DNA from: Acidobacteriota bacterium
GTDB lineage: Bacteria; Acidobacteriota; Terriglobia; Terriglobales; Acidobacteriaceae
DNA: 64,000 nucleotides
Direction of reading: 5' to 3'
Assembly (NCBI GenBank): GCA_003225555.1
Contig: QIAM01000006.1
Location: 124,001 to 188,000 of the forward strand
This document shows, one piece after another, positions 1-64,000 of this stretch. A program made the translations under genes and the position numbers. The stretch's first letter is position 1. Each line of letters starts with the position of its first letter. The notes under the pieces are model-generated. The model saw only the letters and a list, made by a program, of their open reading frames with translations. It searched no databases and had not been told where the DNA came from.

Positions 1-40
1 TTGCGGCCGGCGGCGTAACGTTCGCCGGGCAGCGCCCTCA

Positions 41-105
41 GTGGCTGAAGCCACGTTTGATCTTGCGGCACTTACGGCGCGGCTGGAAGCCGCGCCCTTT
101 CAAAA
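41..105. repeat. REP-like double hairpin
   Basis: Two perfect short palindromes lie here. GTGGCT-GA-AGCCAC is at 41-54. GGCGCGGCT-GGA-AGCCGCGCC is at 76-96. The same plan, an 8-9 bp stem around a purine-rich 3-base loop, recurs at 9648-9666 and 9767-9785. This suggests a dispersed REP-type family. A short open frame runs through it but it looks like translated repeat, not a gene. Confidence 0.6.
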
Positions 106-180
106 CAGAACCGCAATCGAGCGTTTCAAAACAACCGCAATCGAGCCCGTTCGAAACAGAATCGCAATCGAGCGTTTCAG
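101..180. repeat. Three-copy imperfect tandem repeat
   Basis: Three imperfect copies of a roughly 25 bp unit with the core GCAATCGAGC sit in a row, separated by variants of TTTCAAAACA. The remaining upstream region (181-336) holds no gene. It carries an AT-rich stretch, TTATAAAAT near 300-308, that could be part of the promoter for the oxygenase gene that follows. Confidence 0.6.
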
Positions 181-336
181 CAAGAGGCGAGCGTCAGCCC
201 GGTTAGAATCGTTGCATTGTAGGGACCTGATTCCAGGACACGATGAGGGGATCGCCGGAAGCATCCATCCGCGCCAGTTTTCGCATTACAATAGCAGGCG
301 ATTATAAAATTCTTTCGTACGCATGAGAGTGTGAAC

Positions 337-1464
337 ATGCAAGTTTCCCTGAAGAAGGTCCTGGCCAGTTACGACGATCGCGCTCCACTGGCGGAGGCGT
401 CGACAATTCCGGCTCCCTGGTACGTGGATCCTCGCATTGCAGAACTCGAGCGCCAGAATGTGTTCGGACGAACCTGGCAGTTGGTGGCGCGTACGGATCA
501 GTTGCGGAAGCCGGGCGAGTTCGTCTCGACCCTTATCGCGGGAGAGCCGGTCGTTGTTGTGCGCGGAAATGATGGTGAACTGCGCGCGTTCTACAACGTG
601 TGCCGGCATCATGCGGCGGCTGTTGTGACGCAACCGTGTGGGCAGGCGGCGATGCTGCAGTGTCCGTATCACGGCTGGAGGTACGGGCTGGATGGATCTC
701 TGAAGGGAATGCCGGAGTTCGATGGCGTGCAGAACTTCGACCGTGCGCAAAACGGCCTGGTGCCGGTTCGAGTGGGCACTTGGGAGTGCTTTGTTTTCGC
801 GAACCTTGATCCGCAGGCGATGCCGCTGGAGCAATTCCTTGGCGGACTGATCCAGCGCGGGGCGCCTCTGGGGATCAGCAAGCTGCACTTCTTCGATCGC
901 CGGAGCTACAACATTCATTGCAACTGGAAGGTTTTTGTCGACAACTATCTCGATGGCGGATACCACGTGCCCCATCTTCACAAGGGGCTGAATTCGGTGC
1001 TCGATTACAAGCAGTACACCATCGAAAACGAAGACCGGTATTGTCTGCAGTCCAGTCCCATGGTCTCCTCCAGCGAGGATGCGGCCACGGGAGCTACGCG
1101 CAAGGGAGATCGCGCGTGGTATTTCTGGCAGTATCCTAATCTGATGATCAACTGTTACGAGGGATACATGGATACGAATTACGTGATCCCGGTGGATGTG
1201 GACCATTGCAGTGTCGTTTTCGATTTCTACTTCAGCGATGTAAGCGAGGAGCGGCTCGCATACAACACGGAGTCGGTCAACGTGGGCAATCGCGTGCAGG
1301 ATGAAGATCTCGGGATATGTGAAGACGTGCAGCGTGGGTTGAAGTCGCGGGCCTACGGGGCCGGGCGCCTTTCTGTGCGGCGCGAGGCGGGTGAGCAACT
1401 GTTTCATCGGCTGCTGGCAGCGGATTTGAGAGGTGGAATCGCCGCCCTTGTTGCCGCCGACTGA
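337..1464 (+). CDS. Rieske non-heme iron oxygenase, alpha subunit
   Basis: This is a 375-residue terminal oxygenase of the ring-hydroxylating / choline-monooxygenase-like superfamily, expected to use electrons from a separate reductase to oxygenate a small organic substrate in the cytoplasm. The Rieske [2Fe-2S] ligands are visible as C89-x-H91 and C109-x2-H112 (CPYHGW). The mononuclear iron site has H210 and H215 in a DGGYHVPHLH motif. I chose the ATG at 337 over the in-frame GTG at 331 because GAGAG lies about 9 bases upstream of it. No ferredoxin or reductase gene is adjacent, so electron donor and substrate are unknown. It converges with the hydrolase gene, leaving 12 bases between stop codons. 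Family is secure; the substrate cannot be read from the sequence. Confidence 0.9.
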   Translation: MQVSLKKVLASYDDRAPLAEASTIPAPWYVDPRIAELERQNVFGRTWQLVARTDQLRKPGEFVSTLIAGEPVVVVRGNDGELRAFYNVCRHHAAAVVTQPCGQAAMLQCPYHGWRYGLDGSLKGMPEFDGVQNFDRAQNGLVPVRVGTWECFVFANLDPQAMPLEQFLGGLIQRGAPLGISKLHFFDRRSYNIHCNWKVFVDNYLDGGYHVPHLHKGLNSVLDYKQYTIENEDRYCLQSSPMVSSSEDAATGATRKGDRAWYFWQYPNLMINCYEGYMDTNYVIPVDVDHCSVVFDFYFSDVSEERLAYNTESVNVGNRVQDEDLGICEDVQRGLKSRAYGAGRLSVRREAGEQLFHRLLAADLRGGIAALVAAD

Positions 1465-1476
1465 CTTCTCTACGAA

Positions 1477-3534
1477 TCACTGATGGTCGCGGGGAATTGT
1501 CTCCTGCCAGGTCTTCGATTTGATCAGCTGACCGTTCTTCAATAGCTCACGCGTGTATTTGTAATAGAAATTCTTCTGGTCGGCCGTGACCAGAAGGTGT
1601 CCGCGCCAGGTCAGCGTGCGGCCATTTAGCGTGAAGATGCTTTCCGCCTCGCCACGGACCGAGCAGGTCTCGGGGTGAGCGTCGTCGGCTTCGTAGGTCA
1701 TGCTCTCGAAGTCGTCTTCTTTTCCCCACGGGAACTCGTAAGAATCCTTGCCTTTCCAGTGAACGGTGGCCTTCTGGCGCGCTTCGTCTCGCTCGACTGT
1801 CCACTCGCCTGGGAAGGGAAATCCTTCCTCCTTCATATCGGGTCGTTCATCGGAGGGCTGGGGCGGTGAAAATGTCGGCGGAGTTGTGCCCTGGACTGGG
1901 ACAACCGGAAGCACCAACCGCGAACCGTTGTTTCCTCCGAGTTCGAGTGATGTTGTCATGGCGTACGGAGTTGGCAGCATCATCGGCCATAGTGCGTTTG
2001 AGATCGCAACCCGGATACGGTGGCCTATAGGGAAGACCCAGGAAGTCAGGTGCATCTCGATGTCGAGAGGATAGACCCTGCCGGGTTCCAGATCGCGGGG
2101 TTCCGACATCGACTCGCGTTGGGCGCCGTTGATTCCTGCGCCCGTGATCTGTGTAACCGTGCCATCCGGCGCCACGTCCGAGAGGCGGGCAAACCAGTTG
2201 GCCAACGGGGCCGTGGCCGAGGCTCCCAGCAGAGCGTGGGGACGGCCAAGGATCGCGAGTTCTTCCTGAAATGGCGCAGAGTCGTAGACCAGACTGAAGG
2301 CGTCCACTGGCCGTGGATCACTCAACAACTCTCCCCACCAGAATCCAGCCTCGACGCCAACTGAGGGAACGTAGTTGAGTTTGTGGACATCCTGTTTAGC
2401 GGCGGAGTTCGCGAGAGCGTGATCCGGCTGCAGAAAGAATGTGGACACTTTAGCGTCCTTCGGGGGCCACACGCCCTCGCGACGCCAGGCGCCGGGAACT
2501 TCCTGCAGATTCGGATCGGGTGGATGCCAGTGCTGCATGTAGATCACAAGCCGGGGATCTTGCTCCACTCCGGTATCGCGGCCCTTGAGCCAATGATCAA
2601 ACCAGCGTACGGCCTGGTCGCGCCATTCGATCTGCGGGCCAAAGGCGGGATCGTGGGGGAAGGTATGGTTCCACGGGCCGACGATTGCTCGCACTTGACC
2701 CTTGGCTTGCTTGAGCATGTCGATCACGTTGTCACGATAGCCGTCCTGCAGGCCGCCAATTAAGAAACTCGGGATCGTGATTTCGCTCAACGGACGCACA
2801 GGCTTGCGCCAGAACGGGCCGTCGTGCTGGTGCTTGAGATAGAGCAGCGACCAGGGCGGTGTTTCGAAACGCGGTCCGAGGATTTTCTCGTCGAGCGTGT
2901 AGTCCGGAGCGCCCGTCCAGCCTTGCGCCATGTCCATGTTCAATTCGAATTCGTCGATGTGGACGATGCCGTCGATGTAGTGCACGTCGTCGTGGAACAG
3001 TTCTGCCGTTGCATCGACGGCAAGGATTGCTTTCAAGGCCGGAGGATGCCTCATCGCCATTTGCAGCGAGTTGAATCCTCCCCACGAGATGCCGAACATG
3101 CCGACATTGCCATTCGACCAGGATTGGTGCGCTAGCCAGTCGATAATCTGCTCGCCGTCGACTTGCTCTTGCTCGGAGTATTCGCGCTCGGGTGGAACTC
3201 CTTCGCTTGCTCCAAAGCCGCGAATATCCACACGGACGCTGACGTAGCCTCGCTTCGCGAAGTAAGCATGCTTCGGATAGTCGCCCGCAGCGGTTCCATC
3301 ATCCTTGCGGTACGGGAGGTATTCGAGCAGGGCAGGGAACTTCTCGCCCGCCTTCGCGCCGTCAGGCATGTACAGTGTTACGGCTAGGCGAATCCCGTCC
3401 TTCATTGGAATCCATGCCTGCTCCATGCGAACACCGTAGACGGGTGGTGACGGCGGTTCGCTCGCAAGAGTGCAGATGGAAAACGTACCCAGAAGAATCC
3501 ACAGACAGGTCAACCTAGCAGTCTTCTTCGCCAA
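1477..3534 (-). CDS. Secreted CocE/NonD-family alpha/beta hydrolase
   Basis: The product (685 aa from this start) belongs to the CocE / X-Pro dipeptidyl-peptidase S15 group, serine hydrolases acting on acyl esters, amides or Pro-peptides. The nucleophile is S150 in GISWGG. The acid is probably the Asp in IGGLQDGYRDN and the base the His in GPWNHTF. The C-terminal jelly-roll half is present (LTSWVFPIGHRIRVAISN). A TTG at 3534 is preceded by GGAG at good spacing and gives a clean signal peptide (MAKKTARLTCLWILLGTFS, then LAS). A GTG at 3597 would overlap the regulator gene and add 21 unconserved-looking residues, so I prefer TTG. It is last in the operon, so it may be a periplasmic scavenging enzyme under the two-component system. 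Confidence 0.88.
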   Translation of the reverse strand: MAKKTARLTCLWILLGTFSICTLASEPPSPPVYGVRMEQAWIPMKDGIRLAVTLYMPDGAKAGEKFPALLEYLPYRKDDGTAAGDYPKHAYFAKRGYVSVRVDIRGFGASEGVPPEREYSEQEQVDGEQIIDWLAHQSWSNGNVGMFGISWGGFNSLQMAMRHPPALKAILAVDATAELFHDDVHYIDGIVHIDEFELNMDMAQGWTGAPDYTLDEKILGPRFETPPWSLLYLKHQHDGPFWRKPVRPLSEITIPSFLIGGLQDGYRDNVIDMLKQAKGQVRAIVGPWNHTFPHDPAFGPQIEWRDQAVRWFDHWLKGRDTGVEQDPRLVIYMQHWHPPDPNLQEVPGAWRREGVWPPKDAKVSTFFLQPDHALANSAAKQDVHKLNYVPSVGVEAGFWWGELLSDPRPVDAFSLVYDSAPFQEELAILGRPHALLGASATAPLANWFARLSDVAPDGTVTQITGAGINGAQRESMSEPRDLEPGRVYPLDIEMHLTSWVFPIGHRIRVAISNALWPMMLPTPYAMTTSLELGGNNGSRLVLPVVPVQGTTPPTFSPPQPSDERPDMKEEGFPFPGEWTVERDEARQKATVHWKGKDSYEFPWGKEDDFESMTYEADDAHPETCSVRGEAESIFTLNGRTLTWRGHLLVTADQKNFYYKYTRELLKNGQLIKSKTWQETIPRDHQ

Positions 3535-3574
3535 AGTGGTTCTCCGAAGCGGTCGAACGAGTCGTGAGCTCAAG

Positions 3575-4996
3575 TCAGTCCTGCCTATCCTGCTCACGGC
3601 GCATGGCGCGTAGATCGATTCCGAGTTGCTCTGCCTTCTTATACAGGTGACTGCGCTCCAGCCCTAGCGCCTTGGCGGCGAGAGTAACATTCTGATGGCT
3701 GCGTTTGAGTTCGGCCTGGATGACTTCGCGTTCGAACGACTGTACGCGGTCTGCGAGCGGGCCAGCCCCAAGAGCGGTGGCAGTCAGATGCGCGCCGGGC
3801 AAAGTCTTTGGCAGTGCCAGTTGAACTGTCGCGAGGTCGACCTGGCCGTCGGTTGCAAGCAGCATCAGACGCTCGACTATGTTGCGCAACTCGCGCACGT
3901 TGCCCGGCCAGGGATGTGCCTGCAGGGCTTCCATCGCTTCCGCTGAAAAGGGAACCGCCTTCCATCCATTCTGTGCGCACACCTGCGCTGCGAAGTGCTC
4001 GACCAGCGCGAGGATGTCCTCAGATCGGTCGCGGAGCGGGGGCAACACGAGAGGGAAAACGTAGATTCGGTGGAACAAGTCCTGGCGGAACTTTTCGTCA
4101 CGAACCCGGGCTTCGAGGTCTCGGTGGGTTGCCACTAGCACGCGAACATCCACGGCCACCGGCTTGTCGCCGCCGATGCGTTCGATTTCGCCTTCTTCCA
4201 GCACTCGCAATAGCTTGGCCTGCATGGCAAGCGGCATGTCGCCGATTTCGTCCAGAAAAATGGTGCCGCCGTCGGCCTGTTCGAACTTTCCGATGTGACG
4301 GCCTGCCGCTCCCGTAAAAGAGCCCTTCTCGTGACCGAACAATTCCGATTCGATCAACTCTGCGGGCACGGCGGCGCAGTTCAGGGTGATGAATGGACCT
4401 GCGGCCCGCGCACTGCGGTCATGAATGGTACGAGCGACTAATTCTTTTCCCGTGCCCGTCTCTCCCAGGATGCAAACGCGTGTCTCGCTGGCGGCCACGC
4501 GTTCCACCTGCGCCATGACCCGCCGCATCGCCTCACCCTGCCACACGATTCGATGTTTGCCCAAGCGCTGGCGCAGTTGCCGGTTTTCGCTCTCGAGGCG
4601 TTGCAGCTTTAGCACGTTTTCAACGGTGAGCAGAAGTTTCTCGGTAGAAATCGGCTTTTCCAGAAAATCCAACGCACCCAGCCGCGTTGCCCGGACCGCC
4701 ATTTCGATGTGTGCCTGGCCCGACATCATTACGACCGGAGCCAAGACTCCTTGCATCTTGAGTTCTTCGAGCAATGCAAGGCCGTCTTTTCCCGGCATCA
4801 CCACGTCAGACAGAATCAAATCGAAGTGCTGAGACTTCGCCAGCTCAAGAGCTTTGGCGGCGTTGTCGCAGACGGTTGCCTCGTGTCGGGCGAGGCGAAA
4901 TACGCGTGACAACGATGCCAGGGTGTTGGCCTCATCGTCCACGATCAGCAGATGTGCTTTCGGCGGCAACAATCCTCCTTGCTCGTTCGCATCCAC
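3575..4996 (-). CDS. NtrC/NtrX-family sigma-54-dependent response regulator
   Basis: This is a 473-residue regulator with three domains. The receiver (about 15-130) has its phospho-acceptor at D64 in [10 protein letters not shown]. The AAA+ domain (about 150-390) has Walker A GETGTGKE at 178-185, the sigma-54 contact loop GSFTGA at 225-230 (Ser in place of the usual Ala) and Walker B GGTIFLDE at 243-250. A Fis-type helix-turn-helix follows near 425-465. It starts 2 bases after the kinase stop codon, so the two are translationally linked and almost surely a cognate pair. The loop indicates that it activates sigma-54 promoters. Targets are not identifiable; I found no convincing GG-N10-GC promoter element in the window. 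Confidence 0.95.
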
Positions 4997-4998
4997 GT

Positions 4999-6855
4999 TC
5001 AGCCGTTGCTTTGGCTGACTTCGCTTGCGGCAGGGACGATCCGCAGTGTATCTGGATTTCGTGGCAACTCGATTACGAATGTTGTTCCCCGTCCCGGCTG
5101 GCTCTGAACACTGATTCTGCCGCCGTGATCGCTGACCACCGATTGCACGATCGCCAACCCCAGTCCTGTGCCGTGCTGTTTAGTTGTGTAGTACGGAGTG
5201 AAAATGCGTTCGCACTCTTCGGGCGTCAGGCCGGAGCCGGTGTCGGCGACTTCGATGATGATTTTCCCGTCTTCGCGGTCGCTGCGCAAGGTCAGCGCGC
5301 CGCCATTGGGCATGGCGTCCATGGCATTGAGTACGAGATTCGAGAGCGCGCGATGCACGAGTTCAGGGTCCGCTGCGATTGTTCGGAGTTCGTCATCGAG
5401 ATCGAGATGGCAGGCAATCGGTGGGCGGCCTGGAGCCTGTAACTGAGCTCGAAACAGCTGCGCAACTGCGCGGAGAATGTCGTTTATCTGGACGTCCTGC
5501 AGTTGCGGCTGCGGCATCCTCGAGAACTCGCTGAAGCGCCCGATGATTCCCTTCAGGTTCGAGATCTCCGCCAGCAGTGTGCGCGCGCTTTCGCGGAAAA
5601 CCTCGTCGAACTGATTGGAGTCGGACTGCCTGGCACGCAACAGGTTTTCTACCGTCAGCTGCAGAGGGAAGAGTGGATTCTTCAATTCGTGGGCCAGTCG
5701 CCGCGCCAGCTCGCGCCATGCCGCCACGCGTTCGGTTTGTACCAGGCGCTCTTTCTGATTCAACAATTCCGCGGTCATGCGGTTAAAGGACCCTGCCAGC
5801 TGCGCAACCTCATCATCGCCGGACGCGTCCACCCTGGCATTCCAGTTTCCCGCGGTAACTTCCTGTGCAGCCAATGCAAGCTGCTCAACCCGGCGAGTCA
5901 CACGCGCCGCGGCCCAACTGCTAAGCAGAATAGCGAGAACAATTCCGCCGCTGCCCACCAGCAGCGCCGAATCACGAATGTGCCGTTTCAGCTCCACATA
6001 AGAACGCCGCGAGTTGCCCACCAGCAGGATCCCCAGCAGAGGATGTTCGCTTCCATTCCCACGGAGCGGGACGGCGTGAAACAGTTCGTCATCGGCCTGA
6101 TCAGCGGACCAGTGGATCACCCCGGCCATCTCCTGGTTGGATTGCCGTACCGCTTGAATGATGGGCGCAAACTTGTCGACGGATCGTGGGTCTGAAAGGG
6201 GGGTGTTGCCCGAAGCGGGCTCGACAAGCAAATCCGAAGAAAATCGGTCACCCCGATTCTGATAAAGCAGCGCGCGCGAGTCGGATGGCGTAACCAAACC
6301 TGATAGAAAGTTCTTGTCCAGCCGGCGCCCCCCCATTACGTAAATCGGGCGGTCGCCGACATGGGAGGCACGCACGGCAAATAATCCCAAGGCCGTCGAA
6401 TCCTGCACCTCTTCCTGCTTCAAGAATGCCGGCTGTTTGTCAGACGACGACAGACTCTCAAACGCGGTTTCCGGATATCCAAACTTTGCCGGCCATTGTG
6501 CCGACGAAATGATGTTCCCACGCGCGTCGACGAACTCCAGGAAGTCGAGCTGGTAGCTGTCCGCCAAAGACTTCGCGAGCTCGAAGTATCCCGAGGAGTC
6601 TGTGGAGGTGCGGTTCAGCATCGTGGCCATGCGGGTCACGGCATCCGATGCCGTCACCGTTTCCACGCGCCGTACTACCTCGGCGCCCTGGCGTTCAAAT
6701 TCGCGCTGAAATTGCGTGACCAGCGCCGCGGTCCGGTCGTTGTCCGCTTTGTCAAATGCGCGCCGCGTCATGGCCGAGACCAGCCATGCGACTGCGGCTA
6801 CGGACAGAAACACCGTGAGCGAAAATACCGCCAGCAGTTTGTGGCGAAAGGTCAT
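4999..6855 (-). CDS. NtrY-like membrane sensor histidine kinase
   Basis: The protein (618 aa) has an N-terminal membrane helix (about 7-28), a large extracytoplasmic sensor region (about 30-290), a second helix (about 293-318) and a HAMP linker. The HisKA dimerization domain has the phospho-accepting H389 in LAHELKNPLFP. The ATPase domain shows the N box (NLVLNAMDAM), G1 (DTGSGLT) and G2 (GTGLGLAI) motifs. It autophosphorylates and passes phosphate to the regulator encoded 2 bases downstream. Its start overlaps the stop of the solute-binding protein gene by four bases (ATGA), suggesting that the periplasmic protein may feed the sensor. The architecture resembles NtrY; the real signal is unknown. 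Confidence 0.94.
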   Translation of the reverse strand: MTFRHKLLAVFSLTVFLSVAAVAWLVSAMTRRAFDKADNDRTAALVTQFQREFERQGAEVVRRVETVTASDAVTRMATMLNRTSTDSSGYFELAKSLADSYQLDFLEFVDARGNIISSAQWPAKFGYPETAFESLSSSDKQPAFLKQEEVQDSTALGLFAVRASHVGDRPIYVMGGRRLDKNFLSGLVTPSDSRALLYQNRGDRFSSDLLVEPASGNTPLSDPRSVDKFAPIIQAVRQSNQEMAGVIHWSADQADDELFHAVPLRGNGSEHPLLGILLVGNSRRSYVELKRHIRDSALLVGSGGIVLAILLSSWAAARVTRRVEQLALAAQEVTAGNWNARVDASGDDEVAQLAGSFNRMTAELLNQKERLVQTERVAAWRELARRLAHELKNPLFPLQLTVENLLRARQSDSNQFDEVFRESARTLLAEISNLKGIIGRFSEFSRMPQPQLQDVQINDILRAVAQLFRAQLQAPGRPPIACHLDLDDELRTIAADPELVHRALSNLVLNAMDAMPNGGALTLRSDREDGKIIIEVADTGSGLTPEECERIFTPYYTTKQHGTGLGLAIVQSVVSDHGGRISVQSQPGRGTTFVIELPRNPDTLRIVPAASEVSQSNG

Positions 6856-8222
6856 TGCTTCTCGTTTTCCAGCCAGGCGTCAGCCAGGCTCCAGCTTCCG
6901 TCCGGCCCGGGCTTCCAGTTTCTCAGGGTGCCAGCGGCGGCATACGTTGCAGGAAGATGAAAGAGTGGGATAAGCCGCCTTGTCGCCAGCAGCGATTGCT
7001 CCGCGGAGTAAAGATCCTCGGCGGAGCCTCCGTTGATCTTAGGTGCCGGGAGGCCGATAACCGGGCCGACGTTGGCAAGCGCAATCCAGGGATCAGCGGC
7101 AGCCAAAGGAATCCGTACAACGCGCACGTCAGCGGCAGGGGTAGCAGCGGGTTGCAGCGACAATCCGGCATCCCTCGCATTCAGAGCAACGCGTTCCGCC
7201 AACAGGCGTGCTATTGGATCACTCGAATCGTACGCGATCGTCCATGTCGTCACGCCCCGAACTTGATCGCGCAGGTGGCGTGCTCGCGGCAGGTCGGTTT
7301 CAGCGGGAAACACGAATCCATAGCCGCTCATCCAGGTCGGAAGAATGCTGGGGGCAGGCTGCCCCGCGCCTTGCAGCAATACGCTGCGCATGGAGGCCCG
7401 CTCCACACTCAGTGCCAGCGCTTCACGTAGCAGTTTCTCTTCTGGAGTTGTCGCATCGCGAGCGAAAAGCAGCGCCACGAGTTCCATCGGCTCTGAACTC
7501 GAAACATGGCGGCCATCTATCGAGGCTCGATGCACCTGTTCCGGCGCAACCTCCACTAAGTCGGCGCGGCCAAGCTCAAGTGCGATTGATTGATCGTGAT
7601 AGTTTTTGCCCACTTCGATCTCGATCGCGTCCAGGAATGGACGTCCACCCCAATAGTTCTCTTCCGCTGCAAGCGTCAGCTTCTTTGCCGGCTGCCAGTC
7701 GACGATGTGAAACGGCCCGGTCCCGCTCGGCTTCCCGTCCGGGTTCCTTTTGACGATCGAATTACGCGGCAGCGCAAGCTCTCCGGGTACTTCGGGATCA
7801 TTCGTTTCGCACTCGATGACTACGGAGTCTCCCTCCGCAAACACCTTCCACGATGGATTTGCGGCGCGCAACGATGCTGCCGCAATCTCCGCAGTAAGTG
7901 CGGTTCCGTCGTGAAACTTCACGTCACGGCGCAAGCGGAATTGCCAACGCTGATTTCCCAGTGCCGCCTGCCACGATAGAGCCAGCGCGGGATGCATGCG
8001 TCCGCTGCTGTCAGTTGTGAGCAGCGTTTCGAAGATCAGCAGAGTCAGATTGCGCCGCGTGAATGAGTCTGTCTGCGTGCTGTCCGAAGGGTCAAGCGTC
8101 GCCGGCGCGGCTCGCATGGCCACGTGCAATGTTCCTCCGTATTGCGGACGCGTCTCGGCCGCTGCGAGCGCGGCTGCGAGCAGGCTACTGATTACAAGCG
8201 ATGGCCAAGCGAAACGCTTCAT
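6852..8222 (-). CDS. Periplasmic solute-binding protein, family 5 (oligopeptide/DppA-like)
   Basis: The 456-residue protein has a signal peptide (MKRFAWPSLVISSLLAAALA, then AAETRP) and the SBP_bac_5 opening (YGGTLHVAMRAAPATLDP), followed by the typical FHDGTALTAE and GTGPFHIVDW segments. Such proteins bind peptides, nickel or opines for ABC importers, but no permease or ATPase gene is nearby. Its coding region overlaps the upstream gene by 38 bases and the kinase gene by 4 bases. That points to tight co-expression and possibly to a ligand-sensing rather than transport role. It is somewhat shorter than the usual 500-540 residues. Confidence 0.85.
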   Translation of the reverse strand: MKRFAWPSLVISSLLAAALAAAETRPQYGGTLHVAMRAAPATLDPSDSTQTDSFTRRNLTLLIFETLLTTDSSGRMHPALALSWQAALGNQRWQFRLRRDVKFHDGTALTAEIAAASLRAANPSWKVFAEGDSVVIECETNDPEVPGELALPRNSIVKRNPDGKPSGTGPFHIVDWQPAKKLTLAAEENYWGGRPFLDAIEIEVGKNYHDQSIALELGRADLVEVAPEQVHRASIDGRHVSSSEPMELVALLFARDATTPEEKLLREALALSVERASMRSVLLQGAGQPAPSILPTWMSGYGFVFPAETDLPRARHLRDQVRGVTTWTIAYDSSDPIARLLAERVALNARDAGLSLQPAATPAADVRVVRIPLAAADPWIALANVGPVIGLPAPKINGGSAEDLYSAEQSLLATRRLIPLFHLPATYAAAGTLRNWKPGPDGSWSLADAWLENEKQ

Positions 8223-9480
8223 AGCTTCCTGTTTCTCGATTTCTCACAACCGCAATTGCGGAGTCACCTTTCGCCTCTGTCCAAAGAGTTGTGACTTCGC
8301 CCCCGAGATCGATCGGTGCGCTTACGGCCACTGGATCGCGGTCGGGGAACTCATAAGCGCGAACCGACTCTCCTTGCTCGTTGGAACTGGTTGCCAAGAC
8401 CTGCCAGCCCGCGCCGCACGAAGTTCTCACCGAGGCCAGATTGCTATTCCAGCTGAGCCTCGCAGGCACGTCGCCGATGCCGTCTACCATGTGCAGTTGT
8501 CCATCAACAGACGCGAAGAGCCACAGCACGTACTTCTCTCGCGGCACAAAAGCGGCGGAATAGTATTTTGACAACGTCGTGAACTTGCCGACTCCCGGAG
8601 TCAATGCGCCCGTAAAAAAATTGCGGGTAGGGGCGAAAAAGCCTCTGATCGCTATGATTGTTGATGGACTTCCGCTGACCGCTCCGAAGCTGGGGAAGTT
8701 CGCGCCGCCGCCGATCAGCGAACCCACAACCAATGGCCAGGGATCATCACTCTCGCGGCAAGTCAGCGCGAGCGCCGTGCCCGTCCCACTTCGACAAAAA
8801 ACGCCGGGAAGATAAACGTCAAGCAAGTGATCTGCGGCCGGGACCAATCGACCACGCAGGTCTCGCGGCCACGGTCTTGCGTGCGTTACATTGAGCGCTT
8901 GTTGCTGCTGCCACTTTCCTCCTTGAAGCCGGTAAACCGTGACGCTTTTCGCATCGAGCACTGCGATCTGCGTTGGAGTCGGATTCTCCTCCAGCGCGGC
9001 CACGTCAAGGATGCGTTCCTCCTGCGACCACAAAGGAATTTTGCGCAGACTGAGCGGAACCGAATCATGACTGGCGAGGGAACCTTCAGGTCTTGGCACC
9101 GAGACCATTACGGCGGCGGGCTCGTTTGTTCCCTGTCGTATCTCAGCTACCCAAACATAGGAGCTTGGATTCTCGGAAAGCGAGATCGCGACTGTAGCCG
9201 CCGCCTGTTCCGGCTTCACAAGGCGCAGGCCGGCAGCTCCCAGAGCCGCGCGCAATCCGTTGGTGATGATTGCGCTATCTCGGCGGCCTAGCGACGAGCG
9301 GTTCTCCACCGTCAGCGCTACAGCGCCCGGCCCGGTAACCGAAGCTACTTTTCGCGCTAGCTCCTGCTCTGGCCCGTTCCAGTCCGCCGCGTAAACTCCA
9401 ACTGCGAGACCGAGTACCAGGAATGAAATCCGCAGAGCGGCGGTGGGGCTGGACCCTGAGCGTAACGGGCAATTCAGCAT
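8185..9480 (-). CDS. Secreted FG-GAP/propeller-like protein of unknown function
   Basis: I do not recognise a named family. The product (431 aa) has an N-terminal hydrophobic stretch (ALRISFLVLGLAVGVYAA) read as a signal peptide. An N-terminal domain (about 25-130) contains alternating alpha/beta segments. The rest is beta-rich with repeated blades of the kind (IAVLDAKSVTVYRLQGGKW) seen in FG-GAP or WD-like propellers. It is first in the operon and overlaps the solute-binding gene by 38 bases. A perfect TATAAT lies 15 bases before the ATG at 9480, which suggests that this is the true start with a very short leader; an ATG at 9516 in the same frame would add 12 residues. It is probably periplasmic or outer-membrane associated. 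Confidence 0.7.
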   Translation of the reverse strand: MLNCPLRSGSSPTAALRISFLVLGLAVGVYAADWNGPEQELARKVASVTGPGAVALTVENRSSLGRRDSAIITNGLRAALGAAGLRLVKPEQAAATVAISLSENPSSYVWVAEIRQGTNEPAAVMVSVPRPEGSLASHDSVPLSLRKIPLWSQEERILDVAALEENPTPTQIAVLDAKSVTVYRLQGGKWQQQQALNVTHARPWPRDLRGRLVPAADHLLDVYLPGVFCRSGTGTALALTCRESDDPWPLVVGSLIGGGANFPSFGAVSGSPSTIIAIRGFFAPTRNFFTGALTPGVGKFTTLSKYYSAAFVPREKYVLWLFASVDGQLHMVDGIGDVPARLSWNSNLASVRTSCGAGWQVLATSSNEQGESVRAYEFPDRDPVAVSAPIDLGGEVTTLWTEAKGDSAIAVVRNRETGSYEAFRLAIACNQ

Positions 9481-9495
9481 GTTCGGGATGGCCAA

Positions 9496-9501
9496 ATTAT
9501 A
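9496..9501 (-). promoter_or_regulatory. Possible -10 element (TATAAT) for the sensor operon
   Basis: A perfect TATAAT on the minus strand ends 15 bases before the ATG at 9480. No good -35 hexamer is visible 17 bases further upstream. If used, transcription would begin about 7 bases before the start codon, giving an almost leaderless message. Confidence 0.35.
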
Positions 9502-9647
9502 AACCGCGCTGGGCATGTGCCTCGTACCTCGCTCTGTACTGTTTGGACACCGCGAGTCTCGTGGCGGCCGCCCAGGTCCCAGGGCAAGCCGCCGCGACGA
9601 GCTGGCAACCGCTCGCTAGTGTTGCTGACAAAGCCTGCGGTTTGGGC

Positions 9648-9785
9648 GCAGCGCTTCCAGCGCTGCGATCTCTTGCTCCCTTCAATCAAGGAGCTTTACA
9701 GTTTGCTGAACAAATCCGTGCAGGTACCTCTGAGGCTAAAGCCTGACAGAAACGGAAGACTTTATCGCAGCGTTGAAAACGCTGC
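9648..9785. repeat. Pair of REP-like hairpins in a gene-free stretch
   Basis: The 375-base gap 9481-9855 holds no gene. It contains GCAGCGCT-TCC-AGCGCTGC at 9648-9666 and GCAGCGTT-GAA-AACGCTGC at 9767-9785. Both are perfect 8 bp stems with 3-base loops and match the plan of the hairpins at 41-96. They lie between the ends of two minus-strand transcription units and could stop or stabilise RNA. Confidence 0.6.
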
Positions 9786-9855
9786 GCCACCCAAAATCAG
9801 AGTTCTCCAGCAACTGTCTAGCCACTGGGGTACGAGACGGCATTTTCTCCTTCAC

Positions 9856-11181
9856 TCATCGCGTTTGTCCCTCCTGTGGCTCGGCTTGGCTGGCCTGATT
9901 GGCCACGTTCATGCTGCGCAGGACGTCGTTGGCGAAGAAGAATTTGCCGTCCGCCGGCACCATCATGATCTGCAGTTTGTCGGAAAGGCGCTCGGCTACG
10001 ATTTTGTTGATCAGCAGCGGATTCTGTTTCAGGACTGCTGCTTCACTCTGTAGCCGCTCGGCATCGGCTGCTGCGGTCACGCGAATGCGATCGGCTTCGG
10101 CCTCGGCCAGCAGCTTCCGCCGCTCGGTCTCAGCCTTGCTGTCGATCACTTTGGCCTGCGCTGCCGCCTCTGCGTTCTGGATGGTCGCTTCCTTGCGAGC
10201 CTCAGCTTCCAGCCGGCTCTGCTTGATCTGCTTTTCCTTCAGCGGCAGGGTGTATTGCATCGCGTCGGATTCTCCCTTTGCCTGCAGCACGTGCACCTGG
10301 GCTTCGCCCTCAGCCTGCTTGATCTGCTGTACCTTGGTTGCTTCCGCTTCCAGTTCGGAAATCCGGACTCGCTTTTGTTTCAGTTCCGTCTCCACGCCCA
10401 TGCGGTCGTTTTCCTGCTCCTTCAAGAGCAGAGTCTCAAGCCCCTTGGCATATTCCGGGGGTAACTGGATATCTCGCAGCATGACTTCCTTCACGATGAT
10501 GCCGTCCGCCGACAATTTCTGCGTGATCAGCGCTGTCGCTCGCTGCCGGACTTCTTCGCGCTTGGCCGAGAAAGCGTCGCGCACCGTGTAGTTCGGCACG
10601 AGTTCGCGCCAGACGCTGGCCACCGTCGGAGGTACTATCTCTTTCTCCACTGGATGCGGCAGATTCCCTTGCACGTAATCCAACCGCCTGGGATCGAGCC
10701 GGTAACGCACCGTGATCGCCAGCCCAAGGGTCAGACCTTCTTTGGCCTGCACGTCGAGCAACTGGTTCCTGGCAGAGATGTTGGTTGCCGCCGTCTTCCC
10801 GTCTTCGGAGGTTCCCGTGGTGAAGACTTGATCGCGCGTATCGAACAGGGCCACATCTTCAACCAGCGGCATGACAAAATGCACTCCGGGATAAAGCGTT
10901 CCCGGCAGCGTTCCGCTCATCTGGCTGACTCGAACTCCAGCCGTGCCGCTCGGCACAACGACGATGCTGAATGCCACGAGCAGGGGCCCCCACGCCAACA
11001 ACGCCAAAGCCAGTGAAGTGCGCCAGCGGAGCTGCGGAATTGCCGGCACCTGGCCCGCGCCCGGTGCGGCCAGCGCACGGCGGTACAGCAGTTCGCGATA
11101 AAGGTCATACGCCAGAATGCTTACGGCCACGAGAATCATCCCGAGGCCACCTGCGATCAGCAAATACTTCAACGCCAGCAT
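9856..11181 (-). CDS. SPFH/Band-7 membrane scaffold protein
   Basis: This 441-residue protein has two N-terminal membrane segments (about 5-27 and 54-76) followed by the SPFH core (about 75-250), starting VVPSGTAGVRVSQMSG and LYPGVHFVMPLVEDV. A long Ala/Glu-rich coiled coil (about 250-390) has the repeated EAEA/AEA pattern typical of prohibitin-flotillin proteins. Such proteins form oligomeric rings in the membrane that organise proteases or lipid domains. The usual NfeD partner is absent. Instead a 48-residue membrane peptide is encoded 39 bases upstream. The double membrane anchor is unusual for this family, where one is normal. Confidence 0.88.
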   Translation of the reverse strand: MLALKYLLIAGGLGMILVAVSILAYDLYRELLYRRALAAPGAGQVPAIPQLRWRTSLALALLAWGPLLVAFSIVVVPSGTAGVRVSQMSGTLPGTLYPGVHFVMPLVEDVALFDTRDQVFTTGTSEDGKTAATNISARNQLLDVQAKEGLTLGLAITVRYRLDPRRLDYVQGNLPHPVEKEIVPPTVASVWRELVPNYTVRDAFSAKREEVRQRATALITQKLSADGIIVKEVMLRDIQLPPEYAKGLETLLLKEQENDRMGVETELKQKRVRISELEAEATKVQQIKQAEGEAQVHVLQAKGESDAMQYTLPLKEKQIKQSRLEAEARKEATIQNAEAAAQAKVIDSKAETERRKLLAEAEADRIRVTAAADAERLQSEAAVLKQNPLLINKIVAERLSDKLQIMMVPADGKFFFANDVLRSMNVANQASQAEPQEGQTR

Positions 11182-11220
11182 GGTCGTTCTCCTTAGCGCC
11201 TCAGCGCTTCTGCCCTGACT

Positions 11221-11367
11221 TTACTTCGACCGGCTGCCGGGCCAGCTTGGCCGGGCGAAGAACAGGCGGAACACCTGTCCAAAAATCAGCTCTTCCGCCA
11301 GCAGCGCCACTGCCAGCGAGAAGATCAAACCTGCGATCACTGCCATGAATGTGATTGCCATTTGCAT
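11221..11367 (-). CDS. Small membrane peptide upstream of the SPFH gene
   Basis: This gene encodes 48 residues with one strong hydrophobic segment (MAVIAGLIFSLAVALLAEEL), an aromatic stretch, and a basic tail. The start is decided by a strong site: GGAGG lies 6 bases before the ATG at 11367. It ends 39 bases before the SPFH start, so the two are probably co-transcribed. I recognise no family. Small single-pass proteins often tune a larger membrane partner, so a role in SPFH assembly is a fair guess but only that. Confidence 0.6.
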   Translation of the reverse strand: MQMAITFMAVIAGLIFSLAVALLAEELIFGQVFRLFFARPSWPGSRSK

Positions 11368-11418
11368 AAACGACCTCCGGTAAAAATTCTGACCTGAAGC
11401 CCACAATTCAAACTCTCA

Positions 11419-11470
11419 ACTCCGCGATCTCTGCGGCAGTTCTCAGCGTTCTCTGCGATAAAGGCTTTTG
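11419..11470. repeat. Partial copy of the CTCAGCG/CTGCGG palindromic repeat
   Basis: This stretch (CTCTGCGGCAGTTCTCAGCG and flanks) matches one arm of the longer inverted repeats at 27073-27177 and 36170-36279. Only one arm is present. It lies in the leader of the small membrane peptide and SPFH genes. Confidence 0.6.
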
Positions 11471-11501
11471 GGCGCTACTGCCCACCATCTGCTTGCATTG
11501 A

Positions 11502-12065
11502 TCAAGTTTGCGCAGCCGCGAGAGTTACCTTGTCTGCCTCGCCACCGAAAATCTCAGCCGTTTCTTCGTCCCGCTCACCGCGAATCTCAACCAAGTCGCC
11601 CACGCGCAGCATGGCGAATAGCCTCTCCATGTCGCGATTCCGCAGCCGGATGCACCCATGCGACGCCGCGTGCCCGATCGACTTCGGAGCATTGGTTCCG
11701 TGAATTCTGAATCCTTTTTCGCTGAGCCCCACCCAGCGCGTGCCAATCGGATTGTCCTTGCCGGGAGGGATTACGAGGCCCTGGTGGTAATAAGTCGGTT
11801 TCGAAACGCGGTTGACGATTTCGAACTCGCCAGTCGGGCTCGGACTGACTGCTGCCCCGACCGCAATAGGGAATGACGCCAGCCTGTTCCCATCTTCCAG
11901 AACCGCGATCTTGCGGTCGGGAACGCTGACGACAACAGTCCTTCTACTACGGCTCGGTTCGGGCGATCTGGCTCTTTGGGCGACCGCAGAACCAGCCAGT
12001 ACGAGTGCCGCGATTAGTGCCATTGTCATCCGCCTCGCCGCCGAGTTCCTGTTCGCTGTGTTCAT
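11502..12065 (-). CDS. L,D-transpeptidase (YkuD domain)
   Basis: The 187-residue secreted enzyme has a signal peptide (ALIAALVLAGSAVAQ) and one YkuD domain (about 42-180). The catalytic motif is complete: H122 in RIHGTN and the nucleophile C138 in ASHGCIRLRN. Enzymes of this family form 3-3 crosslinks in peptidoglycan or attach proteins to it in the periplasm. There is no LysM or other binding domain, so it is a minimal version. The neighbouring SPFH gene has the same strand but the gap of 134 bases carries a repeat, so they may be separate units. Confidence 0.92.
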   Translation of the reverse strand: MNTANRNSAARRMTMALIAALVLAGSAVAQRARSPEPSRSRRTVVVSVPDRKIAVLEDGNRLASFPIAVGAAVSPSPTGEFEIVNRVSKPTYYHQGLVIPPGKDNPIGTRWVGLSEKGFRIHGTNAPKSIGHAASHGCIRLRNRDMERLFAMLRVGDLVEIRGERDEETAEIFGGEADKVTLAAAQT

Positions 12066-12625
12066 TTCTACCCTTCACGATGAAATTCAGTGACACAAAG
12101 GGCAGGGCGACCACCAAAACATATCTGGTTGAAAACAAAAGGTTTGAGACGGGTGCCAGGAGTAGGGTTAGTGTTTAGGTGGGCACACTGTGTACTGCCT
12201 GACACGGAGGACTTGGGTTAAGCCACCGCGGAAGGAACCAAAAAGATCACCGATACGTGGTGATCATTCAAAGCGGGGAGGGAGGGGGAGGTGCCGAATC
12301 TCTTGGCGGTCTTCAGGCGCCCGGCCCTTTGCCGTCTGGGTTACGGCTTGTGGGGTTCTGTGGGTAGGGCCGGGCGATTTCTATAACTGGAAGGCCTAGT
12401 TCAATTGCATCCTTTGTACATGTAATTAAGCTGCCATTTCTGTGATCGCCGTCGCCCTTGTTCGTGATTCTCATCATGCTGTTCGGACCGGTGCTCGTCG
12501 CTCTCTGCCAATTTCTCCTCCCGACCACGACTCAATTCTGGTGCACCATCGCGTGTGACCAACAGCCAGATCCGTCATTCCGCTCAGTTTGACTTCCCAT
12601 CCTCCGCTGACTATCGTTGCGCGCT
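12066..12625. other. 560-base gene-free stretch with one palindrome
   Basis: No convincing coding region or RNA gene is visible. One palindrome, GATCACC-N7-GGTGATC (12245-12265), could be an operator or a weak hairpin. A G-rich tract (about 12272-12292) follows it. The rest may be decayed sequence upstream of the broken DUF2252 gene. Confidence 0.4.
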
Positions 12626-13701
12626 ATGAACGTCGTCAAAGCGACCCGCCAGTTCGAGGATTGGCTGGGCCGCCACACTGACATAGTCAAACGCGATCTG
12701 CGACTGAAGCACGCCCGGATGAAGGAGGCAATCTTTCCTTTTTTCCGCGGCACATACTACCGCTGGGCCCAGCTTTGGCCGAAAATATGTGCCGATTTAT
12801 CCAAGACGCCACATGTGCTTGCAGTGGGCGATCTGCATGTCGAGAATTTCGGAACCTGGCGTGACATTGAGGGCCGCCTGATTTGGGGAGTCAACGATTT
12901 TGACGAAGCTTTTCCGCTCGCCTTTACCAACGATCTGGTTCGCCTGCTCGTCAGTGCGCACCTTGCCGCGGAAGCCTACCTCTAGCAGAGAAAAAGATCT
13001 GCGATGCGGTTCTGGAAGGCTATTCCGAAGGCATCCGCGAAAGAGGACGCCCCTTCGTTCTCGAAGAGCAGCATAAATGGCTGCGCGACATTGCCGAAAG
13101 TGAGCTGCGCGACCCGGTTCGCTTCTGGGCGAAAATGGACGCGCTCCCCATCAAAGAGGGAATCCCTGTCAGCGCCATCGAGGCACTGGAGCACCTCATG
13201 CCCGGGCACGATATTTCTTATCGTGTAGCCCGGCGGGTTGCCGGCATGGGCAGCCTCGGGCGTGCTCGCTTCATCGCCATTGCCGAGTGGCACGGCGGTC
13301 AGATCGCCCGCGAAGCCAAGGCTTTGGTTCCGTCCGCGTGCCATTGGGTGCAAGGCGGGAAGGGGCCAGCGGAAATCCTTTACCAGACGATCTTCAGCGG
13401 GGCGGTTCGCTGTCCCGACCCATTTGTCCAGTTGCGTGGACGCTGGATTGTCCGCCGCTTGGCCCCTCATGGTTCGCGCATTGAATTGGTCACGCTTCTC
13501 GCTCGCGGCACCGAGCTCCGTCTGCTGCACGCCATGGGTTGGGAAACCGCGAATATTCCCATGGGAACGAAGTCTGCCCGCAAGGGAATCCTTCGCCATC
13601 TGGGGAGGCAGAAAGGGAACTGGCTTCACAAAGCCGGCGGCGAGATGGTGAAGGCGGTTCGCGCCGACTGGCAAACCTGGAGAAAGGAAGGATACGCCTA
13701 G
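12626..13701 (+). pseudogene. DUF2252 family protein, frameshifted
   Basis: The first part (12626-12985) encodes a DUF2252 N-terminus with FFRGTYYRW, VLAVGDLHVENFG and INDFDEA-like (VNDFDEAFP) motifs, a kinase-like fold related to aminoglycoside phosphotransferases. It stops at TAG 12983-12985. The rest continues in another frame through LAEKKICDAVLEGYSEGIRE to the stop at 13701 and includes the VGMGSLGR-like motif (VAGMGSLGRARF). The joined length of about 358 residues fits the family, so a single one-base loss near 12975-12985 explains the break. Either the gene is recently inactivated or this is an assembly error. The ATG at 12626 is used; a TTG lies 9 bases upstream. Confidence 0.85.
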
Positions 13702-13710
13702 GAGGTGCCC

Positions 13711-14058
13711 TCACCTTCGCAATGTGTTGTCCGCAATCGGCAAAGCTGTTCTTTTTAAGAGCGCGAAGCCCGTGCGCTTCCCGGAAACTTCGCGTGGCCC
13801 AGGCACACTGGCCACAGGTTTGCCAAGCGGAGCCAGCAGGATGCCTTGCTCCTGGTCAGAGATCAGCGTCCAAAGGATGGCACATGCGTCACACAGCCAA
13901 AAGCGGTCGACGCGCGGCTGCATGGCCCGCGCAGGGAACACTGCGTCTGCCTTGGAATGTCCCGATTTTTCCGGACGCCCGGTCTCGACCAGAAACAGCT
14001 TTCCCTCGCGTTGCAGAAAAGGCTTAGAGCATTGGGAGTTGGCGCAGTGGCTGAGCAT
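13711..14058 (-). CDS. Small Cys-rich protein, probable zinc ribbon
   Basis: This 115-residue protein opens with HCANSQCSKPF and later has FWLCDACA followed by WTLISD, giving two Cys pairs (C-x4-C and C-x2-C) about 50 residues apart. That is the layout of a split zinc ribbon. The segment LQREGKLFLVE resembles small hypothetical proteins common in Acidobacteriota, recalled from general knowledge and not searched. A basic tail follows. It converges with the broken DUF2252 gene, 9 bases apart. Open frames on the opposite strand here lack any recognisable motif. Function unknown. Confidence 0.62.
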   Translation of the reverse strand: MLSHCANSQCSKPFLQREGKLFLVETGRPEKSGHSKADAVFPARAMQPRVDRFWLCDACAILWTLISDQEQGILLAPLGKPVASVPGPREVSGKRTGFALLKRTALPIADNTLRR

Positions 14059-14265
14059 TCCGCCTTCTCCAATCGTAGGTGTGAGGCGTCAAGCAGTTGG
14101 ACTTCCATCATGACCTGTTGAGACCTGTGATTTTCCTTTGCTAGATGGGCCCCGAACGGTGGCGAGTCAATTCATTCTTGCCTCTCTGCCGACTAATCGG
14201 CACACATGCCGAAGGTTCGGCAGCAGCCTTGTCCTGTTCCCCGAAGCCAGCTACCATTTTTAACA

Positions 14266-15093
14266 ATGGCCAAGCGTCTTCTTCTCTGTGCTCCCACTTA
14301 CTTCGACGTGGTGGACCGCAAGAATCCCTACATGTCGGGAGATTTCCCAGTGGATCGCAGGAAAGCGCGGTTCCAGTGGGAGGGCCTGTGCGCAGCACTA
14401 CAGAAGAGTGGATGCGAAATTGAAACCATCGACGCAGTCTCCGACCTCGAAGACATGGTCTTCGCCGCCAACCAGGTCTTCGTCGGCTACAAGGAGGGAC
14501 TCGAGAGGTTCATCGTGCCCAGTCGTATGGTGTACGCCTCGCGCCAGCGCGAGGTGCCCTTCTATGTCGAATGGTTCCGAAAACGCGGTTACAAGGTCAT
14601 CAACTTGGAACTCGGCGACGATTGCCTGGAGGGTCACGGCGACCTGCTATGGCATCCGGATGGCTCTCGCATCTACGCGGGCTATGGTTTTCGCAGCACA
14701 CGCGGAGGAGTCGAGAAGTTCTCGACTGCGATGGCCAAAATGGGAATCCCCGTCTTTCCGCTACAGCTAGTCGATCCCTTCTGCTATCACCTCGACACCT
14801 GCTTCTGTCCGCTGAATAACGACGCGGTCCTTATCTGTTCCAGTGCCTATTCATCGGACGCGCTAGAAACTCTCCCCAAATTCTGGAAGCGGATTCACAA
14901 ACTCAGCGCCGAGGAGGCGCATCGCTTCATAGGCAACGGCATCGTAGCCAACGGGAACTACCTCACTCCCTACCTGACGCCCAACCTGCAAACTATCCTT
15001 GAGCAGGAAGGACTGACTCCAGTAGTTGTGGAAACTACCGAATTCGAAAAGGCCGGCGGCAGCCTCTTCTGCATGAAGGCATTCCTGCCCTGA
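14266..15093 (+). CDS. Amidinotransferase/dimethylargininase-fold hydrolase
   Basis: This 275-residue protein is of the guanidine-modifying superfamily (DDAH, arginine deiminase and amidinotransferase). It has the substrate-binding acidic segment DLEDMVFAANQVF, the catalytic H175 and D177 in YHLDTCF, and the nucleophilic C269 in GGSLFCM near the C-terminus. It could hydrolyse methylarginines or related guanidines, but substrate cannot be read from sequence. The ATG at 14266 begins the conserved beta strand (KRLLLCAPTYF); an earlier ATG at 14206 adds unlikely residues. The upstream region lacks a strong ribosome site. It stands alone. Confidence 0.85.
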   Translation: MAKRLLLCAPTYFDVVDRKNPYMSGDFPVDRRKARFQWEGLCAALQKSGCEIETIDAVSDLEDMVFAANQVFVGYKEGLERFIVPSRMVYASRQREVPFYVEWFRKRGYKVINLELGDDCLEGHGDLLWHPDGSRIYAGYGFRSTRGGVEKFSTAMAKMGIPVFPLQLVDPFCYHLDTCFCPLNNDAVLICSSAYSSDALETLPKFWKRIHKLSAEEAHRFIGNGIVANGNYLTPYLTPNLQTILEQEGLTPVVVETTEFEKAGGSLFCMKAFLP

Positions 15094-15229
15094 AGTTTGT
15101 GGAACGGTTGGAAGTCGGCCATCGCGCCCGTTCGAGGATGGAGTGGCCCAATTTACTTCTTGCGGTCAAATCCCCGGTTAACACCCTCGCTCCGACGAAC
15201 GTCTATCATGTCGTGGGGATTTTGCGCGC

Positions 15230-15868
15230 ATGGCCTCGACGTCAGGAGATCGAGTTGACCTGCTCGCGGCGGGCCGGGGGCGTCGGTCTGTGAGGGAAGA
15301 ATCCGCGCCCGAATTCTCCGACGACGCGATGCTGGTGCATGCGGCACGGGAGGGGGACCGTGCGGCATTCGGTCATCTCTACGAACGCTACGCTCGTATG
15401 GTCCACGGAGTTCTGCTCGCAAAGGTCCCGATGGGCGATGTTGACGACCTCGTTCAGGATGTCTTTCTGAAGGCGCTCCGCCGGTTGTCAACGTTGCGCG
15501 AAAGCGGAAGCTTTGGGCCCTGGTTGGCGGCGATTGCTCGCAACGTGGCGAGTGACTACCACCGGCGTTCTGTGCCCGAAGATCCGCTAGAGGATGATCC
15601 GTCTGACAACGATATCGACGTTGAGAACGCGAGTGCTGACCACGAAGGCCCGGCCGCAATCCTCGACACGATCAGGAGCCTGCCCGACGCCTACCGGGAG
15701 ACCTTGATCCTACGACTCGTCGAGGGCATGACCGGCCCTGAGATAGCGCAACGAACTGGGCTGACGCACGGCTCCGTCCGGGTCAACTTGCATCGCGGCA
15801 TGCAGCAGCTCCGCGCGAAACTGAATCCGCACCCGAGCAGGCATCCACCAGAACAGGAGACGCTGTAA
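15230..15868 (+). CDS. ECF-type RNA polymerase sigma factor
   Basis: The 212-residue protein has sigma region 2 (about 40-105: AFGHLYERYARMVHGVL and DVDDLVQDVFLKAL) and region 4 (about 140-195: LPDAYRETLILRLVEGMTG, then HTH EIAQRTGLTHGSVRVNLHRG). It would recruit RNA polymerase to an alternative promoter set. It is followed 2 bases later by a FecR-type anti-sigma gene, the usual arrangement for surface-signalled ECF systems. The first 30 residues are low complexity and a later start is possible. Confidence 0.93.
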   Translation: MASTSGDRVDLLAAGRGRRSVREESAPEFSDDAMLVHAAREGDRAAFGHLYERYARMVHGVLLAKVPMGDVDDLVQDVFLKALRRLSTLRESGSFGPWLAAIARNVASDYHRRSVPEDPLEDDPSDNDIDVENASADHEGPAAILDTIRSLPDAYRETLILRLVEGMTGPEIAQRTGLTHGSVRVNLHRGMQQLRAKLNPHPSRHPPEQETL

Positions 15869-15870
15869 TC

Positions 15871-16977
15871 ATGGATACGGCGAACAACAAAACCGAAGAC
15901 GAATCACCGGCAAACGCTAACGACTATTTGTGGGATCGATCTGGTGAACCCGACCCTGAAGTCCAGAGGCTGGAAGTGTTACTGGAGGAGTTTCGACACG
16001 TTGGTCCTGCTCCGGTATTTCCTGCCATCGTCCAGCACCGGCGATGGACGTTTTTTCCGTGGCGAATGCGACTGTTTCCCGTTCTGGCGGGCGCTGCCTT
16101 GTTGGCCATCACCGTAGTCACATTTCTGCTCCACCAGAGGAAACCGTTTCCAGTTGTCATGGCGGGTTGGGATGTGTCCCGACTGGCAGGAGCACCTCGG
16201 ATCGGACGAATGACCATCAGCGGGAAAGAAGGCTATCGCCTCGGCGTCGGCCAGGTTCTGGAAACTGATGTTCAGTCGCGGGCCAGCCTTCAGGCTGAAG
16301 GTATCGGGCAGATCGAGATGGAGCCGGACACACGCCTGCGCCTGCTCGTCATGGGCGCAGGCCTTAAGCGGATTGCCCTGGATCGGGGAACCATTCATGC
16401 GTACATCTGGGCGCCTCCCGGTCAATTCGTGGTCGACACGCCATCGGCTGTGACCGTGGACTTGGGTTGTGCATACACCCTAAAAGTGGATGATTCGGGC
16501 GCCGGGCTGGTGCGTACGTCTCTCGGGTGGGTCGGATTCAAGCTGAACGGCCACGAATCCTTCATTCCCGCGGGAGCGGCCTGTGCGACAAGGCCCAAAG
16601 TCGGCCCGGGCACACCCTACTTTGAAGACGCTTCCCCGGAATTCCGCGCGGCATTAGCACGATTCGATTTTCAGGTCACCACACCGAAGCAACGCGCGGA
16701 AGATCTGAGGATCGTTCTCGCGCAGTCTCGTCAACGTGACGCACTCACACTGTGGCATCTGTTAAGCCGAGTCGATGAGGATCAGCGAATGCGCGTTTAC
16801 GATCGGTTGGCAAGCCTCATACCCCCACCTGCGAGGGTCACCAGGGACGGAGTCTTGCGTCTTGACCAACCGATGCTTGATCTGTGGTGGAACGCGCTCG
16901 GGTTTGACGATATCTCGGTGTGGCGCCATTGGGAACATTCATGGTCCGGAGCGGCAACGCCGGTTCGCGAAAAGTAG
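15871..16977 (+). CDS. FecR-domain membrane anti-sigma factor
   Basis: This gene encodes 368 residues: an acidic cytoplasmic N-terminus (about 1-60), one membrane helix (about 66-86, LFPVLAGAALLAITVVTFLL), and a periplasmic FecR-like beta domain (about 95-230) with repeated segments such as GQVLETDVQSRASLQAEGIG and TRLRLLVMGAG. A helical C-terminal region follows. AGGAG precedes the start and the gap to the sigma gene is 2 bases. It probably holds the sigma factor at the membrane until a periplasmic signal arrives. There is no classic zinc-binding H-x3-C-x2-C anti-sigma motif. Confidence 0.85.
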   Translation: MDTANNKTEDESPANANDYLWDRSGEPDPEVQRLEVLLEEFRHVGPAPVFPAIVQHRRWTFFPWRMRLFPVLAGAALLAITVVTFLLHQRKPFPVVMAGWDVSRLAGAPRIGRMTISGKEGYRLGVGQVLETDVQSRASLQAEGIGQIEMEPDTRLRLLVMGAGLKRIALDRGTIHAYIWAPPGQFVVDTPSAVTVDLGCAYTLKVDDSGAGLVRTSLGWVGFKLNGHESFIPAGAACATRPKVGPGTPYFEDASPEFRAALARFDFQVTTPKQRAEDLRIVLAQSRQRDALTLWHLLSRVDEDQRMRVYDRLASLIPPPARVTRDGVLRLDQPMLDLWWNALGFDDISVWRHWEHSWSGAATPVREK

Positions 16978-17089
16978 CGGGCGCAAAATCGCAGTACCCA
17001 CTTCTCGCGGACACTTTGTTAACAGTCCACTCTCTGCCGGCGTCTCTTTGAACGTGGGTCAAATCAACGGAAAAAGGAGACTTCAGAAT

Positions 17090-17767
17090 ATGAATTCACA
17101 GGGATTTTCACGGCTCGCAATCGGCGTCGTGGCCATCGTGTTCGGGTTCACAAGCGTCGCGCTAGCGGGACCACCTCTTATCTGCCACGCCATAGAAATC
17201 GGGCAAGCGAAGACGCTGCCCTGGGTCAATTTGAATTATCAGAAGGGAAGTGGAGGCTACGACCTGAAGAATCTCACGCGGGATACTCTGGCAATTCTCG
17301 ATTCGAACCCGTCCGTGCTGGTACGAATGGAAACTCTGCGGCGAGCCACGATTTACGCTCGCCAGGATCCGCAAATAGCCAAAGAGCTCATCACGCGACT
17401 TCAGGCGCGCGCGGCCGCTTCGGATGCCGACAACCTGGGAGCGCTTGTATGGTTTGATGTCGGCTACCTGGCGGCAGCTTACAAGCAATGGATTGGCAAG
17501 GGCGAGCCCAATCCCGCCAGCGGTTTGGATGGATACGCTTGGGTGACCAAGGCCATCCGGCTGCGAGGATCAGATCCGGAGATGGAATTCGCCGCCGCAC
17601 TCATCACGCTCGGCAGTCCGGAACGCGATCATAGGGATCATGTGCAGAAAGCCATGGCGGGCGCCAAGACCGATCCCCTGCTCGCTCAGAACCTGGCTTC
17701 CAACTTCAACCGTCAGACCATTTCGACACTGCTGACCCGCGGCACGGCGGAAGGGTTGAAGCAATGA
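17090..17767 (+). CDS. Secreted helical-repeat protein of the sigma operon
   Basis: The gene encodes 225 residues with a signal peptide (LAIGVVAIVFGFTSVALA) and an all-helical mature part with TPR-like spacing. I recognise no family. The ATG at 17090 is preceded by AAAAGGAG at 7-8 bases; longer frames upstream run back into the anti-sigma gene. Placed 112 bases after the anti-sigma factor on the same strand, it may be the periplasmic sensor or the output of the sigma/FecR system. It contains LICHAIEIG near the start of the mature protein. Confidence 0.7.
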   Translation: MNSQGFSRLAIGVVAIVFGFTSVALAGPPLICHAIEIGQAKTLPWVNLNYQKGSGGYDLKNLTRDTLAILDSNPSVLVRMETLRRATIYARQDPQIAKELITRLQARAAASDADNLGALVWFDVGYLAAAYKQWIGKGEPNPASGLDGYAWVTKAIRLRGSDPEMEFAAALITLGSPERDHRDHVQKAMAGAKTDPLLAQNLASNFNRQTISTLLTRGTAEGLKQ

Positions 17768-17793
17768 ACCCATGCGTAAGAATGTTTCTGGGA

Positions 17794-17816
17794 GAGCCGG
17801 GTTTGTTTGCCGGCTC
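17794..17816. terminator. Hairpin between convergent genes
   Basis: GAGCCGG and CCGGCTC form a perfect 7 bp stem around a T-rich 9-base loop. It lies 27 bases after the stop of the secreted-protein gene and before the end of the convergent DUF4337 gene. There is no T-run after it, so it is only a probable terminator. Confidence 0.4.
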
Positions 17817-17832
17817 CCCGCTCTTGCTCGTG

Positions 17833-18378
17833 TCAATGCACCAGGGCCCCTATGACGGCCACAACAATGCCGACCATGCCCAATAACATCCCCAGATGCC
17901 AGAACACCCGCCGTCCCGATAATAATGTGATCGATGTGATCACCAAGCCCATTTCCAGGAAGACTTCACCTAAGTCGTACCGGTCCGCGCGTTTTCGTTC
18001 GGTCGAGACCTCGTTTTCCAGCTTCCGGGCCTCGCTCTCGATCTCTTTCTGCTCATCTTTATAACGCTCTGCTTCTGCGGAATACTTTTCTCTCAGTTTG
18101 GTCAGACCTGCGGCATCAGTGGTCGGGACTACGGAGGTCAGATCCATGAAAAATTCATCACTATGCCGCCGAATATTCTTAGCCTGATAAAACGCCCACT
18201 GATCCGTCGACTTCGTCTGCAGCACGACTTCTTCCGTGTGCGCCCGATGCCCCAGCAGTGAGACGATCGCCACCAGCACCGCCAGCGCCGCCATGGTTAC
18301 CGACACCGGAGCCAGACTCGGATCGTGCCTCCCATGTTCCGCATGTTCTTGTAGTTCATGAAGCTCTTCAGAACTCAA
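17833..18378 (-). CDS. DUF4337 membrane protein
   Basis: This 181-residue protein has a first membrane segment (about 26-46, SVTMAALAVLVAIVSLLGHR), a central charged helical region (about 50-130) with the typical QWAFYQAKNIR motif, and two closely spaced C-terminal membrane segments (about 138-180). This is the DUF4337 layout. The function of the family is unknown. It stands alone between converging and diverging neighbours. Confidence 0.88.
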   Translation of the reverse strand: MSSEELHELQEHAEHGRHDPSLAPVSVTMAALAVLVAIVSLLGHRAHTEEVVLQTKSTDQWAFYQAKNIRRHSDEFFMDLTSVVPTTDAAGLTKLREKYSAEAERYKDEQKEIESEARKLENEVSTERKRADRYDLGEVFLEMGLVITSITLLSGRRVFWHLGMLLGMVGIVVAVIGALVH

Positions 18379-18500
18379 CGGTCCTCCTAACTATTTCCCG
18401 AAGATCGGTTCCGCCAGATGGTACAAGGCTTCAGGCCTACAAGAGTACGCCCCCAGCCTCGGAAAGCCGGAGCCCGAAGCCTGGAGCCTGAAGCCTGCTC

Positions 18501-18914
18501 TCACTCCCCCATTACCTTCACGATCACCCGCTTGTCACGCTGCCCATCGAACTCCGCGTAAAAGATCCGCTGCCAGGTCCCCAGATCCAGCTTGCCCGAC
18601 GTAATCGGCACGATGACTTCATGATGAATCAGCAGTGCCTTGAGGTGCGAGTCGCCGTTATCCTCGCCGGTCTCGTGATGTTTGTAGTCCTCGCGAAACG
18701 GAGCCAGATGCTCCAACCACTGGTCGATGTCTTCAATCAGTCCGCTCTCATTGTCGTTGACGTAAACGCCGGCGGTAATGTGCATGGCCGATACCAGCAC
18801 CATGCCTTCCTTCACCCCGCTCTTTCTGGTGATCTCTTCAACCTGCGGCGTGATATGCACATAGGCGCGATGTGTCTTGGTATGAAACTTCAGGTATTCG
18901 GTAAGGACTTTCAT
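18501..18914 (-). CDS. YjbQ/UPF0047 family protein
   Basis: This 137-residue protein matches the secondary thiamine-phosphate synthase / YjbQ group, a compact metal-binding fold. Conserved features visible are [14 protein letters not shown], a histidine-rich segment [17 protein letters not shown], and [14 protein letters not shown] near the end. Some members replace thiamine-phosphate synthase weakly; the normal role is unclear. The ATG at 18914 is preceded by AGGAG at about 7 bases, which favours it over the ATG at 18944. Confidence 0.93.
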
Positions 18915-19042
18915 TCCTTGAACTCCTGCCTTGAATGCTTCCACCGATTCTACCGAAGCCTCAGCTAAACGTTGGCCTCATTACCTCCGTCACCTCGTCC
19001 CGCCCCCTCGTAATTACAGAAAAGCACAACCTGCCGTTAATA

Positions 19043-19291
19043 ATGGGAGATGCGTGGAGGCGCTACTTCGTGGAGTTGAGGCTTGATTACTTGTCGTGCG
19101 TTCTTACTGTGGTTTCAACAATCCTGATTGGAAAGCGGCATTGGGAAGGATGGATTCTGGCCAGCATCAACAGCGTGATCATCTGCGTGATCGCGCTTCA
19201 CACCGAACAACTCGGCTTCATCCCCGCCAATCTGTTTTGCCTCGTGCTGTACGGGTTCAATCTGCGCTCCTGGCGTAGGGCGGCCCACTGA
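19043..19291 (+). CDS. Small two-helix membrane protein
   Basis: The gene encodes 82 residues with two hydrophobic segments (about 14-31 and 40-70), ending with a basic tail (NLRSWRRAAH). The pattern GWILASINSVIICVIAL then LFCLVLYGFNLRSW resembles the last part of PnuC-type transporters, but it is too short to be one. The start at 19043 is the last ATG before the membrane part; no strong ribosome site is visible. Confidence 0.45.
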   Translation: MGDAWRRYFVELRLDYLSCVLTVVSTILIGKRHWEGWILASINSVIICVIALHTEQLGFIPANLFCLVLYGFNLRSWRRAAH

Positions 19292-19368
19292 ATTGTTCAA
19301 GCGCGCCGCGGGTCTCAGAAATGGCGTGCACATCTGCTGCTTTTCGCGGATAATTCCATGCTCCGCCC

Positions 19369-21252
19369 ATGGATGCATCGCACAGCGAGCTGGAAGCGAT
19401 TCGCCGGATTCTGGCCGATCTCATGGCTCGAGTCTATCGAATCGAGCGCGAGCTTCGGATCCGCACTGAATCAGCCGCTGAACCATCCACGGTTGAGCCT
19501 ACTCAGCCTTCACCGGCCAAACCGGTTGTCGACGAGGTAACATCAGCGAATTCAGCCCCGCCGGTTCTACCTCCTCCCCGCATTCCCCCGATTGCGACAA
19601 CACCCTTCAAGACCGAGATCGACTCCGATCTCGAATCGCGCATCGGCTCGCACTGGCTCAACCGCATCGGCATCGCCGCAGTCTTGATCGGAATTTCCTA
19701 TTTCCTGAAGTACGCCTTCGACAACAACTGGATCGGCCCGGCCGGAAGGGTGACCATCGGTCTGCTCGCTGGAATTGCGGTGGTCGTGTGGAGCGAGCGC
19801 TTTCGCGCCAAGGGCTACAAAGCCTTCTCCTACTCGCTCAAAGCCGTGGGAATCGGAACACTTTATCTCTCGGTGTGGGCCGCATTTCAGGTCTACAGCC
19901 TGATTCCCAGTGGCCCTGCCTTTGTCATGATGCTTGCCGTGACCTCGGCCACCGCCGCCATGGCTTGGGCGCAGGACGCACAACTGCTGGCCGCGTTCGC
20001 GCTTACCGGGGGCTTCTCCACACCACTTCTGCTGTCAACCGGGCAGAACCGCGAGGTGGCTTTGTTTTCCTATGTAATCTTGCTCGACCTGGCCACGTTG
20101 TTCCTGGTCATGTTCAAGCCTTGGCGACGACTCCTCGTCATGAGCTTCGCGGGCACGCTGTTGCTTTATATCGGGTGGTATTCCAGCTTTTATTCCCGCA
20201 ATCAGCTGGGTCTTACTCTGACCTTTGCCACGTTGTTTTTCGCCATCTTTGCAATCGCACCCCTGGTCACGCTACAGCCGGAAGGGGAAGCTCCGCTGTT
20301 GGCTTCGATTCCCGCGGTTCTGGCGTTCGCGAATGCCGGAGTTTATTTCCTCCAGGCCTACGTCGTGATCGAAGAAGTCGACAAGACGGACATGGCGTGG
20401 TTCGCTTTGGCGTTGGCTGCCGTTTACATTTTTCTCAGCCGCCAGGTTCATATCAGAAGGATCACTCCCGGCGCTAGCCAGATCCTCCACTTTCTCCATC
20501 TCGCCGTTGCTCTCGGCTTCATCACCGTGGCGATACCTATTCGACTGAATGCCCACTGGATCACCATCGGATGGTTCGTGGAAGCCGGAATACTTCTCTG
20601 GGTGGCGGATCGCATCAAGTCTGAGCTGCTGAACGTTTTTGCACTGGCGGCGCTCGCGCTCGGAGTCGTCCGGCTGCTCTTGATCGACAACTTCACCACC
20701 ACGCAGCTCATCTTCAACATGCGAATGGCCACTTACACCGTGGCCGTCATCGTATTGGGCGCAGTCGCATGGTACGCCGCCCGTCGTACCGACGAGCCCG
20801 GCCGCACGGTTGCCGCGGTCGCGGTTGTGGCGCTGAATGCGCTCGCCCTGATCGCCCTCAGCCACGAGGTAGCCGACTACTATGGCAGGCAGATCACCGC
20901 TCTAATGCCCGCTCGTGGCCACTGGACTCCCGCCGACAGAAATGACTGGCGAGGCATCGAGATAGAACGTGGTTTCTCTTATTCCGCGCTGTGGATGGCT
21001 TACGGTGCCATGCTGATGGTGGTCGGCTTCCTTCGCCGTTCTGCTTTTGTTCGCTGGCAGGCTTTGCTGCTGATCGCTGCGACCATCGTCAAAGTCTTCC
21101 TCTACGATGTTTCCCAACTCGACCGCGGATACCGCATCGTCAGCTTCATCGTGCTCGGCGCCTTACTCTTAGCCATTTCATTCGTCTATCAACGGGACTG
21201 GCTTCAGCTCTCCGCGCGAAGGAACAAGGAAGGAGCGTCGAGCAGTACATGA
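19369..21252 (+). CDS. DUF2339 polytopic membrane protein
   Basis: This 627-residue protein has a short N-terminal coiled coil (about 1-35), a Pro-rich linker (about 40-80), the conserved ESRIGSHWLNRIGIAAVLIG start of the DUF2339 domain, and then some 14 or more membrane helices to the end. DUF2339 proteins are abundant but have no established role. The stop overlaps the next start (ATGA), and that gene is DUF3999. This pairing recurs across bacteria and suggests that the two work as one membrane complex, possibly in envelope or lipid/polymer handling (inference). Confidence 0.9.
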   Translation: MDASHSELEAIRRILADLMARVYRIERELRIRTESAAEPSTVEPTQPSPAKPVVDEVTSANSAPPVLPPPRIPPIATTPFKTEIDSDLESRIGSHWLNRIGIAAVLIGISYFLKYAFDNNWIGPAGRVTIGLLAGIAVVVWSERFRAKGYKAFSYSLKAVGIGTLYLSVWAAFQVYSLIPSGPAFVMMLAVTSATAAMAWAQDAQLLAAFALTGGFSTPLLLSTGQNREVALFSYVILLDLATLFLVMFKPWRRLLVMSFAGTLLLYIGWYSSFYSRNQLGLTLTFATLFFAIFAIAPLVTLQPEGEAPLLASIPAVLAFANAGVYFLQAYVVIEEVDKTDMAWFALALAAVYIFLSRQVHIRRITPGASQILHFLHLAVALGFITVAIPIRLNAHWITIGWFVEAGILLWVADRIKSELLNVFALAALALGVVRLLLIDNFTTTQLIFNMRMATYTVAVIVLGAVAWYAARRTDEPGRTVAAVAVVALNALALIALSHEVADYYGRQITALMPARGHWTPADRNDWRGIEIERGFSYSALWMAYGAMLMVVGFLRRSAFVRWQALLLIAATIVKVFLYDVSQLDRGYRIVSFIVLGALLLAISFVYQRDWLQLSARRNKEGASSST

Positions 21253-22472
21253 GAAACGCCCTGCCGTTGCTGCTGTTTCTGGCCTTCGCTCCTGCCGATC
21301 CTCCAGAGCCGGCCATTTCCTATTTCACCAACGTGCGCGAGGTTCAAATCGCACAACCAGACCGGCAAAACTTCTTCATCGCCGATGAAGAACTCTGGAA
21401 TCACTCCCGTCCCGACCTGGGTGACCTGCGACTCTACGACGGGGCGTCTCCCGTCCAGTATTCGCTCTCGGAGCAGGGCGCCGGAATTTCTTCCGAAGAC
21501 GTAGAGGCCAAAATTCTAAATCTCGGCAGCGTCTCCGGACATACCGAGTTTGATCTCGACGCGGAGAGCCTTGCTACCTACGACCGCATTCGTTTGCGGC
21601 TCGACGCCAAAGACTTTGTCGTTTCCACTTCCGTGTCAGGCTCAAACACGCTCGGCCGTGGATCCTCAACCACCCTCGCACCTTCAACCCTCTACGACTT
21701 CACCAGCGAGCAGCTAGGCTCAAATTTTGTGCTGAAGTTGCCGCCTTCGAGTTTTCGTTACCTGCACCTGAAGCTTCCTGCCGGAATCCGTCCGCAGCAA
21801 GTCAGGGGCGCGGCAGTCTACAATCTGCGCGAGCAACAGGCCTCGTGGACCAAAGTCGGTTCTTGCGCCGCGCCGCAGCAGAAACAGCGCGCAACCGTGA
21901 TCGTTTGCGATGTGCCGCCGAGAGTTCCATTGAGCCGCGTCCTGTTTGAGGCTGCGCCCGCCCAGGTGAACTTCCACCGCACGGTGAACGTTCTCGATGC
22001 AAAGGGAATCCAGCAAGCCAGCGGCGAGATCAGCCGTGTGCGAATCAACCGCGCCGGCACGCTAGTCACCGCTGAGGAGTTGGCGGTCAACGTGACCGGT
22101 ACCGTTGGTCAACTCACCATCTTTGTCGATAATGGCGACAATCCTCCTCTCGCCATCCTCTCTGCACAGCCACTCTCGCTGGAACGCCGGATCTATTTTG
22201 ATCCCCAAGGTAAGGCGGCGCTCAAACTCTATTACGGCGACGAGAAGGTACCGGCTCCGGTCTACGACTACGCCCGTTTCTTTCATTTGGATTCTTTCCC
22301 TGCGGAAGCCAGGTTGGGAGCGGGCACACCCAACCCGCAATACACCGGTCGCCCCGACGATCGCCCCTGGTCTGATCGGCACATGGGGATTCTGTGGGCC
22401 GTGATGATCCTTGCCGTGATCGCTCTAGCCCTTTTGGCGATTCGCGGACTGCGTTCGGAAGCCACACAGTAG
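21249..22472 (+). CDS. DUF3999-like secreted/membrane protein
   Basis: The product (407 aa) has an N-terminal signal peptide (MRNALPLLLFLAFAPA), a beta-rich body with repeated sandwich-like segments, and one C-terminal membrane helix (about 378-398). It fits the DUF3999 family, whose genes sit next to DUF2339. The ATG overlaps the DUF2339 stop by four bases, so translation is coupled. Two Cys (SCAAPQQ and VIVCDVP) may form a disulfide. Function unknown; probably the periplasmic partner of the polytopic protein. Confidence 0.82.
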   Translation: MRNALPLLLFLAFAPADPPEPAISYFTNVREVQIAQPDRQNFFIADEELWNHSRPDLGDLRLYDGASPVQYSLSEQGAGISSEDVEAKILNLGSVSGHTEFDLDAESLATYDRIRLRLDAKDFVVSTSVSGSNTLGRGSSTTLAPSTLYDFTSEQLGSNFVLKLPPSSFRYLHLKLPAGIRPQQVRGAAVYNLREQQASWTKVGSCAAPQQKQRATVIVCDVPPRVPLSRVLFEAAPAQVNFHRTVNVLDAKGIQQASGEISRVRINRAGTLVTAEELAVNVTGTVGQLTIFVDNGDNPPLAILSAQPLSLERRIYFDPQGKAALKLYYGDEKVPAPVYDYARFFHLDSFPAEARLGAGTPNPQYTGRPDDRPWSDRHMGILWAVMILAVIALALLAIRGLRSEATQ

Positions 22473-22665
22473 CGCTGATTCGCGATGTTGCTAACAGTCC
22501 TGCAATTGGACCCAAGAATTCACGAAGGGATGCGGCTTGTGTGCGTCTCCTCTACCTTCATGCCCATTGTGGTTCAAGGGTTGACCGGTCCCCGGATCGT
22601 AAAATCGCCATGAAAAGGCTTGTGCTAATATCAACCGTCGATTCTTTCCCTCATGAGAGGCGACT

Positions 22666-23499
22666 GTGCTGTGCAGCAAGTGCGGTGCAAGTCTTCCGAA
22701 TGGTTCTCAATCCTGTCCTGCGTGCGGCGCGCTTGAGCTTGCAACCGCCGATGACCCCACTGTCGCTGTAGCAACTCTTTCCGTTTGCTCTAAGTGTGGA
22801 ACGGGCCTGCCCGAAGGATCGCAGTTCTGCCTGAAATGCGGACATCCGGTACGCACGGAACCGATCGCCGAAGAACCAGCCACGGTCCACTTGGCCACTG
22901 CTCCGGAAAAGGTGAAGCTGGCGCAACGTCGGTCCAGGCCTCCAGTTCTACTCCTCTGCCTCGTGCTGGTGTTAGCGGGGCTGGTGGGTTGGATCGCTTA
23001 CAGCGACAATCCTGCGGCGCAGGAACTTCGCGACGATATCACTGGCGCGCGCACTCAGACGATCATCGAGACGCCCTTTTCTGTAAAGCCGCACACGTTT
23101 TCTTCCTACGAATTCACCGTCCCGCCCGGGGCCGTGGAGGTGGCGGTCACCGGCGACTTTAACGCAGCTGGCAGCCCAGCGAAGGACAAAGGCAAAGACA
23201 AAGACAAGAACGCCGACAACAATATTGAAGTTTACGTGCTCACCGAGACCGCATTCGTGGCATGGCGAGACGGATTTTCGACAGGTTCTTACTATGAAAG
23301 CGGCAGGACGGCTGGCGGCACTGTTCGTGCGAAGATTCCTTCGGGGGCGGGCCATTACTATCTTGTGTTCAGCAACAATTTCTCCGCTCGAACGGCGAAG
23401 AATGTTGAGGCCACGGTGCTGCTGCATTACCGAGCCTTGTTGTCAGAGTCGCTGACTCGATTGAGAGCGAGGTTGTGGAATGGGCTGGGCTTTGACTAA
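22666..23499 (+). CDS. Double zinc-ribbon membrane protein
   Basis: This 277-residue protein starts at GTG 22666, preceded by GAGAGG. It carries two zinc ribbons, CSKCGASLPNGSQSCPACG near residues 3-21 and CSKCGTGLPEGSQFCLKCG near 41-59, then one membrane helix (about 95-113), a short charged linker and a beta-rich C-terminal domain (about 130-260) with a Lys/Asp-rich insert (about 166-185). The layout resembles zinc-ribbon sensors in many bacteria. No partner is evident nearby. Confidence 0.75.
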   Translation: MLCSKCGASLPNGSQSCPACGALELATADDPTVAVATLSVCSKCGTGLPEGSQFCLKCGHPVRTEPIAEEPATVHLATAPEKVKLAQRRSRPPVLLLCLVLVLAGLVGWIAYSDNPAAQELRDDITGARTQTIIETPFSVKPHTFSSYEFTVPPGAVEVAVTGDFNAAGSPAKDKGKDKDKNADNNIEVYVLTETAFVAWRDGFSTGSYYESGRTAGGTVRAKIPSGAGHYYLVFSNNFSARTAKNVEATVLLHYRALLSESLTRLRARLWNGLGFD

Positions 23500-23544
23500 T
23501 ATGGGCAATGCCCTAATATGCGGAGGGGGTCGAGCGAGGGCAGG

Positions 23545-25938
23545 CTAGCGCATCGATTCTTCGATTTCAGAAACCCAATCGGGACGCTTCAAGACTTCAC
23601 GCGGCTTGGGACCGTCCGCTGCGCCCACGATTCCCTCCTGCTCCATCAAATCGATGAGATGCGCTGCACGACCGTACCCAATGCGCAATCGCCGCTGCAG
23701 CAGGGAAGTCGAAGCCTTCCCGAACTCCACAACCAGCCGCACTGCATCTTGATATAGCGGATCGTCCTCGGCTTCGCTTTCCTCTGCGGCGTCGATGGAG
23801 GCACCGGCAGGTCCAGGTTCACGCTCCTCCTTCGGAGCTTCGAGGAACTGCTGTTGATACTCGGCCGCGCCTTGTGCCTTCCAGAACTCGACGACGGCGG
23901 CAATTTCCTTCTCCGTCACAAAGGGTGCATGCAGACGATGCACGCGCGCTGATCCGGATGGCAGATACAGCATGTCGCCCTTGCCCAGCAAGGCCTCCGC
24001 ACCATTAGCATCCAGAATGGTTCGCGAATCGACTTTCGTCGCCACGCGGAATGAAACGCGCGCCGGAAAGTTCGCCTTGATCAATCCCGTAATCACATCC
24101 ACCGATGGCCGCTGCGTGGCCAGCACCAGGTGAATGCCCACGGCGCGCGCCATCTGTGCCAGGCGCGTGATCGATTCTTCCACATTGTGCGAATCGAGCA
24201 TCATCAGATCCGCCAACTCGTCGATGATGATCACGATATAGGGAATTGGCTTGTCGTCGGATTCCTCATCGAACAGGCTCGGCGTGTCTCCCTTATCGAA
24301 CAGCCGGTTGTACTGATCGATATTGCGCACACCCTTCGATGCCAGGAGCTTCAAGCGCCGCTCCATCTCGCGCACCGCGTTGCGCAGCGCGTTGGCGGCG
24401 AGTTTGGGCTCGGTGATGATCGGAGTGTAAAGATGCGGCACGCCTTCGTAGTTGCCCAGTTCAAGCCGCTTCGGATCAACAAGAATGAGTCGCACCTGCT
24501 CGGGCGTCGCCTTGTAGAGGATCGACATGATCATGGCGTTGATCGCCACGCTCTTGCCCGCGCCGGTGGAACCGGCAATCAGCAGGTGGGGCATCCCGGC
24601 GAGATCGGCGGTTACGATGCGGCCATTGATGTCCTTGCCAAGCGCCATGGTGAGCTTCGACTTCGAGCCCATGAATTCCTGTGACTCGATGTTCTCGCGC
24701 AGCCAGATGATTTCCCGATTATGGTTTGGCACCTGAATGCCGACCGTGCTCTTGCCCGCCATGCGCTCGATCAGAATGCTTTCCGCCTTCAGCGCCAGGC
24801 AGAGGTCATCGACGAGATTGGTAATGCGGCTGTACTTGATGCCGGCTTCGGGTTTGAATTCAAATGTAGTGACGACAGGGCCGGGATTGATTTGTGTGAC
24901 CTGCCCGTGAACTTCGAACTCGGCGTACTTCTCGGTCAAGACTTGCGCGAGCAGCTTCAGTTCATCGGCATCGATGGCTTGTTGTTCATCCGGACGCTGC
25001 AGGAGGCTGCTCGATGGGAGCTTGTAGCCGCCCGCGATGCGAGGCATCGTGGTTTTGGCTTTGTGGCCGCTGTCGGCTCGCTCGGTGACTTCCGGATCGC
25101 CATCTGTCGTATCCTCGGCTGCGAACGACGCCGGCAAAATTCCACCAGTGGGCGCGGTGGGTTGTTCCCTGCGCTCCTCCGCCATCATGCGTTCGATTCC
25201 CGTGCGGCGAGGTTCTGTCGCGGACAGCGCTACGGACGATTGCCGCGAGGGAACGAGTTGCGTCTTCACCAACGGCTTCGAGATCCGCCGCTTGTCCAGT
25301 TCTTTCTGCTGCTTTCTCCTGCGCCGATCCTCCTGCCAATCCTTATAGCGATTCCACAGGGCCGTGACAAACGCGAGGTGTGTCGGAGCCCATAGCTGAA
25401 TCGCCGAGAATGAGAATGCCGTCGACAGGTACAACGCGACTGCAACCATGGTCGCGCAAACGATGTATGCGCCCACCAGATTGAGGTAGTGAATCAGAAC
25501 GTCGCCCACAACCCGACCCAGCAAGCCTTCCACCGGGATCACATGCATCCACCGCAACTGTCCCGGTAGGAGCGCCAACAATGCGGGCACGAACATCGCC
25601 AGCCAGACTCCGCCCAGACTCTTCGCCATCGGAGACTGAATCTTGCGCGAGCGAAACCAGCGCGCGCCCAGGAGCGCGGCGAACAACGGCAGCAGGAAGG
25701 CTCCGATCCCGAAGAACTGGAGAACCAGGTCGGCGGCGAACGCTCCTACGACGCCAATCCAGTTGCGGGCGGCGTGAGCGGTGGTCAGCACCGAGGCACT
25801 ATTCCAAGACGGATCAAGCGGAGAGTACGAAACCAGCGAAAGGAGGAGGAGGAGCGCGAAGACGCACATCAGGAAGCCGATCAGCTCATTGAGCCGCCGG
25901 TTCGCGGTGGGGACAAAAATGCCTGCCAGGAATTCCAT
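23545..25938 (-). CDS. ftsK: DNA translocase FtsK/SpoIIIE
   Basis: About 797 residues in three parts. The N-terminal region has four membrane helices. A charged linker follows. The motor has Walker A GSTGAGKS at about residue 455, LVDPKRLELGNYEGVPHL, and Walker B IVIIIDELADLMM. The C-terminal winged-helix gamma domain (QDAVRLVVEFGKASTSLLQRRL... GYGRAA) reads KOPS sites. It moves chromosomal DNA to the right cell half at the division septum and activates XerCD recombination. The ATG at 25938 is taken over a GTG 15 bases earlier; neither has a strong ribosome site. Confidence 0.96.
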   Translation of the reverse strand: MEFLAGIFVPTANRRLNELIGFLMCVFALLLLLSLVSYSPLDPSWNSASVLTTAHAARNWIGVVGAFAADLVLQFFGIGAFLLPLFAALLGARWFRSRKIQSPMAKSLGGVWLAMFVPALLALLPGQLRWMHVIPVEGLLGRVVGDVLIHYLNLVGAYIVCATMVAVALYLSTAFSFSAIQLWAPTHLAFVTALWNRYKDWQEDRRRRKQQKELDKRRISKPLVKTQLVPSRQSSVALSATEPRRTGIERMMAEERREQPTAPTGGILPASFAAEDTTDGDPEVTERADSGHKAKTTMPRIAGGYKLPSSSLLQRPDEQQAIDADELKLLAQVLTEKYAEFEVHGQVTQINPGPVVTTFEFKPEAGIKYSRITNLVDDLCLALKAESILIERMAGKSTVGIQVPNHNREIIWLRENIESQEFMGSKSKLTMALGKDINGRIVTADLAGMPHLLIAGSTGAGKSVAINAMIMSILYKATPEQVRLILVDPKRLELGNYEGVPHLYTPIITEPKLAANALRNAVREMERRLKLLASKGVRNIDQYNRLFDKGDTPSLFDEESDDKPIPYIVIIIDELADLMMLDSHNVEESITRLAQMARAVGIHLVLATQRPSVDVITGLIKANFPARVSFRVATKVDSRTILDANGAEALLGKGDMLYLPSGSARVHRLHAPFVTEKEIAAVVEFWKAQGAAEYQQQFLEAPKEEREPGPAGASIDAAEESEAEDDPLYQDAVRLVVEFGKASTSLLQRRLRIGYGRAAHLIDLMEQEGIVGAADGPKPREVLKRPDWVSEIEESMR

Positions 25939-26107
25939 GTAGGCCGGATTCACACACCAGAGTGCAGCAACGTCCAGGTGCCTTCGTCGGCCAGAGCCCT
26001 TACATTATGCCAAGAAGCTGAGGTTCCGACAATGGAGGAAATTGCCCGTAGTGTTGACTTGGTTTCCTGCCGTAATCCCTTGCTGGAGGCCTACTTGCGA
26101 GCTTTCT

Positions 26108-27001
26108 CTAACCCGCAAGCCTGGACGCGAAGGCAAGCACCAGAATTCCCACAACGATGCGGTAGACCGCGAACGGCGCAAAGCCGCGCTTGCGCACCCA
26201 AGCCATAAACCATGCCACCGAGCCGTAAGCGACAAGGAAAGACACCACGAAGCCAATGGTGAGGACGACCCAACCATGCGGATCGATCTGCGAGACGCCA
26301 ATCGGATTTTCGCCTTTGCCTCTGAGCGATTTGAGAAGCGTGTATCCGGTGGCTGCGACCATGGTTGGCATGGAGACGAAGAACGAGAACTCCAGAGCCG
26401 CGGCGCGCGACATGCCTGCAATCTGACCTGCGGCGATGGTCGACATGGACCGCGACGTGCCTGGAAAGACGGCGGAGAGAATCTGGCAGGCTCCGATCCA
26501 GATCGATTGTGCCAGCGACATCTCTTCCATCTTCCAGGTGCGGATGCGGCTTCCGGTGGCTGCGGGTCCTGCGGCTTCCCACTTTGCGTTCCACGCGTCG
26601 ATCACCCACATCACTACGCCTCCGATCAACAACGACCAGCCAATGATGGGGAGGCTCTCCAGATGCTTGCCAATGACCTTGGTCAACAGGAAAGAAGGAA
26701 TTGCGGTGACCACGAACGCGACGGCGGTGAGGCCGAGCGGATGCGTCAAAGGCGTGCGATTGCCGCTCTCTCCGCGCGGAAACGTTGACAGGAACTTCGT
26801 GATGCGGTTCCAGAAGTAAACCGGCAGGCAGGCGATCGCCCCGAGCTGAATTACGATGGTGTACATCTTCCAATAAGGGTCAGAAAGGTTGATGTGCAGC
26901 AGCGCTTCGGCAAGCCGCAGATGCGCGGTCGAGCTGACTGGCAGAAACTCGGTGAGACCTTCCACAATTCCCAGCACTACGGATAACAAGTAGTGGTTCA
27001 A
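26108..27001 (-). CDS. uppP: Undecaprenyl-diphosphatase
   Basis: This 297-residue integral membrane enzyme of the BacA/UppP family removes a phosphate from undecaprenyl diphosphate so that the carrier lipid can be reused for peptidoglycan. The two signature regions are present: EGLTEFLPVSSTAHLRL near the N-terminus and FPGTSRSMSTIAAG in the middle. The start is a TTG at 27001, decided by GGAGG 5-6 bases upstream. About eight membrane segments are visible. The family also confers bacitracin resistance when overexpressed. Confidence 0.96.
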   Translation of the reverse strand: MNHYLLSVVLGIVEGLTEFLPVSSTAHLRLAEALLHINLSDPYWKMYTIVIQLGAIACLPVYFWNRITKFLSTFPRGESGNRTPLTHPLGLTAVAFVVTAIPSFLLTKVIGKHLESLPIIGWSLLIGGVVMWVIDAWNAKWEAAGPAATGSRIRTWKMEEMSLAQSIWIGACQILSAVFPGTSRSMSTIAAGQIAGMSRAAALEFSFFVSMPTMVAATGYTLLKSLRGKGENPIGVSQIDPHGWVVLTIGFVVSFLVAYGSVAWFMAWVRKRGFAPFAVYRIVVGILVLAFASRLAG

Positions 27002-27072
27002 TCATTCCTCCACGGAAAATCAAGGGAACAGTATCGCAGAAAAGAGTTAAAAGTCTGTTAGTAGAATGTGTC

Positions 27073-27177
27073 CTCAGCGTTCTCTGCGGATTTTCTTTGC
27101 GAACTCTGCGATTGCGTTTTTGAATACAAAAGCTTGAAGCGCAGAGGTCGCTGAGAACTGCCGCAGAGAACGCTGAG
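27073..27177. repeat. 105-base inverted-repeat element
   Basis: CTCAGCGTTCTCTGCGG (27073-27089) and its exact reverse complement (27161-27177) bound the unit, with further CTCTGCG motifs inside. Related units are at 36170-36279 and in part at 11419-11470. It fills the gap between the SH3/TPR gene and uppP. No coding content. Confidence 0.75.
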
Positions 27178-27181
27178 AAAT

Positions 27182-28150
27182 TCAATCGCTGGCGTTGCCG
27201 TAGGTGGGGATGTTTTGCTGTAGGTGGAAGATCAGCTTTCGGGCGCGCAACGCCCAATCGCTTTGGCCGTACTGGCTGACGATTTTTTGGGCGAGTGCTA
27301 GCGCGCGTCCCTTCGATTCTTCCGATTTCTTCTGATTGGCGTTGGTCCTGTAGATCTCGATCAATGCCGAGCTGCGCCACGCGGCGTTGTACAAGGCTTC
27401 GGGGGCGGCTGGAGACTGGGGGTGCTCGTTGGCATACTTCTCGTAGATGTCGGCCTCTTTGTCGGGACACTTGGGCGCGCCTTGCCAGTCTCCGCAGAGC
27501 TTGTTGTCGATCAGGTGAAAGGCGGCGAGGTCGGCCCACTTTGTGCCGGGAAACTTCTTCATCACCAGCTTCATCCACTCTTCGTCCATCTGGCCACGCA
27601 TGTAGTTCTCTTTTTCGCGCGCGGACGAACGCGTCACCACATCCGACTTCTCCATCTGCCAGCGGATATCGGCCGCGCGATAGAGGCCTTCGGCGGCGAG
27701 CGGAGAGTTCGGGAACAGATCGTAGACGCGGTAATAAAGACGCATGGCGTCCTGCGCGGCATCGCGGCGGCCGCGGCGGCGGCTGGCCTGATCTTCGGAG
27801 TCGGCGGCCTCGCCGAAGACGATCTTGTCACCGTCGGCTGTGGTGCTCATCACAACGGCTTTTCCCAGGAGCCATCCGGTGACGGTCTTGGGCGCGTTCT
27901 CTTCATCGTTGTCGCGCTCGCGTGGTGGTTCCATCATGATGGCCTGGACGTGGGTCCATTCGCGACTGGTTTCGATGATGATGAGTTCGTGGCCGCGCTG
28001 GACCTGGCTGAGCTTTGCGGCATCGACACTGGGCGCGACGCGAAGTGTCTCTTCGTGGACCAGCGTGCCGCGGAGGGCGTCAGCAAAGGAGAAACCCGTA
28101 GCAACCAGCACCACAGGGATGCCCAGAATGAGTCGCTTGATGCGTTTCAT
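27182..28150 (-). CDS. Secreted SH3-like and TPR protein
   Basis: The protein (322 aa) has a signal peptide (IPVVLVATGFSFADA) and an SH3-type segment (about 28-105: TLRVAPSVDAAKLSQVQRGHELIIIE, ending in a GWLLGKAVV turn). A helical-repeat region (about 130-310) resembles BamD/YbgF-type outer-membrane TPR proteins (YYRVYDLFPNSPLAAEGLYRAADIRW). There is no lipobox. Its start overlaps the stop of the threonine dehydratase gene by four bases. It may act in the envelope; no specific role is visible. Confidence 0.7.
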   Translation of the reverse strand: MKRIKRLILGIPVVLVATGFSFADALRGTLVHEETLRVAPSVDAAKLSQVQRGHELIIIETSREWTHVQAIMMEPPRERDNDEENAPKTVTGWLLGKAVVMSTTADGDKIVFGEAADSEDQASRRRGRRDAAQDAMRLYYRVYDLFPNSPLAAEGLYRAADIRWQMEKSDVVTRSSAREKENYMRGQMDEEWMKLVMKKFPGTKWADLAAFHLIDNKLCGDWQGAPKCPDKEADIYEKYANEHPQSPAAPEALYNAAWRSSALIEIYRTNANQKKSEESKGRALALAQKIVSQYGQSDWALRARKLIFHLQQNIPTYGNASD

Positions 28151-29142
28151 GATTTACTCGCTGTCGAGGCGTTGGTGGCAATACCTTGCCGAATCTCCTC
28201 CAGCATACTCGGTTCGATGTTGCCTCCGGAGATGATGGCGACGCTCAGACTGGTCTTCGGCAATTCGTCACGATGGAAAAGGACCCCGGCGGCGGCTACG
28301 GCCCCGCTGGGTTCGGCGATGGTTTCTGGATTCGCGGCGAGCAACTTCATCGCCTGACTAATTTCGTCCTCGCTCACCGTGATGATGTCATCGACGTATT
28401 GCCTGATGTGCTCGAAGTTCATGGAGCCGACGCTCTGCGTGCGCAGGCCGTCCGCGATCGTTTTTGAAACCTGTTCGGCGGGGAGTTGCACGATTTGTCC
28501 GGAGCGCAGGCTGGCTTGCGCGTCAGCCGCCAGTTCCGGCTCGACTCCGATGACTTTGACCGAAGGTTTGCTCAGTTTGATTGCGGCGGCCACGCCGCTG
28601 ATCAGGCCGCCGCCGCCGACTGGCGAGAAGACTGCTTCGACGTCGGGCAAGTCCTCCAGGATCTCAAGCCCGATCGTGCCCTGGCCGGCGATGATGCGCT
28701 TGTCGTTATAGGGAGGTACGATGACGTAGCCGTGTTGCGCGGCCAGTTCCTCGGCTTTGACTTTGCGCTCGTCGCTGCCGGGACCTACCAGTACGATCTC
28801 TGCGCCCATTGCTGCCGTTGCTTCGCGTTTGATGGCGGGAGCGTTGTTGGGCATCACGATGACGGCTTTCACGCCCAGGGCTCGCGCGGCATAGGCTACG
28901 CCTTGCGCGTGATTGCCGCTGGAGTAAGTGATGACTCCACGCTTGCGGTCTGGCTCAGGGAGGGACGCGATTTTGTTGTAGGCTCCGCGGAGTTTGAAGG
29001 CTCCGATGGGTTGGTGGTTTTCGGGCTTGAGGAAAAGACGGCGGTTTGCTTCGGCGTGCTCGAATTCGATCAGGCATGTGCGCACGGCGACGCCCTGGAT
29101 TCGGGCTTGGGCCGCATAGATGTCGTTCAGGGTTGCGAGCAT
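28147..29142 (-). CDS. Threonine/serine dehydratase (PLP-dependent)
   Basis: This 331-residue fold-type II PLP enzyme carries the Schiff-base K50 in NHQPIGAFKLRGA, the substrate loop SSGNHAQG and the phosphate-binding GGGGLISG loop. It deaminates threonine (and perhaps serine) to 2-oxobutyrate. It lacks the C-terminal ACT-like regulatory domain, so it is like the catabolic or single-domain type, or a serine racemase relative. I chose MLATLNDIYAA at 29142 since it begins the conserved fold. An ATG at 29211 adds 23 residues. Confidence 0.9.
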   Translation of the reverse strand: MLATLNDIYAAQARIQGVAVRTCLIEFEHAEANRRLFLKPENHQPIGAFKLRGAYNKIASLPEPDRKRGVITYSSGNHAQGVAYAARALGVKAVIVMPNNAPAIKREATAAMGAEIVLVGPGSDERKVKAEELAAQHGYVIVPPYNDKRIIAGQGTIGLEILEDLPDVEAVFSPVGGGGLISGVAAAIKLSKPSVKVIGVEPELAADAQASLRSGQIVQLPAEQVSKTIADGLRTQSVGSMNFEHIRQYVDDIITVSEDEISQAMKLLAANPETIAEPSGAVAAAGVLFHRDELPKTSLSVAIISGGNIEPSMLEEIRQGIATNASTASKS

Positions 29143-29263
29143 TGGATTTGATGGATAAGAAAGCGCTGCCGAGCTTTTCTCGCCGGGACGGGCGAATGCG
29201 CCCGTCCCCACATGAGCGGATTAGATTCGCGAGGGCCGCCATCCCTTCATCGACAGTTGCGTA

Positions 29264-30928
29264 TCAAATCTCCAGTATTACCGGCATGATCAGCGGCCGT
29301 CGCTGTGTCTGCTTGGAGATGTAGCGCTTCAAATCCGCGCGGATTTTTTCTTTGATCACGCCGTAGTCGGCCTTTTCTTCTTCGCTGGACTGTTCGAGTG
29401 TGCCCATCACGACCTGGCGGGCGCCTTCCATCAATCCATCTTCGCCGGGGTTGAAGCCGCGGGTTACGATCTCGGGTGTCGTCTCGACCCGGCCAGAGAG
29501 CTTGTTGATAGCGATAATCGGCAGCACGATGCCGTCCTCGCTCAGGTGGCGGCGGTCCTTGATGATCAGGTCTTCGACTACGTCGGTGCGGTTGCCGGAA
29601 TCGATGCAGACGCGGCCGACATTGACGCGTCCGGCTTTGCGGGCGCCGAGTTCGTCGAATTCCAGAACGTCTCCACTCTCGATCAAAATGACTTTGCCGA
29701 CGGAGCCGTGCATGGATGTCGCCATCTCAGCGTGCAATTTCAGTTGGCGGTACTCGCCGTGGACGGGAATGAAATAGCGCGGTTTGACCAGGTTGATGAT
29801 GAGCTTCAGTTCTTCCTGGCTGGCATGGCCGCTGACGTGGACCGGCGGGTACGATCCGTCGTCGTAAATCACGTGGGCTTCGCGGCGAAAGAGGTGATCG
29901 ATCATGCGATAGATGGTCTTCTCGTTGCCGGGGATGATGCGCGACGAGAGCACGACCGTGTCGCCTTTCTCGATTTTCGCGTGCTTGTGATTGTCGACCG
30001 CGGCGCGCGAGAGGGCGGACATCGGTTCGCCCTGGGTTCCGCTGATCATCACGCATACTTTTTCGGGCGGGAAATTCTTCATCTCCCCGGGATTGATGAC
30101 TAGGCCCTCGGGAATCTCGATGTATCCGAGATCCTCGGCGATCTCGGACGAATTGTTCATGGAGCGGCCGATGAAGGCGACTTTGCGGCCATGAGCATGG
30201 GCCAACTCCACCGCGAGCTTGATGCGGTGAATGGACGAAGAGAAGCACGAAATGAATAGGCGCCGCTGAGTATGGGCGAAGATTTCGTCGAACTTACGGC
30301 GTACAGCCCGCTCGCTGGGGGTGTAACCCTTGCGCTCGACGTTGGTCGAATCCTGGAATAGCGCGAGCACGCCTTCCTTGCCGTACTCCGCGAAGGAATG
30401 TAGATCGAAGAGGCGGTTGTCGGTGGGGGTGGGATCTACTTTGAAGTCGCCGGTGTGAATTACGACTCCGAGCGGTGTGTGGATCGCCAGCGCAACGCAA
30501 TCGACCAGACTGTGCGTCACCTGGATGGGATGAATGGTAAACGCACCTGCTTTGAACCTCTGGTTGGCTCGAATCTCGCGCAGATCGGCGTTGTCGAGAA
30601 GTCCGTGCTCGTCGAGTTTGTCTTCGACGTAGGCTAGAGTGAACTCGGTACCCCAGACAGGGACGTTGAGTTCGGAAAGAATCCAGGGGAGCGCGCCAAT
30701 GTGATCTTCGTGGCCGTGGGTGAGAATGATTCCGCGCACACGCTGGCGGTTTTCGGTGAGATAGGAAATGTCAGGGACCACGATGTCGACGCCCAGCAAT
30801 TCGGCCTCGGGGAACATGAGGCCCGCGTCGATCACGATAATGTCGTCGCCCCAGCGGACGGCCATGCAGTTCATGCCGAATTCGCCGAGGCCCCCTAGCG
30901 GGACAATCTGCAGTTTTCCGGTTGCCAT
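29264..30928 (-). CDS. rnj: Ribonuclease J
   Basis: The gene encodes 554 residues of the metallo-beta-lactamase/beta-CASP group. The metal site HGHEDH is at 71-76 after the LGGLGEFGMN start. A later acidic ligand and the beta-CASP motifs (SCFSSSIHRIK, HVSGHASQEELKL, FIPVHGEYRQLKLHAEMA) follow. It combines 5'-3' exonuclease and endonuclease activity in mRNA decay and rRNA processing. The ATG at 30928 starts the conserved domain; an upstream start at 30958 adds 10 residues. It diverges from the EcsC gene. Confidence 0.96.
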   Translation of the reverse strand: MATGKLQIVPLGGLGEFGMNCMAVRWGDDIIVIDAGLMFPEAELLGVDIVVPDISYLTENRQRVRGIILTHGHEDHIGALPWILSELNVPVWGTEFTLAYVEDKLDEHGLLDNADLREIRANQRFKAGAFTIHPIQVTHSLVDCVALAIHTPLGVVIHTGDFKVDPTPTDNRLFDLHSFAEYGKEGVLALFQDSTNVERKGYTPSERAVRRKFDEIFAHTQRRLFISCFSSSIHRIKLAVELAHAHGRKVAFIGRSMNNSSEIAEDLGYIEIPEGLVINPGEMKNFPPEKVCVMISGTQGEPMSALSRAAVDNHKHAKIEKGDTVVLSSRIIPGNEKTIYRMIDHLFRREAHVIYDDGSYPPVHVSGHASQEELKLIINLVKPRYFIPVHGEYRQLKLHAEMATSMHGSVGKVILIESGDVLEFDELGARKAGRVNVGRVCIDSGNRTDVVEDLIIKDRRHLSEDGIVLPIIAINKLSGRVETTPEIVTRGFNPGEDGLMEGARQVVMGTLEQSSEEEKADYGVIKEKIRADLKRYISKQTQRRPLIMPVILEI

Positions 30929-30966
30929 TGAATGGATGTGTACTGTTGATGCTAGCACATCGAGGA

Positions 30967-31003
30967 CAGTGATCAGTGATCAGTGATCAGTGTCCAGTGG
31001 CCA
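30967..31003. repeat. Short CAGTGAT tandem repeat
   Basis: Three copies of CAGTGAT (overlapping as GATCAGT) are followed by CAGTGTCCAGTGGCCAG. An inverted, diverged relative is at 56463-56495. Both sit just upstream of a gene start. It is part of a dispersed intergenic repeat group, not coding. Confidence 0.6.
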
Positions 31004-31101
31004 GAAACTCGCACTGGCAACCGAATCCTGGCCACTACGCTATGAGGTCCATCCCCGATAGCTTTCTGTTTCCCGCTGAGTTAAGGTGGAGTCAATGCAT
31101 T

Positions 31102-31797
31102 ATGAGTGAACAACACAAGTCCTGGCTCGGGCGACGCGTGGAAATGGCGCTCAGCAAAGGGCTGCATCGCGCTTACTCCACGGTCAGGGTCGATCCAGGA
31201 AAATTCCTGATGCTGCTTCGCACGGCTTATCAGCTCCCGATCAGCGGGTATCATGGGGTCTATTCCCTGGAGGTGGGTGAACTGGATGCTGTTGCGGAGT
31301 CGATTATCCGCAGCGGCATGAGGGTGGCGGCAGTCGAAGGAGCTGGGTTTGGGTTGGGCGGGCTGATCACAATTATCCCCGATCTCGGGATTCTGTCGGC
31401 CATCACCATGCGCACGATTCAGAAGCTCAGCTTGCTGTATGGGTTCGAGTTCAATACCGACGATGAGATCGCAGAACTGTGGATTGCTGCCGCCAGCGCG
31501 GCGGGTGTGGACATCGGCCGGGAATTGCTGGAAAAGGAAGTCGTCAACAAGTTCGTGCCCCGCGTGATTCAGCGCATTGCCGCCCGGGCGAGTGTGGAAG
31601 TCGTGGAAAAGTGGGCGGGGCGGGTGATTCCGCTGGCCAGTTCGGCGATCGGGGCGGCGCTCAATTACTGGTTTGTGCGTGCGTGGGGCGGGCGGGCGAA
31701 GGCACACTTTCGCCAGCGCTACCTGCAAATACAGCAGAGCAGGCAGGTGCTCACTGGCCCGCAACATCAGCCGAGTCTTCCGGCGGCTGGTCGTTGA
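31102..31797 (+). CDS. EcsC family protein
   Basis: This 231-residue protein has the EcsC pattern: a helical N-terminus (about 1-70), a hydrophobic glycine-rich segment (EGAGFGLGGLITIIPDLGIL, about 85-110) and a helical C-terminal half ending in a basic tail (KAHFRQRYLQIQQSRQ). The family takes its name from Bacillus EcsC; its function is uncertain. The ATG at 31102 has GGTGGAG about 12 bases upstream and is preferred to earlier starts inside the repeat. Confidence 0.82.
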   Translation: MSEQHKSWLGRRVEMALSKGLHRAYSTVRVDPGKFLMLLRTAYQLPISGYHGVYSLEVGELDAVAESIIRSGMRVAAVEGAGFGLGGLITIIPDLGILSAITMRTIQKLSLLYGFEFNTDDEIAELWIAAASAAGVDIGRELLEKEVVNKFVPRVIQRIAARASVEVVEKWAGRVIPLASSAIGAALNYWFVRAWGGRAKAHFRQRYLQIQQSRQVLTGPQHQPSLPAAGR

Positions 31798-31869
31798 TGC
31801 TTTTGTATTCGAATCGTTCCTCCGTGATCCCTGCGAGCTTCCTTCGTCTGTGATAAAAAAATATCAGAC

Positions 31870-32520
31870 ATGAAAATTTTCCAATGCTCGGCCATTCTCT
31901 TTGATCTGGACGGCGTTCTGGTCGACTCGACCCGCTCCGTGGACCGCCAGTGGCGGCTGTGGGCGGAGCGTAAGGGCGTGGATGGAGACAAGGTGATCGC
32001 CATCGCCCACGGCGTGCGCACGATTGAAGTGATCAGGTTCGTAGCGCCGCACCTCGACGCGGAGTCGGAAGTGCGGGAGATTGAGAGCCGCGAGGCGGAG
32101 GATACCGATGGCGTGGAAATCATGTCAGGCGCGGTCGATCTGGTGCGGACGATTCCTGAAGGACATTGGGGTGTGGTGACCTCCGGCACGCGCGATCTCG
32201 CCAGCGCGCGGCTAAGATTTGGGGGGCTGCCGGTCCCCAAAGTTTTGGTTACAGCCGACGATGTAGTAAACGGAAAGCCCCACCCGGAACCTTATCTGAA
32301 GGGCGCGAGGTTGCTGGGCGTCGAGCCAACAGAATGTCTTGTAATCGAAGATGCGCCCGCCGGAATTCAGTCTGCGCGCGCCGGACGAATGAAGGTGGTC
32401 GGGATCACCAGCACTTATCCCGAGTCCCAGTTGAGCACAGCTGATGCCGTGGTGCGGAAGTTGTCGCAGATTCAGGTGGGGCGCGATGGGGCGAGCAGGT
32501 TTGCGGTGAGCGTCGGTTGA
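31870..32520 (+). CDS. HAD-superfamily phosphatase/phosphomutase
   Basis: This 216-residue haloacid dehalogenase fold enzyme has motif I DLDGVLVDS (nucleophile D12, acid D14), motif II VVTSGT, motif III Lys in NGKPHPEPYLKGA, and motif IV VIEDAPAGIQSA. This set is typical of the beta-phosphoglucomutase/GPH-like group that acts on sugar phosphates. The product may dephosphorylate a small sugar phosphate in the cytoplasm. It is alone; the upstream EcsC gene ends 72 bases earlier. Confidence 0.93.
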   Translation: MKIFQCSAILFDLDGVLVDSTRSVDRQWRLWAERKGVDGDKVIAIAHGVRTIEVIRFVAPHLDAESEVREIESREAEDTDGVEIMSGAVDLVRTIPEGHWGVVTSGTRDLASARLRFGGLPVPKVLVTADDVVNGKPHPEPYLKGARLLGVEPTECLVIEDAPAGIQSARAGRMKVVGITSTYPESQLSTADAVVRKLSQIQVGRDGASRFAVSVG

Positions 32521-32551
32521 AATCGGGTTGATAGGGAATCAGCGTCTACGA

Positions 32552-33394
32552 CTATCGCAACCAGTCTTCTAGCTCAATTCCGCGATCTGTTTTGTCATCG
32601 CGATACTTCACAATCACGGGCGTGTACAGCGAAAGGTTCCATTCGGTGACTATTCCTTTCTTTGCCGCCCGCGAATTTACTGCGCGTGAGCCGGGCACGA
32701 CCACGGCATCTTCCGGGACTTGGAGAGGCGACTCGGTACTCGCGCGGTAGACTTCGCCACGTACCAGGTCGTAGAGAGGCGTGGAGCGTGTCAGAATCGT
32801 TCCGGCTCCTAGCACGGCCCGCGCGCGAACCAGTGTGCCTTCGTAGACTCCGCAATTGCCGCCGACGAGAACGTCATCTTCGATAATTACCGGCGCGGCG
32901 TTCACGGGCTCGAGCACGCCGCCGATCTGCGCGGCGGCGCTCAGGTGCACGCGCTTTCCAACCTGCGCGCACGAACCGACCAGGGCATGCGAATCTACCA
33001 TCGTTCCCTCGTCCACGTAAGCGCCCACATTGATAAACATGGGAGGCATGCAGATGACCGACGATGCGACGTAGGCTCCGGTGCGGACCGACGATCCGCC
33101 GGGCACGACGCGAACGCGATCGGCGACGGAAAACTGACGGGCAGGGAAGGTGTCTTTGTCGACGAAGGAGAGTCCGGCGGGCATCTCGGCGAGTTCGCCC
33201 AAGCGGAATCCTAGCAGGATGCCCTGCTTCACCCAGGTGTTGACCACCCAGCGGCCGTCAACTTTCTCGGCCGCGCGGATTTTGCCTTGCGTGAGTTCGT
33301 CGCGGAACTTGAGGAAAGTTTCGCGCGCTTCGGGGTTGCGCTCAACTTCGCCCAGAGCTGCTAGGCGCTCGATGGAGGATTTCAGGGAGGACAT
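32552..33394 (-). CDS. dapD: Tetrahydrodipicolinate N-succinyltransferase
   Basis: This 280-residue left-handed beta-helix transferase catalyses the succinylation of tetrahydrodipicolinate, a step of the DAP/lysine route that feeds peptidoglycan. Hexapeptide repeats are visible across residues 100-220, including [26 protein letters not shown]-type segments and [20 protein letters not shown]. The start ATG at 33394 begins at the normal DapD N-terminus; a longer frame extends into a repeat. It is last in the cluster with asd, lysC, dapB and dapA. Confidence 0.95.
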
Positions 33395-33399
33395 GAGAA

Positions 33400-33636
33400 T
33401 TGTTGATTGTCGATTGTTGATTGTTGATTTGTCAAAACAACGGATGAAGGTCGGCCGACGTGCGATCTGAGTGCGGTTGTGATACACGCCAGATCCCTTC
33501 GGCTTCGCTCAGGGCAGGCTCTTCGCTCCGCCTGAAGAACGGCTGTACTCAGGATGACGTCGCGTTGGTGGGAGTGCATCTACCAGACGACGCTGACGAC
33601 GCGGTTTTCAATCAACAATCAAGACTCAACAATCTT
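33400..33636. repeat. Nested intergenic repeats between dapA and dapD
   Basis: A GATTGTTGATT-rich segment (33400-33431) faces an inverted relative, AATCAACAATC (33608-33632). Between them lies a copy (33491-33564) of a second family (CCTGAAGAACGGCTG and AGGATGACG), which recurs at 37733-37805. The arrangement looks like one small element inserted within another. There is no gene in the interval. Confidence 0.55.
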
Positions 33637-34767
33637 CTAGATGCACTTGCACTCGCTGCGGATGAGCACGCCGGTCATGGCGTGGGCTGCTTCGCGGGCT
33701 ACCGACAGAGTTGCATAGGGGCCGTGCCAGCGGGAGTGGTTGGTGTCGTGGCCGGCGGGACGGCCCTTGCCGTGGCTGCATTGGCCGCAGGATCCGCGAT
33801 GCAGAACGATCTTGTGTGGACCGGCGGCCCAGTTCTCGTAGATGTAGAACTCGGCGGCCTCGGCTGCCGGGCCCGCGGGTTTCGTGACCAGTCCAACTTC
33901 GGCGGCGATCTTCTGAAGGCGCGAGCGCGTGTCGCGACGCATCGGCAAAAGCGGCAGGCGGTAAACCTCTTCAATCTTGCCCATCATTGCCAGCACGGCT
34001 TTCACGGGGAGCGGGCTCGACTCGATGAAGTTGGCCTGCATCAGCGGCAGATACTTGCGATGCAGGGTGCGTGCAGTCGTCCAGTCGTTATTCAGCGCGG
34101 CGCGAGTCAGAGATGCCATCTCGTGGGGAATTTCGTTGGAGGCGACGGAAATGATTCCGACTCCCCCGAGCGCGATCACAGGCAGGGTGACCGCGTCATC
34201 GCCCGAGAAGACCAGAAAAGTTTCCGGCACAGCATTGATCGCCTCGGCAATCTGGGTCATGTTGCCGCTGGCTTCTTTCATGCCCACGATGTTGGGAACC
34301 TCGGTCAGGCGCGCCAGGGTTCCGGGTTCAAGGTTTGCGCCGGTGCGGCCGGGTACGTTGTAGAGAATGATGGGCTTGTCGCCGACCGCCTCGGCAATCG
34401 CCCTGAAGTGACGATACTGGCCTTCCTGCGTCGGCTTGTTGTAGTACGGCGACGCGGTGAGAATTGCGCCGACGCCCGGCCTTGCCGCGACCTCTTTCGC
34501 TTTTTCAACCGCATCGTGAGTCGAGTTGGACGTGGCGCCCGCCACAATGGGCACCCGTCCGGCGACGACCTCGATGGTGGTGTCAATCACGTACAACCAT
34601 TCGTCGTGGGTGAGCGTCGGAGTTTCGCCGGTCGTGCCGCAGGGAACAAGAAAATCAATTCCCGACTCGACTTGCCATGTCACCAGGTTGCGCAAGGCAG
34701 CGTCGTCGATGGAGCCATCCTGATGAAAAGGAGTTACGAGTGCGGTGCCACAGCCACGAAGTTGCAT
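33637..34767 (-). CDS. dapA: 4-hydroxy-tetrahydrodipicolinate synthase with C-terminal extra domain
   Basis: Residues 1-295 are a normal DapA barrel that condenses pyruvate with aspartate semialdehyde. The Schiff-base K164 is in VGMKEASGN, Y136 in LYNVPGRTG and T45-T46 in CGTTGET. Usual DapA proteins end near residue 295; this one has about 80 more, beginning AEFYIYENWAAG and holding four Cys (C327, C330, C373, C375) around a GKG/RWHGPYATL core. That tail looks like a small stand-alone domain found elsewhere (recalled, not searched) and may bind a metal. The frame is open and clean to the stop. It lies downstream of a coiled-coil gene and upstream of dapD. Confidence 0.93.
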   Translation of the reverse strand: MQLRGCGTALVTPFHQDGSIDDAALRNLVTWQVESGIDFLVPCGTTGETPTLTHDEWLYVIDTTIEVVAGRVPIVAGATSNSTHDAVEKAKEVAARPGVGAILTASPYYNKPTQEGQYRHFRAIAEAVGDKPIILYNVPGRTGANLEPGTLARLTEVPNIVGMKEASGNMTQIAEAINAVPETFLVFSGDDAVTLPVIALGGVGIISVASNEIPHEMASLTRAALNNDWTTARTLHRKYLPLMQANFIESSPLPVKAVLAMMGKIEEVYRLPLLPMRRDTRSRLQKIAAEVGLVTKPAGPAAEAAEFYIYENWAAGPHKIVLHRGSCGQCSHGKGRPAGHDTNHSRWHGPYATLSVAREAAHAMTGVLIRSECKCI

Positions 34768-34899
34768 GGGAATAGGATATCGCGAGTGAGGGACAAGGGA
34801 AACGGGCAGGTCACTTTGGAAGTCATCTCACAAACGCACTACGCGGTACGGAGGTCGCCGATCACGTCCCTCGGAGAACCCCTATAGCGTCATGACGGG

Positions 34900-35433
34900 T
34901 CAACGCGTGGATCGCTCGCTGGGGTTGCCCAGTTTTCTGACGAGATCATCTAACTGGATTTCGAGCGCGTTGAGTTTGTCTTGTTCGGTCCGCAGTTGCT
35001 GTGCGGCCTCTATTTCTGTCGCCTGCCGTTGCTGCTCTACGTCCGTCGAGGCTTCGAGTTCGGATTTGGAATGGTTGATCATATCTCGGAGGTCCTTCTG
35101 TTGCGCCAGGTTCTGTTCGGCGCTTAGCGTGTCCTCCAACTCCTTGATGCGACCCGCTACATGTTTCTGATTAGCTTGCGCGTCGGCGAGCTTCGACCGA
35201 TCGTCGTTTAGGCGTTCCGACGCACGCGTAACAGACCCTTGTTGGGTTTGCAGACGAGATAGCAGAACCTGGGCGCCCTGTATCCTTGCCAGCGAAATCC
35301 GCAAGTCCTGACGAAGCTCGCGAACTTCAGTTAACAGAGCTTGCAGCGTCTGCGAGTCGGATGAAGCGGTCTGACCGAAAGTAGCTCCCGGTATTCCGGA
35401 AACTAAAAGGATGAAAAACAATGCTCGCCGCAT
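34900..35433 (-). CDS. Periplasmic coiled-coil protein inside the dap cluster
   Basis: The 177-residue protein has a signal peptide (ALFFILLVSGIPGATFGQ) followed by a nearly continuous coiled coil (about 25-165) rich in Glu, Gln and Leu. The start at 35433 has GGAGGG 5 bases upstream. I know of no family. It is encoded on the same strand as its neighbours, between dapB and dapA, 132 bases from dapA and 40 bases after dapB, so it is likely co-transcribed with the DAP genes. A role at the cell wall would fit but is unproven. Confidence 0.68.
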   Translation of the reverse strand: MRRALFFILLVSGIPGATFGQTASSDSQTLQALLTEVRELRQDLRISLARIQGAQVLLSRLQTQQGSVTRASERLNDDRSKLADAQANQKHVAGRIKELEDTLSAEQNLAQQKDLRDMINHSKSELEASTDVEQQRQATEIEAAQQLRTEQDKLNALEIQLDDLVRKLGNPSERSTR

Positions 35434-35473
35434 TGCGACCCTCCTCAACCTGCAATTTGCGACTTGGACGAAA

Positions 35474-36157
35474 CTACAACTCCCGCCATACATCCTTAAA
35501 ATCGTAGAAACCCTTCTTGCCTACAATCCACTCGGCCGCGCGCACTGCACCTTCGGCGAAGCTGCGGCGGGAAGTGGCGTCGTGGCAGAGGTAAATTGTG
35601 TCGTTCAGGGACTCGAAGACGACCTCGTGCATACCCACGACCTGGCCTTCGCGGAACGAAGTGATTTCCACACCCTGCTTGCCACTGGCCTCTCGGATCA
35701 CTTGCTGAATCGCAATTGCCGTACCGGAGGGCGCGTCTTGCTTGTGGACGTGATGGCGCTCGAAGATTTGGCCAGTGTAGTCGTGACGCAGGGCGGTAGC
35801 GGCAGTGCGCGCGATGTCGAAAAAGAGATTTACGCCAATCGAGAAGTTTGCAGCGTAGACTAAGCCGGTGCGGTGAACCGTGACGAGTTCGCGAATTCGA
35901 TCAACGTCTTCGTGCCATCCGGTCGTGCCTACGACCAGGTTCTTGCCCGCCTTGACGCAGGCCTCGATGTTGGCGATCACGCAGTGCGGAGTGGTGAAAT
36001 CGACCACGACGGCAACATCGCGGAGCTTGCCGGCGGCGAGCGCCATGCAGTCTGCGTTCTCCGCGGCTCCGGCAACTTGTATGTGATGCTTGCGCTGGCG
36101 CGCAACCTCTGCCACCAGCGATCCGGTTTTGCCGCGGCCGAGCAGGAGGAGGTTCAT
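35474..36157 (-). CDS. dapB: 4-hydroxy-tetrahydrodipicolinate reductase
   Basis: This 227-residue enzyme reduces the DapA product with NAD(P)H. Motifs seen are the N-terminal GRGKTGSLV nucleotide site, the VVGTTGW segment and the catalytic/substrate segment ERHHVHKQDAPSGTA with its Lys. It is about 15-40 residues shorter than common bacterial DapB, like the compact form seen in several phyla. It is part of the asd-lysC-dapB-dapA-dapD series on the minus strand. Confidence 0.95.
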   Translation of the reverse strand: MNLLLLGRGKTGSLVAEVARQRKHHIQVAGAAENADCMALAAGKLRDVAVVVDFTTPHCVIANIEACVKAGKNLVVGTTGWHEDVDRIRELVTVHRTGLVYAANFSIGVNLFFDIARTAATALRHDYTGQIFERHHVHKQDAPSGTAIAIQQVIREASGKQGVEITSFREGQVVGMHEVVFESLNDTIYLCHDATSRRSFAEGAVRAAEWIVGKKGFYDFKDVWREL

Positions 36158-36169
36158 GCAAAGGCTATC

Positions 36170-36279
36170 ATCGCAGAGATCGCGGAGAAATGCCGCAGAG
36201 TTCGCTGAGAAACTCGTGGAGGTGAGGTCGTTCTCCTCGTTCTCTGCGGCCTTTCTTGGCGGACTCTGCGATTTGAGCT
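36170..36279. repeat. Inverted-repeat element between dapB and lysC
   Basis: CGCAGAG-rich left arm (with TGCCGCAGAGTTCGCTGAG) and CTCTGCGG-rich right arm form an imperfect inverted repeat of about 110 bases, related to 27073-27177 and 11419-11470. It occupies nearly the whole dapB-lysC gap. Confidence 0.65.
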
Positions 36280-36283
36280 CGTG

Positions 36284-37657
36284 CTATGCGAACACTTCGG
36301 GATCTAGTTCCGCGAAAAAGGTCTTGTGCAGGCGCTGGATTACCTCGGGCACTTCGTCTTCTTCGATCACGAAGGTCAGATTAATTTCGGAGGCTCCCTG
36401 GGAAATCATGCGAATTTTCTTGTCGGCAAGCTCGCGAAAGACGAGTCCCGCGATTCCTGGCTTCTGCCGCAGGTTTTCGCCCACCAGGCAGACAATGGCT
36501 TTACGGCCTTCATATTTTACGTCGGCCAACTTGGCTAGATCGGCGGCCAGGGCGGGGATGGCCTGATTCGAATCTACGGTGACGGAAACGCTGACCTCGG
36601 AGGTCGAGACCACATCGACCGCAACTTTGTGGCGGTCGAAGGCCTCAAAGATCGCCCGCAGGAATCCGTGGGCCAGCAGCATCCGGGGAGCAGCCACGTC
36701 GACGATGGTGATGCGCTTTTTCGCGGCGATGGCCTTGAAAATATTTTTGCCTTGCGGCGCGCGCGTGGTAATTCGCGTTCCCTCACAAGAAGGATTGCAG
36801 GAGTTCAGCACGTACACAGGGATGTTCTTTTGAATGGCGGGCAGCACGGTGGCTGGATGCAGCACCTTGGCGCCGAAATACGCCAGTTCTGCAGCTTCGT
36901 CGAAGCTGATGACTTTAATTCTCCGGGCATCCGGACAGATTCTGGGATCGGTGGTAAGAATGCCGTCCACGTCCGTCCAGATCTCGATCTTCTCTGCGGC
37001 CAGCCCCGCGCCGAAGATCGCTGCCGAGAAATCCGATCCGCCACGGCCGATGGTCGTCGTGATTCCTGCGCGATTGGCTCCGATGAATCCACCCATGACG
37101 GGCACCTGCCCGGAATCGAGCAGTGGCGTCACTTTCTCTTGCAGACGGGCGTTGGTCTCCTCATAGTGCGGGATGGCTGACATGTAGGCGCTGTCAGTGA
37201 TCAAAACTTCGCGGGAGTCTACATGCGCGCCTTTGAGGCCACGCGCGGCGAATGCGGCGGCCACGATGCGGCTGGAAAGCACTTCGCCGAAGGAGGCAAC
37301 GTGGTCCGTGGTGCGCGGGGTGATCTCGCCCACGGCTGCGATTCCGCGCAGGAGTTCGTCCAGCGCCTCGAATTCCGCGCCCAGTTCGGAATGAAATTCG
37401 GTAAATAGCGCGGTCCCCAGCAGTTCGCTGGCAGTGTTGTAATGACGCTCCTGCAGCGAGCGGCAGAGCTTGAGCGCGGTCTTGCGTTCACCTTCTCCGG
37501 CGGCCCGGGCCATGGTCAGCAGGGTGTCGGTGACTTTGGCCATTGCGCTGACCACGACTACTGGCTGTTTGGCCAGGCGTCCCTCGACGATGGAAGCAAC
37601 GCGGTCGATGGCCTTCGCGTCTTCTACGGAAGTGCCACCAAACTTCATCACGATCAT
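36284..37657 (-). CDS. lysC: Aspartate kinase
   Basis: The 457-residue enzyme phosphorylates aspartate, the first step for lysine, threonine and methionine. It opens with the signature VMKFGGTSVED, has a glycine-rich ITTIGRGGSDFSAA, and ends with two ACT-type regulatory segments (about 300-457, with VVSTSEVSVSVTVD and MISQGASEINLTFVIE) that bind the feedback inhibitor. There is no homoserine dehydrogenase fusion. It sits between asd and dapB; repeats fill the gaps. Confidence 0.95.
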   Translation of the reverse strand: MIVMKFGGTSVEDAKAIDRVASIVEGRLAKQPVVVVSAMAKVTDTLLTMARAAGEGERKTALKLCRSLQERHYNTASELLGTALFTEFHSELGAEFEALDELLRGIAAVGEITPRTTDHVASFGEVLSSRIVAAAFAARGLKGAHVDSREVLITDSAYMSAIPHYEETNARLQEKVTPLLDSGQVPVMGGFIGANRAGITTTIGRGGSDFSAAIFGAGLAAEKIEIWTDVDGILTTDPRICPDARRIKVISFDEAAELAYFGAKVLHPATVLPAIQKNIPVYVLNSCNPSCEGTRITTRAPQGKNIFKAIAAKKRITIVDVAAPRMLLAHGFLRAIFEAFDRHKVAVDVVSTSEVSVSVTVDSNQAIPALAADLAKLADVKYEGRKAIVCLVGENLRQKPGIAGLVFRELADKKIRMISQGASEINLTFVIEEDEVPEVIQRLHKTFFAELDPEVFA

Positions 37658-37732
37658 CGGCGTAGCGTCCTGGGAGGAATAGTCAAGCCGGGATGCAGAG
37701 CGGAGCAGGCTGCTTCTGGAGCGATGCGCGCG

Positions 37733-37805
37733 AGATCCTTCGCTCCCCCTGAAGAACGGCTGGGCTCAGAGCCTGCCCTGAGCTTGCCGAAGGGATGACG
37801 CCGCG
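37733..37805. repeat. Dispersed CCTGAAGAACGGCTG repeat
   Basis: The unit is related to 33491-33564: both contain CTTCGCTCC-C-CCTGAAGAACGGCTG and finish with GATGACG-CGCG. It sits in the gap between asd and lysC. The inner part (CCTGCCCTGAGCTTGCC) differs in order between copies, so one copy is rearranged. Confidence 0.55.
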
Positions 37806-37859
37806 TAGTTTGACGATAGCGGCAGTTCAACTGCGGCGGTGCCCAAGGCTCAGAGGACT

Positions 37860-38912
37860 TCATCCCAGGTAGCCCTTGGCCTTCAGCAGTTCCGCATTCA
37901 GCACGGCCGCCCCGGCGGCGCCACGAATGGTGTTGTGCGAGAGCACGGTAAACTTCCAGTCGAGCACGCCGCAGGGACGCAGCCTTCCGACGGCCGTGGT
38001 CATGCCGGCGCCGAGATCGATATCGAAACGCGGCTGCGGCCGGTCGCTAGCGCTGAGATACACCACCGGTCGCTCGGGCGCGCTGGGAAGCTTCAACTCC
38101 TGGGGTTCGGCGCGGTAACTGCTCCAGGCAGCGATGATCTCGTCCGCCTTGGCTTTGGTTTTCAAGCGCACCGAGACTGACTCGGTGTGTCCATCTTCGA
38201 CGGCGACGCGGTTGCATTGCGCGCTCATAGCAAAGGCGCCGGGGATCACTTTCGATCCATTCAGCTGGCCGAGCAACTTGCGGGTTTCCTCCTCCATCTT
38301 TTCTTCCTCGTTGCGGATGAAGGGAATCACATTGCCCAGGATGTCGAGCGAGGCGACGCCGGGATATCCTGCGCCGCTGACGGCCTGCATGGTCACAGCC
38401 ATCACCGTGTCCAGTTCAAAGCGCTGGTGCAGAGGCACCAACGCCAGCACCAGCCCAATCGCAGAGCAGTTGGGATTGGTCACAACAAAGCCGCCGGACT
38501 TTTTGCGCCAGCCCTGTACGTCGATCAGCTTGATGTGGCCGCCGTTGACTTCAGGAATAACCAGGGGCACGTCGGACTGCATGCGCAAGGCGCTGGAGTT
38601 GGAGACCACGGCGCAGCCGGCATCGGCAAAGCGCGGCTCCATTTCGGCCGCGATCGATGCATCGAGTGCGGCGAAGATCACTTTGGGCGCGCCATCCGGT
38701 ATGGCGGGAGAGACTTTCATGGAAGCCACGGCGGGCGGAATCGCTGTCCTCAGCCGCCACTTCGCGGCCTCGGCATAGGTCTTGCCCTCGGAACGGTCGG
38801 AGGCGGCCAGCCAGGCCACTTCGAACCACGGGTGCCGCTCCAGCATCTGGATAAACCGCTGTCCGACGACACCGGTAGCGCCAAGAATACCGACAGAAAT
38901 CTTGTTGCTCAT
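37860..38912 (-). CDS. asd: Aspartate-semialdehyde dehydrogenase
   Basis: This 350-residue enzyme reduces aspartyl phosphate to the semialdehyde. Features are the Rossmann start VGILGATGVVGQRF, the catalytic C149 in VTNPNCSAIGL, and GAGYPG. The NPNCSAIG form is that of the archaeal/fungal-like ASADH subgroup rather than the enterobacterial one. It heads the aspartate-family cluster. A 84-base palindromic repeat lies just upstream at 38995-39078 and may affect its promoter. Confidence 0.95.
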   Translation of the reverse strand: MSNKISVGILGATGVVGQRFIQMLERHPWFEVAWLAASDRSEGKTYAEAAKWRLRTAIPPAVASMKVSPAIPDGAPKVIFAALDASIAAEMEPRFADAGCAVVSNSSALRMQSDVPLVIPEVNGGHIKLIDVQGWRKKSGGFVVTNPNCSAIGLVLALVPLHQRFELDTVMAVTMQAVSGAGYPGVASLDILGNVIPFIRNEEEKMEEETRKLLGQLNGSKVIPGAFAMSAQCNRVAVEDGHTESVSVRLKTKAKADEIIAAWSSYRAEPQELKLPSAPERPVVYLSASDRPQPRFDIDLGAGMTTAVGRLRPCGVLDWKFTVLSHNTIRGAAGAAVLNAELLKAKGYLG

Positions 38913-38994
38913 AGGGTACTTGGGATTTTACAACACCCTTTTACTTATGACTTGCGGGAGGCGCTTTCATACCGCAGCATCAGCACTAACGCCT

Positions 38995-39078
38995 TGTCAT
39001 CCTGAGCAACGCGAAGGACCTATGCACTTTGACGACGCCAGCAACCTACATAGGTCCTTCGCTTCGCTCAGGATGACA
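38995..39078. repeat. 84-base palindromic element (GTCATCCTGAGC family)
   Basis: Arms of 30 bases, TGTCATCCTGAGC...GGACCTATG (38995-39024) and its near-perfect complement (39049-39078), surround a 24-base spacer. The copy at 56370-56453 is also exactly 84 bases long. It has no coding content and is MITE-like in shape. Confidence 0.8.
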
Positions 39079-39094
39079 ACCAAAAGCCAAGCGT

Positions 39095-40180
39095 TCATTT
39101 CCGCTGAATCACTTCATTACCTACGACATATTCATTCAGCGGCCCGAACTTTTTCTTCTCCGCATACAGGCGCCAGCGGCGGAAGACAATGCGCAGGCTG
39201 GCCATCACGGGAATGGACAGGTAGATCCCCAGAATCCCGGCGACCTCGCCTCCAGCCATCACACCGAAGATTGCGGCCAGCGGGTGCAACTCCATGCTCT
39301 TGCCCATGATGCGTGGGGAAGTCACATAATCCTGAATCAAACGCCAGGCGACAAGAAAGATGACCAGCCCCGCCCAGTGTTTATAGCCGAGCAGCAAGAA
39401 AACGCCGACGATGGTAACCGCCGCGGCCAGCGGCCCGACCACCGGGATAAATTCCAGCAACCCGCCAATGGTCCCCAGAACCAGCGCGTATTGCACCTTC
39501 ATTGCACCGAGAAAACTTGAGTACGCGACCAGCGTCAGCCCGGCCAGAATCAGCTGGGCGCGGATGAAATGGGCCAGCATCTGATTCAGATCATTCAGCA
39601 CGCCCTGCAGAAACTCGCGCTGGGGGCGCGATTGCACCGTGGCGAGCAGTACATCGCTGAATGCCCGACCGTCTTTCAGGAAGAACATGGAAAGAATCGG
39701 CACAACCAAAAGCATCCACGCCTGTTTGGCAACGTCGGCAACCCGCAGGCCAACGCGCTGCGCCAATTGGGTGATGTCATCTTTGTGGTTTACCAAGAAC
39801 GAGCGCACCAGTTCGCTGCTGCGCTCGCTCCAACCGTGCTCACTGAGTTGCTCTGCGATCTGGCCGGAACTCAGTTGGTTCAGCAGAGCCGGCAAGGATT
39901 GTCCAAGCCGCGCTCCCTCTCGAGTGACCTTTGGCCCCATGGAGACGAAGAACAACACCACCAGCCCGAGCAACAGTGCATAGATGACAGCAATGGCGCG
40001 GCCGCGCCCTTTCAGCAATTTCTCGAGATAGTTCACCATCGGGCTGACCAGGTAGGCAAAAAAAATGGCGAACAGGAAGGCAATCAGAGTCTGGCGGGCC
40101 ACGTACAGGAATCCCAAGGCCAGCGCGAACAGCAGTATCGTGATCAGGGCCCGCGCCGTACGTGTATCAATCAGCAGCAA
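39095..40180 (-). CDS. AI-2E/PerM-family membrane transporter
   Basis: The gene encodes 361 residues with about seven membrane helices: two at the N-terminus (about 10-45), one near 65-85, a long soluble-loop region (about 90-150), and the C-terminal set (about 205-330) ending in the typical GGEVAGILGIYLSIPVMASLRI segment. The family (formerly DUF20) exports autoinducer-2 or other solutes or takes part in sodium/proton exchange. The substrate cannot be assigned. It follows the secreted-protein gene on the same strand. Confidence 0.88.
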   Translation of the reverse strand: MLLIDTRTARALITILLFALALGFLYVARQTLIAFLFAIFFAYLVSPMVNYLEKLLKGRGRAIAVIYALLLGLVVLFFVSMGPKVTREGARLGQSLPALLNQLSSGQIAEQLSEHGWSERSSELVRSFLVNHKDDITQLAQRVGLRVADVAKQAWMLLVVPILSMFFLKDGRAFSDVLLATVQSRPQREFLQGVLNDLNQMLAHFIRAQLILAGLTLVAYSSFLGAMKVQYALVLGTIGGLLEFIPVVGPLAAAVTIVGVFLLLGYKHWAGLVIFLVAWRLIQDYVTSPRIMGKSMELHPLAAIFGVMAGGEVAGILGIYLSIPVMASLRIVFRRWRLYAEKKKFGPLNEYVVGNEVIQRK

Positions 40181-40221
40181 GGGACGTTCTCCCGTTACTT
40201 CAACTCACCGGCCCCGAACCT

Positions 40222-40989
40222 TCAATCGCGTACAACTTCTGTACTATCGGCAGGAATCGCAATCCGTATGAGTTTGAACTGATCGTTCCCGTCGACCCAC
40301 AAAGCCCATTCGAAGCCATCTCCGGTCAGGTTCAGACGGAGCAGTTCCCGCTCCGCTCCGCGAATGGGGACCTTTTCCTTGCCGACCAGTTCCATGCGGA
40401 CGCGGGTCGAGCTGCGATCCTGGGGGACCAACACACCAAACTCCACCGCGCCTTTCTGGCATTGGAGGTTTACGCTCTCGGGATGGCAGGCCGCGGAAAG
40501 ATATCGCCACGCTAGCACTTCGCGTTGGATAAAGAAGTTGTTGTCGAGAATCATCGAAGTGTTGGGCATCAGAAACGGCTGCTCAGCGGCCTTTCCGGTA
40601 GCCGACGCGGTGATCTTCTCGAGCAGGAATTCATTGTTGGGTAGAACGGTGAGCGAGCCACCTGTCGGCGCTCCCTGGCTCCACTCGTAGCGGAGCAGTT
40701 CGCCGTTGCCAGTGATCTCGAGATCAGATTTCTGATCGATGGGTGTCGATTCTGCGACTTCTTTCAATTGAGACTTGATGCTGCTGTTGCCGTTCTCTTG
40801 TTGGATATGGAAGATCTCGGTCACCACGCGCTGTCCTTTGACGAATACCCCAAAGGAGCCGGAGTCAACCGTTTGTGCCGCACTCTTCGGCTTTTCCTTC
40901 TTGTCGCCGGCGGGGGTTCCGGCAAAAGCGGCGACGGCGCAGAGCAGCGCAGCCGCCATTCCCCAGCGCATTCCAGCCCACTCCTTCAC
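40222..40989 (-). CDS. Secreted beta-rich protein of unknown function
   Basis: The product (255 aa) starts at GTG 40989, set by GGGAGAG 5 bases upstream. It has a signal peptide (GMAAALLCAVAAFAGTPA), then a beta-rich domain with alternating strands such as FGVFVKGQRVVTEIFHI and ERELLRLNLTGDGFEWALWV. I recognise no family with certainty. It is encoded 21 bases after aroK and before the AI-2E-like permease, so it belongs to that transcription unit. Confidence 0.7.
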   Translation of the reverse strand: MKEWAGMRWGMAAALLCAVAAFAGTPAGDKKEKPKSAAQTVDSGSFGVFVKGQRVVTEIFHIQQENGNSSIKSQLKEVAESTPIDQKSDLEITGNGELLRYEWSQGAPTGGSLTVLPNNEFLLEKITASATGKAAEQPFLMPNTSMILDNNFFIQREVLAWRYLSAACHPESVNLQCQKGAVEFGVLVPQDRSSTRVRMELVGKEKVPIRGAERELLRLNLTGDGFEWALWVDGNDQFKLIRIAIPADSTEVVRD

Positions 40990-41010
40990 GCGATCTCTCC
41001 CTTTTTGTGA

Positions 41011-41616
41011 TTACGGCCGTTTTTCTTCCAGATCCAAAACGTTAACAATCTGTTCGGCGACTTCTTCCACCCTCAGGCCGCTGGTGTCCACCCGCAGCGC
41101 CGCTTTTAAGTAGCTCGGGAGGCGAGTCTGATACAGTTCGCCAAACCCTTCGCGCGTTTCGAGCAGTGGCCGTACGGCATCGAGTTCGCTGACTTGTTTC
41201 TGGCAGCGTTGCCATAGTTCCTCCACCGGGGCGTCCAGGAATACTGTCGGAACTCCGGCCGCCTTCAACCGTGCCGCATTCGCTGGTGGCACGAAGGCAC
41301 CACCTCCCAGGGCGATGACTTTGGCGCTGCCCTCCCGCGCTTCCCGAAGCGCCTGTTGCAGCGCTGCCTCCTCGGCCCGCCGGAATCCCGCCTCTCCAGA
41401 ATGCCGGAAAATCTCGGCCACACTGCGGCCTTCGCACAGTTCGATACGGTCGTCCAGATCCTCGAAGGCCCAATTCAGCCGCCGCGCCAGTACCCGCCCC
41501 ACGGTGCTTTTGCCTGCACCCATATAGCCGACCAGAAATACCGCACGGCCAGCAATCTTCGGGGGCGCAGCCGAGCGCTCCCCCGCCCCCGCGGGTTTGC
41601 TAGGACGCCGTTTCAC
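41011..41616 (-). CDS. aroK: Shikimate kinase
   Basis: This 201-residue P-loop enzyme phosphorylates shikimate in aromatic amino-acid synthesis. The Walker A is GYMGAGKST at 30-38, the LID and shikimate-site motifs are DLDDRIELCEG and RRAEE, and LGGGAFVPPANAARLK is present. An N-terminal extension of about 20 residues (GTG start at 41616) precedes the core. It sits in an operon-like run behind an ECF sigma factor group, which is an unusual place for a housekeeping aromatic gene. Confidence 0.94.
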   Translation of the reverse strand: MKRRPSKPAGAGERSAAPPKIAGRAVFLVGYMGAGKSTVGRVLARRLNWAFEDLDDRIELCEGRSVAEIFRHSGEAGFRRAEEAALQQALREAREGSAKVIALGGGAFVPPANAARLKAAGVPTVFLDAPVEELWQRCQKQVSELDAVRPLLETREGFGELYQTRLPSYLKAALRVDTSGLRVEEVAEQIVNVLDLEEKRP

Positions 41617-41639
41617 CCGCTCCGGTTTTCTGTTCGTTG

Positions 41640-42497
41640 CTATTTTTCCTGGCGTTTCTTGAGGTGGATTTTACCACTGAAGGTGCGCAACACCACGGTC
41701 GAGGACATGGCCGCGTGTCCCATTGTACCTGCGAAGGCACGTCCCTCTTTGATGGGGAACCAGGTGTGCGCCATGGGTTGAAGAGGAATGTCGTCGTGCA
41801 CCTCGCCCTTTACCGAGCGCGCGACCACATCAGCCGAAGTAGATTCGGGGATCGTGGCGTCAATGTCACCGCTATGGCTGGTCAAGCGGTAGTCGCCACT
41901 GTTGCCGAAGTCGCCCGTATAGCTGATATGTCCGCTGGTCGAGACGACCTGCACCAGGGGCCCATTTACGCCAATGAGGATCACTTCTCCGCTGAGCGAG
42001 TCGATCTCGACGTGGCCGTCCTGCACATTGTTCAGAGTGACGGGCCCGTTCAGGGTCTTGACGTGCACATGTGCGTCAGAGAGATCGCGTACGTTTACGG
42101 TCGCGGCGGCGCCCTCCATGGTGACGTCCCCGTGAAGCTTCTCGGCGACCATGGGACCGGTGCTGGAGTGCAGCGTGACACTCGCGTCTGCCGGTACCAG
42201 AATGTCATAGTCCACGCGGCCGGAGGTGGCATCCGCGCCGGCCAGTAAGTGCGACTGGATCATCACCCGGTTGCCGATCTGCGTGTTGTCGACCTCCACC
42301 TTGCCGGAATTGAGGACCGCCCGGATCACAACCGTATTGCTGGTGGAAGGTTTGACGGAAATCGATCCGTAGGGATTCGTGACCGAAATGCCAGCCTTCG
42401 GTCCCACGTTGAAGCGGTATTCCTTGCGGCTTTCGGCGACCAACGTCCCGGCCACCAGCGCGATAATTGTGACGACCTTGATCGTGCGGCTACTCAT
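41640..42497 (-). CDS. DUF4097 beta-helix-like secreted protein
   Basis: The protein (285 aa) has a short signal peptide (VVTIIALVAGTLVAE) and a DUF4097-type repeat region (about 40-240), in which short beta strands of the kind VTLHSSTGPM, VTLNNVQDGHVEIDSLSG and ISYTGDFGNSGDYRLTSHSGDI recur. Such proteins are probably periplasmic or outer-membrane and are often encoded with ECF sigma or anti-sigma genes. The ATG at 42497 has GGGGAG 5 bases upstream, and the gap to the anti-sigma gene is 46 bases. Confidence 0.82.
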   Translation of the reverse strand: MSSRTIKVVTIIALVAGTLVAESRKEYRFNVGPKAGISVTNPYGSISVKPSTSNTVVIRAVLNSGKVEVDNTQIGNRVMIQSHLLAGADATSGRVDYDILVPADASVTLHSSTGPMVAEKLHGDVTMEGAAATVNVRDLSDAHVHVKTLNGPVTLNNVQDGHVEIDSLSGEVILIGVNGPLVQVVSTSGHISYTGDFGNSGDYRLTSHSGDIDATIPESTSADVVARSVKGEVHDDIPLQPMAHTWFPIKEGRAFAGTMGHAAMSSTVVLRTFSGKIHLKKRQEK

Positions 42498-42543
42498 AAC
42501 GCTCCCCAAGTCCCCAGTCGCCCTGTCTGCAAAAGTTCCGGTA

Positions 42544-43173
42544 TTATGGCAGAGAACGGTCCATAGCCATGTCAAAAAGCATGGCTTTTTGTTGGTAAGC
42601 CTCCATCAACGAACGGCGAGCTTCCTCGTCGTTGGGATCGGCTTGCACATCCTGCTTCGCATCCTGGATATATTCATTGGCTCGGCGCAGATGGTCTTGA
42701 TATTGAGCTTGCGTGGCGGGAGTCTTGTCGGCGACCTCCTGCAGCAACTCGTCGTCATTCAACCCAGCCGCCGCAGCATCCTGCAAGGGCTGCTGCGCAG
42801 GAATTGTTGCCATGTTCTCTGGCGACGCCAAAGAATGCTGACGGACATAAATCCCTACCAGAATCAGAAGCGCTGCCGCCGCGGGTACCATCCAGCGGGC
42901 AAATCCCCAACGCGCCGCGAAAGAAGCGGGATGGGGCCGGTCCGCTCGCGGCGGACGAATCAGCCCCTCTGTTCGTAACACGATTTCGATGGAATTCCAA
43001 ACCCGCGGACTGGGTTCGTTGGCCTCGCTCAAATCCCGCGCCGAGGAGGCAATCAGATTCAACTCGGCCAACAGCGCCAGGCACGTAGGACAGGTTTCCA
43101 GGTGAGCCCGTTGCTCCGCGCCGCTGCCGTCTTCGATCTCCGCCAAGCTCTGCTGCAGCTCAACGCACGTCAT
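42544..43173 (-). CDS. Zinc-finger membrane anti-sigma factor
   Basis: This 209-residue protein has an N-terminal zinc-type anti-sigma domain with C3, H24, C28 and C31 (the H-x3-C-x2-C pattern), one membrane helix (about 92-110) and a helical periplasmic tail rich in Gln and Asp. It is expected to bind and hold the ECF sigma factor encoded 104 bases upstream. The paired DUF4097 gene is downstream. The zinc motif is complete. Confidence 0.88.
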   Translation of the reverse strand: MTCVELQQSLAEIEDGSGAEQRAHLETCPTCLALLAELNLIASSARDLSEANEPSPRVWNSIEIVLRTEGLIRPPRADRPHPASFAARWGFARWMVPAAAALLILVGIYVRQHSLASPENMATIPAQQPLQDAAAAGLNDDELLQEVADKTPATQAQYQDHLRRANEYIQDAKQDVQADPNDEEARRSLMEAYQQKAMLFDMAMDRSLP

Positions 43174-43277
43174 GCCACTCTCTCCCCAAGCTTCGTTACA
43201 AAGCTTACTGCGATTTCACTCGCGACCGCAGTTCTCGCGCCTCTGTCAGGATTACGGTAGTTCGCTGTTTTCCTGGC

Positions 43278-43889
43278 TCAGGATTTTTCGGCCTTTTCGG
43301 CTCTCTGCATCTTGAGCAGGTCGCGCAGTTTCATCCGCGCCTTGTGCAACTGAGACTTGCTGTTTCCGATCGAGCACCCCACGATCGTGGCGATCTCATT
43401 ATGCTCGTAACCTTCGACGTCGTGAAGTACAAAGATCGTCCGGTAGCCGGGAGGGAGACTTTCCACGGCCCTCCGCAATTGCAGCCGGTCAATGGACCCG
43501 GCCAATGCCACATCTTCGGCCCCGAAATCTTTCTTCGGAGTGTCTTCCTCGCCGCCACTCCCTTGCGTGGTTTCCTCCAGCGAAACCACCGGAAGACCCT
43601 TCTTCCTGAGGTGCATCAGCACCACGTTTACCGACAGCCGGTGCAACCAGGTCGAGAACGCCGACTCGCCGCGAAAGGTTCCAATCTTGCGAAACAACTG
43701 CAGGAACGCTTCCTGGGCCAGATCTTCAGCCTCGGCCGTATTCGCTGTCATCCGCAAGCAGAGTGAATACACGCGCCGCTTGTGCATATCGTAGAGAACC
43801 TGGAACGCTTCCGCGTCCCCTTGTTTGGCTCTCTCGATAGCTTGCGCTTCGCTGACGTCCTTGCTCTGTCGCGGTTTTGGGTCGGTCAA
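43278..43889 (-). CDS. ECF sigma factor (SigE-like)
   Basis: This 203-residue sigma factor has region 2 (about 20-95: [20 protein letters not shown] and [35 protein letters not shown]) and region 4 (about 140-195: [23 protein letters not shown] with HTH). The start is a TTG at 43889, with GGAAAAGG close upstream. A 7 bp hairpin lies just upstream (43903-43924). It is paired with the zinc-finger anti-sigma gene and a DUF4097 gene, a layout known for envelope-stress systems. Confidence 0.93.
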
Positions 43890-43902
43890 GTTGCCTTTTC
43901 CG

Positions 43903-43924
43903 GCCGCATTCAGTCAGATGCGGC
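43903..43924 (-). promoter_or_regulatory. Hairpin in the leader of the ECF sigma gene
   Basis: On the minus strand GCCGCAT-N8-ATGCGGC forms a perfect 7 bp stem ending 14 bases before the TTG start and directly beside the probable ribosome site GGAAAAGG. It might affect translation. No T-run follows, so it is not a typical terminator. The 263-base gap (43890-44152) otherwise shows nothing. Confidence 0.35.
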
Positions 43925-44152
43925 ATAACTATCTTTTTGTTGTATGGTTTGCACGCCTGTGCGCGTACCCACAGGTAACCTCGGCCTTCAGAATATCAGA
44001 GCCTTTCTACCGATCTCGGGATCGGGTCTCTAACCCTGCCACCGTTGCAACCCCTTTGCCTTCGTAGGCTTGCCCTTTCCCGGACCAACCGACTCTAAAA
44101 CGATCCCAAATTTTGCGCTGCCATCTTCGTAAATCAGTAACCAGCCTGGCGG

Positions 44153-45436
44153 CTAGGCCGCACTTTTGGCCGTAGTAATCGTCTCCAAGCCGTGCCCCTG
44201 CGGTCCAGTCTCGCGCTGCCGTAGCAGGAAGGCAAACAACACTCCCAGGAAGCCCAAAATCGAAAAAATCCACATTCCCAAGTGATAGCCGGCGGGATTG
44301 TCGGGCCCGGCGTGGCCGTGGTCATTGGCCCAGCCTACAAGCAGATTAAAGCCCGCCAGGCCGATATTCTGGATCATCGTCATCAATCCGTAAGCCGTCC
44401 CTAATTTTGACTGCTCGACCAGATAAGCAACCGAGGGCCACATGACGGCGGGTATCAAGGAGAACGCAACCCCCATCATGGCCATGGGCACATACAGACT
44501 GACGTGCGTATAAGCCATCATCAGGTAAACGGGAATCAGCAACACCGAGCCCATCATCATGAGCAGCGCGCGCTTGCCCAGTCTGTCGACGAAGAGCCCG
44601 AACACCGGCGTACCGAACATGGTGAATGCGGTCAGGATGCTGACTAGGAATCCCCCCAGTTCACGGCTGGTGCCGTGGGCTTCGATGAAGAACTTGATAG
44701 CGAAGGTTTCAAAGGGAAAGATGGCCGAGTAGAAAACGATGCAGAGCGCGACCACGTACCAATAAGAAAGGCCGAACTTGTAGATGTCGCGGAAGACCAC
44801 TTTGTCGGTCGATCCCGCCTGGCCAACTGCGTGCTTCCTTTCGGCGTAGACTTCCATCGCCCAGTAGATGGCCGCCCCGATTACACAGAAAGATGCGAAT
44901 GCCACTGAAATCAGAAGCGGCGATCGCCAGGTTGAATACGCGGAGTGCGCCCATGTGGGTGAATTCTGTGCGAGCCAGGTTCCGAGCCGGGCGATCATCA
45001 GGTTGATGCCGAAAGCAAAGCTCAATTCCTTCCCGCGGAACCATTTGGCGACGGCGGTGGTTACCGCGACGATCAGCGATTCGGCGCCAAGTCCGAAGAT
45101 CAGTCGGCCGGTGGCCATCACCGCAAGCTTGCCCGCCAGGACGGTCACGATGGAACCAATGAAACATAGCGTCCCAAAGATGAAGATCGCCTTGCGGGTG
45201 CCGATGCGGTCCACAATGTAGCCGCCGAGCAGCACCATGAACACATTCGGAATGCTGTAAATCGCCTGCAGCAACCCGATGTTCGAGTCGGAGAAACCAA
45301 GTTGCTTTGACAACAGATCGGCAATGGGCGCAATGCAGTCGTAGACGTAGTAGTTCCCGAACATGGTCAGGCTGACAAAGATCAGCACCAACCACCGGAA
45401 CATCCGGCTGGTTTCAGGACGCGCGTTTTCCACCAT
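44153..45436 (-). CDS. MFS transporter, MFSD1-like
   Basis: This 427-residue protein has twelve membrane helices and the MFS signature loop GGYIVDRIGTRKAIFIFG between helices 2 and 3. The N-terminal NYYVYDCIAPIADLL and AIYSIPNVFMVLLGG segments resemble animal MFSD1 and its bacterial relatives more than sugar or nitrate carriers. This is a recognition by eye. MFSD1 moves dipeptides in lysosomes, so a small-peptide substrate is possible. The ATG at 45436 is used as the fold starts there; a longer frame (to 45637) has no matching residues. Confidence 0.82.
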   Translation of the reverse strand: MVENARPETSRMFRWLVLIFVSLTMFGNYYVYDCIAPIADLLSKQLGFSDSNIGLLQAIYSIPNVFMVLLGGYIVDRIGTRKAIFIFGTLCFIGSIVTVLAGKLAVMATGRLIFGLGAESLIVAVTTAVAKWFRGKELSFAFGINLMIARLGTWLAQNSPTWAHSAYSTWRSPLLISVAFASFCVIGAAIYWAMEVYAERKHAVGQAGSTDKVVFRDIYKFGLSYWYVVALCIVFYSAIFPFETFAIKFFIEAHGTSRELGGFLVSILTAFTMFGTPVFGLFVDRLGKRALLMMMGSVLLIPVYLMMAYTHVSLYVPMAMMGVAFSLIPAVMWPSVAYLVEQSKLGTAYGLMTMIQNIGLAGFNLLVGWANDHGHAGPDNPAGYHLGMWIFSILGFLGVLFAFLLRQRETGPQGHGLETITTAKSAA

Positions 45437-45833
45437 CAGTGCTCTTTCACGGAGCAGGATTCGATTTCCAACCAGGTACGAGCAGGAAAGATTAGCAGAG
45501 TCGAGTCTTCGGCTCCTAGAAGGAGTTCTCAGATAAAAGCCATTGGAACATTCTGGCAAGCGTTTGAAGCGATTGAACCGAGTTCCCGCCCTGTCTGCAG
45601 CTGGCCCAAAACCACCGCCCTGGTGGAAATCGGCCACCAGAACTGTATTTAACTCCTTCGTTAAATGGGAGCGCGTCTGTTAAGTGGTGAGAAACACAGC
45701 AATTAGAAATCAAGCCGGCAGGAATGCAACTGGCACTCAGGCTGCAGCCGCTCGGAGCCAAGAGTGGCCCCGTACCAGGATGTTCGCACGCCAACATCCA
45801 GAAGGGGAATCCTGTCCCAAAGGAGTGTCTCCC
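45437..45833. other. Gene-free divergent interval
   Basis: A 397-base interval between the divergent MFS and IPT genes. I see no gene, no strong hairpin and no clear promoter boxes, though both promoters must lie here. Open frames reaching into it are extensions without recognisable motifs. Confidence 0.4.
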
Positions 45834-46238
45834 ATGCGTTCCTGGAGTCGTGGTCTGTCGTTTGCCTGCCTGCTAGCTTTGGCACTCTCTATCCTCGGTT
45901 GTAACAATGCCCTCAACCCGTTCTGCGGCAGTGCCAGGCCCGCGCCGCTGATCGCCTCACTCTCGCCCAACACAATGACTTTGGTTCAGCTACAGACGGG
46001 TGCCACACTCACGGTGACGGGGAGCCACTTTGTTTCCTCGACGGAAGTGCTCATCAACTCGACGCCATTCAGCGCCACGGTGGTGAGCGACCAGAAGCTG
46101 ACCATCAAAGTCTCGAGCGATGTGATCCCCAGCACCGGGCAAGTAAAGATACAAGTCATGACTCCAAGCGGTAATACCGAAGACTTGGGGTGTAGCAGTG
46201 GCGGGACGAGCAGCGCGCTCATGCTCACCGTCAATTGA
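45834..46238 (+). CDS. IPT/TIG-domain lipoprotein
   Basis: The 134-residue protein has a lipoprotein signal peptide: hydrophobic LSFACLLALALSILGC, with the lipid-modified Cys at residue 22-23. It then carries one IPT/TIG immunoglobulin-like domain (about 40-134: PLIASLSPNTMTLVQLQTGATLTVTG, VNDTPF-like INSTPFSATVVSDQKLTIKV). The ATG at 45834 has AGGAG about 8 bases upstream. It is probably anchored to the inner side of the outer membrane. The specific role is unknown. Confidence 0.78.
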   Translation: MRSWSRGLSFACLLALALSILGCNNALNPFCGSARPAPLIASLSPNTMTLVQLQTGATLTVTGSHFVSSTEVLINSTPFSATVVSDQKLTIKVSSDVIPSTGQVKIQVMTPSGNTEDLGCSSGGTSSALMLTVN

Positions 46239-46272
46239 AGGTGTGTACTTTCCGACGAGGATTATGACCAGA

Positions 46273-46303
46273 GTACAACCGCCGGCGCGAACGGCGGTTG
46301 TGC
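46273..46303. terminator. Bidirectional terminator hairpin
   Basis: ACAACCGCCG and CGGCGGTTGT form a strong 10 bp stem (with further pairing outside) around a 7-base loop, between the convergent IPT and ThiF genes. It can stop both transcripts. There is no long T-run but the stem is very stable. Confidence 0.65.
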
Positions 46304-46304
46304 T

Positions 46305-47480
46305 CTAACTTCCGACGTAGCGTGCGTATAGGCTTCGCGCCACGGCCGTGTCCGTCGTCCCTTTAATGATGGCGCGGCCGTCGGGGAAGAGCGTCATCTC
46401 GTACGGCTCGTGCCAGAATTTCAGTACGAAGTCGTTATGTCTCACGATGCCATGGGGCGCGAGGCGACGGTCCATCTCGGTAAAATCAATGGGTCTTTGC
46501 CGCTCATGGATTTGTACCGAATTCCTGCCGCAGAGCGTGATGTGTGGACGGCCTTCCCCGTCCAGATGAATGAAGTCGCGTTCGCCGCAGGCCCGGCATC
46601 CGGGACGGGGTTTGGCTGCAATTTCGGCATGTTCGTTGGTCCACACATCGAACGACAACAGCGTGCGTCGCAGTGGCGGAATGGGATGGTTGTCGGAGGC
46701 TCGCTCAGTTGGGTGCCGTCCCTGCGGGACTCGGTCGTGCTTGCTTGCTACCCCAGACTTACGTCCGGGGCTAATGAATTCCGCCTCTGTCGAGGCTGGG
46801 TCTGGGGTGGTCGTCGCCGACGGAAGGAAGTTCTCAGCCCCGCCCACCAACAGCTTTAGCGCCTCTGTCGCTGCAATCGACGCTACCAAGTTCACCGCCG
46901 AGTTCAGAATGCCTGAAGTCTCGCAGGTTTCAACCATTCCTTGAGGCGAATCCGGGAAAACGCATGCCAGACATGCCGTCTCGCCGGGAAGGACGTTCAT
47001 GGTTACGGCATAGCTGCCGACTGCCGCCGAATAAATCCAGGGAAGCGAATTCTTAACGGCGTAGTCGTTGATCAGATAACGCGTCTCGAAGTTATCCGTG
47101 CCGTCGAGAATGAGCTGCATTCCCTCAAGTAGGGCTTCAATATTGCCGGGGACGAGATCTTCCACCTTGGGCTCGACTACGATCTGGGAATTGAACGCCG
47201 CGATCTTGCGTGCCGCTGCGATGGCCTTGGGCAGGGATTCGGCGGCGTCTCTTTCGTCAAACAGCGACTGCCGCTGCAAATTGCTGGGCTCGACGTAGTC
47301 GCGGTCAATGATACATAGCGTTCCAACCCCGGAACGGGCCAGCAGCCCGGCCAGTGCCGATCCGGTCGCCCCGCATCCCACGATCGCGAGGCGAGCAGCG
47401 GCCAGCTTCCGCTGACCTTCCGCGCCGATCCCACGGAAGAGAATCTGCCGCGAGTAGCGGTCTTTCATCTCGGCTTCCAT
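46305..47480 (-). CDS. ThiF/MoeB-family adenylyltransferase with internal repeat-derived insert
   Basis: This E1-like enzyme (391 aa from this start) adenylates the C-terminus of a ubiquitin-like sulfur carrier such as MoaD or ThiS. It begins RYSRQILFRGIGAEGQRKL, has the nucleotide loop IVGCGATGSALAGLLARSG and the YVEPSNLQRQ arginine region. A possible zinc-binding Cys set is in ACLACVFPD and GCRACGERDF, and the Cys in ETCETSGIL matches the usual catalytic/loop Cys. About 50 extra residues (SATTTPDPAS... to RTLLSFDVW) interrupt the domain and correspond to an inserted repeat at 46711-46782. The ATG at 47480 is chosen; a GTG at 47531 and an ATG at 47468 are alternatives. Confidence 0.85.
   Translation of the reverse strand: MEAEMKDRYSRQILFRGIGAEGQRKLAAARLAIVGCGATGSALAGLLARSGVGTLCIIDRDYVEPSNLQRQSLFDERDAAESLPKAIAAARKIAAFNSQIVVEPKVEDLVPGNIEALLEGMQLILDGTDNFETRYLINDYAVKNSLPWIYSAAVGSYAVTMNVLPGETACLACVFPDSPQGMVETCETSGILNSAVNLVASIAATEALKLLVGGAENFLPSATTTPDPASTEAEFISPGRKSGVASKHDRVPQGRHPTERASDNHPIPPLRRTLLSFDVWTNEHAEIAAKPRPGCRACGERDFIHLDGEGRPHITLCGRNSVQIHERQRPIDFTEMDRRLAPHGIVRHNDFVLKFWHEPYEMTLFPDGRAIIKGTTDTAVARSLYARYVGS
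46711..46782. repeat. Two-hairpin repeat inside the ThiF coding frame
   Basis: GTCCCTGCGGGAC and CCCCaGAC-TTAC-GTCcGGGG form two palindromes in a row. This combination is a known kind of dispersed intergenic repeat in acidobacterial genomes (recalled, not searched). Here it lies within an open frame and is translated without a stop. Confidence 0.6.
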
Positions 47481-47696
47481 CTCGCCTTCGGTTTCTCCGT
47501 CCCCCACCTTTTCGCGTGCCAAAGAGGTCACCAGTGCGCAGCCACAAAACCTTTATTATAGGGTGCTGGATCGGCATTATGAGGTGCTGGATCGCCGCCG
47601 TTGGCAATCCACGGATGGACACAGGGACGGGCGCGTACAACAGTTGCCGTCGCGCATCCCATCGAAAATGCTAGCGCCCGGGTCCAAGGACATTTT

Positions 47697-50600
47697 TTGC
47701 TGAGACGGTACACGCCATTTCTGACGTTGACGATTTTGTGTTTGGCGCCGGCTCCCCGTGCCGGGGCGGCGGCGTGTGCTGGCTGGGGTGCTGCTGCACC
47801 AACTTCCTCTCAACAGCAACCCCGGCCCATAGCTCCGGCGCCGGCGATCTCTGGATACGACGGAAAGGTTGTCCAATCCATTCAGCTGCCCGCCGTTCCT
47901 GAGCGCGATCGCAACCATCTGTTACAGCTGCTTCCCTTAAAGGCCGGACAGCCACTGACTCGCGATCAGGTTCGCGAGAGCATTCGCATCCTGTATGCCA
48001 CTGGTCGTTTCTCCGACATCCAGGCGGAGGTCACTCCCTCGGGCGACGGAGTTGTCCTCACCTTCGTCACCTGGCTCAACTTCTTCATCGGTTCCGTCGA
48101 AGCCGAGGGCGCGCCGGGCCGCCCCAACACAAACCAGGTCATCAACGCCTCCAAGTTCGAACTGGGAGAACCTTACAGCCGCGAGAAACTCGAGCGTGCG
48201 CTGCAAAATATCCGCCAGTTGATGCAGGAAAACGGCTACCACCGCGCCCGGGTGACGGCGGAAAGTACATCCAATCCGGCCACGCAGCAGGTCGATATCA
48301 TCATTCACCTCACGCCCGGAGAACCGGCACATGTGGGCGAGGTGAAGGTCACCGGCACTTCCGGGCTGTCTTCGGGCGAGGTGCAGAGTATCGCTCACAT
48401 GGATCACGGCGACCGTGTAACTACCTCGCGAGTTAACAATTCTCTGCAGCGGCTGCGTAAGAAGTTCCAGAAGCAGAAGCGGGTGCTGGCCCAGGTTTTG
48501 ATTGCGCAGCAGCAGTACCGCCCTGAGTCGAACGCCGTCGACTACACCTTCCAGATCGATCCTGGCCCGAGAGTCGTGATTCTCGCCCGCGGCTACCGCG
48601 TGAGTCACAGGGTTCTGAAGAAGGAGGTGCCGGTCTTTGAGGAAAACGCCCTCGACGAGGACCTTCTTAACGAGGGTAAGCGGAATCTTCTGGACTATCT
48701 GCAGACCCGCGGCCACTTCGATGCGAAAATCGACATCCAAAGAGAAAATGACCCAACTACCCTGCGGGTGATCTACCAGATCGATCCCGGACCGATCCAC
48801 AAGTTTGTCCGGCTCGATATCTCGGGCAACCAGAACTTTCTGGATGTGGCAAAGCTCAAGTCCTACATGCAGATTCAGCCCGCCTCCCGCTTTCTTTCGC
48901 ATGGACGCTTCAGCGCCTCTCTTCTGAGAAACGATGTTGCCGTCCTGGAACAGCAATACCGAGCCAACGGTTTCCGGCAGGTGAAAATCCAGACCAAGGT
49001 AGACGACAACTACCAAGGGGAAGAAGCTCATCTTGCGGTCCATATCCTGATCGCCGAAGGTCCGCGGACACTCGTGGGCCAATTTCAAATCACGGGCAAC
49101 CAGCACGTCCCGACGAGTGAACTTCCCGAACCCAATACCAGGGAGGGCCAGCCTCATTCCGAGCAGAATTTGGCTAGCGATCGCGAGCGCATCCTCACCG
49201 ATTACTTTAACCGTGGATTCTCCAACGCCACCCTCGAGATCGCTACCAGCTTCCCTGCTCCCGATCGCGTGGATGTGACCTACACCATTCACGAAGGCGA
49301 GAAATTCTCGGTCGACCAGGTGCTGGTCTCAGGCCTGGACCACACTCGCGACTACGTGGTCGACAGGGAACTGCAGATCAAAAGCGGCGACCCACTGAGC
49401 CAGAAAGGCCTGCTGGATACCCAGTCCAAGCTGTACGACCTGGGTATCTTCAGCCAGGTCGATACTGCGGTACAAAACCCGGAGGGAACCGACCCGCAGA
49501 AGCATGTTCTGGTGCAAGTCCGGGAGGCCAACCGTTACACCTTTACTTACGGTATTGGATTTGAATTCCAGACCGGCCAGCCCGCCGGAGCGGCTGCCGG
49601 CGTCAGTCCTAGGGTGGGCTTCGATGTGACTCGGCTGAATTTCGCCGGTCGCAATCAAACCATTACTTTCCAGTCCCATGTTGGACGCCTACAACAGCGC
49701 GGGCTCATTAGCTACGAAGTGCCAAAGCTGTTTGACAGCGAACGCTTCAAGCTGATCTTCAGCACTTTTTACGACAACAGCCTCGACGTCGCCACATTCA
49801 CTTCGCAGCGCCTGGACGGAAAGATCGCTCTTCGAGAGCAGATCAGCAAGCCAAGTTCGATTACATATCGCTTCGAGTACCGGCGGGTGAAAGCCAGCTT
49901 TTCTAATAATGGTTTTTCACCGAATTTGGTGCCGCTGTATTCGCAGCCTGCGCGCGTGGGGGGCCCAGGGTTCACCTACATCCGCGATAAGCGCGATAAT
50001 CCGCTTGAGAGTACCCGAGGTAACTACTTCACGCTGGACGGTTTCGCCGCCTCGGGCTACTTCGGCTCGGAAGCGGATTTCGGCCGTCTCCTGGCACAGA
50101 ACTCTACCTATCAGGCCTTCGGGGGGAAGGGAAAGCCCAATCGTCAGTACGTGTTTGCCCGCTCGACCAGCATCGGGTTAGAGCAACCGGTGCGAGGGAC
50201 CAGAGTCTTGCCTCCGGGCTCGTGCCCGACGAAAACGTCTTGTGCCGGCATTCAACTCATTCCCCTGCCCGAACTTTTCTTCGCGGGCGGCGGCAACTCA
50301 CATCGGGGATTTGGGTTAAACCAGGCAGGCTCTCGCGATCCGGCTTCAGGATTCCCCGTTGGCGGCACGGCGCTGTTCGTGAACAATCTCGAACTGCGGT
50401 TCCCTCCCATGAGCCTGCCATACCTGGGCGAAGGATTCGGTTTCGCCATCTTTCATGATATGGGGAACGTCTTCACTTCCGGGCATGATGAATTGAAGGG
50501 TTTGCTGCGTTGGCATCAGCCCTCTCCGGGGCAATGTTTGGATCCCGATGGTACAAAGCACGATCAGTGTTTTAACGATTTCAATAACCGGGGATATGAT

Positions 50601-50801
50601 TACTCGTCACACGCAATCGGAGTGGGGTTGCGCTATAAGACACCCATTGGTCCATTGCGTTTCGACTTCGGGTACAATCTGAATCCAACTTCGTATTTCC
50701 AGGAACTTACCGACCCGACAACTAAGCTGCCGACGGGTAAGTTTGAAGCGCGGAGCCTGCGTCATTTCAATCTATTTTTCAGCATAGGCCAGCCATTCTG
50801 A
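47697..50801 (+). CDS. Omp85/BamA-like outer-membrane protein with seven POTRA domains
   Basis: About 1034 residues. A signal peptide (LRRYTPFLTLTILCLAPAPRAG) precedes seven POTRA-type repeats, visible as recurring units with a turn such as GDRVTTSRVN or GDPLSQKGLLD, roughly at residues 50-125, 130-210, 215-310, 315-385, 385-475, 475-565 and 565-645. The C-terminal half is a 16-strand barrel (surface antigen D15) and the chain ends in Phe, as expected for a barrel. The start is a TTG at 47697 with AAGGA about 7 bases before it. Its role is insertion of outer-membrane proteins; next to a TamB-like gene it may be the TamA-like member or a BamA paralogue. Confidence 0.93.
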   Translation: MLRRYTPFLTLTILCLAPAPRAGAAACAGWGAAAPTSSQQQPRPIAPAPAISGYDGKVVQSIQLPAVPERDRNHLLQLLPLKAGQPLTRDQVRESIRILYATGRFSDIQAEVTPSGDGVVLTFVTWLNFFIGSVEAEGAPGRPNTNQVINASKFELGEPYSREKLERALQNIRQLMQENGYHRARVTAESTSNPATQQVDIIIHLTPGEPAHVGEVKVTGTSGLSSGEVQSIAHMDHGDRVTTSRVNNSLQRLRKKFQKQKRVLAQVLIAQQQYRPESNAVDYTFQIDPGPRVVILARGYRVSHRVLKKEVPVFEENALDEDLLNEGKRNLLDYLQTRGHFDAKIDIQRENDPTTLRVIYQIDPGPIHKFVRLDISGNQNFLDVAKLKSYMQIQPASRFLSHGRFSASLLRNDVAVLEQQYRANGFRQVKIQTKVDDNYQGEEAHLAVHILIAEGPRTLVGQFQITGNQHVPTSELPEPNTREGQPHSEQNLASDRERILTDYFNRGFSNATLEIATSFPAPDRVDVTYTIHEGEKFSVDQVLVSGLDHTRDYVVDRELQIKSGDPLSQKGLLDTQSKLYDLGIFSQVDTAVQNPEGTDPQKHVLVQVREANRYTFTYGIGFEFQTGQPAGAAAGVSPRVGFDVTRLNFAGRNQTITFQSHVGRLQQRGLISYEVPKLFDSERFKLIFSTFYDNSLDVATFTSQRLDGKIALREQISKPSSITYRFEYRRVKASFSNNGFSPNLVPLYSQPARVGGPGFTYIRDKRDNPLESTRGNYFTLDGFAASGYFGSEADFGRLLAQNSTYQAFGGKGKPNRQYVFARSTSIGLEQPVRGTRVLPPGSCPTKTSCAGIQLIPLPELFFAGGGNSHRGFGLNQAGSRDPASGFPVGGTALFVNNLELRFPPMSLPYLGEGFGFAIFHDMGNVFTSGHDELKGLLRWHQPSPGQCLDPDGTKHDQCFNDFNNRGYDYSSHAIGVGLRYKTPIGPLRFDFGYNLNPTSYFQELTDPTTKLPTGKFEARSLRHFNLFFSIGQPF

Positions 50802-51514
50802 TGGAGAGAGTTCGTACGAAAAGAAAGTTCACAATTGCGGCGCTAGTTATCTTGCTGGGCGCCTTCATCCTCCCCGCCGCGAGGGCCGGCGAGGTTATCG
50901 ACCGGATCGTGGCAACCGTTAACGGTCGCATTATCCTGCAGAGCGATTGGGATGAAGCGCTTTGTTATGAGGCGCTGCTCAACGGACGTTCCCTGGCGGA
51001 CTTCACCGACGACGATCGCCGCACCGTCCTCGATCGCCTGATCGACCAGGAACTGCTCCAGGCACAGATGAAGTCCGCCCGCTTCCTGCCGGCTTCCGAG
51101 CCTGAAGCGGCAGCGCACGTTACCGAAGCCCGCAAGCTCTATCCGGAAGCAGCCACCGACCAGGGATGGCAATTCCTGCTGGCGAACTATCACTTGACAG
51201 AAAAAGATCTGCTCGCACATGTGCGGGAGCAGATCGATGTGCTGCGCCTGGTCGATGCTCACTTGCGCCCCGGAGTTCAGATCGATGCCAAGACCATTGA
51301 AGCCTATTATCGTGATAGCTTCGTTCCCCAGTTGAAGCAGTCCGGGGCCGGCGAAGTGCCGCTCGCCGACGTCTCCACGAAAATCCGCGAACTGCTTACG
51401 GAGCAGAGAGTCAGCGAACTCCTGGTTTCGTGGCTGCACACCTTGCGCTCTGAGAGTGATGTCCGCTTTCCGGCAGCGGGCGGATCTTCCGACGGAGGAG
51501 AGCAGAGGCGGTGA
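50801..51514 (+). CDS. SurA-N-like periplasmic chaperone without a PPIase domain
   Basis: This 237-residue protein has a signal peptide (FTIAALVILLGAFILPAARA), then the SurA N-terminal motif GEVIDRIVATVNGRIILQSD followed by a helical region. No parvulin PPIase domain is present, and the length leaves no room for one. It starts at the last base of the Omp85 stop codon (TGATG) and overlaps the TamB start by four bases. It may hand substrates to the Omp85/TamB machine. Confidence 0.85.
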   Translation: MERVRTKRKFTIAALVILLGAFILPAARAGEVIDRIVATVNGRIILQSDWDEALCYEALLNGRSLADFTDDDRRTVLDRLIDQELLQAQMKSARFLPASEPEAAAHVTEARKLYPEAATDQGWQFLLANYHLTEKDLLAHVREQIDVLRLVDAHLRPGVQIDAKTIEAYYRDSFVPQLKQSGAGEVPLADVSTKIRELLTEQRVSELLVSWLHTLRSESDVRFPAAGGSSDGGEQRR

Positions 51515-54500
51515 CCGAGCCCACCGGCAGGCCGCGACGCCGCAGGGGGTGGAAGTACCTGCTAATTTTGGCCGGAGCCGGCTTCCTGTTCGTTGTCGCG
51601 AGCCTCTGGTATATCACGACCGACTCGTTTCAGAATCTGGTCCGCCGCCGCGTGATCGCGGAGGTCGAGCGCATCACCGGCGGGCACGCGGAAGTTGGCA
51701 GCTTCCACACAATTCCCTTTCGCCTGCATGTCGAGGTGCGCGATATCACGGTTCGCGGACGCGAAGCCTCCACCGATGTGCCGCTCGCGCACGTCGATCA
51801 TCTGGTAGCCGAATTGAAAGTCATTTCGCTGCTGCGCACTGAGTTTGGATTTCACGATGCCGTGCTCGATCACCCGGTCGTGCACGTTGCTTTCTATCCC
51901 GACGGCACTACCAACATTCCTGGGCTGATCCGCCAGGGTTCGGGCAAGACTTCAGTCGAGCAATGGTTTGCGCTCTCCATTGATCGTTTCGACGTGCGCC
52001 ACGGCGAGTTGCTTTGGAACGATCTTAGAGTGCCACTGGACTTCGCAGTTCACGACACCACTCTGCAAATGTCCTATTCGTTCCTGCAGGGCCGTTACGA
52101 CGGCCGCCTTCTGTTGGGCAAGGTGGATACCAAGTTCGAAGACTTCCGTCCCTTCGCCTGGATGAGCACGCTCGAATTCAGCCTGGGACCGGCGTATGGC
52201 GATGTGAAGTCTTTGAAATGGAATTCTGGTCACTCTCACGGCGAGGCTAAGGGCCGGGTTACCGATTTTCGACATCCTCGCATCGACGGACAGTACGAGC
52301 TGTCGCTGGACCTGGCTGAGGCCGCCACGATTGCGCGCCGCCGAGATCTGCGCCAGGGTGTGATCGAGTTCCAGGGCAAGGGCAATTGGACGCTGGAGCA
52401 ATTCGAGACGTCCGGCGGACTGGTGCTGCGCGATCTCGGATGGCAGGACCAGCAAATCGCCTTCCGGCAAGCCAGCGCGACGTCGGATTACCAAGTCAGC
52501 GATCAGGAGATCAAGCTCTCGAAGCTGCAAGGGAAGTTGTTCGGCGGAAATTTTGTCGGCGATGCGCTGATTGACAACTGGCTCTACAGCGCGCCCCTTT
52601 CGCAAGTGGAAAAGCAATCAGGGAAAAAAGCCGGCTCTCGGGCTGCATCTGGGGAAGAAGTGGCGGTCATAACTGCAGCCAGGCCGCAAAAAAAAGGTGA
52701 GGCTGCAAAAAAGAAGAAGGCGGAGGTGCAGGCTGGAGTCGTTCATCTTCATCTGCACGACCTGTCTGCCGGAGAGATAGCTGCGGCACTGAATTCTCCT
52801 GCCCATCCCCTCGGCCGTTTTCGCCCGGTGGGGTTTGCCACGGGATCGGTCGACGCGCACTGGAAGGGCTTGCCACACAACGCTGACATCGCATTTCTTT
52901 TGGATTTAAATCCGCCGACGCGTTCGAACCGGGGCGAGTTGCCGGTCACGGCGCGCGTCCAGGGAACTTATCGCGGCTCGATCGATGAACTGGAGCTCTC
53001 TCAGATGCTACTGACGACACCGGCCTCGCGCGCCCAGGCTTTCGGAACACTCTCGGCCTCGTCCAGCCTGCGCTTTTCGGTTTCGACATCCAATCTCGAC
53101 GAATGGCGTCCGATCATCGCCGCCCTTCACGGCCCGGCCAGTCTGCCCTTCGACATCAATGGGAATGCTACCTTCACCGGCACGGTTACCGGCTCTCTCT
53201 CATCGCCTACGTTCGCGGGCAATCTTGCCGTCCAGGATTTTGACTTCACTCTTCCCGCCACTTCCCGCACGGCGGAGCAGCCGGTGCACTGGGATTCGCT
53301 CTCGGCGGGGGTGCAGTTTTCCGCGCGCGGTCTGGCCCTGCGCGATGGCCGCCTGCATCGTGGAGACACTAGCGCGGAGTTCGAAGTCAGTTCCGTGCTT
53401 CAACACGGACAGTTCACCGACGAGAGCCCGTTTACCGCCCGGGTGAACCTGCACAATGTGGACGTCGCCTCCACCGCGGTGCTTACGGGCTACGACTATC
53501 CGGTTACCGGGATGGCCGATATTCTCCTGCAAGTCAGCGGCACCCGAGCGAAACCCCAAGCCCAGGGCCAGATTCACGCCCACAACGCATCGGCTTACGG
53601 AGAATCGATTGCCCAGTTCGATGCAGACTTGAGCATCGCGAACGGCGAGACGGCGCTTACCAACATTTACCTCATCCATGCACAGTCGGTTGTGACCGGG
53701 AGCGCCGCTTACAATCCCACAGCGCGCGTCTTTCATGTCGATCTCAGTGGAAAGAACTTCGATCTTGGTCGGATTCGTCAGATCCAGTTGAATCGCCTCA
53801 GCGTCGAAGGGCGCGGAGATTTCACGGTCCAAGCCTCCGGCACCCCCGAAGCGCCGCAGATCAACGCTAAGGTCCATCTGCGTGATCTAACGCTCGATAA
53901 GGAACCGTCCGGGGCATTCGACCTGCAGGCAACCAGTCGTGGCAATGAACTGCATGTAAGCGGCCGCTCCGAGTTCGACAAGGGCACGCTCTCGCTCGAC
54001 GGCGCGGTGGGGATGAGCGCCCCTTATTCCGCAAACGTCTCGGTTCGCATGGACCACCTCGATCTCGATGCCCTATGGCGCGCCTACCTTCGTGGGCAAC
54101 TCACCGGACACTCCGCCGTCGCAGCCACGGTCAACATGCAAGGCCCACTGTTTCGTCCCCGGCAGTGGACGCTTAACGGCGATGTGAGCGATGTTCTTCT
54201 CGACGTCGAATACGCCAAGGTGCACAACCAGGATGCCGTGCGATTTACCTATGCCCAGCAATCCCTACATGTGGACTCGATGCACCTGATCGGCGAAGGA
54301 ACGGATCTCACCGCTCACGGCTCGGTAAATTTTGCCAGCCCGCGCGAAATTGATTTGGCGGCTGAGGGCCACATCGACCTCAGGCTGCTGAACAGCCTTG
54401 ATCCCGACCTGAGCGCTGCCGGCGTGATGTCGATGAACATGACGGCCGGCGGCACGATCTCCGACCCGCAGCCGCAGGGACGTCTGCAAGTCTCCAACGG

Positions 54501-55635
54501 TTCTGTCGCGTACGCCGGCTTGCCCAGCGGCCTCAGCGAGATGAATGGATCGCTCAACTTTACTCGCGAGCGCTTGCAGATCGAGACGCTCACGGGGCGG
54601 ACCGGTGGCGGCTCACTCGACCTCAAGGGTGAGGTCACGAACTACGACCACCAGTTCAGCTTCAACCTCAGGGCAACTGGCAAGGGAGTGCGTCTGCGCC
54701 ATCCGCCCGGCGTCAGCTCCACCGCCGACGCCGAATTGCACTGGGTGGGAAGCCGTGCGGCCTCCACCGTCTCCGGCGACATTCTCGTCACCAAGCTGGC
54801 CGTGCAGCCCAACTTCGATTTCAGCCAGTACCTGCAGCGCAGCCGCGAGATCGGTTCCGCTACCCCGGCCAACTCTCCGCTTTATGGCGTGAAGCTCGAT
54901 ATCCACGTAGAGACCGCGCCCGAACTGCAGATGAAGACGGCGATCGCGCGTCTTTCCGGCGATGCTGACCTGCGCCTTCGTGGTACAGCGGCACGGCCTA
55001 CGGTCCTCGGCCGGGCCGACATTCTCGAAGGCGAGGTCACGTTTAACGGCACCAAGTTCAACCTGGAGCGCGGCGACATCAACTTCACCAACCCAGTGGC
55101 CATCGAGCCGCAACTGAACCTCGAGGCTTCCACCCACGTGCGGAATTACGATCTCAACATCACCGTGACGGGAACCCCGGACCGGCTCGCCGTAAACTAT
55201 CGCTCCGAGCCGCCGCTGCCCAAGTCCGACATCATTGCGCTGCTCGCTCTGGGACGCACCAGCGAGGAGTCGGAACAGCTGCAGCAACAATCCCAGTCGC
55301 CTTTCACCGACGAGGCCTCGGCCTTGATCATCAATCAGGCAATCAACTCCACGCTCAGCAGCCGCGTGCAGAAACTCTTTGGCGTCAGCCGCATCAAGAT
55401 CGACCCGCAAGGCCTGACCACCGAGACCAACCCCACCGCCCGCGGTCCTCAAGTCACCATCGAGCAGCAATTCGCCAACAACATCTCTCTCACCTACAGC
55501 ACCAATGTCTCGCAGAGCTCGCAGCAGATCATTCAAGGGCAATACTTCTTTACGCGGAACATTTCCGTGGTCGGCACCCGCGACCAGAACGGTGTCGTCA
55601 GCTTCGACGTCCGCATCCGCCGCCAGAAGAAATAA
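51511..55635 (+). CDS. TamB-like translocation and assembly module protein
   Basis: About 1374 residues from a GTG start overlapping the chaperone gene by four bases. One N-terminal membrane anchor (about 12-32) leads into a very long beta-rich region of AsmA/TamB repeats and ends with the DUF490 (TamB C-terminal) domain (about 1040-1374), which includes GRADILEGEVTFNGTKFNLERG and SDIIALLALGRTSEESE. TamB-like proteins form a bridge between membranes for lipid or protein transport. A Lys/Ala-rich linker (about 370-410) is unusual. Confidence 0.92.
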   Translation: MTEPTGRPRRRRGWKYLLILAGAGFLFVVASLWYITTDSFQNLVRRRVIAEVERITGGHAEVGSFHTIPFRLHVEVRDITVRGREASTDVPLAHVDHLVAELKVISLLRTEFGFHDAVLDHPVVHVAFYPDGTTNIPGLIRQGSGKTSVEQWFALSIDRFDVRHGELLWNDLRVPLDFAVHDTTLQMSYSFLQGRYDGRLLLGKVDTKFEDFRPFAWMSTLEFSLGPAYGDVKSLKWNSGHSHGEAKGRVTDFRHPRIDGQYELSLDLAEAATIARRRDLRQGVIEFQGKGNWTLEQFETSGGLVLRDLGWQDQQIAFRQASATSDYQVSDQEIKLSKLQGKLFGGNFVGDALIDNWLYSAPLSQVEKQSGKKAGSRAASGEEVAVITAARPQKKGEAAKKKKAEVQAGVVHLHLHDLSAGEIAAALNSPAHPLGRFRPVGFATGSVDAHWKGLPHNADIAFLLDLNPPTRSNRGELPVTARVQGTYRGSIDELELSQMLLTTPASRAQAFGTLSASSSLRFSVSTSNLDEWRPIIAALHGPASLPFDINGNATFTGTVTGSLSSPTFAGNLAVQDFDFTLPATSRTAEQPVHWDSLSAGVQFSARGLALRDGRLHRGDTSAEFEVSSVLQHGQFTDESPFTARVNLHNVDVASTAVLTGYDYPVTGMADILLQVSGTRAKPQAQGQIHAHNASAYGESIAQFDADLSIANGETALTNIYLIHAQSVVTGSAAYNPTARVFHVDLSGKNFDLGRIRQIQLNRLSVEGRGDFTVQASGTPEAPQINAKVHLRDLTLDKEPSGAFDLQATSRGNELHVSGRSEFDKGTLSLDGAVGMSAPYSANVSVRMDHLDLDALWRAYLRGQLTGHSAVAATVNMQGPLFRPRQWTLNGDVSDVLLDVEYAKVHNQDAVRFTYAQQSLHVDSMHLIGEGTDLTAHGSVNFASPREIDLAAEGHIDLRLLNSLDPDLSAAGVMSMNMTAGGTISDPQPQGRLQVSNGSVAYAGLPSGLSEMNGSLNFTRERLQIETLTGRTGGGSLDLKGEVTNYDHQFSFNLRATGKGVRLRHPPGVSSTADAELHWVGSRAASTVSGDILVTKLAVQPNFDFSQYLQRSREIGSATPANSPLYGVKLDIHVETAPELQMKTAIARLSGDADLRLRGTAARPTVLGRADILEGEVTFNGTKFNLERGDINFTNPVAIEPQLNLEASTHVRNYDLNITVTGTPDRLAVNYRSEPPLPKSDIIALLALGRTSEESEQLQQQSQSPFTDEASALIINQAINSTLSSRVQKLFGVSRIKIDPQGLTTETNPTARGPQVTIEQQFANNISLTYSTNVSQSSQQIIQGQYFFTRNISVVGTRDQNGVVSFDVRIRRQKK

Positions 55636-55657
55636 GATATTGTGACGGAAGCAGGCC

Positions 55658-56323
55658 ATGATCGCTGCCTACCAGTACGATCCCTTTGCGACGCTGCGCG
55701 AGCGCATGGTGCAATCCCAGTTGCGCGCCCGTGGCATCGCCGACGAGCGCGTCCTGGCCGCGATGCTGCGCGTCCCGCGCCATGAATTCATTCCGGAGCG
55801 CTATCGCGATCAGGCCTATGAAGATCATCCGCTGCCCATCGGAGAAGGCCAGACCATCTCGCAGCCCTACATCGTCGCCAGCATGTTGGAAGCGTTGGAA
55901 CTCAAGCCTGAAGACCGGGTTCTGGAAATAGGAACCGGCTCGGGATACGTGACCGCTTTGCTCGCGGAACTGGCGGCGGAAGTTTTCTCCATCGAGCGCC
56001 ACGCCACGCTGGCGGCTGAGGCCCGGCGGGTACTCGCCAGGCTCGGCTACACCAACGTGAAGGTCATCGTCGGAGACGGCACCCGGGGTTTCCCGCCATG
56101 CGCCCCTTACGACGCAATCACCGTTGCCGCCGCGGCGCCGGAGCTCCCGGAGCCGCTGCTCGAGCAACTGGCCGAAGGCGGGCGCATGATCGTCCCCATC
56201 GGTCCACCCGATGCGCAGCAACTCCACTTGATTCGTATGCAGAATGGCCGCCCGGAGATTACTCTGCGCGAACCCTGTCGCTTCGTGCCGCTGGTCCCCA
56301 ACGTGAATGAAACCGTGGAGTAG
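55658..56323 (+). CDS. pcm: Protein-L-isoaspartate O-methyltransferase
   Basis: The 221-residue enzyme methylates isoaspartyl residues for protein repair. The start of the family motif is RERMVQSQLRARGI, followed by LRVPRHEFIPE, the SAM-binding ILEIGTGSGY-like VLEIGTGSGYVTALLAEL and IVAAAAPELPEPLL-type VAAAAPELPEPLLEQL. The length is normal. It follows tamB by 22 bases on the same strand and may be transcribed with it. Confidence 0.95.
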   Translation: MIAAYQYDPFATLRERMVQSQLRARGIADERVLAAMLRVPRHEFIPERYRDQAYEDHPLPIGEGQTISQPYIVASMLEALELKPEDRVLEIGTGSGYVTALLAELAAEVFSIERHATLAAEARRVLARLGYTNVKVIVGDGTRGFPPCAPYDAITVAAAAPELPEPLLEQLAEGGRMIVPIGPPDAQQLHLIRMQNGRPEITLREPCRFVPLVPNVNETVE

Positions 56324-56369
56324 CCAGCCTAGATTGGACAGTGTTCGCCTCTGTGTCACGACCTACTTT

Positions 56370-56453
56370 TGTCATCCTGAGCAAAGCGAAGGACCTCTGT
56401 ACTCTCCGGCGTGAGGCGAAATGCATAGGTTCTTCGCTTCGCTCAGAATGACA
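56370..56453. repeat. 84-base palindromic element, second copy
   Basis: The arms TGTCATCCTGAGCAAAGCG (56370-) and the complement ending at 56453 match the element at 38995-39078 in both sequence and total length. The middle differs. It is in the gap between pcm and the prenyltransferase gene. Confidence 0.8.
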
Positions 56454-56462
56454 GGAGAACTA

Positions 56463-56495
56463 ACTGGCCACTGGCCACTGATCACCGACCACTGA
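56463..56495. repeat. CACTGGCC/CACTGAT short repeat
   Basis: ACTGGCCACTGGCCACTGATCACC... is an inverted relative of the repeat at 30967-31003. It directly follows the 84-base element and ends about 15 bases before the prenyltransferase start codon. Confidence 0.5.
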
Positions 56496-56509
56496 ATTAC
56501 AATCTTCCG

Positions 56510-57373
56510 GTGCCCCTGCTCCACAACCTGCGCGTGACGCTGGAGATGATCAAGTGGGAGCACTCCATTTTCGCTCTCCCGTTTGCTTTGTGCGGAGCGA
56601 TGCTAGCCGCGGCAGGCCTCCCCAGCGCCCACCAATTGATCTGGATCATCGTGGCCATGATCGCGGCCCGCTCTGCCGCGATGGCCTTCAACCGCCTGGC
56701 CGATGCTTCGATCGATGCTGCAAATCCTCGTACCAGCACCCGCGCTCTTCCGGCCGGACATCTGCGTCCTGCCTTCGTCGCAACTTTCGTGGTGATTTCC
56801 AGCGCGATCTTCGTACTAGCCGCGGCCCGACTCAACCATCTCACGCTCTGGCTGTCGCCGGTAGCGCTGGCCGTGATCCTGCTCTATTCGTATACCAAGC
56901 GTGTAACTCGCTGGTCGCACTTGGTGCTGGGATTCGCCCTGGGTATCGCGCCCTCGGCTGCCTGGATCGCGGTGCGCGGATCCCTTGATCCCCGTATCTT
57001 GCTGCTGACCGCCGCCGTAACTTTCTGGGTCGCAGGCTTCGACGTTCTCTACGCTTGCCAGGATTTCGACTTCGACCGCGAGACCGGACTTCACTCGATC
57101 CCACGCTATCTAGGAATCCGGCGCGCGTTATGGGTCGCGCGGGCCTTCCACGTCATCATGCTGCTGCTGCTGGTCGAATTATTACTGGTCTTTGGTCTAG
57201 GGAAGCTGGCAGTCGCTGGATCGGTGTGCGTCGCCTTGTTGTTGGCCTACGAGCATTCGCTGGTTTCCCCTGACGATCTCAGCAAACTGAACGCGGCCTT
57301 CTTTACCATGAACGGTGTGATCTCGGTAGTCTTCTTCGTTTTCGTAGCCGCCGACTTGCTGCTAAGGAGATAA
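56510..57373 (+). CDS. UbiA-family prenyltransferase (MqnP-like)
   Basis: This 287-residue membrane enzyme has eight or nine helices and both Asp-rich motifs: NRLADASID (first) and [14 protein letters not shown] (second), with [15 protein letters not shown] after it. This matches the 4-hydroxybenzoate prenyltransferase group, which includes MqnP of the futalosine menaquinone route. With mqnE 4 kb away, MqnP is the more likely role. The GTG start at 56510 is preceded by a TACAAT at about 12 bases, which suggests a near leaderless message. A perfect hairpin (57384-57402) follows the stop. Confidence 0.87.
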
Positions 57374-57383
57374 CTCACGTAGG

Positions 57384-57402
57384 GACAGCCGCCTCGGCTG
57401 TC
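57384..57402 (+). terminator. Hairpin after the prenyltransferase gene
   Basis: GACAGCC-GCCTC-GGCTGTC is a perfect 7 bp stem 11 bases after the stop of the prenyltransferase gene. No T-run is evident. It lies between convergent genes. Confidence 0.45.
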
Positions 57403-57450
57403 AAGCGAGCGAAGCGAGCTTTGGGTTGGTTCTGATGCTGACACGACGCA

Positions 57451-57828
57451 CTATACCGCCATCTTCCCCAGCCACTGCCGGCTCGCCGGCCGGGTCAAAT
57501 AAGAAATCAGAAGGAAGACCAGCAACACCAGCGGCGCAAATGCCCTCGGCCCATCTTTAGCCAAATAGTGTGCAATAAACGCCGAGATCCATGCGAAAGT
57601 GAAGCCCGCGTAGGCCCACTCCTTGACCTTCGGGAAGCCAGGAACAACAAGCGCGATCGCGCCCAGGAGTTTCGCGACTCCAAGAATGCCCCGGAGCTGT
57701 TGCGGATATCCGACGTGTGCGAACCCTTCAACCACCTGCTGCGAACCCGTCAGGTAACTGAATCCGGCGAACGCGGACATGGCCGCAATCAGGATGGTGG
57801 TGACCCAGTAAGTTATTGTGCGCGCCAT
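57451..57828 (-). CDS. DoxX-like membrane protein
   Basis: This 125-residue protein has four membrane helices and the DoxX-type pattern: SAFAGFSYLTG, GYPQQLRGILGVAKLLGAIALVVPG, and EWAYAGFTFAWISAFIAHY. DoxX relatives are often tied to redox or terminal-oxidase functions but the role is not settled. It is alone, convergent with the UbiA gene. Confidence 0.88.
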   Translation of the reverse strand: MARTITYWVTTILIAAMSAFAGFSYLTGSQQVVEGFAHVGYPQQLRGILGVAKLLGAIALVVPGFPKVKEWAYAGFTFAWISAFIAHYLAKDGPRAFAPLVLLVFLLISYLTRPASRQWLGKMAV

Positions 57829-58012
57829 CGGTTGTATTCTCCTCAGCTGGCAAAATACCAGTTCTGATGGCGGATGAGTGGAGGCGATTCAGTTTTTGTG
57901 CAGGGCTGAGGCGACCGAATCTGCGTCGACTCCCCTGCGCAGGGTCTCGACCTCGACCCCTTACCACCCTCCGCACCACGTGCCATAATCTGTGGTGACA
58001 ATCGGAGGCCTC

Positions 58013-58951
58013 ATGCGCAGCATCATTCTCGCGGTATTCTTTTTGATCTGTCTTTCCTGGACGCAGCAACCGACGCAGCCGCCGCAATCCCGGGCCGCGG
58101 CGGGCTCTCCGGCCGATCTCGTCAAGCAAGGCGAGAAACTAAACAGTGAAGGCAAGCAGGACCAGGCATTAGCCCTGTACAAAAAAGCCCTCAAAGCGGA
58201 TCCTGCACTCTACGAAGCCCATCTTGACTCCGGCATTGCTCTCGACCTCAAAGGAAACTACGCCGAAGCGCGCGAACATTTCGCCCAGGCGCTCAGCCTT
58301 GCGCCTGCCGATTCCAAGCAGCAGGCCCTGCGCGCCACGGCCATGTCCTATGCGTTTGAGGGCAAAGCTGACGAAGCCGCCAAGTTCGAGCAACAGGTCT
58401 TCGACCAACGCCTGGCGAAGAATGATTTCATCGCTGCCGGTGAAACGGCCAACGAACTCGCTCGCATCTATCTCGAATCGGGCGACACCGGACACGCCTT
58501 CAACTTGTACAAGCTCGGCTACGACACCGCTTTACGCAAGCCCGACCTTACCGACGCGGACAAAAATCTGTGGTTGTTCCGCTGGGAGAACGCGCAAGCC
58601 CGCATCGCCGCCCGCCGCGGCAAAGCCGACGAAGCCCGCGAGCACGTAGCCGCCGCCAAAGTTGCTCTCGACAAAGCGAACAATCCCGACCAGGCCCGCT
58701 TTTATCCGTATCTGACCGGCTACGTAGCGTTTTATACCGGCGACTACAAGACCGCCATCGCGGATCTGCAAAAAGCGGACCAGCGCGATCCTCTGATTCT
58801 GGCGCTGCTGGGTGAGGCCTACGAGCAATCGGGCGACAAGGCGCACGCCACGGAGTACTACCGCAAAGCGTTGGCCTCCAGCGGGCACAATCCCACGAAC
58901 GCCTTCGCCCGTCCGTTGGTCAGAAAGAAGCTGGCGGGCGGAGGGTCTTAG
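58013..58951 (+). CDS. Secreted TPR protein
   Basis: The product (312 aa) has a signal peptide (MRSIILAVFFLICLSWTQ) and a series of tetratricopeptide repeats: GEKLNSEGKQDQALALYKKALKADP, AHLDSGIALDLKGNYAEAREHFAQALSL, then more with imperfect spacing to the end. The start at 58013 has GGAGG 5 bases upstream. The repeats suggest a protein-binding scaffold in the periplasm. No specific partner is seen. Confidence 0.82.
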   Translation: MRSIILAVFFLICLSWTQQPTQPPQSRAAAGSPADLVKQGEKLNSEGKQDQALALYKKALKADPALYEAHLDSGIALDLKGNYAEAREHFAQALSLAPADSKQQALRATAMSYAFEGKADEAAKFEQQVFDQRLAKNDFIAAGETANELARIYLESGDTGHAFNLYKLGYDTALRKPDLTDADKNLWLFRWENAQARIAARRGKADEAREHVAAAKVALDKANNPDQARFYPYLTGYVAFYTGDYKTAIADLQKADQRDPLILALLGEAYEQSGDKAHATEYYRKALASSGHNPTNAFARPLVRKKLAGGGS

Positions 58952-59030
58952 GGCCCAGTCCGCGGATGGGGAATCGTGCCGGGGCGCAGCTGCATGCCAC
59001 GCCCCTCCTAGATTCGGGACTCTTGTTGGC

Positions 59031-59948
59031 TTACGGCTGCGGGTTTACCTTCAGCAGCAACAACGTGCCGCTGTCCAGCTTCACGTTGTTTTTGTCCGAA
59101 CTCACCACCGATCCTTGCGAGGGATTCGAACCGGGAGACAGTTTTAGGTTCGAAATGCCTACCACTCCCTGCGTTTGGCCGGTGATTTGAGGACGACTAC
59201 CCGCTTCGGTCTGCGAGTTGCTCCCCGCAGTACTGGTGCCGGCCGAGGGCAATGGAGTCGGTTGTGCCCCGGCGCTGCCCGCTCCTGACGTTCGTCCGGA
59301 ACCGCCGGCCGCTGCTCCCCCAGAGGTCCCAGTAGGGGATGAATACGCGCCCCCGGATGAAGTTTGCTCGTTGCCGCCCGGAGCATTCGGATTGTTCTGC
59401 TCCCCGATGATGGCCTGGATCGACATCGGCAACTGCACCTCGCTGCCGTTCTTCATCACAGCGCGATCAAACGCAATGGCGACCTGCGATTCCTTCTGCT
59501 CCTTGCTACGTGGTTGCGCTTCGGTCACGTGGCCCACGATTTTCGTGTCTTTGGGCACGAGCACTTCGCCGCCGCTGGTCTTCATGTCCTGCGTGACTTT
59601 GGCCACCACTTCGTCGCCGGTCTTCGCTTTTTTCGCGTCCACTCCTTTGGTCAACTGAGCCGGAATCACGCTTCCCGGTGCGATCTTTGGACTGCCGCTG
59701 TTCTGGCCTGTGACCGCGCTTGTCCGTCCCCCATTTTCCATCGGAACCTGGCGATTTGCGGCGGGCGGCTGATCCGTCGGCTGGGTCTGCGGAGCCTGCT
59801 GCGATTCCGGTACTTGCTGTTGCGAGGACGGCTGCGCCGTGGAGGGTTCCGGCATCTGCTGCGAGCCCGCCGGAGGTGTGGTGTCCTGCGCCAGCGCAAT
59901 TCCTGCCAGCAGGACTACCGAGAAAACTGCACAAGGAATCTTGGTCAT
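59031..59948 (-). CDS. Secreted VirB10-like beta-domain protein, copy 1
   Basis: The 305-residue product has a signal peptide (VFSVVLLAGIALAQ), a Pro/Gln-rich linker (about 20-85), a beta domain (about 85-180) and a Gly/Ser-rich tail. The domain opens GSVIPAQLTKGVDAKKAKTG and continues VLVPKDTKIVGHV then AIAFDRAVMKNG. This resembles the C-terminal domain of VirB10/TrbI proteins, but no secretion genes are near. It is a paralogue of the next gene on the same strand, 235 bases away. Confidence 0.75.
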   Translation of the reverse strand: MTKIPCAVFSVVLLAGIALAQDTTPPAGSQQMPEPSTAQPSSQQQVPESQQAPQTQPTDQPPAANRQVPMENGGRTSAVTGQNSGSPKIAPGSVIPAQLTKGVDAKKAKTGDEVVAKVTQDMKTSGGEVLVPKDTKIVGHVTEAQPRSKEQKESQVAIAFDRAVMKNGSEVQLPMSIQAIIGEQNNPNAPGGNEQTSSGGAYSSPTGTSGGAAAGGSGRTSGAGSAGAQPTPLPSAGTSTAGSNSQTEAGSRPQITGQTQGVVGISNLKLSPGSNPSQGSVVSSDKNNVKLDSGTLLLLKVNPQP

Positions 59949-60129
59949 GTATGACCTCCTTCAGATTGTTTTTGCAATGCACACGAAGGGCGCAACGATC
60001 CCGGGTTAAGTTGTAGATGCCATTTCCCTGTCAGAGGTAGACCGGGTTTGCCGGACGAATAACAGAATTCAGTGTGAAAGGTCAAAAAACGCAAGCCTGA
60101 GCGCGAGACGCTCACCTTCGCAATGAGTT

Positions 60130-60163
60130 AGAAAAGGGGGCAGCCTTCAGGGAGCTGCCCCTC
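60130..60163 (-). terminator. Rho-independent terminator
   Basis: On the minus strand GGGGCAGC-TCCCTGAAG-GCTGCCCC is followed by CTTTTC. It lies just past the stop of the second paralogue and is a standard terminator for that gene. Confidence 0.75.
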
Positions 60164-60183
60164 GGAAGCACACTTTGGTTTCG

Positions 60184-61041
60184 CTACTGGTTAACCCGCA
60201 GGATCATCTCCGTCCCGCTGTCGAGGTGCACGTTGCCGCCCTGCGAACTGATCATGGAAGCGTTCGCGGAAGTCGGAGTTTGCGTCGCCAGACTCAGGCC
60301 GGGCAATCCAACCACGCCCTGGCTGCTCGCCGATAAGGAGCCAGAGACGGCTCCACCAGCAGAGCCGGCAGTATTCGCCACTGCTCCCGCTGTATTGCCG
60401 ACCGCGCCTACCGCGCCGCCGGCTGTGGACCGCACGCCGCCCAGTGCTCCACCGCCGCCAGAAGTACGGGCACCTGACGATCCCGTGCCTGCGACGCTGC
60501 TGCTCGCCATCGTGTCGTCCGCCATCGCAGCCGCGCTGGCCTGGCTCCTGCCAATTGCCTGGATGCCCAGTGGCAGTGGCATCTCGGTTCCGTTCTTCAG
60601 AATCGCGCGGTCAAACGCGATCCCCAATTCTGACGTTGCCTGCTCTTTGCTGTGCGCCTTCACTTCGATCACGTGACCGATAAGTTTTGATCCCTTAGGG
60701 ATCACGACATGCCCCTCGGACTTCACGTCATGGGTGGTCTTGGCCACAACTTCATCGCCGATTTTGTTCTTCTTGGCATCGACTGGTTTCACCAGTGCCG
60801 CCTGCACCGTGCTGCCTGCCTGCAATCGTGAAGCACCAGCGACCTGCGCCTTCTTGTCAGAAACCTGGCTGGCCTGCGATGCCGCCGCTGAAGCGTTCGT
60901 GCCCGCCTGCGCGCTTGACTGACCTGCGGTAGCCGACGTCTCCTGTGACGCCGATGGGGTGGCCTGCGATTGTGCGCTCTGCGCCACGCTGACTCCCGTT
61001 AACAGCCCTACTGCAAACAGCGAGACAAGAATTCCCTTCAT
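60184..61041 (-). CDS. Secreted VirB10-like beta-domain protein, copy 2
   Basis: The 285-residue paralogue of the protein encoded at 59031-59948 has a signal peptide (LFAVGLLTGVSVAQ), an Ala/Ser/Gln-rich linker (about 20-70) and a beta domain (about 70-165: AGSTVQAALVKPVDAKKNKIG, VVIPKGSKLIGHV, GIAFDRAILKNG). A Gly/Ala-rich tail follows and the end is HLDSGTEMILRV, like LDSGTLLLLKV in copy 1. It has its own terminator. The two genes probably arose by tandem duplication. Confidence 0.75.
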   Translation of the reverse strand: MKGILVSLFAVGLLTGVSVAQSAQSQATPSASQETSATAGQSSAQAGTNASAAASQASQVSDKKAQVAGASRLQAGSTVQAALVKPVDAKKNKIGDEVVAKTTHDVKSEGHVVIPKGSKLIGHVIEVKAHSKEQATSELGIAFDRAILKNGTEMPLPLGIQAIGRSQASAAAMADDTMASSSVAGTGSSGARTSGGGGALGGVRSTAGGAVGAVGNTAGAVANTAGSAGGAVSGSLSASSQGVVGLPGLSLATQTPTSANASMISSQGGNVHLDSGTEMILRVNQ

Positions 61042-61336
61042 AGAGAGTTCCTCCCAAGAGCTTTTTGAACCAAATTTGTGAACCCCGACCGGAGTGCCGA
61101 ACGCACCCCACGCTGCTTGAACAGATGCAGGCGCGGTGCCAATGGTGGTATCGGGCGCCGGCCCATTGCCGCTTGAAAATCAAGTACTTAGCAGAGGTAA
61201 CTGCGACAAATGACCGCGGTGACGATGAAAAAACTGCCACCTTCAACCCATTTCTCACCGGTTTCCTCGCTCGGGTTGAATCCTCTGAAATGACTGAAAG
61301 TAGTTTCCGACACTCTCCTGCGATATTATCGAAACG

Positions 61337-62491
61337 ATGCCTGGGCCGCGACCATCTCACCCCGTTCAGAATCATGCATTTCAAACTGACGACGCGCGCC
61401 TCAAGCCCGTCCGCGCGAAAGTGATGGCCGGCGAGCGCCTCACCGCCGATGACGCCCTCGCGCTGTACCGAACCGGCGACATCCTCGCGGTGGGATGGAT
61501 GGCCAACTACGTTCGCGAGCGCATGCACGGGGACAAGGCGTACTTTAACGTCAACCGCCACATCAATCCCACCAACGTCTGCGTGGCCGCCTGCCGTTTG
61601 TGCGCCTTCGGCCGCAAGAAAGATGCGCCCGGCGCCTACACCATGGCGCTGGAGGAAGCTTTCGAGACCGCGGCTTCCGGATACTCCGAGGCGGTCACGG
61701 AATTTCACATTGTCGGCGGATTGCATCCCGACCTGCCGTTTCAGTATTTCCTCGATCTCTGCTCGGGCCTGAAGGAACGCTTCCCGCAGGTGCACCTCAA
61801 AGCCTTCACCATGGTCGAGGTCGCGTATCTGTCGAAGCGCTCCAGGCTCTCGATTCGCGAGACGCTGGAGCAACTGAAGGCCTCAGGCGTGGACTCACTC
61901 CCCGGCGGCGGCGCTGAAATTTTTGCCGACCGCGTACGCCACATCATCTGCGACCATAAGATTGACGGCGACCAGTGGCTCGAAACCGCCAAGCTCGCCC
62001 ACCAGATCGGACTGAAGTCGAACGCGACTATGCTCTACGGCCACGTCGAGAACGACGAAGACCGCGTCGACCACCTGCTCAAACTACGCGCGCTCCAGGA
62101 CGAGACGCGCGGCTTCCAGACTTTTATTCCCCTCGCGTTCCATCCTGACAACACTCCGCTGCAGCATTTGCCGAAGACGACGGGCATGCTCGATATCAAG
62201 CAGATCGCGGTCAGCCGTTTGGTACTCGACAACTTCCCGCACATCAAGTCCTACTGGCAGATGATGACGCCCAAGATCGCGCAGATATCGCTGCGCTTCG
62301 GCGCCGACGACATGGATGGAACCGTGATCGAGGAAAAGATCTACCACGACGCGGGAGCCACCACGCCGCAAGGCATGCGCAGGGAAGAGTTGGAGCGTTT
62401 GATCCGCGCCGCCGGTCGCGACCCGATCGAGCGGGATACGCTCTACCGGCCGGTCACGAGGACGGAGACGTCGGTGACGGTCGCGGTGTAG
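61337..62491 (+). CDS. mqnE: Aminofutalosine synthase (radical SAM)
   Basis: This 384-residue enzyme joins chorismate-derived enolpyruvyl benzoate and SAM to give aminofutalosine in the futalosine menaquinone route. The radical SAM cluster motif is C82-x3-C86-x2-C89 after HINPTNV. Other features are EFHIVGGLHPDLPF, LPGGGAEIFADRVR, and SNATMLYGHVENDEDRVDH, which favour MqnE over MqnC. The start ATG at 61337 is used; the first 20 residues are not clearly conserved. It converges with the brnA antitoxin gene. Confidence 0.92.
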   Translation: MPGPRPSHPVQNHAFQTDDARLKPVRAKVMAGERLTADDALALYRTGDILAVGWMANYVRERMHGDKAYFNVNRHINPTNVCVAACRLCAFGRKKDAPGAYTMALEEAFETAASGYSEAVTEFHIVGGLHPDLPFQYFLDLCSGLKERFPQVHLKAFTMVEVAYLSKRSRLSIRETLEQLKASGVDSLPGGGAEIFADRVRHIICDHKIDGDQWLETAKLAHQIGLKSNATMLYGHVENDEDRVDHLLKLRALQDETRGFQTFIPLAFHPDNTPLQHLPKTTGMLDIKQIAVSRLVLDNFPHIKSYWQMMTPKIAQISLRFGADDMDGTVIEEKIYHDAGATTPQGMRREELERLIRAAGRDPIERDTLYRPVTRTETSVTVAV

Positions 62492-62496
62492 GGGAC

Positions 62497-62817
62497 TTAG
62501 GCGCGAGACCGGACGAGTCGTTCCTGCCGTCGTCTTCTTGCTTTGAGGGAAACACTGCCGCCTGCGGAACTCGCCATAGCGTGCCTCAAGAGCAGGTTGA
62601 CTCGGGTTTGATATCCCTTGCCGTACCCCTTCAGCCATTCCAGCACGTCGGCGTCCAATCGCATGGTCACGGCCTTCTTCGGCGGACGATAAAACTTCCC
62701 TATCTCCGCCCCGCTCCAATCCAGGACCTCCGGCATATCAGAAAGATCAATGTCTTCGTCTTTCATGGCCGCGATGGCGGCGATGTCTCGTTTTTGTTCT
62801 CTGTTGAGCTTCCTCAT
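62497..62817 (-). CDS. brnA: BrnA-family antitoxin
   Basis: This 106-residue protein has a charged N-terminus and the BrnA ribbon-helix-helix segment: KKAVTMRLDADVLEWLKGYGKGYQTRVNLLLRHAM. It should bind the BrnT toxin and repress the locus. The ATG at 62817 has GAGAGG about 8 bases upstream and is preferred to the ATG at 62832, which overlaps the toxin stop. The gene looks intact although its toxin partner is broken. The C-terminal end is Arg-rich (KARRRRQERLVRSRA). Confidence 0.88.
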   Translation of the reverse strand: MRKLNREQKRDIAAIAAMKDEDIDLSDMPEVLDWSGAEIGKFYRPPKKAVTMRLDADVLEWLKGYGKGYQTRVNLLLRHAMASSAGGSVSLKARRRRQERLVRSRA

Positions 62818-62828
62818 ACGTTTTCCTC

Positions 62829-63098
62829 TCATGCGGCGTCGCGGCGCGACCGAAATAATGCGGATGATTTCTTCCTCATCCGGTTCTCGTAAGGTGTGAA
62901 CACAAAAGGCACCGTGCCCCAACTGATCGACCCAAGGGTAATCAAGCGTTCCTCATCGCTCGTCGATTCGTCCCGGTGTGTCAGGGCATACGGATCATCG
63001 AATGCGAGAGCGGCAATCTTGAAGCGAACATGATGCTTCAAAACATGATGCTTCAATAGGTTCCGCTGGTTCTTGGCTTCGTCCCACTCAAAGCGCAT
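62829..63098 (-). pseudogene. brnT: BrnT-family toxin, disrupted
   Basis: The N-terminal part is clearly BrnT (MRFEWDEAKNQRNLLKHHV..., then AFDDPYALTHRDE and ERLITLGSISWGT), a ribonuclease toxin. Two lesions are visible. A perfect 15-base tandem duplication (63027-63041 and 63042-63056) repeats LKHHV. After FVF the frame runs to FTPYENRM, while the normal BrnT end (VHTLREPDEEEIIRIISV) is in the brnA frame, so one base was lost or gained near 62900-62910. The product is likely inactive. Confidence 0.82.
63027..63056. repeat. 15-base tandem duplication in brnT
   Basis: Two exact copies of AACATGATGCTTCAA lie end to end. They add five residues (LKHHV) within the KH-rich start of the toxin, where the family usually reads KHGV-like once. 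Confidence 0.85.
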
Positions 63099-63172
63099 CG
63101 CCCTTATCAGCAGCAGATTCCAGGGTACGAAAAACTTCGCGTTATGTCAATACAAATGTATGTACAATAAGA

Positions 63173-64000
63173 TTACTGGCCAGTTATCTTCCGCAATTGC
63201 TCCGCCGACCCCTGCAGCAGATTCCGCAGTACCGTCACCTCCGACGCGATTCCCGCATGCAATGCTGGGTCCAGATCCGGAGCGAACAGCGAAGAGTGAT
63301 TCGAGGGCAGCGTCGTCCCCGCCGCCTTGGCTTCGGCATATTTCTTCGGCTCTGCTCCACCCAGGCCGAAGAAGAATGTCGGAACGCCCTGCGCGGTGAA
63401 ATAGGAGAAGTCTTCCGACCCTGTAATCGGCTCGGCGATCGTTACATTTTCTTTACCCAGAGTGGCTTCCAGCGCGGGCCGCAGCCTTTGCGCCAGTGGC
63501 GGATCGTTGTACACCGCATCCGTACTCTCATAGTGCTCGATCGACGGCTCTCGCGATGCGCCTGCGGCCGCCGATTCCGCCTTGGCGATGCGCTCTATGG
63601 CTGCAAAAACCTGCTTCCGAACTTCAGGCTTGTAAGTGCGAACGGTGAGGCCCAGCTCTGCCTGATCGGGGATGATGTTGTTTTTTGTCCCCGCATGAAT
63701 GTATCCCACTGTAATCACGGCGGTCTCGCCGGGCTTCACTTCGCGCGATGTAATCGTCTGCAGCGACAGAATCGTACGCGCGGCGATCACAATCGGATCG
63801 ACTGTAGTGTGCGGCGCCGAACCATGTCCGCCTTTGCCGTAGATCGTGAGCCGAAAAGAATCGGCATTCGCATATCGATAGCCCGACCCCACGCCCACCT
63901 TGCCGGCCGGGAATTCGTTGCTGACGTGCAAGGCGACGGCTACGTCTGGCTTGGGGAAGCGCCTAAATAGGCCATCGTCCAGCATCGCCTTCGCGCCGGA
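63173..64000 (-). CDS. M20-family amidohydrolase/peptidase, 5'-truncated by the window
   Basis: The visible part (about 275 residues) is the C-terminal portion of an M20D amidohydrolase such as hippurate or N-acyl-amino-acid hydrolase. It starts inside the metal domain (SGAKAMLDDGLF) and contains the dimerization domain (GKGGHGSAPHTTVDPIVIAARTI... GTKNNIIPD), followed by the closing metal-site segment EPITGSEDFSYF and NHSSLFAPD. The reading frame is open to base 64000, so the gene continues off the window. An ATG at 63985 is internal. Genes upstream are unknown. Confidence 0.92.
   Translation of the reverse strand, partial: SGAKAMLDDGLFRRFPKPDVAVALHVSNEFPAGKVGVGSGYRYANADSFRLTIYGKGGHGSAPHTTVDPIVIAARTILSLQTITSREVKPGETAVITVGYIHAGTKNNIIPDQAELGLTVRTYKPEVRKQVFAAIERIAKAESAAAGASREPSIEHYESTDAVYNDPPLAQRLRPALEATLGKENVTIAEPITGSEDFSYFTAQGVPTFFFGLGGAEPKKYAEAKAAGTTLPSNHSSLFAPDLDPALHAGIASEVTVLRNLLQGSAEQLRKITGQ

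Follow-up and report, generated by a model that had tools for sequence, protein, structure and literature searches.

The dapA locus

The window, by which the whole stretch of 64,000 nucleotides analysed here is meant, carries on one strand the gene order asd-lysC-dapB-(hypothetical)-dapA-dapD (Table 1). Its dapA open reading frame runs on the minus strand from position 34767 to 33637 and comprises 376 codons and a stop codon with no internal stop, in agreement with the lesion-free frame described in an earlier note made from the sequence, to whose description only the orientation is added here. That note had also claimed a DapA core with K164, Y136 and T45-T46, followed by about 80 extra residues, and both statements hold. 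PF00701 matches residues 3-288 (E 4.5e-87, 291.9 bits versus a cut-off of 22.1) and the DapA model TIGR00674 residues 8-289 (326.4 bits versus a curated cut-off of 206.15), the catalytic set of Schiff-base lysine and Thr-Tyr-Arg residues is complete, including R141, and the extension runs from about residue 293 to 376. By equivalog score and catalytic residues the first 292 residues are thus an ordinary DapA. The cysteines C327, C330, C373 and C375, the segment AEFYIYENWAAG and the RWHGPYATL core of the extension were all found at the positions given before.

Table 1. Features of the dapA region (positions in the window)
Feature	Position	Strand	Basis
asd	37860..38912	-	TIGR00978 above cut-off
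lysC, aspartokinase	36284..37657	-	NF006570 above cut-off
dapB	35474..36157	-	TIGR00036 above cut-off
DapA core (4-hydroxy-tetrahydrodipicolinate synthase), residues 1-292	33892..34767	-	PF00701 and TIGR00674 above curated cut-offs; T45, T46, Y136, R141, K164
Variable Ala/Pro-rich linker, residues 293-305	33853..33891	-	mean pairwise identity 0.47, dN/dS 0.28
C-terminal H-x3-C-x2-C...W-x-G-P...C-x-C domain, residues 306-376	33640..33852	-	38 distinct fused DapA, AlphaFold2 model, stand-alone relatives
Signature residues of the tail domain			H323, C327, C330, W347, C373, C375
Stop codon TAG	33637..33639	-	
dapD	32552..33487	-	NF008808 above cut-off

The tail-bearing DapA is the only protein found in the draft genome above the TIGR00674 equivalog cut-off of 206 bits. 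The PF00701 paralog that comes second reaches 153.7 bits against this model, and two weaker paralogs, scored against PF00701 only, stay below 60 bits to PF00701. One DapA-family paralog of the source genome has an insertion within the core (L052; contig C1 of G000, 57544-58644). The tail alone matches a single place in the source genome, and no separate intact tail gene was found there. The order asd-lysC-dapB-dapA-dapD is common to relatives with fused and with plain DapA (in the region read from one of them, G047, dapA alone was found), and sister genera have the same cluster with a tail-less DapA, so that the fused gene occupies the operon position of its tail-less orthologues and the tail is dispensable for the pathway.

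Several further elements of the region were recorded. DapB has 227 residues and its best stretch fits TIGR00036 from position 47, its N-terminal part being apparently shortened. Between dapB and dapA an ORF of 197 residues (34900-35493) is coiled-coil-like and without a match in NCBIfam at E 1e-5; tblastn did not find it in eleven related dapA regions (L118-L128). A 32-nt direct repeat, 91% identical, lies in the dapA-dapD spacer (33521-33552) and in the lysC-asd spacer (37738-37769) and possibly belongs to a dispersed intergenic element, and upstream of asd a 38-nt imperfect palindrome (38994-39079; TTGTCATCCTGAGC.../...GCTCAGGATGACAA) is REP- or MITE-like.

Spread and conservation of the tail

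The 72-residue tail was found in 41 of 44 congeneric genomes at 82-92% identity (E 1e-40 to 1e-46). As to the remaining three, the dapA of G031 meets the contig end before the tail, and the drafts of G002 and G018 show no dapA. Among 100 relatives, seven other genera of the family also have the tail, with identities of at least 59%. Of 300 sampled genomes of the family, 85, belonging to 33 of the 79 genera, contain a tail match; four of these genomes (G218, G992, G1009 and G1013) have distant matches that are not DapA fusions, leaving about 81 with a tail of high identity. Most of these tails lie in frames of DapA size, as read for a sample. All matches read among these are DapA fusions except that of G1098, whose contig begins within the tail. 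The fused-DapA tail domain thereby spans about 30 genera, and several close relatives of the genomes that encode it have a plain, tail-less DapA. Two complete genes for fused DapA are present in one genome of the family (G1049), each on a contig of its own (L158, L159). The rest of the phylum gave weak tail matches only; those of G083 (E 2.6e-4) and L034-L038 were rejected on inspection as chance or non-coding, and L039, L040 and L076-L082 were left out of that inspection. The identical architecture, in one open frame and in dozens of independent genomes, makes a read-through, a frameshift or an assembly artefact practically inconceivable. The earlier note had set against a fusion the case that most related DapA proteins lack the tail and that a separate gene or a read-through error explains it; nearly all congeners have the tail, and neither a separate gene nor a read-through accounts for it.

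The tail is well conserved. Among 38 distinct fused proteins H323, C327, W347, H348, C373 and C375 are invariant and C330 is present in 37, the exception being G054 with Tyr at this position. Core, linker and tail have mean pairwise identities of 0.84, 0.47 and 0.78, respectively. Their median dN/dS ratios among near relatives are 0.055, 0.28 and 0.074 in the same order, values that are rough as dS is near 1. As judged by these ratios the tail is under purifying selection, at a dN/dS close to that of the core. In G048 and G054 the linker consists of about 100 low-complexity residues rich in Ala, Pro and Glu. A variable linker followed by a constant end domain is what would be expected of an independently folded, tethered module.

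Does this module belong to a known family? Residues 306-376 reach the cut-off of no model in Pfam, NCBIfam, PHROGs or PADLOC, and the PDB holds no relative of the tail that was detectable by sequence or fold. The best 60 of 103 matches to solved DapA/DHDPS structures, with chains of 289-330 residues, align over the core only (query end at most 297). With the DapA/DHDPS family (PF00701, TIGR00674) the protein shares the complete core, the catalytic residues and the operon context, but it differs by the 71-residue Cys domain. By eye, the Ada metal-binding domain (PF02805) has a similar order of [C/H]-x3-C, aromatic strand, A-rich helix and terminal Cys pair; as parent fold it was rejected, with an hhalign probability of 0.7% over 9 columns and no Pfam match. 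DUF6233 (PF19746) matches the C-terminal half of some stand-alone relatives of the tail below threshold (14.8 bits as the best of the single-member scores listed, versus a cut-off of 27.6); identity with this family was likewise rejected, the stand-alone members scored there being below the curated cut-off and the DapA tail itself without match. A phage origin was also rejected, as phages and viral contigs gave no tail match and a BFVD fold search was not significant. The open-access literature yielded nothing relevant on a DapA that carries an additional domain or a zinc domain.

AlphaFold2 modelled the tail alone with fair confidence from 18 aligned sequences (pLDDT 83.8, pTM 0.75), predicting two strands, a loop with C-x2-C, a strand, a helix and a last strand followed by C-x-C. 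Comparison of this model with the PDB by Foldseek gave no match at E <0.001, VIA-align Z values did not exceed 3.1, and no known zinc fold was found. The full-length AlphaFold2 model, based on a 15-row alignment, is poor (pLDDT 62.5).

Free-standing relatives and origin of the fusion

The earlier note had likened the tail to a stand-alone small domain and proposed a search with the tail alone, and this search did yield stand-alone matches with conserved cysteines, which supports a fusion. Proteins of about 70 residues with the signature H-x3-C-x2-C...W...C-x(1,2)-C are encoded in Mesorhizobium, Sphingobium, Marinicaulis, Spirosoma and an unclassified MAG, in further Alphaproteobacteria and in the class of that MAG, and one (L156) occurs inside the same acidobacterial family. 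Nearest to the tail is L114, with 57% identity over 70 residues. The stand-alone family is rare, the domain being present in 5 of 289 alphaproteobacterial genomes at E 1e-4. When 16 diverse members are aligned, the His, C-x2-C and Trp are invariant, and by alignment and tree the DapA tail carries the family signature, in which H-x3-C-x2-C, W and a terminal pair of Cys are spread across about 70 residues. Free-standing proteins such as L114, L058, L061, L066 and L156, for which no library model reaches its cut-off either, resemble the tail over its whole length, with WxGP in most of them; unlike the tailed DapA they are single-domain, and most end in C-x2-C, whereas the DapA tail, L114 and L066 end in C-x-C. 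In the homologue L117 a His stands at the third Cys position. Since G054 has Tyr for C330 and the last Cys is absent from two divergent acidobacterial relatives (L154, L155), the four-Cys site is not universal.

The neighbourhoods of the stand-alone genes read so far look accessory. One relative lies on a conjugative plasmid of Bradyrhizobium that also encodes an integrase, the neighbourhood read in L058 has an integrase-like and an Abi-like ORF and that in L066 an ATPase-like ORF (named by eye), and the copy in G620 lies in the stretch after glmU-glmS (named by eye). The domain also occurs in other fusions, both read by eye: in G557, an alphaproteobacterial genome, as the C-terminus of a transposase-like protein (L116:1465-2829), and in G218 as a distant copy that forms the N-terminal end of a protein of 290 residues in which a membrane segment is likely (L047:4557-5429). 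The latter gene adjoins pilin-like genes, and the DapA of G218 itself is plain.

How often did DapA acquire the domain? In the tree of DapA cores the fused proteins fall into two groups, with the plain DapA of G047 and of G171/G218 beside the smaller one, and the label fused or plain changes twice. With this minimum of two changes, two gains (two changes) and one gain with two losses (three changes) are both close. The tail-domain tree unites the 16 DapA tails (94/96); the long-branched membrane-protein copy of G218 falls among them, and the free-standing L114 is their neighbour. The DapA tails as one clade are not rejected (p-AU 0.117). One fusion event followed by losses is the reading we prefer on these trees, although they do not amount to proof.

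Possible roles of the tail

What could such a domain contribute to DapA? In the synthesis of lysine and cell-wall precursors DapA is among the best-studied enzymes, and its feedback by lysine is textbook knowledge; the enzyme is known, the domain architecture is new. The small Cys/His domain joined to DapA by a flexible linker is probably a tethered zinc-binding accessory module whose surface would serve binding or regulation and not catalysis. With its small size, its Cys quartet and invariant His, and the Cys-to-His swap in L117, a type of exchange typical of metal ligands, the domain looks as if built around a structural metal site, probably for zinc, and as far as can be judged from such residue patterns metal binding by the tail is plausible. 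Most likely the tail folds round one structural zinc held by C327, C330, C373 and C375, in which H323 may support or substitute for one of the Cys ligands. The DapA tetramer would then carry four such tethered modules, and these would add a surface for binding or regulation and have no part in catalysis. As plain DapA serves in the same cluster of sister genera, the tail probably adds something other than catalysis. In the compared proteins no link between the tail and lysine-site residues was seen; at position 54 those fusions of the large group that were compared have His and the long-linker pair has Arg, and either residue also occurs in plain DapA.

A binding or regulatory surface is judged most likely; docking to a pathway enzyme is considered possible, and a redox switch is given a lower probability. 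The earlier note had suggested that the tail joins DapA to another enzyme of the cluster; such docking would keep DapA bound to a partner from the aspartate/lysine cluster and allow substrates to be channelled. The long-lived fusion, the purifying selection and the conserved asd-lysC-dapB-dapA-dapD cluster would agree with such a role, but the sister genera have the same cluster with a tail-less DapA and no lysine genes adjoin the stand-alone relatives in the neighbourhoods that were read, so docking was not borne out and is considered improbable. A domain kept as a mere passenger, for protein stability or by chance and without specific role, is somewhat less probable still: a known phenotype is lacking and several close relatives do without the tail, but the dN/dS of 0.074 and the invariant residues across about 30 genera argue for selection on the sequence. 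The other suggestion of the earlier note, a redox sensor, would have the C-x2-C and C-x-C pairs form disulfides on oxidation and alter DapA activity, such that lysine synthesis follows the redox state. The four conserved and paired cysteines are what such a switch would use; however, metal ligation accounts better for the invariant H323 and for the His that replaces a Cys in L117, the signature is also found on unrelated proteins such as the transposase-like one, and neither Foldseek nor VIA-align matched a known redox fold. Specific support for this suggestion was not found, and it appears the least probable of these alternatives.

A more far-reaching version of the tethered zinc module, which we regard as speculative and rather unlikely in its entirety, is that the domain represents an undescribed small metal-binding family, spread between phyla as an accessory gene. 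An acidobacterial ancestor would have joined it to DapA a single time, and as an allosteric or docking module it would regulate the flow into lysine and diaminopimelate synthesis in response to a signal, a metal or a partner, that no other DapA is known to use. The tail of this DapA is in any case a defined and testable example of a small Cys domain that was captured by a central enzyme and selected across about 30 genera.
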